The notes beneath the pieces are model-generated. The model was not told where the DNA came from and did no database searches. It was given only the letters and a program-made list of their open reading frames with translations. Below, piece by piece: positions 1-64,000 of a DNA stretch of 64,000 nt. The stretch's first letter is position 1. Every line of letters begins with the position of its first letter. The stretch spans positions 3,013,001-3,077,000 of the forward strand of contig JAWNZC010000234.1 in assembly GCA_035771165.1 (NCBI GenBank). Reading direction: 5' to 3'. Source of the DNA: Paragorgia papillata. Taxonomy: Eukaryota > Cnidaria > Anthozoa > Scleralcyonacea > Coralliidae. The translations under genes and the position numbers were made by a program.

Positions 1-35
1 TCAGCAAAACTGAATACGTGATAATTGGATCCAGG

Positions 36-812
36 CAGTGCCGGATTAACCCTATGGCAGAAGTGGCATATGCCACACTGTAAAAACTGATTGGTTGAAA
101 CAACCTATTTGAATTGGTTGTCTCAGACTCACGTTTTGACCAATTTTTAAAGGTTAAAACAACTTAAATTATTGGTTGAAACAACCAAAATATGGTCATT
201 TCAACCAAATGTTTTGGTTATTTCAACCAATTAAAATTGGTCTGAGTCTGAGACAACCATTAAAATTGGTTGTTTCAACCAATCAGTTTCAGTTTACAGT
301 GCAGGGCCGGATTAAGCTTGCGCGGGGCCCGTGGCATATTTTCCGCGCGGGGCCCCTTAGGGGGGAGGGGACAAGGTGGTAGGCGTGGAAGGGTGAAATC
401 GGCAGTTTCATTGGGACAGACTCGGAGTCTCAGAGAGAATATACGAAGGGTTAAATTTTGTTTCTTTTGTTCCTCGCGCCTTAGTCCCATGTGTGTGTGT
501 TTACAAAAAAATGAAAATACACGTCAAGAATTTTGTCTGAAATTGAACACACTTGTCTTGTACTCTTGTGTAAAACAACTGCTAATTACTAATCTATACA
601 TTCCTACATAACGATAACAATAACAATAATAATATATACATACAGATTATATAAGGAAGAAACTACAGAATTAGCTAACATTTGTACTGAGTAGTGAGTC
701 AGTACCATGGGGCCCCGCGCTTTCTGGCTCCCTGCGTTTTCTGGGGCCCCGCGTTTTCTGGCCCGCGTTTTCATTTTTTTTTAGAAATAAAGCGCGGGGG
801 CCCTGCAGGGAT
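36..812. mobile_element. hAT-type terminal fragments, same family as the 24-kb hAT
   Basis: Two copies of a terminus reading CAGTGCCGGATTAA (36) and CAGGGCCGGATTAA (302) occur here, followed by GC-rich blocks of the type gcgcggggcccc at 325-360 and 705-812. The same terminus and the same GC-rich subterminal blocks mark both ends of the element at 23,124-47,421. I see no transposase here, so this is a non-autonomous or decayed relative. Its right end near 812 is approximate and I found no clean target duplication. Confidence 0.6.
76..301. mobile_element. Fold-back MITE, CACTG termini
   Basis: The left end CACTGTAAAAACTGATTGG and the right end CCAATCAGTTTCAGTTTACAGTG are inverted repeats about 30 bp long. 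The inside is built from alternating TTGGTTGAAACAACC-type palindromes. At 226 bp with no ORF of note it is a MITE. CACTG ends and a possible 2-bp CA duplication would fit a CACTA/EnSpm-like origin, but that is inference. Confidence 0.7.
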
Positions 813-1262
813 AGGGGTTCTGCGAAGAGCTAAAGACGTTATCAGTAAAGAAAGTTTAGAAAGACTATATAAAGGTTTGGTGCTACCGCACTTCGACTAT
901 TGTTCCCTTGTCTGGGACAATTGTTCTTGCGAATTAAAAGAAAGACTGCAAAAATTATACAGAATAAAGCCGGTCGCGTAATTACTGGTGACAGTTATTA
1001 TTCATCGGCAACAGATACTTTAACAAAAATTGGCTGGAACACATTACAATGTAGGAGGGATGAGCAGCTCTTGTCCCTAGTAAATAAATGTGTAAGTGGA
1101 AACTCAAAACTAAGTCATTTATTTAGTTTAACAGATCGGGATTGCTATGATTTAAGGAGCAACAATAGTAAATTGTATCTCTCTAAACCAAACACAAATG
1201 CTTTGAAAAGAACTTTTGGTTATCGAGGTGCCATGATGTGGAATACCTTGCCACAACATTAA
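813..1262 (+). pseudogene. LINE reverse transcriptase C-terminal fragment
   Basis: About 150 codons of post-palm RT sequence, in two frames joined by a break near 960 where the frame ending ...KERLQKL gives way to one reading ...QNKAGRVITG. The catalytic RT core is missing: it would lie left of base 1. The last readable motif is MMWNTLPQH, close to the normal C-terminus. Non-functional as sequenced. Confidence 0.7.
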
Positions 1263-1508
1263 ATTTAAATTGATACATGACGTACCATATACGTTGAAAG
1301 TTATAGCTCTTTTATTGATTTTACTTGTAAATAGTTAGTTAGTTAGTTAGTTATATAGTTAGGTTAATTTTAGAACTTTATGCACAAGACAATAATTTTA
1401 TAGTTGTACTATAGCCATTTTAGATTAGACATTTTTAGTATCACACGGCCCCATGAAAAACAACCCTTATATAGACGGATTGATGTGGTTACCATGTATA
1501 AAGATTTG

Positions 1509-1523
1509 TAAATAAATAAATAA

Positions 1524-1610
<87 letters not shown>

Positions 1611-1612
1611 GG
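1509..1612. repeat. (TAAA)n microsatellite, LINE tail
   Basis: About 100 bp of nearly uninterrupted aaat units directly after the LINE 3' region. Confidence 0.9.
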
Positions 1613-1849
1613 TACTGAAGTGTTATCGAAGCTGCAATCACTATATATACGCAGGTTGTCGCATGCAGTGCTAAGATATATAAAGTCTAAACACACTGGT
1701 CACAGACAAAAGTCAAAACACAATCCAATTCTCCGATAGAAAACACAATTTGCAATACACAAAACACAAAACACGATTGCCTGTATTGATCGTATTTCAC
1801 ACATGCACACAGCGTTCATATGTCGAGTCTCTTCGGGTATTAAGCTATT

Positions 1850-2500
1850 AACGGCGTGTGCGATTGTAAGCGTATACAATATCAAAACTATGTCTGTAAA
1901 CACACAAAAAACATCCGAGACGAGAAAGACTTGATCAGACATCAGGAAAGCAAAGAAAGTAAGCATTATTTCCACACATGTACAACGTTCACATGTCAAG
2001 TCTCTTCGGGTATTAAATATCAACACAGCTTCATGAGAAATGAGTAATGATTTATTTAACGTCGTAAACAGAGGATGCATGCCCAATCATCCGAGCCAGA
2101 GGCTCATGTTAAAAGTGCACGACATAAGCTAAGATCTAAGTGTTGATTTTACGGAGGGAGGAAAACCACAGAACCCTGCGAAAAACCCTCGAAGCACAAG
2201 AGAGACCAACTAAACTCTACTCACATGAAATTCAAGTTCGAGAACGGGGCTATTCCCAGACGGTCACCCATCCAAGTACTAACCCCGTCCAACTGGGCTT
2301 AACTATTGGTGAGAGGCAGCGCCCTAACAGCACACGCCACCCGTGCTTCATGTTTACGGCGTGTGCGATTGTTAGCGTGTATAATATAAAGATACTTTCC
2401 AGCAACATTAATGACCAATAACTATGTCTGTGAACACACAAAACACATCCGAGACGAGTAAGACTTGGCCAGACATCAGGAAAGCAAAGAAATAAAGCAT
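1850..2500. repeat. Direct repeat pair around a 5S-like insertion
   Basis: A block at about 1,850-1,960 (ggcgtgtgcgattgtaagcg ... gacatcaggaaagcaaag) recurs at about 2,355-2,495 in the same orientation. Between them are a related segment with the caagtctcttcgggtatta motif and the 5S-like copy. I recognise no protein in it. Confidence 0.6.
2225..2335 (-). repeat. 5S rRNA-derived sequence (pseudogene or SINE head)
   Basis: On the minus strand this resembles the 3' two thirds of 5S rRNA, including the conserved stretch GGTTAGTACTTGGATGGG that carries the internal control C-box region. The 5' part and the terminal pairing stem are diverged, so it is not a normal 5S gene. A similar copy lies at about 21,105-21,225. 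5S-headed SINEs (SINE3) are a known source of such sequences; whether this is one or a plain pseudogene cannot be decided here. Confidence 0.6.
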
Positions 2501-2519
2501 TTGGCATGCACGCATCAGT

Positions 2520-3010
2520 TTCGCAAAGCCTGATGGGATGACGCATTGATTGCCATTTCGCGACATAGCCAAAAAAAACAACAACAAAAAACGAAGCCGA
2601 AACCTAGACTCGGCTACAACAGGTAGCCCGAGTAACTACGCAATAAATGACGTTATGCAATAAGCAAGGTTAACAGCTAGGTAACCGCGCGCGGTGCAAG
2701 CTGGGGATCAGCGGCCATGTAAGACTGGTACTAGTTGAGCGTCGTCATTGCCGCGTTAACGGGCTAGCAGTCAGATGCAGTGTTGGAGTCAGAGGAAATC
2801 AGATATTCCCACCATCTCTCCTTCAATCAAAGAGGTAAGTTTAATACTTCCACCAATTAATTGGTGTGATCGGTGCAAGCCATACCGAGTGGGGGTGGTC
2901 AGCTCAAGATCCTGCATGGATGGGTCTTAACCTGGATCCACGTACCGCGCCATTCGCCCCAGGCCCCCACCGTGCTACCGCTTGCACCAACCTTCCAGAC
3001 GGGTAAGTAA
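2520..3010. other. Intergenic, no gene seen
   Basis: Moderately GC-rich unique-looking sequence with no convincing ORF. A stretch at 2,880-3,000 (GGGTCTTAACCTGGATCC region) loosely resembles the fold-back at 52,680-52,815. Confidence 0.4.
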
Positions 3011-3014
3011 AAAG

Positions 3015-3110
3015 GTGAACGAAGATGTTAACATATAATATTGATGTGTTGGATAGCGATATGTCGCATGGTTTTGAAATAGAACGAGGCAGTAACATAT
3101 ATCGTTATAT
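3015..3110 (+). repeat. Three-copy repeat, copy 1
   Basis: Contains GTTTTGAAATAGAACGAGGC followed by agtaacatata. The same sequence recurs at about 3,706-3,782 and 6,548-6,615. Copies 2 and 3 each sit immediately right of a fold-back element. Confidence 0.65.
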
Positions 3111-3582
3111 ACCAAAGACTTTCGTTTGCCAATAATGAAATCCTATAGGTCAAATCATGGTCACGTGTTGTTCAGCAAACTCAATGTTTCCCTCTGACGT
3201 CGCTTTAATCATGCGTTGTTCACGTGAATACACGATTATTGCATCATGCAGATCAAGAAATTTGGACTCTTCGGGCATTTTGAAAACAAGAGCTTGTTTC
3301 GACCTTGTTTGGTACGAAATAGTCCATTTTCCGAAAGAAAGAATCTCTATACATTTCTTCAAAAAAGATCTGAAAAACACTTGGAGAAATTTAAGGCTGT
3401 TCTTAGTGTTGAGTCTGGTGTATTTGTTTAGTTGAATGACTTGAATTGAAATTACGAAGACAAAGTCAAAGTGTTTTGGTAAGTAAAGACTTTTCGCCGT
3501 TTGCAAGTTTCAAGGCAGTTTTGTATTTTGTATTTTAAAAATCTTTGGTATATAACAAAACGCTTGTTGACTTTTCCCTAGA

Positions 3583-3687
3583 GAAACATCGAGTTTTACG
3601 ATACCTCAGGCTTCAATGTCACCCTCGGGCTAAAGCCCTCGGGTGACATTCAATTGAAACCTTCGGGTCCGTAAAACTCGATGTTTC
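3583..3687. mobile_element. Nested fold-back element, CTCGGG loop
   Basis: Outer arms gaaacatcgagttttacg (3,583-3,600) and cgtaaaactcgatgtttc (3,670-3,687) enclose a second perfect hairpin, aatgtcaccctcgggc / gccctcgggtgacatt (3,614-3,650). It belongs to a group of short fold-backs in this window whose centres share CTCGG/CGGGC-type loops. Confidence 0.75.
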
Positions 3688-3705
3688 CCTCGGCGCCAGT
3701 CAAGA

Positions 3706-3782
3706 AGTGTATAATATTGAACTGTTCGATAGCGATAAGTTGCGTGGTTTTGAAATAGAACGAGGCAATAACATATATTATT
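3706..3782 (+). repeat. Three-copy repeat, copy 2
   Basis: Shares gatagcgataagttgcgtgg and the following GTTTTGAAATAGAACGAGGC with the copy at 3,015-3,110. Confidence 0.65.
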
Positions 3783-5030
3783 TTTTTATTAGTCGTGAGC
3801 GGGCGGAATCCTAGGCTTTCCTGCAATTTGATTGGCTACGTGAGCGGGCAGTTTTTTACGATATCTTGGACCGCGGTCCAAAAAGTTATTTTTTTACATT
3901 CTGTCATTAAAATTGATCGATTTTCATAACTATTTTGCTTGCCACAGAAAAAATATATTGAACAGAGACTACGGGGATGCATATGATTTTGATTATCCAA
4001 ATGGTTTTGACAACTTCATGTGCAAACAACGAATTTTAAAAGAAATGCTGGGAAAACTGTGACAAAGCAAAATTTACGAGCGATATTTATAAACAAACCA
4101 GATTAAAACGGTGAAAAAACATACATAAACTTGTGAACACAGTATTTTGAATCACTAAATGAAACTATATAGAAGTATATATACATATATAAAGTCATAC
4201 CACGAGAAGATAGAAAAGCTGAAACCTTTTGACAGTAAACTGTCTTTCTTCTGTTATCCAACCGCTATAAAACTAAACAAAACCGCTACAATTCATTACC
4301 TTTTAGTCAAATATTTTCCACATGCCAACCTCATCGTGTCATGTCCTTGAAACTTGAAATTACAAATGGCTTACTACAAGCCTTTTTGTCTTCAAACTTG
4401 AAGAACACACTTTCAATTTTCATACATCAGCCAAATATTGAAAGGGACGTTCCAAGCGAACAGCCAAAAACGAGCAAGCGACGAAGAAGAACGACGAAGA
4501 ATCATTATCAACTAAACCTTAAAAACACTGACTGCATTTTGACTTCCCTTCGTAACTAGCATGGGCGGATCTAGGGGTAGTCAAACCGATCACGCGACTA
4601 AGGTAAAAATTGCGCAGTTAATTAATTAAGTTAATTAATTCAAACTGCGGTCCATAGCAAAGACATTAATATTCAAAATTTGTGTCCAGTTATCAAGTTT
4701 CATACAGCGGCAAGGCCTTCGATAAAGTAATATATCAAGTCACAGAACAGCGGTCTTGCGCGTGAATTTTGATCGCTCTGTAGTCTGATTCCAGCCATCG
4801 GATTGGCCAATTTGCTTTTTGATCGATCTGTGGGGAGTTCTGATCGGTTTGTGGATCAGGGGCTCGTATACAAGCTATCCGATTGGCTAATTCAAAAAAT
4901 ATCTGAATTCTCATTGGCTACATTTTTTGACATGATCGATCATATGCATCAGCCTTCAGTGTATACGGCATGATTCTATAGCCTTTCTGATCGCAGCTTG
5001 AACACGAAGGTTCAATTTCAAGTGCCACAG
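3783..5030. other. Intergenic, no recognisable gene
   Basis: AT-rich. Short open stretches at 4,159-4,559 have no recognisable protein features. Repeated phrases such as gatcgatctgtgg and gattggctaat around 4,750-4,930 suggest old repeat sequence. Confidence 0.4.
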
Positions 5031-5062
5031 AAATATAAAAGCGAAATAGCGAATATACTGCA

Positions 5063-5308
5063 ATGTCTTGTAGTATTTACGAGACTGTTCAGTCCGCGTT
5101 TCATGAGAGAAACGATCGGCCATATCTTCAAGATGTTTACGCTGATCTGATGAAGCGAATCGACGCTTTGCCGAAGAGTTCTGTTGAAGAGCTGTTGTGT
5201 GCTATCAACAACACGAGTTTCTGCCTCAGTAGAAATTTTGGTGCCAAATCTTTCATCCTGAAGTATGTTCGAGAATGGAAAAACAAGTCTTGTACAGCCA
5301 TAAAGTAA
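5063..5308 (+). CDS. Small hypothetical protein, 81 aa
   Basis: An ATG-started ORF of 81 codons. A TATA-like box (aaatataaaag, about 5,031-5,041) lies roughly 25 bp upstream of the ATG, unusually close for a messenger start but suggestive. The protein is charged and soluble looking, with three cysteines near the middle (C-AINNTSF-C) and no signal peptide or membrane span. I do not recognise the family. It has no clear neighbours and may be an exon, a relic of a mobile element or chance; TATA position and codon-like composition are the only support. Confidence 0.3.
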   Translation: MSCSIYETVQSAFHERNDRPYLQDVYADLMKRIDALPKSSVEELLCAINNTSFCLSRNFGAKSFILKYVREWKNKSCTAIK

Positions 5309-6225
5309 ATATATTCTATTTTAACTAAATTCGACTCTTATTATAATAGTTTTGGACTTGTATTAACCGAACAATCTGTGCGCCATGACCGGCTGGCATG
5401 ATCGTTTATGAAATTAGCATATTACTGCGGTCAAAAGTTTATTAATATTAAATATTTCACTTATATACCGCGAACCCAGCCCGGCCAGCCGAACCAATAT
5501 ATACTGTAGTGTAGGCATTTTGTTTATGCTTTTTGTCGCCTGATATTAGTTTAAGATTTTGATTTGGATATCTATTATCCATATAATGTATACCCTTAGG
5601 GACTGTGTCAGTGTGTCTTGTTGACTTGTTAGATCACATGGCTTTGTGTAATACGATCTCTAGTTTTTTATCTATGAAAATAATATTATCTCGTTGCATT
5701 ACAAGTTTTTGGTACGTTTTTATCTTTCCTTGCAAAGAATCAGATGTTCAGTTGAGTTTATCAATTTAATCTGAATAGGATTAAGTTAGGTTGGAATAGG
5801 TTTTAGCCTTTTAGGTTGGAATAGGGTTTAAGTTAGGACTTAGGTTATGTGGGGGTATTAGGGTGGGGGGTATTAAAAGGGTTGGAATAGACTGGGATGG
5901 TGTTAAAAATTGAGCAATTTCACATCCACGAAATGTCCCATATAGTCACCCACTTCTAACCAAACTCCTTTTGCTTCCTGGCAAAGGTGTGAAAATCAGG
6001 TGTCTGGCACCTTAAACCAGTTTGCTCTTTTTCGGCCTTCCAAAGGCTGTCCATTCCGGAATCACAGGCATGCTGATGAGCCCTGATATTGGGCGAAACA
6101 GTCATTTTTGCACCTCACGTTTTATTTACCGAAAGTCCCGAAAAAGATCTAGTGTGGGTATTAATAACTAATCATACCCCCCGGATAAATTTCCGTTCCC
6201 CCCCGAATGTTCACAAACGAAAATT
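5309..6225. other. Intergenic, no gene seen
   Basis: AT-rich, with a degenerate TTAGGTTGGAATAGG-type tandem stretch at about 5,780-5,900. The motif resembles telomere-like repeats only loosely. No ORF of note. Confidence 0.4.
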
Positions 6226-6467
6226 TTGACTGACGTACGAAAAATCCTGGATCCGCCCCTGGTAACTAGATCTTCAAGTTTTGAATGTTTTTTTATCACA
6301 AAAAAGGTTCCAAGCTTCCTTGTCAGACTACATGTCGGCAGTTGTTTACGACTGTCGAACGATAAACTTTGGACTTTTGAGTATCACGTGAATGTCATCT
6401 CGATTACGCAACTTAATTCAATTATGTTAATTTATCTAATTATGTAACAAAAAAATAAATACGTTAT

Positions 6468-6560
6468 TTACCGTTTTGGTCGGTCCGTATAGAAAAATAT
6501 TTGCCCTCGGTCTCAAGACCTCGGGCAAATATTTTTCTATACGGACCTCCCAGCCGGTAA
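6468..6560. mobile_element. Fold-back element, CCTCGG loop
   Basis: Near-perfect hairpin: ggtccgtatagaaaaatatt (from 6,483) pairs with aatatttttctatacggacc (to 6,547), with loop gccctcggtctcaagacctcgggc. The outer ttaccg / cggtaa flanks also pair. It is followed by copy 3 of the three-copy repeat. Confidence 0.75.
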
Positions 6561-6615
6561 ATAATTGTGTGGTTTTGAAATAGAACAAGGAAATAACATA
6601 TAAAATTGATTTGTT
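6548..6615 (+). repeat. Three-copy repeat, copy 3
   Basis: GTGGTTTTGAAATAGAACAA plus ggaaataacatata, matching copies 1 and 2. Confidence 0.6.
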
Positions 6616-7630
6616 CAAATAATGGAGTTTCACGAATTGTTCGCCTCGTAACGATTGGACGAGTTGGACAAATTGAACGAGCGGACAAATATTTCTGCGG
6701 TTCAAGACGGGACTCGTATGAAATGACGGATTTAACAACTCGTTCGACTCGTATCTGTTCGACAGTATTGGACATGTATGGATGTCAATACTACGTAAAT
6801 GATTCGTGGTTTCTGCTAGATACTGAACTTTAGACCGCCGTCGTCGTCCTAGCTTGTTTAAGCACATACCTTTATAGTGAAGTTTGCGAAATGTCAATTT
6901 AGTCTGTCACTAATGGCGTTGGTTGTAAAAAACAAAAAGGGAAGGGAAAAACGAGAGAAAATTCCGTAGCAACATTTCATGCATGCAGTTGATCTCTTAT
7001 AGCACCCGGGTCAAAGTTAGCCAGGGATTACAAGCAAAATTTCACAGGTAGGGTCAGCTTGCTGCCTGGGTCAACTTTATTAATCGTGGTTACCAAGCAC
7101 AAATAACAAGAAGTCTGGAAACTAGTAAAAATTGGGTTGTAATTCCATGACACGCAGTCACCAAATGCATATTGAGCCCACCATATATGTGTACACAATA
7201 TCTACACAACACGGTGTACTGCATATAATACACGATATAGAGCCCTACTATATACTACATAGCATCAACAACTATACACAAGCATCAACAACCATACACA
7301 AGCATCAACCAGCATTAACAGTATTGTTAAGTACTTATAGCTCTACAAACGTGGGAAGTTTCATGCTTGTATCACAAAGTGCACAATTTTTCCCACTATC
7401 CGCCTATACAATATGCTATGTAGCAAGTTCACCCACAAGCAGCCAAAGCAAACGGCATCCTGGGGTGAGTGAGAAGAACCACCAAAATTGCATTAATGCC
7501 ATCACCGCCAGATCACGCACCATCTACCTGGCAATTGTCCGTCACCCATCTTGGGTATATCGACGCAAATTTGGGCCTCTCAAGCAGTAGAGCTGATCAA
7601 AACCATTGAATGAACACAAAGACGCGCTAT
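6616..7630. other. Intergenic, no credible gene
   Basis: A long open stretch at 7,132-7,590 contains low-complexity caagcatcaaca repeats and reads like chance coding. The minus strand at 6,436-6,897 is likewise open but its reading crosses the fold-back element. Confidence 0.4.
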
Positions 7631-7631
7631 A

Positions 7632-7950
7632 TAACGGCGTTCCTGACTGGCTACCGTGCGTGATCCATAACTCGATGGAGCACGGTAATTTCAAACGTAA
7701 TGAGAAACGCATTTTTAATCAGCGAAATAAATATTGTTTTCCGTTGTTTTGTGTCTAAAGACATGGTTCATGGTTTGGCAAGCTACATTGCGTTGTGGAT
7801 GCACTTGGGAAGTTGGGGAGCACTCGAAATTCTAGGGCTGTTCCCCGCAGCTACGCCTCGACCAACGCTTACGCTTTTTACCTGCCCTCCGAACTTCCCG
7901 CGATAACTCGATGGAGCACGCCAAACCCCGCATGAACCATTTCTTAAATA
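7632..7950 (+). mobile_element. Fold-back element, family shared with 62.9-63.3 kb
   Basis: This block matches 62,933-63,265 in inverse orientation: shared landmarks are ggctaccgtgcg, ctcgatggagcacggtaatttc, catggttcatggtttgg and the gcttccc/gggaag pair with tggagcacgccaaacc. Internal inverted repeats (gcacttgggaagttggggag / ctccgaacttcccgc) give it a fold-back shape. No coding capacity. Confidence 0.75.
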
Positions 7951-8820
7951 TAATTTTCAACCCACGACCTCGTGAAAAACAAACCTTATTACGGATTGAT
8001 AGGCTACAGTGTTTAAATACCATTAAGTAAATAAAGGTTTAACAGAGCTTTCACAGTATACTATATAAAAGTACAAATCCCAATTAAAATGTTAAATAGG
8101 TACCTTATATTGGCGGTTTGCATCCAGTGTGCCGACGAAGCAAGATACAATCATCCATTTTACAGAAGGAGATTCTTTTTAGCAGAAAAATAGTCCAAAG
8201 TCTGTTTAAATTAAGAAGAAAAATAGTTATTGTAAATTCTAGTAAAAAAACTGAACAAACGAGGTTAATAAGGCATTTACTGCATAGCTTTTGGTTCATT
8301 TTATTTGTTGCTTATAGCCCTGAGAGTTCCTAACAGAAAGACTAAAATTGTAAACCTAGAATGCACTATACACTTTGGGGGATAATATTCTTTGAATAGT
8401 TCTACAAGATTCGTACCAACCTCAGAATTTGGCAATGCAACAGAGATTGCCCTACCAGATTGGTAAAATATCATATTAATAGCGAAGCGCGCAGTTACTA
8501 TTTATAGACCAAAACTCAGACAAACAAACCGAAATTGAATCTCGAGGGATTTCTAATGAGTAATTTCGTTTGTTGGAAATGCAAGAATGAATTATAAACT
8601 CAGACAAACATTAATTTTACGTGATCCATGCGCGTCGTTATTCTGGCTATCAAACCAGAAGATTTAATAATTTCCATTGATTACTTTAAATACTTTCTTC
8701 GATTACACTATGCGAAGTGTTCCTGTTTTGTGTTCATGATTTTCTTGGAATTTTCAATTGAATATTTTTCTCAAGATTTGTCGATACAATGTAAAAGTAG
8801 AATTATTGCATGCTAGCTAG
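7951..8820. other. Intergenic, no gene seen
   Basis: AT-rich with only short chance ORFs on both strands. Confidence 0.4.
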
Positions 8821-8840
8821 TGATGATGGAGAGTATATAT

Positions 8841-8878
8841 ATGATGATGATGATGATGACGATGATGATGATGATGAT
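8841..8878. repeat. (GAT)n microsatellite
   Basis: About twelve gat units with one gac interruption. It makes a poly-aspartate reading that should not be taken as a protein. Confidence 0.9.
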
Positions 8879-9419
8879 AAAGGTTGTTCCCCGAGCGAAC
8901 GAAGCCATACCGCACACGTAGAAAAGTTACTTGACCACGGCTGGAATATAAACTATGTCAAAGATATTTATCATAAACACATCATATCATACCTCAAAAT
9001 GATCCTCAAAGACTACAGATTGTAAATATGCAACTTTCGTGCATGTATAATGGTTACCCTAGCAACAGGACACTCCCATTTCGTTGGTAACAGAAATCGT
9101 TATTCAAGAAGTCAAGTTTCCAGGTACATAAAAGCCAAAATATCTGACACCTAAAATTATTTTGTTCATTTTGATGAAAAGTACATTTTATGAGCTTTTG
9201 TTTGGTATATAACACTTGTATACAACATTTTTACTTTAGCAGAAATTTTGGGAATATTCGCTGCATTTGTAGCTATTGCAAAAAAGTTGCAAAATATAGA
9301 TTGGTTGACACATACATGTACTTGGACTACTATTTAGCTGTATTTATTTATAACTATCTACCATTTATATATCAGTCTTCTATTTATATATCAGTCTTCT
9401 ACCATTTATAATGACATCT

Positions 9420-11113
9420 TCTCTCTTTCACTTTGCCCTTTTCATTGGTGGGAAGATGACTTGGGAAATGTCTCTCAGTCAACCTTGCTGGTAATTCAAG
9501 AGATGGAAGACCTGGTCGTTTTTTTTATGTGAAATTGCCAATAAGCTTCTTGGCAAGCTCAACCCGAAAGTTCTTCAAACTTCGCCTTTCATGATTTGGT
9601 GACTCAACCTCTAAAATATGGCCATTCACCACGCAGCGATCAAGAAGCTCAAAAAATACTCTATGCCACCATTTTCTTGATCTCAACTTGATGCCATAGT
9701 AAGATTTCATTTGATCACTTCGATCAACGCCTCCCATATATTTATTATAGGAGGAAATAAGGAGAGGACATTCCACATCTTGTTGCTCACCATCTTTTTT
9801 TCTTCTCTTCACCGATTTTGTTGCTTCTCCAGAAACAACCTCCAATGTGGATACAACATTAACTGGCCTGCTGTCCATCCAGGTAACAGCTGTGATTGGA
9901 CCTTTTCTCCTAAATACGCAAGTACCCCTTTCAAACTTGTTGTTTGATTTCTTGTCATACATTTCTTTTGGGAAGCCCCATCGACCTGATTTCAAAGTTC
10001 CACATGAAGTAAAGAAGTTGTCAAAATAGACTTCGTGCCACTTTCCATATAGCATAGAGCACAGCTTTGTTACTACAGAAAATCCTAAGTCACGTGTTAC
10101 CCCATCTCCACTTTTTCCAGTGTAGATGTCGAAATCACCGATATAACCATTTATACTGTCTGCTCTGCACCACATCTTTATTCCTCTTTTGATGGGTTTC
10201 TTGGGCATGTACTGTTTTAGGGAACTTCTGCCTTTGAACTTGATCATAGCTTCATCAATTGCAACCTGTTTGTGGGGCATATATTTGGATAGGAAGTTCG
10301 CACGAATGGATTCCAGGAATGGTCTCACTTTGAACAGTTTATCAAAACCTGGAGTTCCCCTAGCTGGCATCTTTGAATTATCATTCAGATGCAAGTATCG
10401 TGTAATTGTTTCAAAGCGAGCAACAGTCATTATTCTGGCTAATGCTGGCACCCCCAATATCCAGTCCTGGGACCAATAATCACGAATACTATTGACAGGA
10501 TGCATAGACATGGCAACACAAAGGCCAAAATAGGCTAACAGTTCGGTGTCAGTAACTCTTTCAAATACGCTTGGATCCTTACCCGCAGCTGTGAGACATT
10601 GTAATGCATACTTGTTTGTCACAAACAATGTCATTGACAATGTTCATGCTAAACATTAGCAAGAAAAATTCAAGGGCTGATGCTGCACTTGGAAGTATTG
10701 TTACTGCACCCACATGCTGTCGAAACTCACGCCGGCGAATCTCTGGTTCTTCTTCGACTTCCATCTCCTGATCAGACTCCTCATCATCGCTTTCATTTTC
10801 CAATCTCCATTTTGTTTTGCTAAAATCATAATAGGATGGTATTCTGCCCATAGGAGACTCAACATCTGGGTTTGTTGAAAGTTTCCTCTTCATCAGCGAT
10901 CTCCACAGCGTGTAGGATGTCAAGAACCTCAATATTTTCATCTATTTCGGCTATTTCACGATCGATATCAGCTTGTTCAGCATCAATATCTGGCTCAGAG
11001 TGTTCAGACGAAATATCTGAACCCTCCCCATCGAACGGAATGTCATAATTTTCATCCAAAAGATCGATTATTTCGCCCACTGTAAATGTAGCCTGCAGAC
11101 ATTGTTGACTCAC
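9420..11113 (-). pseudogene. piggyBac-type transposase, frameshifted
   Basis: DDE transposase of the piggyBac/PGBD superfamily (DDE_Tnp_1_7), which cuts and pastes at TTAA. The main piece (10,640 to 9,525) carries the three catalytic aspartate contexts in order: VAIDEAMIKFKGR, VYFDNFFTS and GGVDRSDQMKSYY. The acidic N-terminal region is in two other frames (11,113-10,859 and 10,941-10,579), and the C-terminal arginine-rich tail (RPGLPSLELPARLTERHFP) continues in another frame after a run of eight A at about 9,528. So there are at least three frame breaks, some in homopolymers. The C-terminal Cys-rich zinc finger normally ending this family is not visible; the frame ends near 9,415 in a short tandem duplication. 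No TTAA-flanked terminal repeats could be assigned. Confidence 0.85.
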
Positions 11114-11365
11114 ATTACAACAACAATTTAAAGAGCCAAGTCTTTATTATTTCATAAAAATCGTTTGGAAATCATTTTGTAGTTGAATAATATATCAAAA
11201 TGCTCGCCAGAACGTTGTGAACACATTTATTTACATACGGGACACTAGCAACTCTCAGGAGGGCGACAACTGGTCAAAACTGATCGGGGTCGAGTAGTGT
11301 CCGATATATCAGACACTGTGCGTCAATGGGTTTGAAACTATCTCGTTTCATCAAGCCACCATCTA

Positions 11366-11585
11366 CCAGACTGTAAAATTGGCCAAATGTGCGGAGAATT
11401 TTCGATCGTCATTGCCGTTTTTGCGCGGACAGAAACCCCAAGATTGCGTAAAATGCGCAGGAAAATGACAAAAAATGGTGAAAAAGACATGTTTTCAGTC
11501 AATTTTTTGGAAAATGCGTGGATTTCGCCAAATTTGCGAAAAATTGCGCGGAGAATATATTCGCACGCCAAACTTTACAGTCTGG
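11366..11585. mobile_element. Fold-back MITE, CCAGACTGTAAA ends
   Basis: The left end CCAGACTGTAAAATTGGC and the right end GCCAAACTTTACAGTCTGG are inverted repeats; the inside has further pairing of gcggagaatt- and aaattgcgcg-type segments. 220 bp, non-coding. Confidence 0.75.
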
Positions 11586-11603
11586 AGCATCGAACTGTAC
11601 TCA

Positions 11604-11681
11604 GTTCAGACGTACCATACAATGTGAAAATTGATACTCGGGTAATTAATTTCCACATTGTATGGTGCAGACTGTCTGAAC
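11604..11681. repeat. Short inverted repeat
   Basis: gttcagacgtaccatacaat pairs with attgtatggtgcagactgtctgaac around a short AT-rich loop. Confidence 0.65.
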
Positions 11682-11699
11682 TTGGAGCAGTGGGCAATT

Positions 11700-13180
11700 C
11701 TAAGTGCTTAAGTATGTAATTGATGAAAATCTGCTAATTATTAGACTTGATATTGCAATATTCAATGAAATGTTGGGACTATTTTTTTAATTATTCCATA
11801 GAATTCTATACATTCATATATTCTATAGGATTTATATAGATTATTTTATATAGTATATACCCAATCCAAAAGAATGTTCTATCACTAGCAGTTGAATAAA
11901 TACAGAAATCAAAACAACAGCCAGAATACAACGTGTAGATACCAGTCAATGGCAAAAATTGTTGGAATTTAACCTGCAGTCTTCAATTATGTCAGTTACA
12001 AATAAAAATACAATTTAAACAGTTAAAAATAAAAATTAATCTGTTTTTGTGAGAAACCAGGTAAATTATCATGGATAAGACATGGTGTATATATTGTTTC
12101 TCTGCTGGTTTAAGGTTTAAACCAGGAAAAGTTTGCATTTCTAGGGACTCTGAAGCACTATTTTCTGCATTTTGAGACAAGTATTTAAGAGTAATCTGAA
12201 AGCCATAAATTTCATAATTTTGTTGTTATAAAACCAAAACATAGAATGATACACGCCAGAATATCTTTAGATTTATTTATAAACAAGTTGTAAATGTAAA
12301 AACAAGTTGGAGGCATTTTGTATAGACCCTTAGTATTGTAATTTATAGCATATGCATGCCTGCTATATATATATATATAACATTACTAGTCTACTCACTT
12401 GGCCTTAAAGCAACTGTACCTCCCCCCCCCCCCCGCCCTCCAACGCTTACAACAAGTTTCTCCAAGGATTTAAACTTTTCACGAGAACAGTCTTGGAGAT
12501 CTTTGGGGGGGGGGGGGGGGGTTTGACCACCCCGCATTAAATAATTATAACTATAAAAATATGGGGTCCCCACTTAATGTGGGTTCTCCCAGATAAATGG
12601 GGTCATAAATATTTATTTGAGGAGATACCCACTCTATGCGGTGACTCCATATAGTCTACTTTATGTCTTATTATGAAAAATTAAGAAATATCTACAAAAT
12701 TTGTGATTTTCATAGATAAATCACATTTTTTGATAAATCACATAAATCAAAATTTGTGATTATGATGAGGAACTTGACTGGTTTACACCTTAAACCAGAG
12801 TAGCAATATACACCATTTGACTGGTACACAAGTCCTATTTAACATACAATAAATTATAAAAAGGATTGTAAAGACTAATTATTTACAAACAATTTTCATG
12901 CAACACAAAGTTAATATGTACTCACTTGTAATTCAGTAACTGTGAATGAATAAAAACCACATTGTGAGGGAAATGTACTCAGACCACTTCAGTCATTAAA
13001 TAAACATTCCCTTCTGATTTGAACTGAAGAACAATGAATTGTCATAAAATTAAGATTTGAAATATTAAAGTGCCACTACGATGGGAAAATCGTTTATCTA
13101 ATTTTAATTTCAGTAAAATATAATTTGGAAATGATGAATACCGGCGTTCTCAGTTCCTCAATATATTGTTTCTTTCTCTC
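11700..13180. other. Intergenic: AT-rich with homopolymer runs
   Basis: No gene seen. It contains (TA)n at about 12,365-12,380, a run of C (12,421-12,434) and a run of G (12,505-12,521) about 90 bp apart, which can pair with each other. Confidence 0.45.
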
Positions 13181-13187
13181 ACGATTT

Positions 13188-13330
13188 TCCCCTAGCTATG
13201 GACATAGTATAACCTGTGCCTATGGGGGGAGGAGTATAAAATATTCCCCTAGCTATGGACATAGTATAACCTGTGCCTATGGGGGAGGAGTATAATATAT
13301 TCCCCTAGCTATGGACATAGTATAACCTGC
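13188..13330. repeat. Tandem repeat, 56-57 bp unit, nearly 3 copies
   Basis: Units start with tcccctagctatggacatag at 13,188, 13,245 and 13,301; the third is cut short. Confidence 0.85.
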
Positions 13331-13408
13331 TGCAACTGAGTTTATAGGCTGAAATACACGACCCCACAAGCTGTATGCTTTAATTCTAATCGTGTTTAAA
13401 TCAAATTT

Positions 13409-13548
13409 ATTGTATTGTATTGTATTGTATTGTATTGTATTGTATTGTATTGTATTGTATTGTATTGTATTGTATTGTATTGTATTGTATTGTATTGTAT
13501 TGTATTGTATTGTATTGTATTGTATTGTATTGTATTGTATTGCATTGT
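13409..13548. repeat. (TATTG)n microsatellite
   Basis: About 28 pentamer units, almost perfect. It opens long cyclic reading frames (YCIVL repeats) that are not genes. Confidence 0.95.
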
Positions 13549-13550
13549 AT

Positions 13551-14150
13551 TTCTCGAGTTATTCAGGTTTGTGAAACATGTAAATTAGGTGCCTTGAGAT
13601 GTCATTTACTCACACAGGCTAAATGAGATTAACAAAATGACTAATATCTATGCAAATAGCAGGAAGAAATAATTCAAACTTTGCACAAGTAAAGTTATCA
13701 TAAAATTACACTACACTGTGCGCATCATGCTGTTGCTACGGTAACCGTTTAGAAACACGAACCTTTTTACTATAATATTAAAATATTAATTTTATGTTTC
13801 TTCTCAAAAAAATATGATTGAGACATTCGAAATACAATATCTGTGTGTGACACAAATATTAATGTCAATGTATTGCAGTAAAAGTTGTTTTATGGAGAAA
13901 AAATAAACATTTTTGTTTTACAAATGGAAGACGCCTGTTTGCAAACGGTATCCATGGAAACAACATAATGTGAACATTGGAGTGTATTTTCCCCATAACT
14001 ATTCTTGTGCAAAGTTTGAATTATTTCTACCTCTTAGTTTCAGATATATTACTTATTTTGTAAATCTTGTTTAGCCTGTGTGAGTAAATGACGTCACGAG
14101 GCACCTAATTTACATGTTTCAGAAACTTAAATATCTCGAGAGCTACCGGC
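13551..14150. mobile_element. 600-bp fold-back element with long arms
   Basis: Arms of about 150 bp: catgtaaattaggtgcc ... ttactcacacaggct (13,577-13,621) and aattcaaactttgcacaag (left arm end, about 13,690) pair with cttgtgcaaagtttgaatt (about 14,005), agcctgtgtgagtaaa and ggcacctaatttacatg (about 14,070-14,120). The (TATTG)n array abuts its left end. Non-coding. Confidence 0.75.
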
Positions 14151-14192
14151 CGCGCCCGAACTCCCTAATACCGCCAGCTATGCAGGCTACCT

Positions 14193-15417
14193 TCAAATCA
14201 AAGTTATGGTCTGCTTCACGCGAGTGTTTAGCTAATAAAGTGTTTATGTAATCTATCTCTTCTTTGTAATATATCGTTTTGCTATTGTATGTCATAGTCA
14301 ATCAAGATATGGTTTGGAAACTCAAAAGTGTCCATAATGAACGAGCTGTGATTTTATGTTGAAACGGTCCTCACTGCGTGCACGAACGTTTTGTTTTTCT
14401 CTGTTTAATATTTTCAATAGCATGGTTGAGTGATTGAACCCAACTGACGCTGCTATTGGATGATTGATTCATTATATAGAAAATACAATTGCTGACCGTA
14501 CACAAGTTTGCATAAACGTGAATAAAAAGAGAGAACAAAGACTTTCACTGTGTTCTGTCATTCTGGTTTTTAGGGCACGAGTTGTCTGGCCAATGTAGGT
14601 TTTTTTCACAATGTTTACAACGGATTCTGTATACGACGCCGCAAGTAGATTCTTTGTTAATTCTATCTTTCCGTCTCTTGAAGTATCAAACATTCAAACT
14701 GACTATTTGAATTGGTTTAAACAAAACTTTAATGTCATGTTTCAGTAATGTTCTAGCAATTCTTTCAGAAACTCATTGCGCGTTGTTGCACGTGGGTTTT
14801 TCAGTTTGCTCGAATTCTGACAACTGCCCATAAATCGTTTAGGATACCCATTGGTACTGAGAATATTTTTTGTATGTTCTGTTTTTACGAGTTCGGCTGT
14901 CTGCGAAGAAGAAATGGGGTTTGCTCGGTCCAAAACAATGCTGACCACCGATCGTTTATGCTCTACTGGATGGTATGAATTAAACTGTAGAGGCTGGTTG
15001 TATAAAAAGGTAGTTAACTTTAATTGTATTTAGAGATTAATTCTAGCAAATCAAGACCTGCGTTTGGGGAGATAACTACGATTTAACTACTCGACAGGTA
15101 GTTAAATTGTCGAGTAGTTAAATCTGGCCACAGATATTTATATGTGTGACAATTTCCCAAAAACGTTGGTATCGATAGAACCGTTTTCAGATTCTGATGG
15201 TTGCAATGTCAAGAAAAGAGATTGAAAAAGAGATATTATTTTCTTCCTCTACAGTACATTGAATGCTTTTATTTATGTAATTTAGATGTTTGTGAAAATC
15301 TGGTAAATGTTCGAGACGAATGACGAATGGATATCATCAACGTAACTGCTTAAACGACGTGGTATAAACATTGTTAAGAGGCCTACTTCCGTGAAGCAGA
15401 CCATAATTTTGACTTGA
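14193..15417. repeat. Inverted repeat bracketing the Penelope remnant
   Basis: tcaaatcaaagttatggtct (14,193) plus gcttcacg pairs with cgtgaagcagaccataattt (15,390) plus tgacttga, allowing two mismatches. The pair encloses the GIY-YIG/RT remnant below. Confidence 0.6.
14472..15380 (-). pseudogene. Penelope-like retroelement remnant (RT end plus GIY-YIG)
   Basis: Reading the minus strand from right to left: a YVDDIHSSF active-site motif (15,344-15,318) followed in another frame by HLPDFHKHLNYINKSIQ, typical of the RT palm and thumb of Penelope-like elements; then STNGYPKRFMGS in the linker (about 14,850); then KTYIGQTTRALKTRMTEH, the GIY-YIG nuclease core (about 14,560-14,615), preceded by a CKHC pair one frame away. 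Several frame breaks, one in an A run at about 14,606. RT motifs upstream of YVDD were not recovered. Family assignment rests on the RT-then-GIY-YIG order, which is diagnostic. Confidence 0.75.
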
Positions 15418-15419
15418 AA

Positions 15420-16085
15420 GACGCTAAAATTTTAAAACGTTGTCTTCAATGGTCTGATAGAAGGTTTTTGAAGTTTTGTATTCCGTCTGTGACAAGAATT
15501 ACATTAATGAACATGCACAAATCAACAGAGTTTATAGGAAAACCTTATCTTTTTATTCTGTCCAACGATTTAACTCGTCAAGGGGAGACGTTCGGAAAGC
15601 CATGCACGAAAGGGTTAAATATCATGTTTGGAAATGTTAAATGTTTTACGATATCTGTTGTCGTGATACATTGGCAAAAACGGCAAAGCCAAGTCTAGGG
15701 ATATGTCGCCTCTATCAGCTTAAAACACGGGTTTAGGCAATCTTTATTGAGAGTTGCTTTGTAATGTATAATATAACATTAGAGTGTAAATGTTCTAGGC
15801 GTTCGCCATAAGTGTAAACACAGTAGAAAGCACTCAGAGACAGTATACCGCTGCCAGCGGGTTATTAAGAGAAACGAGCCATCACGCTAATCTGACTAGA
15901 TTACCAGACCTACACCTGTAAAAATAAAATGCTTGATTGCACTCGTTTTTTAAGGGGAAAAAAACACGCCAAACTTTGCACGTCTCTTAGCGAACGGCTG
16001 TTTTTCTACCATTTGCAACCTCCCGCGAACCTTGCCACAGTTCACACGTACTCCTACGTTTTAAAAACGATTTTTCAGAGGAAAA
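15420..16085. other. Intergenic, nothing assigned
   Basis: The stretch 15,414-15,698 is open on the plus strand (FLKFCIPSVTRITLMNMHK) but I recognise nothing in it. Confidence 0.35.
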
Positions 16086-16209
16086 TTTTGACATTTCAAC
16101 AATAGCCTAATTATGCAATCACTTGTCAAAGAACGAGTTCGTGTCCCATCAACAAACCACTTTTTCGACAGGTAATTGCATGATTAGGCTATTCAGTTGA
16201 AATGTCAAA
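16086..16209. mobile_element. Short fold-back element
   Basis: tttgacatttcaacaatagc and the following ctaattatgcaat pair with attgcatgattaggctattc and agttgaaatgtcaaa. Confidence 0.75.
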
Positions 16210-16318
16210 CTTTTTCAAAAGGGGCTGTTTACGTGAGCCAGGGGCTGACTTGTGTCACGAAATTCTTTCCTCGGCCACAAAAGGAGATTTGAATTAACTT
16301 TCGGATTCGTTTACATCT

Positions 16319-16376
16319 AAACTAAACTAAACTAAACTAAACTAAACTAAACTAAACTAAACTAAACTAAACTAAA
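16319..16376. repeat. (ACTAA)n microsatellite
   Basis: About 11 pentamer units. Confidence 0.9.
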
Positions 16377-16379
16377 CCA

Positions 16380-17065
16380 ATTCTTCTTCGTGAATTTAGT
16401 TTATGCGAGTTTCAAGACCACATGCAGTGAGATCCTTCCTAATCAATCGCGTGAGCCCGGTTAACCGAGCTAACCCAGATCATGTCAACAGGTTACGAAT
16501 GGTAGTATTCTATAAACTTTAAGATAAATATAAAATTATAAACAATGGGACTGTTAAGTTCGTTGCTTTTTTTTATTCAGTTAAATATTCATTTTTAACT
16601 CATCCTTCACGTCTTCAGATATTTCCGTTTACCTTGCTTTTGAACTTGTTCGTTTTGTTTTGTTAAATATAAATTTTCCCCCGCTTTTAAATAGGTAGTT
16701 TTTATAAAAAGAAGAACAAATAATTCCACAAATGGTTCTGCAAACGTTTTCAACCAAAATGTCTAAATGTCTTTTATTGTCATTCAAACCAACCCAAAAT
16801 GTTTACTACCAAAACGTGCAGCCGCAGGTCATTGAAAAAGGCGTAATGCTCTCCCATTCACATGGCTGGAAGGGCATTACGATATTTTTAGATTTCTCAG
16901 CAACCATACAACGTGCGCCATTTGGCGTAATGACCTAAAAAGAAGTTCAGTCATATAATACATACTATACAATGAGCTTTAGCCAAAAATAGACAGAAAA
17001 GCTTACAGTAAAGTTATGAAGCTTTAAGAATTTCGACCATGTATACTTTCAACGACGGGACGAAA
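16380..17065. other. Intergenic, no credible gene
   Basis: A short open stretch at 16,732-16,938 has no recognisable features. Reciprocal phrases (gcgtaatgctctcccatt / ggaagggcattacg) form a small inverted repeat near 16,840. Confidence 0.4.
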
Positions 17066-17079
17066 CATTTTAATGTTGG

Positions 17080-17160
17080 ACACAAATTCCCGGATGTTCG
17101 GATATAAATTCCCGGATGTTGGGATATAAACTCCCGGATATTGGGATATAAATTCCCTGA
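17080..17160. repeat. 22-bp tandem repeat just upstream of the integrase ORF
   Basis: About four diverged units of ggatataaattcccggatgt, ending some 25 bp before the ATG of the next gene. Confidence 0.75.
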
Positions 17161-17184
17161 CATTGAAAAGAATCCCAATCACTA

Positions 17185-18380
17185 ATGATGGATCACTCGT
17201 TAGTTTGTCCAGATTGTAAGTCGTACGTTGAAGATGGTTTCGTTTTTTGTCCTGGATGTGGTGTAAAACTAGACAGAGAGAAAACACTAATTTTTCATAA
17301 TTTCGGAAAGGGATTCGAATATGAAAAAATTGTTGTGTTCCTTGCCAAATTTCATGGTATTACAATCAGTCTTCGAACGCTGAAATACCGACTGCGTTCG
17401 TATAGTCTAAATAGGAAACAGTTTGCCGCTGACGAAGAGCTGATTCGCACAAGGATAAGGCAGGAGTTAGATGGTCCGGGAAGCATGGGAGGATATAGAA
17501 CTGTTTGGCATACTTTGCGCCTAGAAGGCATTCGTGTTCCACGAAATGTGATAGAACGTCTAATTAGAGAACTGGATCCTGAAGGTTGTGAAAGACACCG
17601 GGCAAAGCGGTTGACAAGAAGAGCGTATTTTTCATTAGGACCAAACTATTGTTGGCATATTGATGGTTATGACAAGCTCAAGCCATACGGCTTCCCCATC
17701 CACGGTGCAATAGACGGTTATAGCCGAAAAATATTATGGTTAAATGTTGCTAGAAGTAACAACAACCCTCACGTTGTTGCTGATTTTTATTTGAAAGCTG
17801 TGCAAGAGCATGAAGGCTGCCCAACTAAAGTCCGAAGTGACTGTGGTACCGAGAACATAATTGTCGCTGCATTGCAACGCTACTGTTGTGACAGTGAAGA
17901 TGCGCACCTATATGGAAGCTCTCATCACAATCAAAGGATTGAAGGATGGTGGTCGTTCTTGCGGAAAAACAGAACTTCCTGGTGGATGAATTTTTTTAAA
18001 GACATGATACAGAGAGGCGAGCTAACCCAAGGGAATATATTGCAAGAAGAATGTTTATGGTCCTGTTTCAACTAATTACTTCAAGAAGATCTGGATGAAG
18101 TAAAGTTTCACTGGGGAACACACATTACATTAGAAGGTCTAATCACTCAAGCGTAGTAGGAAGACCTGATGAATTGTACTATTTACCGGAGTGTTTTGGT
18201 GTTCAAGAATGCCTTACAACCGTTACATAAGAAGATGTTAACTATGCATTCGAACATTTCATTGAGCATGAAGAAGCAAACAATGATTATCAAGATTATT
18301 TTTCATATCTTGTTGAAATAAATAATTTTCAGGTTTCCTCTCACTGGAAACAAGCCCTTGAGTTGTACCACCAACTGCTG
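17185..18380 (+). pseudogene. Zinc-ribbon plus integrase-core (DDE) protein, broken
   Basis: The intact part (17,185-18,075, 296 aa) begins with a zinc ribbon (CPDC at residues 9-12, CPGC about 15 further) and continues into an rve-like integrase core found in cnidarian and fish genomes as a stand-alone gene family. Acidic residues sit in WHIDGYDKLKPYGF, RSDCGTEN and, for the glutamate, HNQRIEGWWSFLR, the usual D-D-E order. After 18,075 the homologous tail continues to about 18,380 through at least two stops and frame changes (RPDELYYLPECFG; FEHFIEHEEANNDY). Integrase activity is inferred from the motif only. No terminal repeats were found, so it could be a domesticated or an orphan transposase. 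The 22-bp repeats lie just upstream. Confidence 0.7.
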
Positions 18381-18399
18381 CACTATGCTGAATGAAATA

Positions 18400-20360
18400 G
18401 TATAAAGATTTAAAATTTGAATAAAATTGTATGTACTGATTTTACATGCTATCTGTACATACGTTGTTTTTAAATAAATTTTAGTATGGTAATCAAATTG
18501 CAAGGGAGTGTGATCTGAATAAAATTTCTTGGTTATTATGTGTTATTTGGTGAGCCAATAAAATACCTCTATCAGCTTCTTGATCTTTAATTATCGGAGA
18601 TAGGAAAGAGAAAGGAGACCATGCACAAGGACGTTATGATTTCTTTAAATTATAATTATTATAACCAAACTTTACTTTTAAGCCTGGTAAAATGGTCTCA
18701 ATCACACAAATCTCTCCAGATTGGTTAATATTACCAATTTGGTTATAGGAATTTGACATATCCAGATGATGGAGGTGTTATAGAAACCAGGGTTATAGGG
18801 TGTATTAAGTCTCCTCTCTAATCAGCCCCAAGCTCATTTCCAATTCAGTTTATGATTAATTTAAGTTTTAATAGTTCTTTCATTTAAAAAAAACTTAAAT
18901 TAGCCTCAATTCACTTCAGTTTTCCACATCATTTAAAGCTGGCATTTTAGAAAAACATTCAAGTATAGTTCCACGTTTTAACTTTTATTTAAGGTCCCAC
19001 TTTAAGTCTTGAAATTAAATACCCCTCCCTTACCAAGAAGCTTATTAGAGTTTTACAGTATATTAAACCAATTTACTTGAAATTTACCAGTTGTAGACAC
19101 AACAGCCCTCTTGATGGTGAACCCATCTGTTTTCTTTAATTAAATTTTTTTTTAATAGACAAAATTAGTACGACAAAATGTTGTAACTTTTCCCAAAATG
19201 TTGTGGCTAACATTTTGACAGATGCATTGTGATCACAGTAAGAAAACTGTTCCTATGACAACCAAAATAAAAGTAATTTATAACTACAGTACATCCAACT
19301 GGGTTTGTTCATTGCAGGGTTCTCATTTTGCTGGACACAATGGGCAAATATTGTCGTAATGGGTATACACTGTACCAGTTTTTGAGCTTCTATAAAGTCA
19401 TATACCAGTTTATCCTTTTGGCTTTTATACATGTATGAATACAATGTTCATTGTTGTCAATACAAAATATCTACATTTGTAGTACTGTATCAAAATTGGC
19501 ATATCCTTCAGTATATCAACTATTTAAAAAATCCTGATACACATATTTGAAAAGTTTCAATACATTGGAAATCTCAGTATATCATTTTTGTCTGAAAAAG
19601 ACATACCGTCAAATCAGTATGTAGGATTAAAATTGTAATTTTCGGTATACTGTTATACCAATCATCACTAAGTGTTAAACAGACTAACATAATAATTAAT
19701 ATACAATTTAAATTTAAAGTGCATAATTATGACACAAAAATCAAGTTTATCTTATTTGAAATAACACTTGAAATTACAACAATAACTTTTACAGTTTTTT
19801 GTTTCCATGCATTGATTTTTTGAGATATCCAGCTTGTTTGATAATTATGTAAATGTCACATGTTGCCATGTACACTAAAGGAGTAGCCTATGCAGGGAAC
19901 TCTGAGAGAGGCGGCTATATAATGAGTTATCAGAAAAGTTAAATACTGTATCTTTGCTTTTATCAAACCAAATTTTAAGGAAGCATGTGCATATTTTCCC
20001 CTGTAGCACCAAACATGTAGAATTCAAGTGATTTCATTTCATCTGTTCATAACTCATTATGCAACAAATTGCATGTGTATGAGACAACATGTGATATTTA
20101 CATATAAAAAATCCTGAAATATGTCATAACAAAACAAGGAAACCAAAAACTGCAGCAAAATGTTATTTTGTCCTTTTAAGTTTTCTTTTCAAAAAGACAA
20201 ACATAATTTTCGTGCCATGTGTACATTAAGAAGAAAAACACATAAACTAGTTCTACTTTAACATAATTATTAGCACCCTTTACGGGAACATAACATTAAC
20301 AGGCAGAATTTCTTTTTTCTAAATACTGCATCCAAAAAATATATGGTAGTAGCTTTTTAT
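18400..20360. other. AT-rich 3' flank of the HECT gene, no gene seen
   Basis: Low-GC sequence with no coding signal on either strand. No obvious polyadenylation signal could be tied with confidence to the HECT gene stop at 20,364. Confidence 0.4.
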
Positions 20361-20363
20361 GAA

Positions 20364-22243
20364 CTAAACAACACCAAATCCAAAGCCTTCCTTTAGTGCT
20401 GACAAAAACAGGTCACACACACTTTCTAAGGAATTACAGTGGACAGGAATTTTGGCTAATTGTTGATGCGACACTGGCAGTTTTTATCACACCCATGAAT
20501 AAATGCAACATTTATTTTGTTGGCAAAGCCAAGAGGTGGTACTTCCGTGTTTCCTGTTATCAATTTAAGCAGGTCTGGCAATCCATAGTCACCAATACCT
20601 AAATGAAATATAATAAATTATTAATTGAACTGAGAAATTAAAGGTGGCAATAGTAATTTTGTAAGAAATAAGTCAATTTCTATCCGACAGACTATCAGTG
20701 ATGAAAAAAACAAAGTAAAATGCAATACATTTAGATATTAATACAAAAGTATACAATACAATTACAGTTTTTTGTATTTAATACAGTTTTGACCTTTCAT
20801 TATCTTTAATATCCAGCGCAAAATCCCTACATGCTCATTCGCTTTTGTGAGGTTCTGAAAATTCATACTCTAAGAGGGGGGGTCCTAAAATCTCTATTCT
20901 AACGAGAGATTTAAAAAAAATAGGAACACCCAGGCGTGCATATATCTACTGCGTTTAATGCCTATAGCTACTATGGTAAAAACAATGATGCTATTTTATA
21001 CTTGTAACAACCTTGTGTTAATAGCTGAACAAAATTTTTGACAAAATTGATGGAATAACTCAGAGTAAAGCCATCAAGGCACAGCAAACTAAGCACTAAC
21101 TCTACTTAAATCTGGCATGAGTTCCAAGCCCGGACAGGTGGTCACCCATTCAAATACTAACTCAATCCAATTGGGCTTTACTCCGGTCCTCAGTGGTGAG
21201 AAGCAGTGTGCTAATAGCTTGACTATTAAAGCTACGGTACTAAAAGTTATAGTCCTAAAGTATAGTAGTAAAGCTTTAAGTAGGCCAATCAAATTAACAT
21301 CACTAACATCTCACAAAATTTGACTTAATACAACATTTAAATATCTTCGTTACGAAAATTTGTCAAACAATAATGCAATCTAGTTAGAGGGTAAAGGAAA
21401 TAGCTTGAGATAACAAGCATCTCGAGTATTACTGCTGTAAAATTTAATAGTGAATGAAAAAGATGTCCAGCAATGTCATCAAAATTATAAGAGCAACCAT
21501 ACATTGTTCTTCAGGACATATGCATACATGCAGTAAAAAGTGGAATAAATGTTTGCACATTCATGACACAGATTTTGCATGACATTGACAACTGCAGGAT
21601 ACAATTTTACTCCATTAATACTGTATATTATAGACTTGCCAGTTCACGCTCTCAACATAGCCTGTCATTGATATTTGGCTATTATTATGTCATTTACAAC
21701 AACAATATGCTATTTAATAGCATATTTTTCTCGTGGACTACCATAGGTTTTGGATTCGTGGACTACCATAGGTGATGCAAGCTTACTTTTTACAGTACAT
21801 GTAGATAACTGAACTCTACTGCTAGTAACCTTAAACAGTAGAACGAAGGTACACCGTGAGCAGGCAGAACTCCATAATTACTAGAGCAATTCTTAATTTC
21901 TTATTATAAACGATACAACAAACAGTATTAGAAAGACCAGCATACTGTAAGAAAATGAGAAAAATTACCTTCATGAAAGAGCTTCTCAATAAAGTCACAG
22001 AAATACTTGTAAGTATTTATTTCCAATCCCTTCTTTTGTTCATTGCTATACTGCACTGAAATAAGATCACTAAATTTTTCAGGATCCAACTGATCTTTGG
22101 AGGCATCGACAGTACTGAAGTGATCTCTCATTTGCTCTGGATTAGACTGAATACTTCCAAGAACACCACATACATTTAGCCCATTAGCCAAATGTGATAG
22201 CATAGGTATTCTATTTTGCACCACTTCTTTCATTAAAATTGAC
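20364..22243 (-). CDS. HECT-type E3 ubiquitin ligase (G2E3-like), last two exons
   Basis: Two exons of a host gene, continued from 51,036-51,701. The penultimate exon (22,243-21,969; acceptor tatgctag, donor GTAATT) encodes ILMKEVVQNRIPMLSHL ... FCDFIEKLFHE; the last exon (20,598-20,364; acceptor ttcatttag) encodes IGDYGLPDLLKLITGNTEV, then PPLGFANKI and ends FLSALKEGFGFGVV then TAG. The order and motifs match the C-terminal part of G2E3-like HECT ligases, which transfer ubiquitin through a C-terminal catalytic cysteine. Splice phases fit (AG+G, then G+GT). In the last exon the frame breaks near 20,460, exactly where the threonine-cysteine catalytic motif should be, so this copy is either mutated or mis-sequenced there. 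Family from motif order; activity unproven. Confidence 0.7.
21105..21225 (-). repeat. 5S rRNA-derived sequence, second copy
   Basis: The minus strand reads a diverged version of the 5S 3' half (gtatttgaatgggtgacc and flanks), like 2,225-2,335. It lies inside an intron of the HECT gene. Confidence 0.5.
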
Positions 22244-22382
22244 CTAGCATAAATATAAATAATAGAAAATAATCTATTACTGGTATTTAGCTCTTTTGGC
22301 TCTAGCTCTTCCATTTAAATGGTTAGACTGGTCAGTTTGCTAAAATAGAACACAATATGTTTGAGGCTTGAACCTGTCAGAC

Positions 22383-22435
22383 AATCGAAATATAGTAAGA
22401 TTTGATATACTGCTGAAACAGAGAACGTAGGAGTC
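22383..22435 (-). repeat. Copy of the repeat at 50.4-50.5 kb, opposite orientation
   Basis: caatcgaaatatagtaagat and cagagaacgtaggagt reappear inverted at about 50,455-50,505. The two copies flank the LINE composite on either side. Confidence 0.6.
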
Positions 22436-22763
22436 CCTTCAGATGTAGCTGAGACTAAAGGGTTTTTAAAGTTATCTAAAGAAGCTCTATTGGGTGAAGC
22501 CGTAAACATGGCGGCCACATGTGGTCGGGCTCTGTGGACTGTGGTTTTATTACTCTATTTGAGCTTAACTAATCTATCATTTCACTATAAACACATCTAC
22601 TTGTCTTTATGGTCATATTATGGAGCACGATCTTGGCGATTCTGTAGAAATACGGCGACCAATTTATATGAAAGTCATCGTTTCAGACCGTCTAACTGGA
22701 CATAGAATTCGTTATTATAACAATTCAAATGCATGGTTCAGAACAAGAATTGTCTTGCTTCAC

Positions 22764-22787
22764 GATATTGAATTGAATCCTGGTCCA
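22764..22787 (+). other. 2A-like recoding site (DIELNPGP)
   Basis: Eight codons for D-I-E-L-N-P-G-P in the endonuclease frame; skipping would occur between the last glycine and proline. Preceded by the hydrophobic WFRTRIVLLH, as usual for active 2A sites. Confidence 0.75.
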
Positions 22788-23115
22788 ACGCAGTCTAGAA
22801 AGCTACATAAACTTAAGTGCCTCTACCTAAATTCTAGAAGTGTTTACAACAAGATTCGTGATATCGAAGCCATGGAAAATACCAACGCACACGACCTTAT
22901 CGCGATCACTAAATCTTGGTTGAAACCCTCCATAAAGGATTGCGAACTGTTTCAAGGGAATTTATACCAGATTCATCACAGAGATAGAGGGCATGGTGTT
23001 CGCGGTGGTGGTGTGATGCTTGCTGTACGACATCCCCTTACCTCGACACGAAGACAAGATCTTGAAACAAATTCAGAGCTACTGGTATGCAAATCAAACC
23101 CGAGAATAAGAAGAA

Positions 23116-23123
23116 GTTTCTAT
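23116..23123. other. hAT target-site duplication, left copy
   Basis: GTTTCTAT, repeated exactly at 47,422-47,429. Eight bases is the hAT signature. Confidence 0.9.
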
Positions 23124-23460
23124 CAGGGCCGGATTAACGGTTCGCGGGGCCCGTGGCATATTATCAGCGCGGGGCCCCTTGACCCCCCCCCCCTGTGAAT
23201 TCAGGTTTCCCTGAAATCAGAAAGATTAAAAAATATCAATATTCCACGATTTGAAAAGTTGCCTGTGTATTTACAAAACAGAAATATACATCAATAATTG
23301 AACTAAAATCCAACGCAGTTTATATTGCATTAACAATTATATAAGTATAGTATTTTTACAGCAGCAAAGGTTAAAAGTCAAACTGGCTAAACAACAGGAA
23401 CAATATTCAAATACATGATCGTCATGTCCATGTAACGTGTCTGTTATTAGAGTCTCATTC

Positions 23461-25456
23461 TCAGGCCTTGTAAACGTTATGCTTACGCGATTTCTTAAGA
23501 GCAAACTCGTTAATTACCGACATGTCAATGCTACGCAGAAGGCCATTTTCAATACTAAGCAGAACAAAGCCGTTCAGTCTCTTCTGCGTCATGCATGATC
23601 TGAGCTGATTCTTTATCAGCTTAAGTTTGGAGAACGACCGTTCTCCAGAACAGTTCGAAATCATCAGACTGAGATAAATACGGAATGCGATGACAGTGTT
23701 CGGAAATACAGTTTCCAGATTTTTGGCCACAAGAAGCCTGTACATGCGCAATTCCAACGAATCCACGTTCAATCTGACGTCGTCATCATCTTTCGTTATG
23801 ACGGCTTCGTCATCAGAGTCATCAGAGTCGATCGTAGATGGGGCTGAAGAAGTTGCAGGAACTGAAGCTGTAGTCACTTCCAATGATTTCGTAACGAAGT
23901 CTGTGTTAAGAAAACCAGAAAACTGTAACAATTCGTCAGACAGACTGGCTTCTAGATCTGTGGGGTATGCCTCTTGAAGGATCTTCGCACTTTTGATCAC
24001 TTCTTCAACTGAAAGGTCCTTGAGCTTTCGCGCAGGAAGCCAAACCTTGCAGCAATACCAGTGTATGCACCCAGTCGTTTCCGCAACTCAGCATCAATGC
24101 TGTCGATTATGACCAGGAACGTACCCGTACGGAACTTACTGGCTGGGGTCTGCGACAATTCAGGCGCTGATCCTGGTTCGTCGTAACGGCGATTTCGTTG
24201 ACGCACACGTTTAACTTCGTCCGTGTACTGGTCGCATTCAATGAGCTTCTTCCCCTTAGCTTCAAACCCATCAAATCTTGTCCGCAGCTTACGGATGAAT
24301 TCAATCAGCGATTCATAAATTTTAACGGCGGTGTTAAGGTCTTGGTCGGCTGATGCAGGATGTGGTGCCACAGAACTTCAAGAATTCCGGACTCGAGTCG
24401 GTTCATGTAGGCGGCAAGTCCACCAGCTTCCTCTCGGGTTTCGGGTTTCTCCTCATCGTCATCAGCGATTTCTTCGAGAGCGGCGTTAATTTCGTCATAT
24501 CCCATAACTAGAGCCTTTGTGGCGTCTGCGCGTGCCGACCAGCGAGTATCTGACATGCGCTTCACTGTTGGAAGGCCTTTGCTTGAAAGTTGATCCATCA
24601 TAACTTTCCAGCGATGCGTTGAAGCAGAAAAAAAGGAGTATAGTCGTTGGAGAAAACTGAAGAATCCAACGGCCAGCTGACAACAACCCACAGCAGACTG
24701 ACCAACGAGATTGAGGGAATGCGCGGCGCAGGGCACATACGCTGCCAGGTTACATTGTTGCCGAATAATGGCCTGCATGCCATTGTATTTCCCACTCATA
24801 TTGCTCGCATTATCGTATGACTGTCCGCGGCAATCAGCAACATCGATGTGATGGGTTTTAAAAAATTTGAGCAAGCTTTCCGCTAGTTCTTTTCCAGTGT
24901 GACCTTGCATGTTAAGGAAGGTTAAATATCGTTCAACAGGACCCGAAGGCAAAACGTACCGAAGAATACAGGTGAGTTGGTCAACATGGGAAATATCATG
25001 GGTCGAGTCTACAGGAACCGAGAAATACTTGGCGGACTTTACTTCCGTAATGATATACTCGAGCACACGATTTGCCATCAAATCGATGAATACTTCACAA
25101 ATTGTCTTCGACAGATAGGAAGTGTGACCCCGTCCCTTGTTTGCGTTATGGTTGATGTGTTGTGCTAGGAATGGATCGAATTTGGCTAGCAGTTCCAATA
25201 TACCCAAGTAGTTGCCGTTTGTGGGTGATCCGACAACCTCGTTTGAGCCGCGAAAGGGTAAACCGCGCTCAGATAGGAAACGGATAGTTTCTACCACCCG
25301 CTCTAGCACAGCACGCCAATAATCGCGCTCGTCATTGGTCTGTCTAACCAATTCCGAATCAACACGGCAGCCAGCATCACTGCGTTGGAGAAGCTGAATC
25401 ATGGCCTCTCGGTGCATTGCACTTCTTTCGTGACGTGGAATAGAATAGGAAGCGTG
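23461..25456 (-). pseudogene. hAT transposase (ZMYM1-like), C-terminal three quarters
   Basis: Continues the gene that begins at 39,477. Reads HASYSIPRHERSAMHREA and the DUF4371/RNase H-like region (KYFSVPVDSTHDISHVDQ; GQSYDNASNMSGKYNGMQA; PCAAHSLNLVG), then in other frames (24,371-23,997 and 24,000-23,461) the linker and the hAT dimerisation motif NCSGERSFSKLKLIKNQLRS. Domain order is that of TTF/zf-MYM-type hAT transposases. At least two frame breaks (near 24,340 and 24,000). The split from the N-terminal part is caused by the 13.3-kb insertion with a 6-bp duplication. Confidence 0.85.
25451..25456. other. Polinton-like target-site duplication, left copy
   Basis: AGCGTG, repeated directly at 38,794-38,799 immediately after the element's last base. 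Six bases is the Polinton/Maverick hallmark. Confidence 0.85.
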
Positions 25457-25499
25457 AGTAGTGATACCCCCCACTATGGAGTACAAAGGGATGCCGCCT

Positions 25500-25745
25500 C
25501 ATTAAATATTCAATTTTTAATTATTCATGCTCAGGCTCCTTTAGGACCTTCTAACCTCATTATGCATACGTCATTCATTCTCAGGCTCCTTTAGGACCTC
25601 CAAACCCTAACCTCATTAAATATTCAACTTATTGTTTATTCATTCTCAAGCTCCTGTGGGACCCTCTAACCCTATTATGCATACGTCATTATTTCTCAGG
25701 CTCCTTTGGGACCCTCTAACCCTAACCTTTGACTCCCTATGAGCC
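25500..25745. repeat. Subterminal repeats, left arm
   Basis: About four units of ctcaggctcctttaggacc followed by tctaaccctaacc and gcatacgtcatt elements. Mirrored at about 38,510-38,745. The position just inside the terminus suggests a role in end recognition or replication; inference. Confidence 0.75.
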
Positions 25746-25846
25746 GCTCAGGCAAATGCTAGAGTTGATTCTGTTATAAGTACTAAAGTACGGTGTTGTA
25801 TATATACACTTTACCCCAACAGTTCGTACGGTAAACGTTTGACAAG

Positions 25847-26224
25847 ATGGATATTATTTACGATGAGTTAAAGAAAAATAACATTAATATCGACAGAGAC
25901 ACTTTGTCGTATTACCTTAAACATTTTCTAGAACAACATAGAGTACTATTCGACAGTATCAGTGAACAAATACCCAGAATATGTCTTCAACACGTTTATG
26001 AAGAGATGAACCCCAACAATTTTGGTCGAATTATCGCTTATCTAACCCTAGTGTATAGAGTAAACGAAACCTTGGATGAAGAATCAATTCGAGAAGCCGT
26101 AAGGAGAACGATCAATGATTTAAAATGTATTGACTTGTCTAAATACAGACGAATTATTATTAGTTCTCCACGGTTGCTAGGGTACCTTCTACTCAGACTG
26201 ATATTTGCATATTTCCACGTGTAA
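25847..26224 (+). CDS. Bcl-2-like protein, left arm, 125 aa
   Basis: ATG 25,847 to TAA 26,224, small, alpha-helical and without a signal peptide. The segment NPNNFGRIIAYLTLV (about residues 53-67) looks like a BH1 motif (an N-[WF]-G-R core followed by a hydrophobic helix), preceded by an amphipathic helix and followed by a charged helix and a hydrophobic C-terminus (LLGYLLLRLIFAYFHV) that could be the last core helix or a membrane anchor. Bcl-2 homologues block host apoptosis and are carried by many large and mid-size DNA viruses. A TATA-like ttgtatatatacac lies some 50 bp upstream. Copy in the right arm is nearly identical (one residue differs, Q to E). Family assignment is by motif only. 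Confidence 0.5.
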   Translation: MDIIYDELKKNNINIDRDTLSYYLKHFLEQHRVLFDSISEQIPRICLQHVYEEMNPNNFGRIIAYLTLVYRVNETLDEESIREAVRRTINDLKCIDLSKYRRIIISSPRLLGYLLLRLIFAYFHV

Positions 26225-26415
26225 AACCTCATTAGGAGTGAGTTGTGTGTGGATAATAAGGGGTATTAATGTGTGGGCATGTTCAGGCCAAAAGTTGATT
26301 AGTGGGGGCGTTACCATAGCGAATCTCATTCGAATTCTGTTCTCTTACGAGTAACAACGAAAGTCTTTTGGAGTGTGATTTGGAACGTTTGTTGAAAGCC
26401 GTTTAGAACTGAGAC

Positions 26416-26900
26416 ATGAATACTCGACGATCTAGAAACCGTAAATGTGAAGCACGGGGAAATCAAGTACATGTCGATGAAGTGTCCGTTGTTGAATACC
26501 AAAAGCTGTTTCCATTATTAGAGACCATATACACAGACGCCGTCGCCACTGAAATCGAGAAATTATGCGAGGAAAAATGTTGTGGTTGTAAGATTGATCA
26601 CCCCAGTCAGCGCCAGCATGATTGCCTCATGATGACCAAGGAAGAAAGATGGGAATTGTACTGCAAAGATGCCATTGCATTTGTAAACGATAAACGATTA
26701 ATTTGGGACGAGTTTATTGAAGCGACAAGAGTCTTTAACACTCTTGGTGTCATAAAGACGCTCTTGAACGTTTAAGACAATTAGAAAACACTTCAGAGTC
26801 CATATTGTATGCACTGTGGCAATTGTATAGTAATGCGGAGAATCCAGAAATGAAATGTATTCAAGGATATCTTTCTTACTGGAGAGAAAGTAATAAATGA
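26416..26900 (+). CDS. Cys/His-motif protein, left arm
   Basis: ATG 26,416; the first frame stops at 26,775 (119 aa). A basic N-terminus (NTRRSRNRKCEARGN) precedes a compact Cys/His cluster, C-x3-CC-x-C then IDHPSQRQHDC, which could bind a metal. I recall similar HPSQ-x-x-H-x-C clusters in unnamed proteins linked to mobile elements of invertebrates, but cannot name the family. After about 26,740 the coding signal moves to another frame (WCHKDALERLRQLEN ... YWRESNK, ending at 26,900). The same shift is in the right arm, so it predates or was copied in the duplication. It lies about 190 bp downstream of the Bcl-2-like gene, same strand. Confidence 0.5.
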
Positions 26901-27196
26901 TTTTCTTGAATAAATGTTGTGTTTTGTCTTAAATATGGCTAATATTTGTAGACACACTTTATATTTTTATCCTAAATCTTGTCTGAAGGAATATAGCGGG
27001 TTTTGAACATTCTAAATGATTGAATCTGCTGAGATAACTTAACTCGAATATTATCTGAATAATCTATGAATATTATAATAGGGTTAGAACCTAACAGAAT
27101 AAATCATCTTAGAATCATACCTAACTAAACCTTCGTTTATAAGTGGAGGAAGATAGAATGAGGAATCACTTTGAGAAGCTGAACTTAGGATACGTA
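26901..27196. other. Non-coding, left arm
   Basis: AT-rich, no ORF. Mirrored in the right arm. Confidence 0.4.
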
Positions 27197-28601
27197 CAGT
27201 ACTGCCTAGAAGTAACCTAACAAAATCCGCGGTGATCCTAGGTCGAACCTCGGTTCAACCTAGGATCAACCGCGGGCCTGCCTAGGATCAACCTTGGTTG
27301 ATCCTGGGGCGAACCTAGGGCGAACCTAGGGTGAACCTAGGTTCGCCCGAGCGAACCTCAACCGCAAACGCATACGAGAAATATACGATCACGGTAGTCG
27401 GAAGAAGTCGCTAATTTCCGACGCTTGGCGTCCTTTGCCCGTTCCAAGTTCAGGTTGTTCACTTCACTGTCTTCGCTAACGCAATATGGGAAAGTTATCG
27501 CAATACGCCAGGGGCCAGAGGCGAGATCTCGGTATTAAAGCGGGCTGAAAAATTTCTCATATAAACACTCGCAGCCGGGCTGGAGTCCTGTTTCAAACGT
27601 CGAATTTGTCATGTGTCGAATCAAAAACATCGACCGCTTTGGTCGGTAAAACGACCAAAGTGCGACGTGGTTTCAAACGTCGAATTTATCATGTGTCCAA
27701 ACAAACTGGGACGAGATTTAAGTTCAGGACTTCAGTACTTTTAAAATGCAATCCGAACGAGTTCTTTAATACGGGAGGCCGATTACGTTCGACACATGAT
27801 AAATTCGGACGTTTGAAACCGACGTCGAATTTGGTCGAACTTTGTCAACCGTCATTAGATTCGACACATGATAAATTCGACGTTTGAAACCGACGTCGAA
27901 TTTGGTCGAACTTTGTCAACTGTCATTAGATTCGACACATGATAAATTCGACGTTTGAAACGGGCCTACCGACGCCGTCTATTGTTTGGCACTTGAAATA
28001 CTTGAAATCATCTCGGTAAGCGGGATGAATTTTTCCAAAAAAACGCGAGCCAGAAATTATTACTTGATATAAATTAGGAGCTGATTAGTCTATTGTTTGT
28101 GATAATTTCATACGACTACAGCATTATAACACGGCATAATTGTGTCAAGAGACAAGATGCTACTTTTCTTCGGCTTTTTAAAGTAAAACGCGTCTTAGCA
28201 ACGCTAGTTATTTGGAATAAAAATCAGTGCTATTTGGTAAATGCAACCACGAAATCGTCGAGACTGTGTGCAGACATGCAAAAGAGCGACTTTTAGAATA
28301 CTTTGGTGATTAAAAATTATTCATTTCCCTTGCTTCGGACTGTAAACTTGTATAAGATAGTTGTCCGTGACGTCGGCATGTCATGTTTATTTTGCTGCCC
28401 ACTTAATGGTCGGACGAGGTCGGAACCCGAAGTGTTTGTTCAACCGCAGTTTTTCTCTTGCGGTTCGACGTGTCACCGCAACCTCACCGCTACCTCACCG
28501 CTACCTCACCGCAACCTCACCGCAACCTCACCGCAACCTCACCGCTAATCCACCGCCACCGCACCGCAACCGCACTGTTAGGTTACTTCTAGGCAGTACT
28601 G
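27197..28601. mobile_element. TA-flanked 1.4-kb element full of iterated repeats, left arm
   Basis: Bounded by perfect 26-bp inverted repeats (CAGTACTGCCTAGAAGTAAC at the left end) and by TA on both sides, as in Tc1/mariner-type non-autonomous elements. Inside are three classes of iterated motif: CCTAGG-centred palindromes (27,230-27,360), about six copies of the ACGTCGAATTTATCATGTG motif in both orientations (27,595-27,960), and a run of ACCGCAACCTC units (28,470-28,580). Open frames through it are made by the repeats and are not proteins. Mirrored at 35,656-37,059. Confidence 0.7.
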
Positions 28602-28679
28602 TACGAATCAAGCCGAAAAGTCGTGAGCTCAGAAAAAACATATTGGCACATAGCAATGAAAAGCTTATATATGAATAAT

Positions 28680-28770
28680 ATATTAGATATTTGCTTCGCT
28701 TTTGAATATTATATTTGATATTTGCTTCGCTTTTGAATATTATATTAGATATTTGGTTCGCTTTTGTGAT
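28680..28770. repeat. 31-bp tandem repeat, left arm
   Basis: Three units of gaatattatattagatatt followed by tgcttcgctttt. Mirrored at about 35,490-35,580. Confidence 0.8.
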
Positions 28771-28959
28771 GTTTATACGTATAGGAACCCTTTGAAGTTA
28801 AAAAGAGTCGCCTTGAATGGTAGCGAATCGTTATTGTAAACTTAGAAGAACATTATTCGACAGCATCGTTGCTAAAGATTATAGAGTGGTGTATAATAAA
28901 CGTGTGCTTGTAAATAACTTTGATACTTTACCTTACGGATTTTAACTTGTGTGTTTGTA

Positions 28960-29150
28960 AATAACTTTAAACTTTTGTGTATGTTTGTAAATAGGAAACT
29001 GAAATTATACATTTTTTATAAACACTATTCATTTGTGTTATTCTGGTGTGAGGGATAGGAAGTGAGATTCAATGATTCAATCTTAGGATTCAATGATTCA
29101 ATCTTAGGATTCAATGATTCAATCTTAGGATTCAATGATTCAATCTTAGA
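28960..29150. repeat. Spacer-like segment plus short 21-bp array, left arm
   Basis: The segment tttgtaaataggaaactgaa ... ttctggtgtgagg is the reverse complement of the palindrome's central spacer and its flank; it is followed by about four units of gattcaatgattcaatctta. The same unit, in the opposite direction, borders the ATPase gene at 31.6-31.9 kb, so the RING-ATPase block in each arm is itself bracketed by inverted repeats. Confidence 0.75.
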
Positions 29151-29520
29151 GGGCTTAATGAGGGTCTTTTAGAGCACAGGGGTAGGGGTGGGGGTCTTGA
29201 GTAAATGAGTAAATACTTTATATGGCCCTGGGGGCCTTTTTCGTGGCCCTGTGGCCCTATCGCTTGAATACACTCCCTGTCCCCTCTGATCCCCCACGCA
29301 TTCGCCTAACCCGCTTTTTCTCCCTTTTGAGTTAATTTAGAAAAATTCTGAACAAATATGAAGAAGATTGCGTATGTGGGTTGCAAAATATTACGTTGTA
29401 TAATAAATATTACTGGGAGTATATTTCGTTAGGAGTATATTAGTTTTAGGAGTATATTTCGTTTGTTTTCTTTCAATGATTTGGTGGCTCTTAAAAGAGC
29501 CGTTTTTGTTTTGTTTTGGG

Positions 29521-29945
29521 TTATATCGCAACCCAGAGACAACCACATGTTGTTGACTGCCCGCAAAACATTGCAGCATTCACATTCAAACCATTAGTTA
29601 TCCTCCTTAACTCCTTCACGCACGCCTCGTGGACCGTAGACTGACAGCAGGATGTTTTTAACAGGTTCTCTTGTCCCTCAGTTTGGGCTAAGCATAAGAA
29701 ACAAACCTTGGAAGCATCGTACTTCCTTCGGCAATAGGCGCACCGAACTTCTTCAGCTTGGGATGAAGAAGTGATCATCCACTTTTGCAAACATCTTGCA
29801 TGGTTAAAATGTTTACAACAGGGAGTTGATAACGCCCATCGTTCTCCTCTTTTGATACTCTCCAAACAGAAGTGACACTCTTCTTCTTCTGTGTCTGGAT
29901 TCTCAGCGGTTATCAAGAACCCAAACAGTTCAAAATGTTTTATTT
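29521..29945 (-). pseudogene. Double RING-like protein, left arm, frame broken
   Basis: Same protein as the right-arm copy at 34,262-34,735 but with one extra T in a T run near 29,935, which puts the natural start out of frame. The readable part has CHFC ... CCKHFNHARC ... CAYC (a RING-type C/H pattern) and a second half-cluster CFLC ... CCQSTVHEAC. Zinc-binding RING proteins commonly act as E3 ubiquitin ligases; virus-borne ones often modify host defence. That role is inference. It is transcribed toward the outside of the element, divergent from the Cys/His protein. Confidence 0.6.
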
Positions 29946-30764
29946 GGTAGAATTAGATCTGGTGATGGTAGTACCCCAACTTGATCCATGCTCATCCGCA
30001 ATGCATATGTTTGAGTGTATTTGTGATGTTATGTGGTTCGTTTCCGTATTTATGAGGTTGGAACATGTTCACTTTAATTATCATTAATCATTACATGTCA
30101 AATTGAAAGTTTTGGTGTTCTATTTTCTTTAGTAATCTGAAGACATTAGTTATAGACCACTTCATGTGTGTGTGTATGTGTTTCAGAACGTATACGCCAA
30201 CTCTATCGATTAAACCCACGCGACCAAACAATTATGCACGCCCTAAATCTATGAATGTTTTTCCTATTGATGTCAATATTTACAGAAACTTATCAAAATA
30301 CTATATTTTTAATACTAAAGATATAATTTAGAGCTTGCATTACCACACACCGACTCCTAACTCTTTTTATGCAATAGTTTACTATAATATAACTCAACAA
30401 CACCTTTTATACGAGAGTTGATAAGCGGCGGCTTACACATTTAACCTGTACCAAAGGAATATCAGAAAGACATACACATTATTTATAAATACTTTATTGA
30501 ACTTCAGCATAGTACAGAAGATGATGTTTCAACGATTCAACAGTAATTTTAATTCTTATAATTGGCGTCATTCCAATACTACGGCGTTTTAGATTGATTG
30601 TAGGAGTACATTAGTTGGTTTTGTTTGTTTTTTTGTAATACTGGTTTCTTTCGTTTGATGAAATCTAAACATATATTCAAAATGCACCGTCCTATATAGC
30701 CTTTAATAAACCATTATCAGTATGTCTCAATGTCGCTTTTCTCAGGTATATTCAGCACTTATTC
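29946..30764. other. Non-coding between RING and ATPase genes, left arm
   Basis: AT-rich, no ORF. Mirrored at 33,496-34,261. Confidence 0.4.
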
Positions 30765-31583
30765 TTATACCCTGGGTTGATATACATAATGTGTATCAGT
30801 CGGAAATATCCCGGATCTTACTCGGATTTCATCGGGACATGTCGGCGTGAGATCGACAAACAGGCAAGAATACGGCTCTTTAGTCGCCATCTGGTAGGCT
30901 TGCTGGAAAAACTTTGTGTTGTCGGGATACAACTGTTTGGCAAGATGAGTCACTTGACTTGCATCACGAACATTTTTTGTTAGGACAAAGTAACTAGCGT
31001 TGAGAGAGATGGTACGATGGTCTTTGCTTTGATGAAATAAGTTTTGCACGATGATGGGATTTCTACCATGATGGGATTTCTTCGTGAATAGTTTGGCAAT
31101 AATCGTATCTTTTTCACCCATCATATCATCAATGATAAACAAATTTCTTATTTGGGGATTAATACTATCCAATATAGATTCGGATAAACCTTGCACAAAC
31201 TGAATCCCAGGAATAAGAAGTTCCATTTTAGCAAACGTGTCTTGGTACTCAGAATAAAAATAAATTATATTTTCTGGGACAGGGTCGATCATGATTTGGG
31301 CGTTGACTAACAATTCCTTGACAAAGCTTGTCTTCCCAGTCTTGGTCCCTCCAGAGACCAAGAGTCCAAAGGGATGTGTTAATTGTATCGAGTACGTTTT
31401 TTGACTCTCAGGGGTGAATGTAGTTGTCATAGCAGTAAATGGGGCAGATGTTGTTACCCTATCACTGATGGACCTTTTCTGATGAAAAGATCTCATATGG
31501 CGTAGACGATTACTTGATGTAGCGAATGATTTTTCGCAGACTTCACAAACGTAAGACATGTTCACCAAGTGACTGTCAATCAT
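30765..31583 (-). CDS. C2H2 zinc finger plus P-loop packaging-type ATPase, left arm, 272 aa
   Basis: ATG 31,583 to TAA 30,765, intact. Residues about 12-34 form a C2H2 finger (YVCEVCEKSFATSSNRL ... H-x3-H). After a linker comes HPFGLLVSGGTKTGKTSF (Walker A, about residues 75-90), a Y-S-E-Y motif, and LFIIDDMMGEKDTI (Walker B with a double aspartate, about residues 150-160). A compact single-domain ATPase of this type is found in Polintons and related viruses, where it belongs to the FtsK/HerA-like (A32) group that moves DNA into capsids. A C2H2 finger in front is unusual and could aid DNA contact. The 21-bp repeat array begins about 40 bp upstream of the start. Assignment by motifs; related P-loop families cannot be excluded. 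Confidence 0.6.
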   Translation of the reverse strand: MIDSHLVNMSYVCEVCEKSFATSSNRLRHMRSFHQKRSISDRVTTSAPFTAMTTTFTPESQKTYSIQLTHPFGLLVSGGTKTGKTSFVKELLVNAQIMIDPVPENIIYFYSEYQDTFAKMELLIPGIQFVQGLSESILDSINPQIRNLFIIDDMMGEKDTIIAKLFTKKSHHGRNPIIVQNLFHQSKDHRTISLNASYFVLTKNVRDASQVTHLAKQLYPDNTKFFQQAYQMATKEPYSCLFVDLTPTCPDEIRVRSGIFPTDTHYVYQPRV

Positions 31584-31624
31584 AAACTGATGTCACTCTT
31601 TCACGCAACTGTTTTTTATAAGAT

Positions 31625-31850
31625 TAAATCACTAAATCCTAAGATTGAATCATTGAATCCTAAGATTGAATCATTGAATCCTAAGATTGAATCATTGAAT
31701 CCTAAGATTGAATCATTGAATCCTAAGATTGAATCATTGAATCCTAAGATTGAATCATTGAATCCTAAGATTGAATCATTGAATCCTATGATTCAATCAT
31801 TGAATCCTAAGATTGAATCATTGAATCCTAAGATTGAATCATTGAATCTC
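31625..31850. repeat. 21-bp tandem array, left arm
   Basis: About eleven units of attgaatcctaagattgaatc, with one variant unit (cctatgattcaatc). The array is divisible by three and so gives an open frame of SLNPKIE heptads that starts with a start codon beside the ATPase gene; I do not consider it a proven gene. The right arm has about fifteen units. Confidence 0.85.
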
Positions 31851-31894
31851 ACCTCCTACCCCTCACACCAGAATAACACGAATCAATAGTGTTT

Positions 31895-31957
31895 ATAAAA
31901 AATGTATAATTTCAGTTTCCTATTTACAAACATACACAAAAGTTTAAAATTATTTAC
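31895..31957. other. Centre of the palindrome, 63-bp spacer
   Basis: The flanks aatcaatagtgttt (to 31,894) and aaacactattgatt (from 31,958) are complementary. The spacer itself matches, in the same orientation as the 31.6-kb array, the segment next to the short arrays at 28.97-29.04 kb and 35.2-35.3 kb. Confidence 0.85.
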
Positions 31958-31994
31958 AAACACTATTGATTCGTGTTATTCTGGTGTGAGGGGT

Positions 31995-32320
31995 AGGAGG
32001 TGAGATTCAATGATTCAATCTTAGGATTCAATGATTCAATCTTAGGATTCAATTGATTCAATGATTGAATCATAGGATTCAATGATTCAATCTTAGGATT
32101 CAATGATTCAATCTTAGGATTCAATGATTCAATCTTAGGATTCAATGATTCAATCTTAGGATTCAATGATTGAATCATAGGATTCAATGATTCAATCTTA
32201 GGATTCAATGATTCAATCTTAGGATTCAATGATTCAATCTTAGGATTCAATGATTCAATCTTAGGATTCAATGATTCAATCTTAGGATTCAATGATTCAA
32301 TCTTAGGATTTAGTGATTTA
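31995..32320. repeat. 21-bp tandem array, right arm
   Basis: Reverse complement of the left-arm array with about fifteen units, three variant units and one collapsed unit (near 32,050). The difference in copy number shows that the two arms have evolved separately since the duplication. Confidence 0.85.
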
Positions 32321-32361
32321 ATCTTATAAAAAACAGTTGCGTGAAAGAGTGACATCAGTTT

Positions 32362-33495
32362 ATGATTGACAGTCACTGGGTGAACATGTCTTACGTTTGT
32401 GAAGTCTGCGAAACATCATTCGCTACATCAAGTAATCGTCTACGCCATATGAGATCTTTTCATCAGAAAAGGTCCATCAGTGATAGGGTAACAACATCTG
32501 CCCCATTTACTGCTATGACAACTACATTCACCCCTGAGAGTCAAAAAACGTACTCGTTAAGAAATAGAAAATGGCCGCCCGTGTTTATATAGCCTGATGC
32601 AAACACGAGAGTGAATTGGGAGAATTTGAAAGTTTATGTGAACCCGAGCCGTAGGCGAGGGTTTACATAAGTACTTTCGAATTCTCCCAACTCACTCGAG
32701 TGTTTGCATCAGGTTATATAAACACGGGCGGCCATTTTCTATTTCTTTTATGAAATAAGGGTAGGAAATGTGCCGTGACATCACAACCGTGTTTGCATAG
32801 CCTGATATAAACACGGTAATTGACCAATCACAGCGTGCGTAAGATGCAACCTATTTTATAAATACAATTAACACATCCCTTTGGACTCTTGGTCTCTGGA
32901 GGGACCAAGACTGGGAAGACAAGCTTTGTCAAGGAATTGTTAGTCAACGCCCAAATCATGATCGACCCTGTCCCAGAAAATATAATTTATTTTTATTCTG
33001 AGTACCAAGACACGTTTGCTAAAATGGAACTTCTTATTCCTGGGATTCAGTTTGTGCAAGGTTTATCCGAATCTATATTGGATAGTATTAATCCCCAAAT
33101 AAGAAATTTGTTTATCATTGATGATATGATGGGTGGTGAAAAAGATACGATTATTGCCAAAACTATTCACGAAGAAATCCCATCATGGTAATCTCAGTGT
33201 AATTTATATCGTGCAAAACTTATTTCATCAAAGCAAAGACCATCGTACCATCTCTCTCAACGCTAGTTACTTTGTCCTAACAAAAAATGTTCGTGATGCA
33301 AGTCAAGTGACTCATCTTGCCAAACAGTTGTATCCCGACAACACAAAGTTTTTCCAGCAAGCCTACCAGATGGCGACTAAAGAGCCGTATTCTTGCCTGT
33401 TTGTCGATCTCACGCCGACATGTCCCGATGAAATCCGAGTAAGATCCGGGATATTTCCGACTGATACACATTATGTATATCAACCCAGGGTATAA
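32362..33495 (+). pseudogene. C2H2 plus P-loop ATPase, right arm, disrupted
   Basis: Mirror copy of the gene at 30,765-31,583. A 305-bp fold-back insertion (32,557-32,861) splits it between the zinc finger and Walker A, bringing in a stop. The downstream piece (32,870-33,495) keeps GGTKTGKTSF and LFIIDDMMG, then has a 3-bp insertion (an extra G residue), an extra A that shifts frame near 33,162 and a rearranged short repeat (left arm: gaaatcccatcat twice; right arm: once plus new sequence). The end is intact (HYVYQPRV). Inactive as sequenced. Confidence 0.75.
32557..32861. mobile_element. 305-bp fold-back insertion in the right-arm ATPase gene
   Basis: Absent from the left arm, so it inserted after the arms formed. 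Long hairpin: agaaatagaaaatggccgcc ... gcaaacacgag pairs with ctcgagtgtttgc ... ggcggccattttctatttct; loop gagccgtaggcgagg. A second, partial arm (ccgtgtttgcatagcctgat) follows. No clear target duplication. Confidence 0.8.
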
Positions 33496-34261
33496 GAATA
33501 AGTGCTGAATATACCTGAGAAAAGCGACATTGAGACATACTGATAATGGTTTATTAAAGGCTATATAGGACGGTGCATTTTGAATATATGTTTAGATTTC
33601 ATCAAACGAAAGAAACCAGTATTACAAAAAACAAACAAAACCAACTAATGTACTCCTACAATCAATCTAAACGCCGTAGTATTGGAATGACGCCAATTAT
33701 AAGAATTAAAATTACTGTTGAATCGTTGAAACATCATCTTCTGTACTATGCTGAAGTTCAATAAAGTATTTATAAATAATGTGTATGTCTTTCTGATATT
33801 CCTTTGGTACAGGTTAAATGTGTAAGCCGCCGCTTATCAACTCTCGTATAAAAGGTGTTGTTGAGTTATATTATAGTAAACTATTGCATAAAAAGAGTTA
33901 GGAGTCGGTGTGTGGTAATGCAAGCTCTAAATTATATCTTTAGTATTAAAAATATAGTATTTTGATAAGTTTCTGTAAATATTGACATCAATAGGAAAAA
34001 CATTCATAGATTTAGGGCGTGCATAATTGTTTGGTCGCGTGGGTTTAATCGATAGAGTTGGCGTATACGTTCTGAAACACATACACACACACATGAAGTG
34101 GTCTATAACTAATGTCTTCAGATTACTAAAGAAAATAGAACACCAAAACTTTCAATTTGACATGTAATGATTAATGATAATTAAAGTGAACATGTTCCAA
34201 CCTCATAAATACGGAACGAACCACATAACATCACAAATACACTCAAACATATGCATTGCGG
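33496..34261. other. Non-coding between ATPase and RING genes, right arm
   Basis: Mirror of 29,946-30,764. Nothing coding seen. Confidence 0.4.
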
Positions 34262-34735
34262 ATGAGCATGGATCAAGTTGGGGTACTACCATCACCAGAT
34301 CTAATTCTACCAAATAAAACATTTGAACTGTTTGGGTTCTTGATAACCGCTGAGAATCCAGACACAGAAGAAGAAGAGTGTCACTTCTGTTTGGAGAGTA
34401 TCAAAAGAGGAGAACGATGGGCGTTATCAACTCCCTGTTGTAAACATTTTAACCATGCAAGATGTTTGCAAAAGTGGATGATCACTTCTTCATCCCAAGC
34501 TGAAGAAGTTCGGTGCGCCTATTGCCGAAGGAAGTACGATGCTTCCAAGGTTTGTTTCTTATGCTTAGCCCAAACTGAGGGACAAGAGAACCTGTTAAAA
34601 ACATCCTGCTGTCAGTCTACGGTCCACGAGGCGTGCGTGAAGGAGTTAAGGAGGATAACTAATGGTTTGAATGTGAATGCTGCAATGTTTTGCGGGCAGT
34701 CAACAACATGTGGTTGTCTCTGGGTTGCGATATAA
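34262..34735 (+). CDS. Double RING-like protein, right arm, 157 aa
   Basis: ATG 34,262 (a second ATG lies two codons on) to TAA 34,735. A short leader (MSMDQVGVLPSPDLIL) precedes an acidic stretch, then the first cluster C-HF-C ... CC-K-H-FNHA-R-C ... C-AY-C (about residues 44-95), close to a RING/RINGv cross-brace, and a second cluster CFLC ... CC-x3-VH-x2-C (about 102-132). No membrane span. The likely role is as E3 ubiquitin ligase or zinc adaptor acting on host proteins; inference. This is the intact one of the two copies; the left-arm copy has a one-base shift at its start. Confidence 0.6.
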   Translation: MSMDQVGVLPSPDLILPNKTFELFGFLITAENPDTEEEECHFCLESIKRGERWALSTPCCKHFNHARCLQKWMITSSSQAEEVRCAYCRRKYDASKVCFLCLAQTEGQENLLKTSCCQSTVHEACVKELRRITNGLNVNAAMFCGQSTTCGCLWVAI

Positions 34736-35099
34736 CCCAAAACAAAACAAAAACGGCTCTTTTAAGAGCCACCAAATCATTGAAAGAAAACAAACGAAAT
34801 ATACTCCTAAACTAATATACTCCTAACGAAATATACTCCCAGTAATATTTATTATACAACGTAATATTTTGCAACCCACATACGCAATCTTCTTCATATT
34901 TGTTCAGAATTTTTCTAAATTAACTCAAAAGGGAGAAAAAGCGGGTTAGGCGAATGCGTGGGGGATCAGAGGGGACAGGGAGTGTATTCAAGCGATAGGG
35001 CCACAGGGCCACGAAAAAGGCCCCCAGGGCCATATAAAGTATTTACTCATTTACTCAAGACCCCCACCCCTACCCCTGTGCTCTAAAAGACCCTCATTA

Positions 35100-35290
35100 A
35101 GCCCTCTAAGATTGAATCATTGAATCCTAAGATTGAATCATTGAATCCTAAGATTGAATCATTGAATCCTAAGATTGAATCATTGAATCTCACTTCCTAT
35201 CCCTCACACCAGAATAACACAAATGAATAGTGTTTATAAAAAATGTATAATTTCAGTTTCCTATTTACAAACATACACAAAAGTTTAAAG
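35100..35290. repeat. Short 21-bp array plus spacer-like segment, right arm
   Basis: Mirror of 28,960-29,150: about four units of the 21-bp repeat followed by sequence equal to the palindrome spacer (aaaaaatgtataatttcagt and on). Confidence 0.75.
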
Positions 35291-35655
35291 TTATTTACAA
35301 ACACACAAAGTTAAAATCCGTAAGGTAAAGTATCAAAGTTATTTACAAGCACACGTTTATTATACACCACTCTATAATCTTTAGCAACGATGCTGTCGAA
35401 TAATGTTCTTCTAAGTTTTACAATAACGATTCGCTACCATTCAAGGCGACTCTTTTTAACTTCAAAGGGTTCCTATACGTATAAACATCACAAAAGCGAA
35501 CCAAATATCTAATATAATATTCAAAAGCGAAGCAAATATCAAATATAATATTCAAAAGCGAAGCAAATATCTAATATATTATTCATATATAAGCTTTTCA
35601 TTGCTATGTGCCAATATGTTTTTTCTGAGCTCACGACTTTTCGGCTTGATTCGTA

Positions 35656-37059
35656 CAGTACTGCCTAGAAGTAACCTAACAGTGCGGTTGCGGTGCGGTG
35701 GCGGTGGATTAGCGGTGAGGTTGCGGTGAGGTTGCGGTGAGGTTGCGGTGAGGTAGCGGTGAGGTAGCGGTGAGGTTGCGGTGACACGTCGAACCGCAAG
35801 AGAAAAACTGCGGTTGAACAAACACTTCGGGTTCCGACCTCGTCCGACCATTAAGTGGGCAGCAAAATAAACATGACATGCCGACGTCACGGACAACTAT
35901 CTTATACAAGTTTCCAGTCCGAAGCAAGGGAAATGAATAATTTTTAATCACCAAAGTATTCTAAAAGTCGCTCTTTTGCATGTCTGCACACAGTCTCGAC
36001 GATTTCGTGGTTGCATTTACCAAATAGCACTGATTTTTATTCCAAATAACTAGCGTTGCTAAGACGCGTTTTACTTTAAAAAGCCGAAGAAAAGTAGCAT
36101 CTTGTCTCTTGACACAATTATGCCGTGTTATAATGCTGTAGTCGTATGAAATTATCACAAACAATAGACTAATCAGCTCCTAATTTATATCAAGTAATAA
36201 TTTCTGGCTCGCGTTTTTTTGGAAAAATTCATCCCGCTTACCGAGATGATTTCAAGTATTTCAAGTGCCAAACAATAGACGGCGTCGGTAGGCCCGTTTC
36301 AAACGTCGAATTTATCATGTGTCGAATCTAATGACAGTTGACAAAGTTCGACCAAATTCGACGTCGGTTTCAAACGTCGAATTTATCATGTGTCGAATCT
36401 AATGACGGTTGACAAAGTTCGACCAAATTCGACGTCGGTTTCAAACGTCGAATTTATCATGTGTCGAACGTAATCGGCCTCCCGTATTAAAGAACTCGTT
36501 CGGATTGCATTTTAAAAGTACTGAAGTCCTGAACTTAAATCTCGTCCCAGTTTGTTTGGACACATGATAAATTCGACGTTTGAAACCACGTCGCACTTTG
36601 GTCGTTTTACCGACCAAAGCGGTCGATGTTTTTGATTCGACACATGACAAATTCGACGTTTGAAACAGGACTCCAGCCCGGCTGCGAGTGTTTATATGAG
36701 AAATTTTTCAGCCCGCTTTAATACCGAGATCTCGCCTCTGGCCCCTGGCGTATTGCGATAACTTTCCCATATTGCGTTAGCGAAGACAGTGAAGTGAACA
36801 ACCTGAACTTGGAACGGGCAAAGGACGCCAAGCGTCGGAAATTAGCGACTTCTCCGACTACCGTGATCGTATATTTCTCGTATGCGTTTGCGGTTGAGGT
36901 TCGCTCGGGCGAACCTAGGTTCACCCTAGGTTCGCCCTAGGTTCGCCCCAGGAATCAACCGAGGTTGATCCTAGGCAGGCCCGCGGTTGATCCTAGGTTG
37001 AACCGAGGTTCGACCTAGGATCACCGCGGATTTTGTTAGGTTACTTCTAGGCAGTACTG
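35656..37059. mobile_element. TA-flanked iterated-repeat element, right arm
   Basis: Mirror of 27,197-28,601, same 26-bp ends and flanking TA, 1 bp different in length. The inside again holds the CCTAGG palindromes, the TCGAATTTATCATGTGTCG repeats and the GCGGTGAGGTT run. Confidence 0.7.
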
Positions 37060-37354
37060 TACGTATCCTAAGTTCAGCTTCTCAAAGTGATTCCTCATTC
37101 TATCTTCCTCCACTTATAAACGAAGGTTTAGTTAGGTATGATTCTAAGATGATTTATTCTGTTAGGTTCTAACCCTATTATAATATTCATAGATTATTCA
37201 GATAATATTCGAGTTAAGTTATCTCAGCAGATTCAATCATTTAGAATGTTCAAAACCCGCTATATTCCTTCAGACAAGATTTAGGATAAAAATATAAAGT
37301 GTGTCTACAAATATTAGCCATATTTAAGACAAAACACAACATTTATTCAAGAAA

Positions 37355-37842
37355 ATCATTTATTACTTTCTCTCCAGTAAGAAAGATATCCTTGAATACA
37401 TTTCATTTCTGGATTCTCCGCATTACTATACAATTGCCACAGTGCATACAATATGGACTCTGAAGTGTTTTCTAATTGTCTTAAACGTTCAAGAGCGTCT
37501 TTATGACACCAAGAGTGTTAAAGACTCTTGTCGCTTCAATAAACTCGTCCCAAATTAATCGTTTATCGTTTACAAATGCAATGGCATCTTTGCAGTACAA
37601 TTCCCATCTTTCTTCCTTGGTCATCATGAGGCAATCATGCTGGCGCTGACTGGGGTGATCAATCTTACAACCACAACATTTTTTCCTCGCATAATTTTCT
37701 CGATTTCAGTGGCGACGGCGTCTGTGTATATGGTCTCTAATAATGGAAACAGCTTTTGGTATTCAACAACGGACACTTCATCGACATGTACTTGATTTCC
37801 CCGTGCTTCACATTTACGGTTTCTAGATCGTCGAGTATTCAT
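37355..37842 (-). pseudogene. Cys/His-motif protein, right arm, frame broken
   Basis: Mirror of 26,416-26,900 with two extra A residues in A runs (near 37,682 and 37,697), so the frame leaves the protein just before the Cys/His cluster and picks it up afterwards in another frame. Otherwise identical as far as I can read, including the later shift near 37,515. Confidence 0.6.
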
Positions 37843-38033
37843 GTCTCAGTTCTAAACGGCTTTCAACAAACGTTCCAAATCACACTCCAAAAGACTTTCG
37901 TTGTTACTCGTAAGAGAACAGAATTCGAATGAGATTCGCTATGGTAACGCCCCCACTAATCAACTTTTGGCCTGAACATGCCCACACATTAATACCCCTT
38001 ATTATCCACACACAACTCACTCCTAATGAGGTT

Positions 38034-38411
38034 TTACACGTGGAAATATGCAAATATCAGTCTGAGTAGAAGGTACCCTAGCAACCGTGGAGAACTAATA
38101 ATAATTCGTCTGTATTTAGACAAGTCAATACATTTTAAATCATTGATCGTTCTCCTTACGGCTTCTCGAATTGATTCTTCATCCAAGGTTTCGTTTACTC
38201 TATACACTAGGGTTAGATAAGCGATAATTCGACCAAAATTGTTGGGGTTCATCTCTTCATAAACGTGTTGAAGACATATTCTGGGTATTTGTTCACTGAT
38301 ACTGTCGAATAGTACTCTATGTTCTTCTAGAAAATGTTTAAGGTAATACGACAAAGTGTCTCTGTCGATATTAATGTTATTTTTCTTTAACTCATCGTAA
38401 ATAATATCCAT
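38034..38411 (-). CDS. Bcl-2-like protein, right arm, 125 aa
   Basis: ATG 38,411 to TAA 38,034. Differs from the left-arm copy by one residue (glutamate for glutamine at about position 28). Same BH1-like NPNNFGRIIAYLTLV and hydrophobic C-terminus. Open in both arms while the neighbouring gene is broken in one. Confidence 0.5.
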   Translation of the reverse strand: MDIIYDELKKNNINIDRDTLSYYLKHFLEEHRVLFDSISEQIPRICLQHVYEEMNPNNFGRIIAYLTLVYRVNETLDEESIREAVRRTINDLKCIDLSKYRRIIISSPRLLGYLLLRLIFAYFHV

Positions 38412-38509
38412 CTTGTCAAACGTTTACCGTACGAACTGTTGGGGTAAAGTATATATATACAACACCGTACTTTAGTACTTATAACAGAATCAACTCTAGC
38501 ATTTGCCTG

Positions 38510-38745
38510 AGCGGCTCATAGGGAGTCAAAGGTTAGGGTCCCAAAGGAGCCTGAGAAATAATGACGTATGCATAATAGGGTTAGAGGGTCCCACAGGAGC
38601 TTGAGAATGAATAAACAATAAGTTGAATATTTAATGAGGTTAGGGTTTGGAGGTCCTAAAGGAGCCTGAGAATGAATGACGTATGCATAATGAGGTTAGG
38701 AGGTCCTAAAGGAGCTTGAGCATGAATAATTAAAAATTGAATATT
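38510..38745. repeat. Subterminal repeats, right arm
   Basis: Mirror of 25,500-25,745: units ggtcctaaaggagcctgag with gggttag stretches. Confidence 0.75.
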
Positions 38746-38793
38746 TAATGAGGCGGCATCCCTTTGTACTCCATAGTGGGGGGTATCACTACT

Positions 38794-38799
38794 AGCGTG
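38794..38799. other. Polinton-like target-site duplication, right copy
   Basis: AGCGTG, matching 25,451-25,456. Confidence 0.85.
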
Positions 38800-39477
38800 T
38801 TTCCAATCCTTATAGCCATCTTTCCCAAAACTTTTGCTTCGGTCATCAGTTTACATGCAAAACAGAACACTGCATGTTCAGATGGTGAGTAGCAGAGCCA
38901 GGTTCGAGGATGTTGCTGTTGTGAGCTCATGCGTGTATGTGAACAAGCTTAGCGGGCACTGACGGTTGTAATTCTCTCCCTCAAATTGGGTAGAAGATGC
39001 GCTGAAATCTGCATTCGAATTTCTACATTCACTGCTTGCTTTTGCTGCCCAGTATTCCCTCATACTGTCCGAAATACTAGCAGGCCACATCCCTAAATCA
39101 CAGGAATATCCATCAGTAGAACTGGACGGATCGTCAGATGTCGGAGATTCGTCAGATGTCGGAGATTCGTCAGATTGTTCAGGCACAGAATCTGTCGCTG
39201 TTGTCGGCATCGCGGACGTAGTAGTATTAATAGTCGACTCAAGAGAAGCCCCTTCATCATTATGCTGTGTTTGCGAATCCGTAAGGGCCTCTACGTTGCT
39301 AGCAATTGCATTGCTACCGCTGCTCTTGGGAAAAAACAGTTCGGATATTTTTGGGACTTTACTCAAAACTTTACTTTCCCATGCAACTCGTTCCTGCCTT
39401 GCCTTGCGTTTTGCTGCCCCAGATTCATATTTGCGATTTTTGTCGCGGTCGCGTCCACCGCCACCTGTAGAACTCAT
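38800..39477 (-). pseudogene. hAT transposase (ZMYM1-like), N-terminal part
   Basis: ATG 39,477 (MSSTGGGGRDRDKNRKYESG). A basic head and a long serine/threonine-rich acidic linker with a duplicated SDESPTSDESPTSD, then the TTF-type zinc finger (RTWLCYSPSEHAVFCFACKL). Two frame changes: one between the linker and the finger (about 38,930-38,985) and one of a single base in a T run near 38,836, after which the frame reads GKDGYKDWKHAS and joins, across the Polinton-like insertion, the part at 25,456. The insertion therefore hit a codon in the conserved W-K-H-A-S region. Confidence 0.8.
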
Positions 39478-39749
39478 TTAGATCTACTGTAGCATTCCTA
39501 AACATCTAGTAAAAAAAACCACTAGTATCAATATGTATAGTATAAAGGAACGGTGTATCAATAATTATCAATTTGCCTTGAAAAGTTGGCAAGTTACTGT
39601 TCATACAACTTTATAGCGCCTGGGTAATGTATAAGCTAGTATAATGCTTGATGCATGTGAGATAATTGCGAGAAGACATTCTAAATGACATATTAACTAA
39701 TTACTGTATAGAGTATAGACTACTGTAGTTGAGTGATTGTAGACCTAGA

Positions 39750-39753
39750 TTAA
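39750..39753. other. TTAA target duplication, left copy
   Basis: TTAA directly before GGTATCCGCCCAGG; matched at 45,888-45,891. Confidence 0.8.
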
Positions 39754-40035
39754 GGTATCCGCCCAGGCTAAATTTCACATCGATAATATGGCTTAATTTA
39801 TTGTCTAAAGAAAGCTTATTGCCTGTATTTTTCGATTTTGGAATTTGTTTTTCATGTTGTGTTTTAGTTTTGCCATAGTGATGCATTGAATGTACGTCTT
39901 TTCCCGGAAGTACACGTTGTATTCGAGCAAGGGACTGGGGAGGTTGTTAGGTGATGTTCGTAGGAAGCGCAATGTTTACGTTCAGCGGTTTTAGTTTTTG
40001 CGCCAATTGCGCGTTCTTTCGCGCTGAATTCCAGC

Positions 40036-41169
40036 ATGGCGGCAACTCTTCCCGAGCGTGAAGCTGCATTTCTAGCGTTCAATGCCGAATTTGAAAGAAA
40101 TGGGTGAGTACCTTTCACTTATAATAATCACAATGCGAATGATTTGTTCTTTTCAGTAATTAATTAAACCTACATAACAATATTTTATACATGTTCGCCG
40201 GTTCGTATCCAGCCGCGTTCAAGTAGATTGTTCTCTGCTTCATATCCAGTATATGGTTCATATTGTGGTCCTCGTTTCACATTGTTTAGTTTTTGGGAAT
40301 GCTCCTAAAGGTCTAGTAGATCTTTTGAGAAGCTATTGGGAGAATGGGCCAAAAAGACGGCGAAACGTCCGCAACAGTTAAGAAAGCGAATATATAAACG
40401 GCTGTGGTGCATAATGTGGGTAAGTTTCACTGTTTCATATTTTACTAAGATTATTTGAAAGCTAATCCCGTTTTTTGCGCATATTAATGTAAATAAATGT
40501 ATAAGTGATCAGTTTCTTTATATATAAGTTTTTCAGGTAGTGATACAAAATTTGCAAGATAATATTTAACACATATAAAGCACTGTGTGGCATTGTCAAC
40601 TTTGCTGGGGAAATACAAGGTTGCAACAAACATCTTTCTTTAGAATTATTTTTGTTGATTACTTCATCAATTTTTCCTGTGCCGATTGCTTTTGGCCAAA
40701 TCATTTTTTATGAAATAATCTGATCAACCACAGACTGTGGATTATGCTATTCAGGAAAATAATTGCTGAGGATTATCATTATACCCTAAAATTAATACAT
40801 AATAGTATTCTCATTACAGATGCTGTATCCACCAGGCTTATTGTTATCTTATTTTTTCAGTTTGGAAGTTCAATTGGGAACAAGAATGTTGGGAGTGGAG
40901 ACAAGCCAACATATGTGTACCCAGCAACATTGAAGAGGGTTGTTCGCTCTCTGTTACCAGATTATGTTGCGGAATATGATGATCCTAGTGGTCCTAAGGT
41001 AACTAAGCTTTTCATAATTTATGTCTTTCTGCTGTTTGCAATGTGGTGAATACGTGCTCTTACTGAAATTTTTCATTTTTAGGTATACAAGGTTAATATT
41101 GGAGATCTTGCAGCAACAAAATGGCCTCAGAGATCAAAAAAGCAAAAAATAATAAAAAACAAACAATAA
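40036..41169 (+). CDS. Four-exon transposon accessory gene, 133 aa
   Basis: Exons 40,036-40,103, 40,311-40,419, 40,861-40,998 and 41,083-41,169, total 402 nt with the stop. Every junction is GT-AG and every phase fits (2, 0, 0). The start reads MAATLPEREAAFLAFNAEFE, the middle is basic (KKTAKRPQQLRKRIYKRLW), followed by GSGDKPTYVYPATLKRVV, and the tail ends in lysines. The charge and size suit a DNA-binding or nuclear accessory protein. It lies inside the TTAA-flanked element, convergent with the transposase. I do not recognise the family and give no function; the intact splicing in an element whose transposase is broken is notable. Confidence 0.6.
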
Positions 41170-41884
41170 ATGGATATAAAATAAAAATGGATATAAATTA
41201 AATGAATATAAATATATTGCAATAAATTGTATTTCTTTCCTCACCTTTTCTATGCTCAATACACTGACTACGTAACAGTCCACTTTCTTATATTTACAGT
41301 ATATACAGTTTTAATATTCACACCAAAAATCTACACTATTCAGCACAGCAAATAATCAATGAAAATGCTATAGTTTCCAAACAAAAAATATAAAATGGTG
41401 TGTAAAATTTTATATCTAAAATATGAAATTTACAGCTTTAAACCATATAATAAATTTCATTGATTACGTCCTTGTTTGAACAGTAGTGGTTTCAAATTGC
41501 CCTCGACAATGGCCATTTTTTACACCATCGGGATCTATACAAGATTATTTACTCTCTATACAATTTATACATGCCGTGCTGTGGCACTTTAGATGAAAAT
41601 AGAAGCTTGTATATGTAACTAATAGTTACAAGCATTTTAATGTCTGTTTTCCCTTTTTTAGCAGGGGTTGGATGGGCCCATGGATGGATGGTCTCCCATG
41701 GTTTTATTGTGGCGGGGTTATTACAGCCACATGCCCTTGTCACCAACCTCTTTCAGTCGCCTTTCATGACATGCAGTGGGATTAAAAGGGGAAACAGACA
41801 TTAAAATGCTTGTTAACTATTAGTTACATATACAAGCTTCTATTTTCAGAAGTTCTTTTTATTGTTTACACTTATTTTTGGAGT

Positions 41885-42025
41885 TCAGAGGACAGGCCGA
41901 AGTGTGATATCCTTGCGTTGTTCTTTGGAACCACATCGACAGGTTTTACCACTAATTACTGTGATAGTCCCACCCTTTCCCCCTCTGATAGCTTCTCCTG
42001 CAGCACTGATAAGGTTTGAATCCAC

Positions 42026-42069
<44 letters not shown>

Positions 42070-45000
42070 TCCCATATGTATGCTGTAGAGCTTGTTTCTT
42101 CGCCCACTTCTTTCTTTCCAATTGATCCTCTGCTCTAGCTACCTTCATTTGAATTCTGTTCTTCTTCTTTTTGTCCGTTCTACCCTTTTCGATCTCTTTC
42201 ATTCTTTTCACAACCTCTTCTTGAAGAGCCTCTACAATGGCTGGAACTACTGGTAGCTTCAGTCTATCATAAAGATCTTTGATCCAATGGTAGCTATTGC
42301 CTCGAACTTTGAAGCACCAAGACATATTCCCCTGGCATAGCCCACTGTTTGTTGAGGTAATGTAATGAAGTCTGAAATGATAGTAATTTCAAAATCTGAT
42401 ATGTATAATTGGTTCGAACTTTCAAACCTACATTGCAAATTTCAAAACTAGGTTGCGAAGTACAGTCGGCAAGCCACTCCAGCTCAACCAATAGACAATT
42501 CCTGAATTTGCTTCATTGGCCACGAAACAATGGCAATCGAGGTTGGCAATGAAATTGTATTGTAATCACTCACTGATTTCTGACATTGGTCAACCTCAAT
42601 TTCAAGTCATTGTTAGTGTCAATTGAAGCAAATTTGGGAGGTGTTTATTATCCAGCTGAGACATAATACAGATACTACAGATAATATTCCTTACATAATT
42701 TTGCTAAATTAATTCAATTCAAAATAATAATACACTGCAACAAACTTTGTTCGGTACCTAGTCTCTGACAAATATGTTTGAACCCAGAGTTCAAAAGCAG
42801 GTTGAAAAGGAAAGTAATAAAATTCGGCTAATTTAATATCTGTGTGACAACTTAACTTACCTACAAAGACTTTGATCTTTGGCGCGAAATGCAGGCAAGA
42901 CTGAGAAATGGGCCTCACAGAGGTTTGAGTGACCACGTCCCATTGTTGGATGAATGATATTTTCAGCATCATCTGCTCGCCGTTCACATTCAATCTGGTA
43001 TGCCAGACAGTGGTATTCACAAGTCAAGGTTGTTTTGGTCTTGTATGGCTTTCCAGGGCATTCTATTTCGTCACCTTCTTCACAACTCTTACATGAACAG
43101 ATCATATTATTGTGAAAACCACATGTTTCCCCTTCACCCCCATTCATGCACATCCCTGCTGTGATATTTCCCAAGGGCTCTCATTCTCCTAGCGTATTCT
43201 TCAGCATCTTTACACTGCTGCAGACAACAGAAGTGATTTAGTCTGGCGCTTGTCAGAAAGGGCATCTCCGAGGCATCCACATCCTGACTTGTGTCTTTCA
43301 CAATGACACTTCGCAGTGAGGACTGTGGGGAACTTATCTTTGTAGATAGCTTTGATGGCAGCAGAGAACACCTTTTTCTTAGCTACATCCTTCAGCTGGT
43401 TGTAATGGGCTCTGCCAAACATGTCCTCCACATTTAAACACTTTAGCATCTGGCTGGTGCTTGTGTAGAGACAGTGCAGCGCTTGAATCAGCATCTTGCC
43501 ATACAACCTCAATCTTGCAAGATTCCTTTGTAGCCTCTTCATAGCATTCTTCAGCAAGAATTCCTTCCATAGACTTGGCAGTACCTTCATATAAATCCTC
43601 CTCCACAACATCGTCCATTTCCCCGCATACACTTATGTCCATACCATAGTAATCCTCCAGTTAAATAGTTCTTCACAATGAAGGAACCATTTTTACTAAA
43701 ATGCCCACGAGTTTGCCAAACACCATCTGATGTGACTACTGCTCGTTCCCAGCTTCCCAACTCTTCAGACAAAATATTTTTCATTCTAGCCTTCTCCTCC
43801 TCACACATTTCATCCAGGATGTCCGTTATACTTGGATGAATCAGTTTTATAACTTCGTAATAAGGGTTCTTCGAAATGCAAGGCTATGCCAAGGCATTGC
43901 TTCAATGTTCTGGAAAACTTTGCATAACCATGGCCAGTGATGAAGAATGCCACTGCCAGAGCAAGTCCAACAACAGTTCTCCTTGACCCCTCAACGACTG
44001 TTGAACCATTGAAATTAACCGTTCTTAGTTGGCATCCAGTGCACGAGAATGTTTAAATTTAATGTTCCACCAAGCCCTGTGGGTTCTACTTTGGCCACGA
44101 CTAGGATTCCTGTAAATCGACAAAACATATATTTCAAAACTGTGGTAACAATGACACAAAATATAAATAGAATACAATGGAATATATACATCTTATTCAC
44201 TGACAATACAGCAAGGTATTTTACGAGTTTCAAAAGTATTTTTCAGAGCCATGAAAAGGCAAGGAAAAATGTGAGAAACAAGTAAAACGACCCAACGTAT
44301 TATAACTATTATTGATCAAACAGAAACGTATCCCCCATAATTTTTTATGTGGAACAATTAGGCAATAAAAAAAATGTCATGCCATAAAACACCCTGTTAT
44401 TACAATGCACAATTCTCTCATGCATATTTCAAATCAAATTATACATTGAAGCATAGATACATTGATGCTAAATATACATCCAATTTCAAAAGTATAAAAC
44501 AAAACAAACTCCGAATAAAAGTATCTTGGTAAATCAATTTTACTCAGATTTTGAGTACAGTGTAACCAAGATGCTTTTATTTGGAGTTTGTTTTGTTTTA
44601 TATATTTACTAATTACTGCAACTAAAATATAGTAAACATACCGTTACATCCCTCCGTAGAGCATCGAGAAGTAGTGTTGATGTCATCTACAAGCCTCGTG
44701 ATTTGTGTGGACTCGCAAACCACCAAACGCCGTTTCAACTTCCATGCCCCTAAAATTAATTTGCGAGGTCGATGGCTCGGACTTTTCTTCTGGTTGGAAT
44801 TCATCGCTACTGTCTTCGGGACTCTGCGACGATGTTTCTTCAACCTCGTCGAAACACAATTCCATATTCCTACGATGAAGCTCTTCCCTTACATCACTTT
44901 GTGTTCGGTACTTGCTTTTACCGGGTGAATAATAGTCAACGACATTACGCGTCTCTCCTTCCCGTATATCATTTTCCCATTGCGCTGGTAGTGTAAATGC

Positions 45001-45121
45001 TTGACGAGACGTTTAAACCGGTCCCTTGTGCTTTCGCGCTTTTCTTTCCTTTTTCTGACATCATCTTCTTTCTCTCTCTCTGTGATAGTTTTCTTTTCCT
45101 CGACTTCGGCAAAGACGCCAT
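41885..45121 (-). pseudogene. DDE transposase gene (Mutator/Kolobok-like), multi-exon, decayed
   Basis: Starts MASLPKSRKRKLSQ (ATG 45,121). A following stretch in a second frame, QWENDIREGETRNVVDYYSP then GKSKYRTQSDVREEL, resembles a methyl-CpG-binding/TAM-type fold. Next, a CSTEGC zinc pair (about 44,645, donor GTATGT). After an intron, pieces in several frames: GYAKFSRTLKQCLG (about 43,930), AVVTSDGVWQTRGHFSKNGS (about 43,700; first aspartate), EVVWQDADSSAAL (about 43,490; second aspartate), CGGHVWQSP, then a Cys-rich region (43,260 and 43,170-42,860) and a lysine-rich tail with a poly-aspartate run (42,325-41,990). At least four frame breaks. Domain reading is from motifs; exon limits are approximate. 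Confidence 0.6.
42031..42070. repeat. (ATC)n microsatellite
   Basis: About twelve atc units, coding for the poly-aspartate run of the transposase tail on the minus strand. Confidence 0.85.
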
Positions 45122-45887
45122 GTTCGCAATCGAATTGACGCTTTGAAGCGCGGAAAAAATACTGGTACCTAGTTACCCGGAAGTAAATTGACTGTATACC
45201 CCATGTCGCGACTCTTAATTGGTCTACGCCTAGCAACGAAACAACAGACCCAAAACAAGCTACTTTATGTGCCCAATATTCTTTCTGCCAGCGGTCCTAC
45301 AATCAAAAATGGCGGGAAATGCGAAGGACGACTGATTGCTTTGTGTTTCTTCCTTCTTTTTCTTACGATTGCGCTTTCATTTAATATTTTTCGAGACAAG
45401 AACACGACAGATGATACAAATTTCTATTTTACGTTTATCCTATTTATCCATTTTCGATGAAACTTAGCAAGATAATAGCCTTAACCATAACGGACATTTC
45501 TGTGTTCGTTCCATATGTTGCAATCACTCGTTGATGAAATCGAGATTTTTTGGTTTGTTTAAAAATATGGAACCCAACAAATCTTGAACGAAAACACACC
45601 ACAAGTGGAACGAACACAGAAAGGACCGTCTGCATGATTAATTACATGATCAAAATTAAAAATATAAAAATATAACACTAACAAAGATTAAAATGTGATT
45701 TTCTGAGTTTTGATGCCCCACGGGGGGCACCCGTTAATTAAATTAGCACATCGGTTCAAACTCAAAACCCATAAAAAATTATTCCTTTGATGACATATTA
45801 CATATGCTCCAAATGTGAATCCTAGTACTTGTTTACGTAATTTTTTATTAATTTTTAAAAAAAAAGAAATTAGCCTGGGCGGATACC

Positions 45888-45891
45888 TTAA
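45888..45891. other. TTAA target duplication, right copy
   Basis: TTAA after the right end of the 6.1-kb element. Confidence 0.8.
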
Positions 45892-45959
45892 ACGAAGAGG
45901 AGTTGTAGAAAACGTATATTCTGAAATTAGGCATTTGTAGTTCGTCTGGATGTGCGTCT

Positions 45960-46310
45960 TCAGTATAATAACAGGCACAAGAGTCAAGACGCATTATGCG
46001 TCTAGACGAACTATGTTATTGTGCGTCTTAAGAAGTTAATAAGCGACGCGCAATCGATGATAGTTTGCCCTTGGCGGCGTTGGCGCATTATGCGTCGTGT
46101 GCCCGTCTTTACTGAAGACGTAAACAAAAATTGCTTATTCGTCCGATTATTTGTCTCGTCTTTACACTAGACGAATAGACGAATAATATATAAAAGACGC
46201 AAATCACGCAATGACGCATTATGCGTTCAGACGAATAATGCGTCTCTAGAAATAAACGGCCATAATAATAAATCACTTTGAGTCGTCGAGGAAAGACGAA
46301 ACGGCTCAAT
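45960..46310. repeat. Cluster of GACGCATTATGCGTC palindromes
   Basis: The 15-bp palindrome GACGCATTATGCGTC and near copies (ggcgcattatgcgtc, gacgcattatgcgttc, gaataatgcgtc) occur at least four times in 350 bp, mixed with AGACGAATAGACGAATAA units. No ORF. It lies in the 5' region of the hAT element, outside the TTAA-flanked insert. Confidence 0.7.
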
Positions 46311-46839
46311 TAAGGAAATAGACGGCTTTAACATCAGTTCAAACTTTAACACTTACCAAGCTTCAGTAGGTTCCTTTCATTTCCTTTAGTTTAGTGAGCC
46401 AGAGACTATCAGAGAGAGTGTTTCAGGTTTGATAAATGTCGTCGAAACAGTCGAATTAGTGTCAAACAGCGCGGTTGTTGCTATACGTGTTATTTGTAAT
46501 ATGATATGAGTTGTGTCAAGTGACACAAATACACAATGAGTCATTATCAACAATAATATCATATGACAGGCTGAATGCTGACAGCTACAGGTTGCACTGT
46601 AAAATATATAGTATATATTGAAATACTTGAAAATCTAAAACGAGTAATCAAGTATAATAACCTAAAGTACGTACCTGAAATGTTACTTCAAAAGTACCTC
46701 GATAGCGTTCATAATTAACTTCTGCCGTCTAACCGTCTTCCACGAAATTCAGCAATCTATTCTTTCAGCATTTATTATTACAGTTAGCATAAGGCAATTT
46801 AACTGCAATTTTTAATTTTTCCGGCCGTTGCACTTTTCT

Positions 46840-47340
46840 TGGACGCATCTGTATTTGTGGCAACAGCGCCTCGCTTATTGTGGCTCTTTTTGACTTTCGG
46901 GTTCTCGCTTTTTCATTTTTGGGGCCTTGCTTTTTTATTTATGGTTCCGGCCTGCTTTTTTTATTTTTGGGGCCTCCCTAGCTTTTTTATTTATGGTATC
47001 TTGCTTTTTTTATTTTTGGGGCCTCGCTATAGCTTTTTTATTTATGGGTTCTTGCTTTTTTTAGTTTTTGGGCCTCGCTAGTTTATTTATGGGTTCTTGC
47101 TTTTTTTAGTTTTGGGGCCTAGCTCGCTTTTTTATTTATGGGTTCTTGCTTTTTTATTTTTGGGGCCTCGTTTTTTTTTTGTTTTTAGGGCCTGTTTTTT
47201 GAGTTTTGGGGCCCCGGCGCCTCGCTTTTTCATTTGCGGTACCTCTTTTTTTAATTTTGGAGCACCGTTTTTTTTACTTTTGTACGTGGCCTTGCGGTTT
47301 TTGGGGCCCCACACTTTTTGGGCCCCGCGCTAAAAAATCG
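46840..47340. repeat. Degenerate 30-bp repeats ending in GGGCC blocks
   Basis: Units of about 30 bp: ttttttatttttggggcctc followed by gcttttttatttatgggttc with variation; at the end they become gggccccgcgc. This is the subterminal region of the hAT element, like 700-812. Open frames of aromatic residues through it are artefacts. Confidence 0.8.
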
Positions 47341-47421
47341 AAACTGAGCAAAGCGGGGGGCCCCTAAAAGCGCGGGGCCCGTGGGATAAGCCACTTCAGC
47401 CATATGGTTAATCTGGCACTG

Positions 47422-47429
47422 GTTTCTAT
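47422..47429. other. hAT target-site duplication, right copy
   Basis: GTTTCTAT, equal to 23,116-23,123. Confidence 0.9.
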
Positions 47430-50060
47430 GCGCTGTTTTTTATAGACCACCAAATACTGGAGCGGAATACATGAAATAATTCAAGCTCTTTCTTAATAAG
47501 GTATCTTCGTCGCATTTTAGCAAAATTGTTGTTCTTGGGGACTTTAATCTACCGGACATCGACTGGACGACTGGGGTCCCGAATAATAACGAACGTCTGT
47601 ATTTGAATTTTGCTAAAATTATACGTGATAACTTCTTATGGCAGCTGATTGACGTCCCGACTAGAGATAATAATATTTTGGACCTATTATTAACGAACAT
47701 TCCTCACAAGATCCGCAATATCGACGTATTTCAGGATATTATTAAGACAGACCATAAGTTAATCGAATTTTGTCTCGATTTCAATATGGGAAAGAAGCCT
47801 AAAATAAACAGACAAGTCTATAATTTAAAAAAAGACGATTTGCATAGTCTCAAAACAACCCTAACTCTTTCCTGTTCGAATTGGTCTTTAGTATTTTAAC
47901 GCCAGACGATTTTATTCACCTCTGGAGAAGCCTTCGGACAGGAATGAGTTATAAATTATCTCTCTAACTCTTTCCTGTCCAAATTGGTCTTTAGTATTTT
48001 ATTCTGGCTAACGCCAGACGATTTTATTCACCTCTGGAGAAGCCCTCGGACAGGAATGAGTTAACTCATACACCTTGGGACGTTGTCTTTGACGAGAGTA
48101 GCATTGATAATAGTTTGCAAAATTGGATGGATTTGTTTCTAACTATTGTGGATCAGTATATTCCCAAGGTGAATGTTAAAAACAATTCATGTCCCTGTAT
48201 TGACAAAGACGTAATTCATGCATTACGTACTAAAGATAAGTTACGCAAGACTGCCATAAAAACTGGTCAACAACAGGACATTGATAACTTCAATGCCTCA
48301 AGAAAAAATATTAAACTCCTACTTCACACCAAATATTATGACTATATTTAAATAACATTAAGTCGTCCTTGCATTCTAATCGTAAAAAGTTCTGGTCCTT
48401 TGTTAAAGTCAAAAGCAAAAGCACTGTTAATCCGACATTTATAAAGTCAGGTGCGGCTTTCGCTTCCAGTGCTACCGAAAAAGCGAATTTGTTTAACACC
48501 TACTTTCAGTCTATGTTTACTCCTGGCGGCTCGGCAACTGATTTTGATCCGGATACGCATGGTTTTAATGCCACATTTTCTGACCCCAGCATGGTAACAT
48601 GTTGATCGCATACCCGGACAACTTCTAAAGTTAACTGCTGTTGAGATTGCACCTTCTTTGACGCGTTTGTTTAACCTCTCCTTGAAACTTGGAAAAATGC
48701 CGCGGCTGTGGAAGCAGGCAGATATCAATCCTATTCACATAAAAGGTAATTCCCATCTTGTTGAAAATTACAGGCCAATATCGCTTCTCTGCATTGTTTT
48801 GAAAGTCATGGAGAAATGCATCTACGCGTATTGTTACAATTTCATTTCCGCGAGATTTTATGGTTTGCAAAATGACTTTCAACGAGGAAAAAAACTGCAC
48901 AACACAACTTCTACACGTGTACCATAATATTATAGCATCACTGGATAAAAAAATGGAAATTCACGCAGTTCATCTTGATTTTTCCAAGGCCTTTGATAAA
49001 GTATCCCATAAATTCCTTATATACAAATTGAAACGTCATGCTTTTAGTGGCTTATTATTAAGATGGTTCAATAATTATCTGACCGATTGGACACAGAGAG
49101 TCGTAATAGACGGTTGTTATTCTGATTGGCTTTCTGTGACTTCAGGAGTTCCTCAAGGATTCATACTGGGCCCCTTTTTTTTCATTATCTTTATTAATGA
49201 TTTACCAGATGTGGTAACTTCTTCTGAAATTGCGCTTTATGCAGATGATTCCAAAATATACAAAGTGGGAAAATCTCAGGGCGATAGTTTCGGTCTACAG
49301 GCTGATTTACAACGTGCTTCCCTATGGGCCGATAATTGGAAGATGGTTTTCAACATTGATAAATGTAAGACTATGTCCATTTCACGTAAGAAGTCGACAG
49401 CGGATGTTACTTATTCTATGGATGGGACAGTTCTTGAAAATGTTAGAACGATTAAAGACGACTTAAATTGGTGTGAGCACATTTCTAACATTACTTCTAA
49501 GGCAAACAAAGTTCTCGGTTTGATCAAACGATTATGTAAAGACTTAAAAGATATTAACACAAGGAGAACCTTGAATTGTTCATTGGTCCTACCGCAGCTT
49601 GGGTATAGTTCGCAGTTATGGTCACCAACCCAAATCAATCAAGAACTTCTTCTCGAAAACGTCGGGCAACTAACTTTATCTTAAATTATCCTAAAGACAT
49701 GACTTATAAACAGAGGTTATCTAAACTCAATTTACTTCCGCTCGAGTACCGCAGAGATATCTGCGATTTGGTTTTTTTTCATAAATGTTTACTTGGACAA
49801 CATAATTTAAATTTAGATAATTTTGTTCAAAGAAGACATGAGCCTAGATACCCAATTAGGTCGCATGACCGAAATAACTTTATTGAATTATAATGTAGGA
49901 GTAATTTTTTTTATCACTCATACTTTCCAAGGGTTGAAAGGGCATGGAATTCCCTTCCTAGGGAAATCAAAGTGATAGACACTAATCTAACTTTTAAAAG
50001 GGCAATTAGAGCTAATTTTCTAAGAAAGTTTAATAGTTACGAATTACCGACTTGTACATA
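47430..50060 (+). pseudogene. LINE ORF2: endonuclease end, reverse transcriptase, C-terminus
   Basis: Continues from 23,123. The endonuclease end reads KIVVLGDFNLPDIDW (the GDFN motif) and DLLLTNIPHKI (47,515-47,720). A duplicated non-LINE segment sits at 47,880-48,065. The RT follows: RPISLLCIVLKVMEKC (48,770), DFSKAFDKVSH (48,977), SGVPQGFILGP (49,143), and YADDSK with the catalytic YADD at about 49,239; then the C-terminal region to about 50,060. Frame breaks near 47,900, 48,350, 48,600, 48,900 and 49,660. Domains and order are those of CR1/L2-like elements. Confidence 0.8.
47880..48065. repeat. Tandem pair of an inverted-repeat unit inside the LINE
   Basis: cctgttcgaattggtcttta ... ggacaggaatgagtt occurs twice, second copy starting about 47,977. 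Each unit is a hairpin (cctgtc / gacagg ends; tctggcgttagacg-like centre acgccagacgattttattc). It interrupts the LINE ORF and came after the LINE. The acgccagacgattttatt sequence looks like a dispersed repeat. Confidence 0.7.
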
Positions 50061-50338
50061 GATATACACTGTGTGCGCGCTGTAGCGTCTCCGGGCGTTT
50101 TCGTACTGTTTTAAGTAAATTAGATGATTGTTTTCGATTCCCTTCAGGGCGGTAAGTAGTGCGGGGGCGCTCGGGGGCGTTGCCGTGTGCACATGGTCAT
50201 AGTTTGTATGTTTTATCCTAATATTGTATATACTGTAGTTGTATTCTTTTGGTAGTCCATTTCAATTGGGGATTTGCCCTGTTGGACCACCTTTCATCAG
50301 ATTAGGCTTGTATTTGTATATTTGATGATTAAGCTATT

Positions 50339-50369
50339 AAACTAAACTAACTAACTAACTAACTAACTA
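50339..50369. repeat. (AACT)n microsatellite, LINE tail
   Basis: aaactaactaactaactaac, likely the 3' end of the LINE copy. Confidence 0.8.
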
Positions 50370-50520
50370 AACATTGCAAGCGAAGGCCCTTCGTCAAAAA
50401 AAATATACCCATGTTTCTCTATGATGAAGGGCCTTCACTCGAAACGTTAGACTCCTACGTTCTCTGTATTGGCAGTATATCAAACCTTACTATATTTCGA
50501 TTGTACATTAGTGTTCTCCC
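50370..50520. repeat. Hairpin repeat with GAAGGGCCTTC motif
   Basis: gcgaaggcccttcgtc and gatgaagggccttcactcg flank a 40-bp loop, followed by aaacgttagactcctacg and a copy of the repeat also at 22,383-22,435. The layout (GGCCTTC pair plus CGAAACGTT) recalls terminal regions of Penelope-like elements; weak inference. Confidence 0.5.
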
Positions 50521-51035
50521 TTTGTCCAGTAAAATTGTCTGGCATTAAACAGAGTAAAATGATCTGGAGTTAGAGTGAAATTTCCTGAAATAAAAGTGTT
50601 TTTTGGCTGGCTCAGGTAGGAATAGGTAAAATTATTTTAGGAATGAGTGTATTTATTGATTAAGTTAATGGAGTTATGCTAGTACTCCAAGCCAAAGAGT
50701 TAACATGCATGCTCACTACTTTCTCATTTCTACCTCAGGACCAATAAAAAATGACCCTGTATTTTACTTTGTAAATGCTGCAGACTTTTGACAATGTTCA
50801 ATGCCAGATGACTTCACTCGCCGAAGGAGACCATTCAGCCAGTCTAGGCAGCTATATATTTCTACTATTACAATTTTGTTAAAAACAAGACACAAGCCTA
50901 TATCTCCAGCTTGCCATGACACAAGTATGGTCTGACCGACAAGGTGGCATTTCAACACACAGAGATCATGAGCTAGAGTTACAAATGCTCAATGGACATA
51001 AAATTAGTAGAGCTATAAAAAATGAGTCCACCCAC
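50521..51035. other. HECT gene intron, no other gene seen
   Basis: An open stretch at 50,764-50,958 (minus) has no recognisable domain and no convincing splice sites. Confidence 0.4.
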
Positions 51036-51701
51036 CTGGCAATCTTATCTCTACTAGATAGGTTTGCATTTAGAAGATTTCCACGAAAACAAATTCCTTG
51101 GAGGATATCCAGTGATGTGTCAGTGCCTGTGTCAAGTGTCTGAACTTCTTTGTCTGTCTCACATGTTTGTAACTGTAGGAGAAAAATGACTTTCATACAA
51201 ATCAGAAGTCAAAAACATGTTTCAAAACTTTAGTTCTCCAAATTCCAAATTTTAATAATAGTTTAAAATTATTATACTGTACGACCTAAAAATCCTTTTG
51301 CAGCTACTGTATTAACATAAACCATTAAATATTATTATTATAGTTTACAACTTTTATCCAACCTCTAACATCTTTATAAGTTCTGTCCTGCCAGTCTTTT
51401 AATTTAAACCAACTGATGTTTATGATTGTCAGTTGATTCACCATTGCCAAATAAAGCATGTAATTAAATTAGGCAATACATTTGTTTAAATGTTACCTGT
51501 TTTACAAAATTTTCGTCAATAGTGACTATATTAATGATGCCTTGGTCCCCAGATACAAGATATTCATAAACCTAGGAAGCAAGAAACTTGGGTGCAGGTC
51601 CACCTTGTAACAGTGATGCTGCCATCAGGTTTCCAGCATAAAAAAATTCATTTTCTGCGCTGGCAGAAGGACTTATTACAGGTAGTCCATCAGGAAATAG
51701 T
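51036..51701 (-). CDS. HECT-type E3 ubiquitin ligase (G2E3-like), two upstream exons
   Basis: Exon 51,701-51,497 (acceptor cattgcag, donor GTAACA) reads FFYAGNLMAASLLQGGPAPK and VYEYLVSGDQGIINIVTI; exon 51,172-51,036 (acceptor ctacag, donor GTGGGT) reads DTSLDILQGICFRGNLL and SSRDKIA. The AG at its end joins the G at 22,243 to give an arginine codon, so the two halves of the gene match in phase over 28.8 kb. These residues belong to the N-lobe of HECT domains, in G2E3-like order. An in-frame TAG lies at 51,574-51,572, where the family usually has a charged residue. Exons further upstream (N-terminus) were not identified; none is evident between 51,750 and 53,080. Confidence 0.7.
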
Positions 51702-51739
51702 CTGCAATGAATTTGCCTCATAACGTCTGATACATACAT

Positions 51740-52365
51740 AAAATAAATTAATTATAAAAAAAAATTTAATTTGTTTTTTTTATTATTAAAAATATGGCCA
51801 GATGATCTATTATTTTACTGTACAAAAAAATAATAAGAGATATAATAACACCAAGTTACAGATGACACTTGTACAGCATACTTTGTGGTTGACTAGGGTG
51901 GGGGTAGGGGGTAGTGGTCGACATTTAGAGGCTATTCTATTCTTACAGTATAACATAGATCCCATTTGTATTTTGCACCTTCTTAACTATCCTTTTTCGT
52001 GCCTAGCTTTTTAATAAAGAATACCCCAGCAAAAAGACATTTAATTTCACCAAAAAGTGTTAGCATAATGTATTTAATAAATTAAAGTATAATTATAGTT
52101 ATAAGATGTACATGTTACGCATATTTTAAGTTTATTTTCCTGTATTCTTCATGATTTAAATGAGGTTATGCAATAACTAAGGTTATCAAATTCATTAATA
52201 ATTCATGAAGAAAATTCAAAAGAAATGAATGTTTAATCAGCATCTTTAAGTACGGATAAAACATTGATTAATAAAACATCAAGGTTTTATCAAAGTTAAT
52301 AGGCACTAGTGCCTCAAATTGAGGTTTTTCTGACTGTAAATGATCTTATCTAACCTTTCCTATGA
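51740..52365. other. AT-rich, no gene seen
   Basis: Long A/T runs; open frames are short and featureless. Confidence 0.4.
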
Positions 52366-52368
52366 CGT

Positions 52369-52435
52369 CCGATCTTTATGGGCATCTACAATGGCTCACC
52401 TTCGGCTCGCCATTGTAAATGCCCATAAAGATCGG
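52369..52435. mobile_element. Fold-back element, CTTCGGCTCG loop
   Basis: ccgatctttatgggcatcta plus caatgg pairs with ccattgtaaatgcccataaagatcgg; the loop is ctcaccttcggctcg. Confidence 0.75.
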
Positions 52436-52679
52436 CCGCTCATATTTTAACTATCACTTAACAATAAGTGAACTGCGTGTGCTCAGTGTCATCAGATAAT
52501 CAGTGGACAAGCACCATGTGTTAAGGTCAATCATTAGTGCAAGACCCTAGCCAGTGCAGCACACAGTTTTGTCAGGAGAGTAGCAAAGTTGTGGGAATTG
52601 AACATTTCACCATGGCACAACCCCACCCATTTTACAAAGAAGCAAGATACAATATATTTCCTGCAAGTTCACTTGGTTT

Positions 52680-52815
52680 GATACTGTAGGTGCAGGTCTA
52701 CGACAGGGTTTGGTGGTTGGATCAAGATCAGTTTGTATTATCTTAACCTGAATCCAAGTAACAACATTATTGGTGTGAGTCGTGAGAACCCTGTTATAAG
52801 ACCTGCACCTAACCT
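52680..52815. repeat. Inverted repeat, GGTGCAGGTCT ends
   Basis: ggtgcaggtctacgacaggg pairs with aaccctgttataagacctgcacc. Loosely related to 2,880-3,000. Confidence 0.55.
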
Positions 52816-53088
52816 TCCACAATAAGAAGTAGAGTGATAATGATAATGATAGTGCACTGCATGTAAGGCATCATTCTTAAAATACCTGGATACTAGTCTT
52901 TTCACTTTAGCGGCTATTACCCGGCCTATGCAACAAATAAAATCAATAATTGATAGAAATCAATATCAATAAAAAACAATCGATATCAATTAATTGATTG
53001 ATATTGATAATTGACGAACAATCGATGAAGGTTTTTTTTAGTGACTATTGATTGGTCATTGATTGGCAATACTAATTGATATCAATTA

Positions 53089-53245
53089 TGTAATGTTGTC
53101 ACATGACAGGTGGACACATGACACGGAGAAGAACACACACACATGGTGTGGATGCATAGACTGAAAGAGTATGTGTTAACGTGGTTTTGTGTAAGTGTTT
53201 AAGTTTGATATTCTAATAATAAAGGTATACAACGACTACATTATA
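53089..53245 (+). repeat. 5' LTR of Ty3/Gypsy element, 157 bp
   Basis: TGTAATGTTGTCACATGACA ... ACTACATTATA, the same as 57,962-58,118 as far as I can read. It includes an aataaa signal at about 53,217. The flank AATTA (53,084-53,088) repeats at 58,119-58,123. A likely primer-binding site, TTGGCGACGAG, begins at 53,247, two bases after the LTR. Confidence 0.85.
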
Positions 53246-53258
53246 ATTGGCGACGAGA

Positions 53259-54230
53259 ATGAGTACAGACACACCTGAAGCAAGTGGAGAGAATCCAAGT
53301 ATGATAAGAGCCTTGGATCTCAAGCCGCCACCACCATTCGATGCCGATGGGGACAGTTCGTCGCTAAGTCAGCGATGGAAAGAATGGAGAGAACGTTTTA
53401 CGATGTATACTCTTGCCTCTAATATCACGAACGATGCTCAAAAACGTGCAGTTTTACTATACGTCGCCGGACCAGCGGTTTATAAGATATTCAAGACCCT
53501 GCCGGAGACAGGAACAAGTTACGACACAGCGATCGAGAAATTGGATCAATACTTTCAACCGCAAAAGAATTTGATCTACGAACGCTACGTTTTCAAGCAA
53601 TGTCAACCACAACCAAGGGAATCGGTCGATTCTCGATAGTTTCATCACCCGTCTGCGCGAGTTAGCCGAAACATGTGAATTTCAAAACACAGACAATGAA
53701 ATACGAGATCACTTTGTTATGACATGTTCGTCGCACAGTTTTCGAACAAAACTTCTTCGGGAGAAAGATTTGACGCTTTCCAAGCTGATCACGATGGCTA
53801 GAGCCAAAGAAATGGCAGAAAAACAAGCATCGAAAATTTCGGATCGCGAAGGTGAACATCGTAGGATAAATCAAGTTCAAGACGACAAATCTACTCAGCG
53901 CCAATCAAGTGAGGTGTCAAAACACGAATGTCGAAATTGCGGGGGTGTTTTATAAACAAGGACACAATGAAATCTGTCCGGCGAAAGGAAAGACTTGCAG
54001 ATCGTGTGGGAAACAAAATCATTATGCAAAAGTATGTCGTAGCAGCAAACAAACCAAGCCAAGAAACCGTTTTACTAAGGTCAATCCACCAAAGAAAGAA
54101 AATGTCAAAGCAACGAAACAAGAATCGCCAAGTTCATCGTCGGAAGATGAATATACTTTCACTGTGACGTCAGGTCGAAAGAATGCTCATAGCAGCAAAG
54201 ACAAAGGAACTTCCACCAAAATAAACTCGA
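53259..54230 (+). pseudogene. Gypsy gag, frameshifted
   Basis: ATG 53,259. Capsid-like region (RWKEWRERFTMYTLASNITN; QKRAVLLYVAGPAVYKIF; DTAIEKLDQYFQPQKN). A 7-bp insertion, tctcgat, near 53,632 shifts frame; it continues as FITRLRELAETCEFQ in the next frame, then again near 53,940. The nucleocapsid has a CRSCGKQNHYAKVC zinc knuckle and an earlier partial one (CRNCG). A Lys/Ser-rich region leads to the protease. Confidence 0.8.
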
Positions 54231-55606
54231 CGCTCACCCAAATACAAATCGCAAAAACTGCTATTGAAATCACCATTGACTCAGGAGCGTCAACAAATAT
54301 CCTTGATCGCAATGCCTTTCAAGCAATTAAAAAGAAAAACAAGAACATTTAACTATCATCAACTCAAACGAAGATCTACGCTTATAATGCTCTTCAACCC
54401 TTACCGATTGTCGGGAAATGTTGCTTACCTGTTGAATCGAAAGGCAAAAATACCGTTGGTACATTCTGCGTTGTTGAAGGAACGTCTGGATCACTCTTGG
54501 GTAACGAAACGGCAGCGGAATTGGGTATCCTGAGAATCGAAGTCAACAAAACCGAAAGTGAAGGAAACGCAAATTTAACTGCAAACACTCACAAGCTTTT
54601 AGAAAAATATCCTCAACTTTTCGATGGTATTGGTTGCTTGGAAGATTACGAACAGCAACTCCATATTGATCCCAATGTCACACCCGTGGCACAACGACCG
54701 CGAAGAATACCTTTTCACCTTCGAAAGCAAGTAGCTGAAAAACTGGTTGAATTGGAAGAGCTAGACATCATCGAACCAGCCGAGGGACCAACTACCTGGG
54801 CTTCACCAATAGTTGCAGCTCCAAAGCCCCACAACTCCAATGAAGTAAGAGTATGTGGTGACTATCGACGTCCCAATCAAGCCCTTCTTCGTGAAAGACA
54901 CCCAATACCAACCGTTGACGAGATGATGGAAGATATGGCTGGAGCGGTAATGTTTTCCAAGCTAGATCTCAAAGCTGGATATGATCAGATAGTCCTGGAT
55001 ATGATCGAAGTCAACAAAACCGAAAGTGAAGGAAACGCAAATTTAACTGCAAACACTCACAAGCTTTTAGAAAAATATCCTCAACTTTTCGATGGTATTG
55101 GTTGCTTGGAAGATTACGAACAGCAACTCCATATTGATCCCAATGTCACACCCGTGGCACAACGACCGCGAAGAATACCTTTTCACCTTCGAAAGCAAGT
55201 AGCTGAAAAACTGGTTGAATTGGAAGAGCTAGACATCATCGAACCAGCCGAGGGACCAACTACCTGGGCTTCACCAATAGTTGCAGCTCCAAAGCCCCAC
55301 AACTCCAATGAAGTAAGAGTATGTGGTGACTATCGACGTCCCAATCAAGCCCTTCTTCGTGAAAGACACCCAATACCAACCGTTGACGAGATGATGGAAG
55401 ATATGGCTGGAGCGGTAATGTTTTCCAAGCTAGATCTCAAAGCTGGATATGATCAGATAGTCTTGGAGGAAAAGTCGCGAAATCTAACCACATTTTGCAC
55501 CCATAAAGGACTTTTCCGTTACAAAAGGTTGCCATTTGGTCTTTCCAGTGCCTCCGAAGTCTTCCAAAACGCGATACAGCAAGCTCTCCAAGGATTAACC
55601 GTGTGA
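54231..55606 (+). pseudogene. Gypsy protease and RT N-terminal part with internal duplication
   Basis: Aspartic protease motif IEITIDSGASTNIL (54,264-54,305), a frame break near 54,350, then SLLGNETAAELGILRIE. The RT begins with AQRPRRIPFHLRKQV and WASPIVAAPKP, VRVCGDYRRPNQAL, and FSKLDLKAGYDQI. Positions 54,536-55,003 are repeated at 55,004-55,471, in frame, so these RT motifs occur twice. Then TTFCTHKGLFRYKRLPFGLS and a stop at 55,604. Confidence 0.85.
54536..55471. repeat. 468-bp exact tandem duplication in pol
   Basis: Two copies with a period of 468 bp (156 codons), one base different at the end (agtcctgg / agtcttgg). The reading frame is kept through the junction (...QIVLDMIEVNK...). 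Confidence 0.9.
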
Positions 55607-57115
55607 GAAACATCGGCAGATGATATAATTGTATGGGGGAAAAGTCAAGCAGAGCACGATTGTAATTTGGAAGCAGCCCTACAGCGTTTAGCCAGCAAGA
55701 AGCTGACACTAAACCAGGCCAAGTGCAAGTTCAACCAACCTAGCCTATGGTTCTATGGGTACATCCTGTCAAAAGATGGAATTTCAGCAGATCCCAAGAA
55801 AGTAGAAGCCATAAAGCATTTCAAGAGGCCAACAGATGTCAGTGAATTGCGCAGTTTCCTAGGACTGGCCAATTACTGCTCGAGGTTTATCCAAGATTTT
55901 TCGACAATTACTGCACCTCTGCGAGATTTAACCACAAAGTCGTCCAAGTGGAAATGGTCAAGAAAAGAACAACAATCTTTTGAAAAAATCAAAGAAGCTA
56001 TTGCATCTGACTGCGTCATGGCCTTCTATGATCCAAATCGACAAACCCAAATTACTGTTGATGCAAGCCCTGTGGGTCTGGGTGCAGTTCTAGCTCAGAC
56101 TCAGGAAGATGGCCAAGTTCGTTGTATTTCTTATGCCAGTCGTTCATTGAGTTCAGTAGAGTGCCGCTACTCTCAAACAGAGAAGGAAGCGCTTGCAGCT
56201 GTTTGGGGTTGTTTCCACATCTACCTTGTTGGCACTCAGTTCGATCTCATCACCGACCACAAGCCGCTGGAAATAATCTATGGTCCGAAGTCAAAACCAA
56301 GTCTGCGGATAGAGCGTTGGTTACTACGTCTACAGCAATATCGATTTAACATCAAATATCGTCCTGGTTCCAGCAATCCAGCAGATGTCTTATCACGACA
56401 GACATTGTTTACAACCTACTGTTCACCACCAAAAGCCGAGGAATATGTGAACTTTGTTCAAGATCATGCAGTCCCAAAGTCCTTAGCACTCAAAGACATT
56501 GTTACTGCAACAGAAGAAGATCCAGAGCTACAGAAAGTTATTAAGTCTATACAAGGTGAAGCATGGGACAAGAAGGATCACACTCTACGCTCGTACCATA
56601 CTATCTGTGATCAACTATCTGTTTCAGGCAAAGGAGTAACCTTACGAAATTCAAGAATTGTCATTCCTCTTAGTCTTCGATCACGTGTTCTATCTATTGC
56701 CCATGAAGGTCACCAGGGGATAGTTAAAACGAAGATGCTCCTACGCAGCAAAGTTTGGTGGCCTGGAATAGATTTACAAGTTGAACGCATGGTAAAGGAA
56801 TGTCTACCCTGCCAAGCTTCTCTTCATCAATCACCAAAGACCCAACAGCCTCTCAACATGACCAATCTTCCACCTAAACCATGGCACACAGTCCATGCTG
56901 ATTTTTGTGGCCCTTTTCCAACTGGTGAAAAGTTGTTGGTAGTTATTGATGCCTATTCGCGATATCCAGAAGTGGAAATCATGAACAGTACCACAACGAC
57001 ACCAGTCATATCCCGACTCCAGAGAATTTTCGCACGGCATGGATATCCTGAGCAGTTCACCACGGACAATGGCCCACCATTTAATGCAGTTGAATTCACC
57101 AGGCCAACTATCTGA
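55607..57115 (+). pseudogene. Gypsy RT end, RNase H and integrase
   Basis: One base off at 55,607-55,620, then SADDIIVWGKSQAEHD (RT catalytic aspartates), FLGLANYCSRFIQDFS, RNase H (ITVDASPVGLGAVLAQ; YSQTEKEALAAVWG; LITDHKPLE) and integrase with an H-H-C-C zinc finger (HEGHQGIVKTKMLL ... CLPCQASLH) and core aspartates in HTVHADFCGPFPTG and FTTDNGPPFN. A stop at 57,115 comes one frame before the rest. Confidence 0.9.
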
Positions 57116-57852
57116 AAGAGCACGGTGTTCAGCATCGCCGTATTACACCTTATTGGCCTCAGGCAAATGGTGAGGCGGAACGATTTATGAAAACCATTAC
57201 AAAGGCAATTCGCACAGCGCATGTTGAAGAGAAAAGGTGGCAAGATGAACTTGACATCTTTTTACTTAACTACAGGTCTACACCACACACGACTACTGCG
57301 ACAAGTCCATCCCAATTATTGTTCAACCGAACAATACGAGACAAGCTTCCCAGTTTAACAGCATTGCAATCTGACGAAGAAGACAACCAAATGAACGAAC
57401 AAGTGAAACAGAGAGATGAAGAGGAAAAGAAGAAAATGAAAGACAGAGCAGACAAAAGAAACAAAGCTGCAGTGTCAGAGATTCAAGTAGGTGATCAAGT
57501 TCTGGTTCCAGCTCCGAAGCATAATAAGTTGTCCTTACCATTTCAAGTTCATCCATACAAAGTCGTGGCTAGAAAAGGAAGCATGGTAACAGCACAAAGT
57601 AAAGACCACACCATAACCAGAAATGTTGCTTGGTTTAAGAAAATAACAAAAGCAGCAAAGATGGATGATAGTGACGCTGATGAGGAAGATTCTGATGAAT
57701 GGGTAGAGGAAGAACAGAATGATCCAAATGCAAACGAGCCTGAATCTGGCAGCGAGTTTGAACTTGACAACGAGCCTGAACCTGACAATGTTCTTACACC
57801 AAGATATCCAATCCGTAGGAACAGGCAACCTCCTAACTATTATATAAGATAG
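57116..57852 (+). pseudogene. Gypsy integrase C-terminal part
   Basis: Continues after the frame change: PQANGEAERFMKTITKA (catalytic glutamate), NYRSTPHTTTATSPSQLLF, a charged coiled stretch (DEEEKKKMKDRADKRN), the GPY-type region (VGDQVLVPAPK; PFQVHPYKVVARKGSM) and an acidic tail, ending YPIRRNRQPPNYYIR at 57,852. Confidence 0.85.
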
Positions 57853-57961
57853 TAAGTCAGAACTACTATTAACACTTAATATATAATTAGTTAAATAACT
57901 TTACGAACATCATTGAAACAGTTTATATTATACAGTATTAATCTATAAAGAAATGGAGGGA

Positions 57962-58118
57962 TGTAATGTTGTCACATGACAGGTGGACACATGACACGGA
58001 GAAGAACACACACACATGGTGTGGATGCATAGACTGAAAGAGTATGTGTTAACGTGGTTTTGTGTAAGTGTTTAAGTTTGATATTCTAATAATAAAGGTA
58101 TACAACGACTACATTATA
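57962..58118 (+). repeat. 3' LTR of Ty3/Gypsy element
   Basis: Same as 53,089-53,245 and followed by AATTA. Confidence 0.85.
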
Positions 58119-58207
58119 AATTAGATAATTCCTATCGAATGATATTGATTTATTGATTGGCGTTCCAATCATCGATTGTGATCAATTGCATAGGCCATGG
58201 CTATAAT

Positions 58208-58850
58208 AGTCAGAGATTTGAAAGCTTACCTGTCAGAAATTCCCTTCTTGGCCCACCAGTGTGAATAGCTCATGGCCAGAAATTACGGACATGCAAGATT
58301 TGTGCAATTGCGCATGTCTCAGATTTCCCCGATAATGGCGGACCGATACCCTATGTTATTTCATAGGGAAATTAAGTATTCTCAAAATAGAATGGTCTAT
58401 TGCGTTCTTCAAACAACTGCCGCAATGCGGTAGACATGCGACGGTCATCGGAAACACATTCATCAACAAACATTCTCAACACGTTGTATACCCGCCCTGC
58501 TTTTTGCGATTAAATACTCAAAATAATTAACCTTGTATTACACTGGGAATATGTGGGATTTCTCAAATGATTCCATTTTAAACGCTTGGTTCTCCTTACG
58601 TATTCAATAATCCGTAGTTGCCGCAATCGTTTGGCTTTGATGAGTAATATCCCCATGCTTTCCGCCATCTTCGAGTTTGATACTCACGATAAAAGTTCTG
58701 CTTTTTCGATTTAAAAATCCATTAGCCAGCGAGCGGAATGAGCGCCGCCATATTATTGCTTCGTTGTCAAAAGGAGCGATTTCACTTGCTAGTTAAACTC
58801 GAAATATTTAACAGTTATACCATGAGCTCGAGTTGTATATGAGCTCATAG
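58208..58850 (-). other. Possible 5' exons between the two host genes
   Basis: On the minus strand, an ATG at 58,668 opens MAESMGILLIKAKRLRQL and runs about 50 codons; after a stop, the same frame reads VYNVLRMFVDECVSDDRRMS to about 58,372. A second short ATG-led stretch (MSYSHWWAKKGISD) at about 58,274-58,231 ends at a good donor, AG|GTAAGC. They could be 5' exons of the HECT gene or another gene, but no splice pattern joins them in frame. Weak. Confidence 0.25.
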
Positions 58851-58855
58851 CCCAG

Positions 58856-59005
58856 CCGGCATTTCGACGTCGATTCAACGTCACTTCGCGGCGTCGAATC
58901 GACGTCGAAAAGAAGTTGGATATGGAAGTTGGATCGACGGCGTGAAGTGACGTCGAATCGACGTCAACACAACGTTATTTCGACGTGGATACAACGTTGG
59001 TTGGA
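58856..59005. repeat. Iterated CGACGTCGA / ACGTT palindromes
   Basis: Diverged units of tcgacgtcgattcaacgtca and tcgaatcgacgtcgaa and then caacgtt-type units. Self-complementary satellite-like sequence. Confidence 0.75.
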
Positions 59006-59182
59006 CATTTATATACAATTATATGTTGGTTAATATTTGATCGTGCGAGGCGAGATTAATTATTACTTGATGTGTACATATACGCGGCCGCACGACGAGT
59101 GAAGAAAATGTAATGCCTTTATATGTGAAAGAAAAATAACTCTATTCCAAACAATTTGAAAAATTGTTAACGTTTTGTGTAT

Positions 59183-62100
59183 TCAACACAAGTCAAAATA
59201 TTGATCATCACTTCTTATCTTCCTCAACCTTGATCTTAAGTCTACTACCACCGGTTCTATCTGGGCATATTTCAGACATCTTCCAATTGCATTACTAACA
59301 TCATCTTCACTACCTTTGTGGCTGCTAAGCACGCTTTCTGAATAAAATGAAAAACGTAACTTTAGAAAAAATGCTAGACAACCAAAACAGCTACTATACT
59401 GTACGTAATTATATAACTAATTATCTCTGCGTAAATGCCAAATATTAACTTTAATAACATCGCCTACAATGCACTTTTTTTAAATACATGTAATCGGATG
59501 ATATGTAATTGACTTGCTTGAGCAGGAGTCAGCCGCTTGGCTAGCCGGTTATTATATACATTATACATCGGTGTATATATACCAGTATGTGATATATCAC
59601 ATATTATATAGCATGCTATCGGATATGAGCTTTTGCGTAATCTGATTGGTTCCCTACCACCAGGCTATCAGCTCATATCCTGCTGGTGGAGGAAAAACAA
59701 GATGGTGGCATGTTTTTTTTTAAACTGCCGAAAAGAGTTGAAATTGACGGATTTTTATACAGATAAACATGAACACCCTCAAAAACACCCTCAAACCAAT
59801 GTATAAAAAAACAACACTAAAAATGCATTTACAAATACACAATGTAGCATGTTAAATGGTAAAATTCACCTAAAAATTACGTCATTTTACTTCAAAAACC
59901 CGACTAAATTAATGGGCTGATATTAATTTGTTGACAAGCAAAGAAACTCACGGTTAAAATCAAGCTTACAACACACATTTCGTGGGAGGTCACCATTTAT
60001 TTAGATAAGCATTTGGAGTAGTAAAAAGCATGTTCTTTTTCAAAAACAACCAACTAAGTAATTTAGTTTCACTGCCGAAGGTGTTTCAGTTTCATTTTTG
60101 CATGAAATCAAAACCTTTTTCACGACAGCAACGCTAATATAAACATCTGACCCACCTTTTGACTTATTTATTTATTTATGAAGCTTCGCTTCTTAAAATT
60201 ACATGAGAAATAAAATAATTAGGGGAGAAAAAAAAATAAGAGAAAAGAAGCTGGGACACCACAACAGTTAAACACCAAATTTCGAAGCTGTTTACCGAAC
60301 AGCTCAGCGAGAAACTCTATGTGAATGCATCATTACGCATGGCGGAAGTATTAGTTGCCTATGCCGGAAGTTTGTTGTTTCAAACATTTCGCTGTAATTT
60401 ATGTCTCTTGTATATTTTGTCTCTTGTACAGTGCTTGGCTATATAATAAAACAGTTATACCATTCGCTCGCGTTGTATATGAACTAATAGCCAACTCGGC
60501 GAAGCGCCTCGTTGGCTATTAGCTCATATACGACTCGAGCTCATGGTATAACTGTTAAATATACACTGAGGCTTTGTCTCCGGTTGATATATCCCAAATA
60601 CATGCACCTTGGTAACGGTATAAATTATAACCTTTACATAAAAACACATGTCAAAACATACCGATGATAATTTTATAGAGCTGTGTTTTGCCAAAAGCAA
60701 TCTTGGCTCCATTTCCTCTTAAATTCATTTGGCTCATCAACTCATTGGTCATTAACCTAGGCATAATAAGAATTCCATAATCAATAATAATTTATGTCAC
60801 TTTTCACAATATCTTTTCCAACTTAGAATCCACTGCAGCAACCACTCCAATATTTTCTAAATCAAAATATTTTTACTAACAGAAAAATAACTGAATTTGC
60901 ATACCTATTCATTATTTTGCTAACATTGTCCTTCAAAGACACACCTTCAATTCTGGACACTCTTGACACCTATTAGAATTGTAATAAATTTAACTGATAC
61001 ACAAGTATAAAACAAGACTTCAAGGTTATTCAATAGTCAATATGGTTTCTTGGAAAATGAGGAAATGGTAATTTGAGCCTCAAAAAGTGTAAATGAATTT
61101 CCCGGAGGAGAATGATATAGAAGAACATGCTTGGCATCAAATGTTGTCAATAAATAAAGTGATCCAGCAGTTGCTATGGATACAACATACATGTACCATA
61201 TATGTCATGTTTGTAAATGGGTCCAAATTACATTTTAACTCAATCTCAATAAAAACGAGGTAGACGACCTTGGATTTTTTCTCATGAGCATACGTGATCA
61301 ATGGACATTTAATTTTTTAAGAATCTGCTGATCAAATTATTTTTCCATGAAATGTTTTTTGTATTTTACTTTTGAAAAAAATGAATATAAGTATATAATT
61401 TTTTTAAATCTGCCTAATGCTTCACACAACATAAAGGAAAGTTTTAATGAAAACATAGATGTTAACTGAATCTTCCTCAAATTAAATTAGGTTGAATGGT
61501 AGTTGCCATACAAAGCACTAAAAACTTTGTTTATTTAACTGTATTGATGGCCTGAATGTTTTTCTATGAATGACATTCTGTTTCGTTCTCTTTCAAAATA
61601 TTCATGCACACTTTTGAATTTCAAAATTTGCATGTTTTTCCACTCCTAAAAAAGATCTATTGGTCAACCTTAACTCAGAAATTTGTCGACATGAACAAAA
61701 AATCATGAAGTATATAATTTGTTCTAACTTTATCATATTTAAAATGCACATTACAACGCACATTACCATTTGATTTTTCCTTGCAGTGGAATCAGACAAT
61801 TCCTTGTCTAATGATTGTAACTCCTCACGCTCTCCAATCTGGTGAACATGGTAATCTGAATCAGCACATTCATACTTCTTACCAAGCTGTTGTATGTTGT
61901 CTCTGATTTCAGTGAGAAGAAAAATAACTCTCTTCTGAAACCCTGTGTAATAATACAGGAAATTTTTTTTAAATATGTATGCTCAGGCGCACATATATCT
62001 GCGCTTTAAAGTTTAAATGTTACCAGCGTGCGTTGGTTTAGAGGAAGTAGTGAAGCCTGTACTTACTGTATCGAAAGGAAGAGCATTTTTTTGGCTAGTG

Positions 62101-63973
62101 GAAATATTGTCGTATGGTATGAATGACTGTATTGTGACATTCAAAATGAAGGTTTTATTGCAATAGTTTTGGTTACAAAAACCATAACTGATACAGTACA
62201 TTGTTGTCATAACAGCACTTACATTTCACATTTGGAAAGAACACTGATGTGTTGAAAAATGTCGACAATCTATCACCTCTACACTGTAACTACAGTACAT
62301 TTCGACACTATTTCACTTGTTTATTTTAAAATTTTTATGTTGTGTCACATTGAACCTTTGAACACTGACATTTTTTCTGTCTTCTTTGTGCTGTTTTTAC
62401 AAACAATTGTAATTGTTATTATTAAAACAATTTTATTAAACTATAAATTTTGTCTATAAATTCTGTTACTTTTGTTACACATAGAAAACTTAGTGTACAC
62501 TTCTCGAAGCTTTGGAAGTTTAAAAAATACTTCGCTTTCATCTCCATTACTTGAAAAGGTTTACTCATAGTGCTAATAAAGAATGCTCTGTTCTACCAAC
62601 AGTAGCCCAGATAAATGACATGCCATTTCAGTGTCACGATCAGCAAACTCTTTCTCAGGGCCTTATGGGTTTTGCACAGTCATTACAATGTCAGCCACTT
62701 AAGCATTGATATATGAAGTTTTAAACCTCCTATTTTATGCCTTAAATCTTTATAAAACAACGCTTCTTCTTCTTTTAAGAGTTACCAGAGCAATCGGCAT
62801 AGAATCTAGCCGACATTCTCAAACTTGCATAAAAGATAGTCAAAGGGTATGTGAATACACCACGTAAGTTTCATTACCTTTTATAGAGATTTAAGTTAAG
62901 GCATAAAATATGAGATTTAAAACTTGTCTTGTATATTTAAGAAATGGTTCATGGTTTGGCGTACTCCATGGAGTTATGGATGCACGTGGGAAGTTCGGAG
63001 AGCACAAAAAAAGCGTAAGAGTTGGTCGAGGTGTAGCCGAGAATCTATCTAGATTTTTGAGTGCTCTCCAGCTTCCCAAGTGCATCCATAACTCAATGGA
63101 GCACGCCAAACCATGAACCATTCCTTTTATAACAGAGAATCAGACACAAAACAATGGAAAACAATATTTATTTCGCTGATTAAATATAAATTTCTCATTA
63201 CGTTTGAAATTACCGTGCTCCATCGAGTTATGGAGCACGCACGGTAGCCAATCTGAAACACCGTTGTATTACATCTATGTTATAATACTAATTATAATGT
63301 AGGTAATAAACAGGTACAGTACAATTGTGCTATCATCAGTATTATGTACTTACTTACTTCTGGGATAGGGAAATTATCAGTGTTTTCTGTTTTCTTGACC
63401 TTTGGAGTTTGGCTTTCTGTGAAATGTTTTTGTTCACTTGAGGACCGTCTTCCTTTTGAACGAGACCTGGATCTTGATTTTCTACAAGTTGGAGTTTCTT
63501 TATTGTATCTGTTTTCAGTTTTATGGTCCCGCTTCCTTGCCTGAGAAGATGAACACTCTTGTTGCGAGGTTGAAGAACTGCTTGACAATGACCGTGATCT
63601 TCTTTTTGGAGACCTAGATCTTTATAACAACGTATCTGAAGGTGGAGTGGATTTAAGAGATGAAGATGTTAAGGATACCCCTTTACTTTCCTCAAATCGA
63701 CCTTTGAATTGTGGAGGTGGTGATGGAGTGCGACACTTTTCTATAAGAAAATAATTGAAAGTGCTTCTTTCATTATCTACAGTAATTTCATATGAAGCCA
63801 AGCATTTTCAACAAAAAAAAAATTCTATCCACTATAAATGATGTCTTACAGTTCAGATCATTATGTACCTGTGTTGGATTTTTTCTTTTTAACTTCAATT
63901 GTTTCATTATGATCCTCATCATCACTTACTTCAGCGGTCGTAAAATTGTATTCTTCACATAACTGCCTATCCA
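59183..63973 (-). CDS. DUF4806-domain host gene, six exons seen, 5' end outside
   Basis: Exons: 63,973-63,869; 63,740-63,354; 61,942-61,767; 60,969-60,905; 60,756-60,662; 59,337-59,183 (stop). All have GT-AG borders and matching phases. The first encodes an acidic region (EVSDDEDHNETIEVKKKKS), the second a long Ser/Arg-rich region (SRSPKRRSRSLSS; CRKSRSRSRSKGRRSS) typical of nuclear proteins, and the next three the conserved part: FQKRVIFLLTEIRDNIQQL, VSRIEGVSLKDNVSKIM, LMTNELMSQMNLRGNGAK, IAFGKTQLYKI. These match the DUF4806 pattern, which ends in a nuclear protein family of unknown role. An in-frame TAA in exon 2 (63,624-63,622) is unexplained: error, a short intron or a pseudogene. Confidence 0.65.
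59620..59700. repeat. Short inverted repeat in the last DUF4806 intron
   Basis: cggatatgagctttt / ccaggctatcagctcatatcctg; distantly like the 60.45-kb fold-back. Confidence 0.45.
60450..60556. mobile_element. Fold-back element, CGGCGAAGCGCC loop
   Basis: aacagttataccattcgctc ... tatgaactaatagccaac pairs with gttggctattagctcatata ... ctcatggtataactgtt; the loop is tcggcgaagcgcctc. A half copy lies at about 58,808-58,852 (aacagttataccatgagctc). It is in a DUF4806 intron. Confidence 0.75.
61000..61760. other. DUF4806 intron, no other gene seen
   Basis: AT-rich sequence between exons at 60,969 and 61,767; no ORF or repeat structure that I can support. Confidence 0.45.
62933..63265 (-). mobile_element. 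Fold-back element, second copy of the 7.6-kb family
   Basis: Inverse match to 7,632-7,950: aagaaatggttcatggtttg, gcatccataactcaatggag, gtaatttc/gaaattac and ggctaccgtgcg landmarks in reversed order. It lies in the DUF4806 intron between exons 2 and 3. Confidence 0.75.
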
Positions 63974-64000
63974 CTAAATAAATTACAAAAATATAAAATT

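What the first reader, a model, noticed from the sequence alone, without database searches (positions are those of the whole stretch)
25457..38793. A Polinton-like element that is one giant palindrome
Seen: two arms (6.44 and 6.84 kb) mirror each other around a 63-bp spacer; the outer ends carry AG... termini and a perfect 6-bp duplication (AGCGTG) in a hAT gene. Known: Polintons/Mavericks make 6-bp duplications and normally carry polymerase B, integrase, protease and capsid genes between short inverted ends. Here nothing but duplicated end genes is left. Inference: a defective genome, formed when a linear, protein-primed DNA folded back or recombined so that one end was copied twice, then inserted by an integrase supplied in trans. 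That would be a copy-back type of defective element for this group, which I do not know to have been described.
Basis: partly seen in the sequence, partly recalled or inferred. Interest (0 to 1): 0.92.

Follow-up and report, generated by a model that had tools for sequence, protein, structure and literature searches.

The report
Folded-back palindromic Polinton family
A 13-kilobase jumping element in an unnamed eukaryote's genome is two mirror-image copies of one end of a virus-like Polinton, probably made when a growing DNA strand folded back and copied itself, and many more mirror-image elements of this kind lie in the same genome, so fold-back copying is likely a regular way in which these elements generate new forms.

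Summary
In detail: 25457-38793 is a near-perfect palindrome with a 6-bp target duplication in a hAT gene. It is not a lone oddity. Of 17 other fetched elements that share its end sequence, 10 are palindromes (some degraded), 3 are full-length Polintons with 0.5-0.74 kb inverted ends, 4 are unresolved. Four close inverted polymerase pairs were fetched; all are palindromes of the opposite Polinton end. In capped genome-wide lists, neighbouring gene copies lie almost always in the one arrangement that a palindrome predicts: 34 of 35 for the ATPase, 20 of 22 integrase, 4 of 4 polymerase. The window's centre carries a base-level footprint of fold-back: the left arm and a 53-nt loop run collinear with unfolded Polinton DNA, then jump to the other arm at an 11-nt inverted match (10 of 11). 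A 1.4-kb transposon sits at the same mirrored base in both arms; the site is empty in all 21 other arms where it was found. My searches listed no paper on palindromic Polintons.

The parts
25451..25456 (.). target site duplication AGCGTG, left
38794..38799 (.). target site duplication AGCGTG, right
25457..31899 (+). left arm; starts AGTAGTGATACCCCCC
31953..38793 (-). right arm; same terminus
31900..31952 (.). 53-nt loop, collinear with unfolded Polinton sequence in C311 (L038:533)
31889..31899 (+). fold-back landing site GTGTTTATAAA
31953..31963 (-). inverted partner TTTACAAACAC (10 of 11 pair), presumed 3' end that primed the copy
25847..26224 (+). 125-aa ORF, tentative Bcl-2-like (Pfam E 0.02, below cut-off), left copy
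38034..38411 (-). same ORF, right copy
26416..26897 (+). ORF161 gene of the palindrome family, frame broken here
37359..37842 (-). ORF161, right copy, frame broken
27197..28601 (+). 1405-bp TA-flanked transposon in the left arm
35656..37059 (-). same transposon at the mirrored base of the right arm (1404 bp)
29524..30001 (-). RING-finger gene, left copy, frame interrupted
34256..34735 (+). RING-finger ORF, 159 aa, right copy
30765..31583 (-). C2H2 finger + FtsK/A32-type ATPase, open frame, left copy
32362..33495 (+). ATPase, right copy, interrupted by the 309-bp insertion and a frameshift
32557..32865 (.). 309-bp MITE-like insertion, right arm only
31619..31848 (.). 21-bp tandem array next to the centre, left
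32004..32326 (.). 21-bp tandem array next to the centre, right
29066..29149 (.). internal copy of the 21-bp array; mirror copy at 35106-35189

Best explanation
The element is two mirror-image copies of one end of a Polinton joined through a 53-nt loop, and it most likely arose when a replication strand that had grown inward from that end folded back at a short inverted match and copied itself, after which it was probably inserted by an integrase from full-length relatives. Shown: the palindrome, the target duplication, the loop collinear with unfolded Polinton DNA, the 10-of-11 inverted match where the sequence jumps, the sibling palindromes, and palindromes of the other end with their own junctions. 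Inferred: that the strand was started by protein priming at the terminus; that the resulting hairpin was then copied to double-stranded DNA; that integrase and polymerase came from other elements. Also inferred: the palindrome lineage keeps its two arms alike because new rounds of fold-back, or repair between arms, copy one arm onto the other. That would explain why a 1.4-kb transposon and a distinct end sequence are present in both arms of this element.
For: Junction: window 31870-31963 runs collinear with C311 (L038:533; both arms of C311 carry it) and less closely with full-length C38, C261 and C124, then departs after TTTACAAACAC to continue as the right arm; 10 of 11 paired, chance about 8e-6 at a given place. 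The one mismatch keeps the unfolded base, as a primer would. Two polymerase-end palindromes (C311, C261b) jump inside the ATPase gene at a 7-nt inverted match with a 96-nt loop; both halves of the match occur exactly in the unfolded ATPase genes of the window, C285, C77 and C77b. C236 jumps in the first codons of the ATPase and lands about 370 bp back. Orientation: neighbours closer than 12 kb lie as a palindrome predicts in 34 of 35 (ATPase), 20 of 22 (integrase), 4 of 4 (polymerase) and 9 of 10 (ORF161) cases. Symmetric transposon: filled in both window arms, empty in the 21 arms of 14 other elements where the site was found. Bases unique to one element in the ORF161 region: 34 in both arms, 16 in one arm only, over 8 elements. 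Tips: 94-100% alike within 6 of the 7 palindromes for which I compared both tips (C413a 71%), 24-94% between different palindromes.
Against: No replication intermediate was seen. The unfolded match to the window loop is best in C311, itself a palindrome (unfolded at that spot); the match to the non-palindromic C38 is only about 79% there. No non-palindromic element holding all the window arm's genes was found. In the ORF161 region C139-left is nearer to C399, and C340-left nearer to C413b, than to its own other arm. C311 and C261b share one junction, so it may be one event plus recombination; the full-length C38 and C124 genes and C445 each miss one base of that inverted match, and C261 and C340 lack its upstream half. 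The C236 junction has about 16 nt of filler and little pairing. In-place gene conversion between arms could also make the transposon symmetric.
Confidence: 0.8

Rival explanations
1. Long inverted ends grown in the chromosome: gene conversion between the two ends of an integrated element extended the inverted repeats inward until almost nothing unique was left, as proposed for Galileo.
For: TIR extension by recruitment of internal sequence is proposed for Galileo, and the same passage says that expansion of inverted repeats has been reported for Polintons (PMC3573991, passages). It would also make a transposon insertion symmetric. Mixing of subfamilies is seen here too. Several elements keep a unique middle (C9 about 1.6 kb, C139 about 0.9 kb), as partly extended ends would.
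Against: It does not predict a loop collinear with unfolded DNA that ends exactly at an inverted match, nor different junctions in different elements.
Confidence: 0.15
2. Assembly or sequencing artefact (a fold-back read collapsed into the contig).
For: Many 1-bp arm differences lie in base runs and could be consensus errors. No reads were available to me.
Against: Different flanks on the two sides, perfect 6-bp duplications at 12 of 15 fetched palindromes, private insertions in one arm, and further pairs at many loci.
Confidence: 0.02
3. A chance head-to-head pair of two truncated insertions of the same family.
For: Nested or abutting Polinton insertions do occur here (C413b, C445).
Against: One target duplication pair, near-identical arms over 6.4 kb, a loop collinear with unfolded DNA, and the strong orientation bias.
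Confidence: 0.02

Closest known systems
Polinton/Maverick elements
   Same: AGTAGT ends, 6-bp target duplications, related ATPase; full-length members with family-B polymerase (PF03175) and rve integrase in the same genome
   Different: No polymerase, integrase or putative capsid gene in the window element; the whole element is one palindrome instead of having short inverted ends
Foldback-type transposons (Galileo, FB)
   Same: Very long inverted repeats, tandem sub-repeats, exchange between copies (PMC3573991, passages seen)
   Different: Different transposition machinery (P superfamily, by that paper's abstract); no replication-type junction with a loop of unfolded sequence is mentioned in the passages I saw
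Symmetric or copy-back defective genomes of adenoviruses and other protein-primed linear DNAs (recalled; searches listed no paper on them)
   Same: One genome end duplicated in mirror image by strand fold-back
   Different: Here they are integrated with target duplications, multi-copy, and carry their own gene set
Palindromic rDNA of Tetrahymena (recalled)
   Same: Palindrome made by intrastrand pairing of short inverted repeats
   Different: Programmed host process, not a mobile element

Membership tests
Polinton/Maverick | 6-bp target site duplication | tested here: met
   AGCGTG; perfect at 12 of 15 fetched palindromes, window included: 10 by script, C399 and C53 by eye; C342 5 of 6, C413b truncated, C236 ends not fetched
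Polinton/Maverick | (AGT)n or (AG)n termini | tested here: met
   AGTAGTGATACC at both ends; (AGT)2 ends are reported for vertebrate Mavericks (PMC8097293, passage)
Polinton/Maverick | protein-primed family-B polymerase and rve integrase in the element | tested here: not met
   tblastn with the C261 polymerase and integrase proteins finds nothing in the window element; both present in C261, C124 and C38. So it is a non-autonomous derivative, not an autonomous member
Polinton/Maverick | packaging-type ATPase related to full-length members | tested here: met
   87% identity to C261 over 209 residues; dS about 0.6, dN/dS 0.12-0.15 against C261, C124, C38 and C445
Polinton/Maverick | capsid genes | tested here: not met
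   no match to the putative capsid and protease genes of C261 (L23c, L23d, L23e, PRO) in the window element or in 9 of the 10 other fetched palindromes of this family; C413b, nested in a Polinton, has an integrase and an L23e match outside its ends
Copy-back defective genome | mirror arms with a loop of parental sequence and priming complementarity at the junction | tested here: met
Copy-back defective genome | arises during replication and depends on a helper | not testable with these tools
   needs replicating molecules
Foldback transposon | long inverted repeats over most of the element | tested here: met
Foldback transposon (Galileo) | P-superfamily transposase or its termini | not tested
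   ends and duplication are Polinton-like instead

The most novel reading that the evidence does not exclude
The Polintons of this genome behave as a split, partly multipartite virus-like system. Mirror-image elements made from the polymerase end (polymerase in both arms), double-integrase elements (which appear to hold capsid and ATPase genes once between the two integrases) and ATPase/ORF161 palindromes like this one complement each other and spread together. The palindromes would be self-renewing satellites whose arms are recopied at each replication.
Probability: 0.2. Interest if true: 0.93.

Novelty: new variant of a known kind. Interest (0 to 1): 0.8.

Why it matters
Polintons are thought to replicate like adenoviruses, but replication has hardly been observed (recalled). 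Base-resolved fold-back junctions from both ends, frozen in a genome, would be a record of strands growing inward from each terminus and make the replication model testable. They also suggest a route by which a mobile element can keep throwing off, and keep alive, mirror-image satellites with an intact gene, and a process that seeds genomes with large palindromes. A survey that required integrase and polymerase 4-40 kb apart (PMC8097293, passage seen) would miss such elements.

Tried and rejected
Rejected: assembly artefact; chance head-to-head insertion; ordinary long inverted ends (the three full-length relatives have 0.5-0.74 kb ends). Kept as rival: in-chromosome extension of inverted ends. 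Led nowhere: a viral-contig scan with the polymerase gave no relative. Literature, in an open-access library only and judged by listings (titles, abstract openings) except for the five papers named in the report: searches on Polintons or Mavericks with palindromes, defective, fold-back or long inverted repeats and on protein-primed or adenovirus palindromes listed nothing on palindromic Polintons; one search was on foldback transposons. The search for the 1.4-kb transposon elsewhere in the genome did not complete.

Results against my reading: C139 and C340 arms are not nearest neighbours in the ORF161 region; 4 of 17 related elements (C321, C440, C445, C77b) are not plain palindromes; C9 and C139 have unique middles, and C53, C413a and C413b are degraded; C413a tips are only 71% alike; the 20 integrase pairs look asymmetric (capsid-like gene listed once in 11 of 20, ATPase once in 7 of 20). 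The integrase pairs and 32 of the 34 ATPase pairs were judged from gene coordinates only (C285 and C77 were fetched). One polymerase pair 12.8 kb apart (C72) was not fetched.

Labels: the putative capsid and protease genes of C261 have no Pfam hit; those names are by position and recall. The Bcl-2 label is below Pfam's cut-off. The labels L22c, L23a, L23c, L23d, L23e, L23g, X and ORF161 are mine.
Full report
What is there. The window lies in contig C234 of a 618-Mb assembly of 473 contigs, a eukaryote that I could not name. The element at 25457-38793 has arms of 6443 and 6841 bp around a 53-nt loop, ends AGTAGTGATACC on both sides and a perfect AGCGTG duplication. Joining the flanks gives a 400-codon open hAT frame across the site. 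Each arm holds, from outside in: a 125-aa ORF with a weak Bcl-2 match, ORF161 (broken here), a RING gene, and a C2H2 + FtsK/A32-type ATPase that starts near the centre and reads outward. The ATPase frame is open in the left arm and interrupted in the right. Of the C261 Polinton genes tried, only the Bcl-2-like ORF, the ATPase and the last 24 residues of L22c have matches in it; polymerase, integrase, protease and putative capsid genes have none.

It is one of many. The outer 1.2 kb finds 118 matches in the genome, many as inverted pairs (40 of 2207 candidates scored). I fetched 17 other elements. Ten are palindromes: C9, C285, C77, C340, C399, C139, C342, C53, C413a and C413b. Their longest arm matches are 0.7-5.7 kb at 94-99.8%; C9 and C139 keep a unique middle, and C53, C413a and C413b are degraded. 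Three are full-length Polintons (C261, C124, C38) with inverted ends of 740, 564 and 531 bp and polymerase, integrase, ATPase and putative capsid genes. Four are not plain palindromes (C321, C440, C445, C77b). Perfect 6-bp duplications are seen at 12 of 15 fetched palindromes, counting the window and four polymerase-end ones: 10 by script, C399 and C53 by eye in the output; C342 matches 5 of 6; C413b is truncated and the C236 ends were not fetched.

Palindromes of the other end. A polymerase search scored 104 places (capped; 1001 candidates). The 4 inverted pairs closer than 12 kb among them were fetched, and all start at the polymerase end: C311 (99.8% over 4468 bp), C261b (99.7% over 6100 bp), C236 (99.5% over 4832 bp), C467 (98.5% over 4360 bp).

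Genome-wide orientation control. Of neighbouring copies less than 12 kb apart, those in the arrangement that a palindrome predicts make up 20 of 22 for integrase (144 scored places), 4 of 4 for polymerase (104), 34 of 35 for the ATPase (140) and 9 of 10 for ORF161 (40). All lists are capped, so these are lower bounds, and 32 of the 34 ATPase pairs and all 20 integrase pairs were judged by coordinates only. In 26 of the 34 ATPase pairs both frames are open; none of the 34 has a listed polymerase and one has a listed integrase within 9 kb. The integrase pairs differ: a capsid-like gene was listed once in 11 of 20 and never twice, and the ATPase once in 7 of 20. They are probably double-ended elements with a long unique middle.

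The junction. Downstream of a gene that I call L22c, unfolded Polinton DNA in C311 reads ...AATAGTGTTTATAAA...TTTACAAACAC and then goes on towards L22c. The window has the same sequence through TTTACAAACAC but then continues as the mirror of what lies upstream of GTGTTTATAAA. The two 11-mers pair at 10 of 11 positions; chance is about 8e-6 for a given place. The mismatch keeps the unfolded base on the 3' side, as expected if that end was a primer and not a copy. C311 and C261b jump inside the ATPase gene: an inverted match of 7 nt and a loop of 96 nt that is ordinary ATPase sequence in unfolded relatives; C311 still carries the unfolded bases at the primer end. Both halves of that match occur exactly in the unfolded ATPase genes of the window, C285, C77 and C77b; C38, C124 and C445 each miss one base, and C261 and C340 lack the upstream half. 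C236 jumps in the first codons of the ATPase and lands about 370 bp back, with about 16 nt of filler; its loop matches unfolded C445 at 350 of 350 bp. The window strand would have come from the ATPase side and the C311, C261b and C236 strands from the polymerase side, so strands growing inward from both ends are implied.

The arms are copied from each other. A 1.4-kb transposon with inverted ends and TA flanks lies at the same mirrored base in both window arms; the empty site is intact in the 21 arms of 14 other elements where the exact site was found; arms that lack the site tell nothing. The 309-bp insertion is in one arm only and so is probably younger. In the ORF161 region the two window arms have no substitution between them over 957 columns and are at least 1.46% from every other arm. 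Over eight elements, 34 element-specific bases are in both arms and 16 in one arm. Tips are 94-100% alike within six of the seven palindromes for which both tips were compared (C413a: 71%), but 24-94% between different palindromes, and C342 carries a tip 92% like that of full-length C38. Against this, C139 and C340 arms are not nearest neighbours. Fresh fold-back explains most of this simply; conversion between integrated arms is not excluded.

Not just debris. ATPase of the palindrome family against C261, C124, C38 and C445: dS about 0.6 and dN/dS 0.09-0.15. Between C285, C340, C77 and C77b: dS 0.02-0.09, ratios 0.08-0.44. The window against other family members gives 0.46-0.59. ORF161 is open over 161 codons in 19 of 25 arms, with a pooled between-element ratio of about 0.5-0.6 from few changes. 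Its relatives (39 proteins; 26 aligned) share a C..GC..DHPS..H.CLM core, zinc-binding by my guess. tblastn found ORF161 in none of the three full-length Polintons fetched. Selection may in part have acted before these genes entered the palindromes.

Literature. Vertebrate Mavericks have (AG)3 or (AGT)2 ends and 6-bp duplications, and that survey required integrase and polymerase 4-40 kb apart (PMC8097293, passages). Extension of inverted repeats is proposed for Galileo, and that paper says that expansion of Polinton inverted repeats has been reported (PMC3573991, abstract, passages and reference list; the works it cites were not read), so longer inverted ends in Polintons are not new in themselves. 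A protein-primed fungal plasmid is discussed with snap-back and panhandle intermediates (PMC1864894, passages). No word beginning with palindrom occurs in the main text of PMC8097293, PMC6431247 or PMC11071296. Symmetric adenovirus defective genomes are recalled only.

Verdict. A nucleotide-resolved case of fold-back palindrome formation in Polintons, frequent in this genome and from both ends. I rate it a new variant of a known kind.

Noticed in passing
L022:6280-6364, L030:47-259, L026:3259-3343, L042:144-741: Polintons and one palindrome carry tRNA-Leu genes (TAA and CAA anticodons) between L22c and the ATPase; in C236 a mirrored pair flanks the centre.
   Followed up: partly
C311:3020915-3032433 (L037, L038): The C311 palindrome sits in a target that is itself a short palindrome: about 24 bp on each side are mirror images.
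   Followed up: no
L010/L011, L012/L013, L014/L015 centres: Centres of several palindromes are arrays of self-complementary short repeats (GAGTAACTC/GAGTTACTC), which may themselves be fold-back sites.
   Followed up: partly
window 54536-55467: A near-identical tandem duplication of a 468-bp unit inside a frame that looks Gypsy-like by eye; not tested.
   Followed up: no
window 9525-10640: A 371-aa ORF that looks like a piggyBac-type transposase by eye; not tested.
   Followed up: no
C413:737301-747200 (L028): A palindrome (C413b) is nested in a full-length-type Polinton next to the end of its integrase frame.
   Followed up: partly
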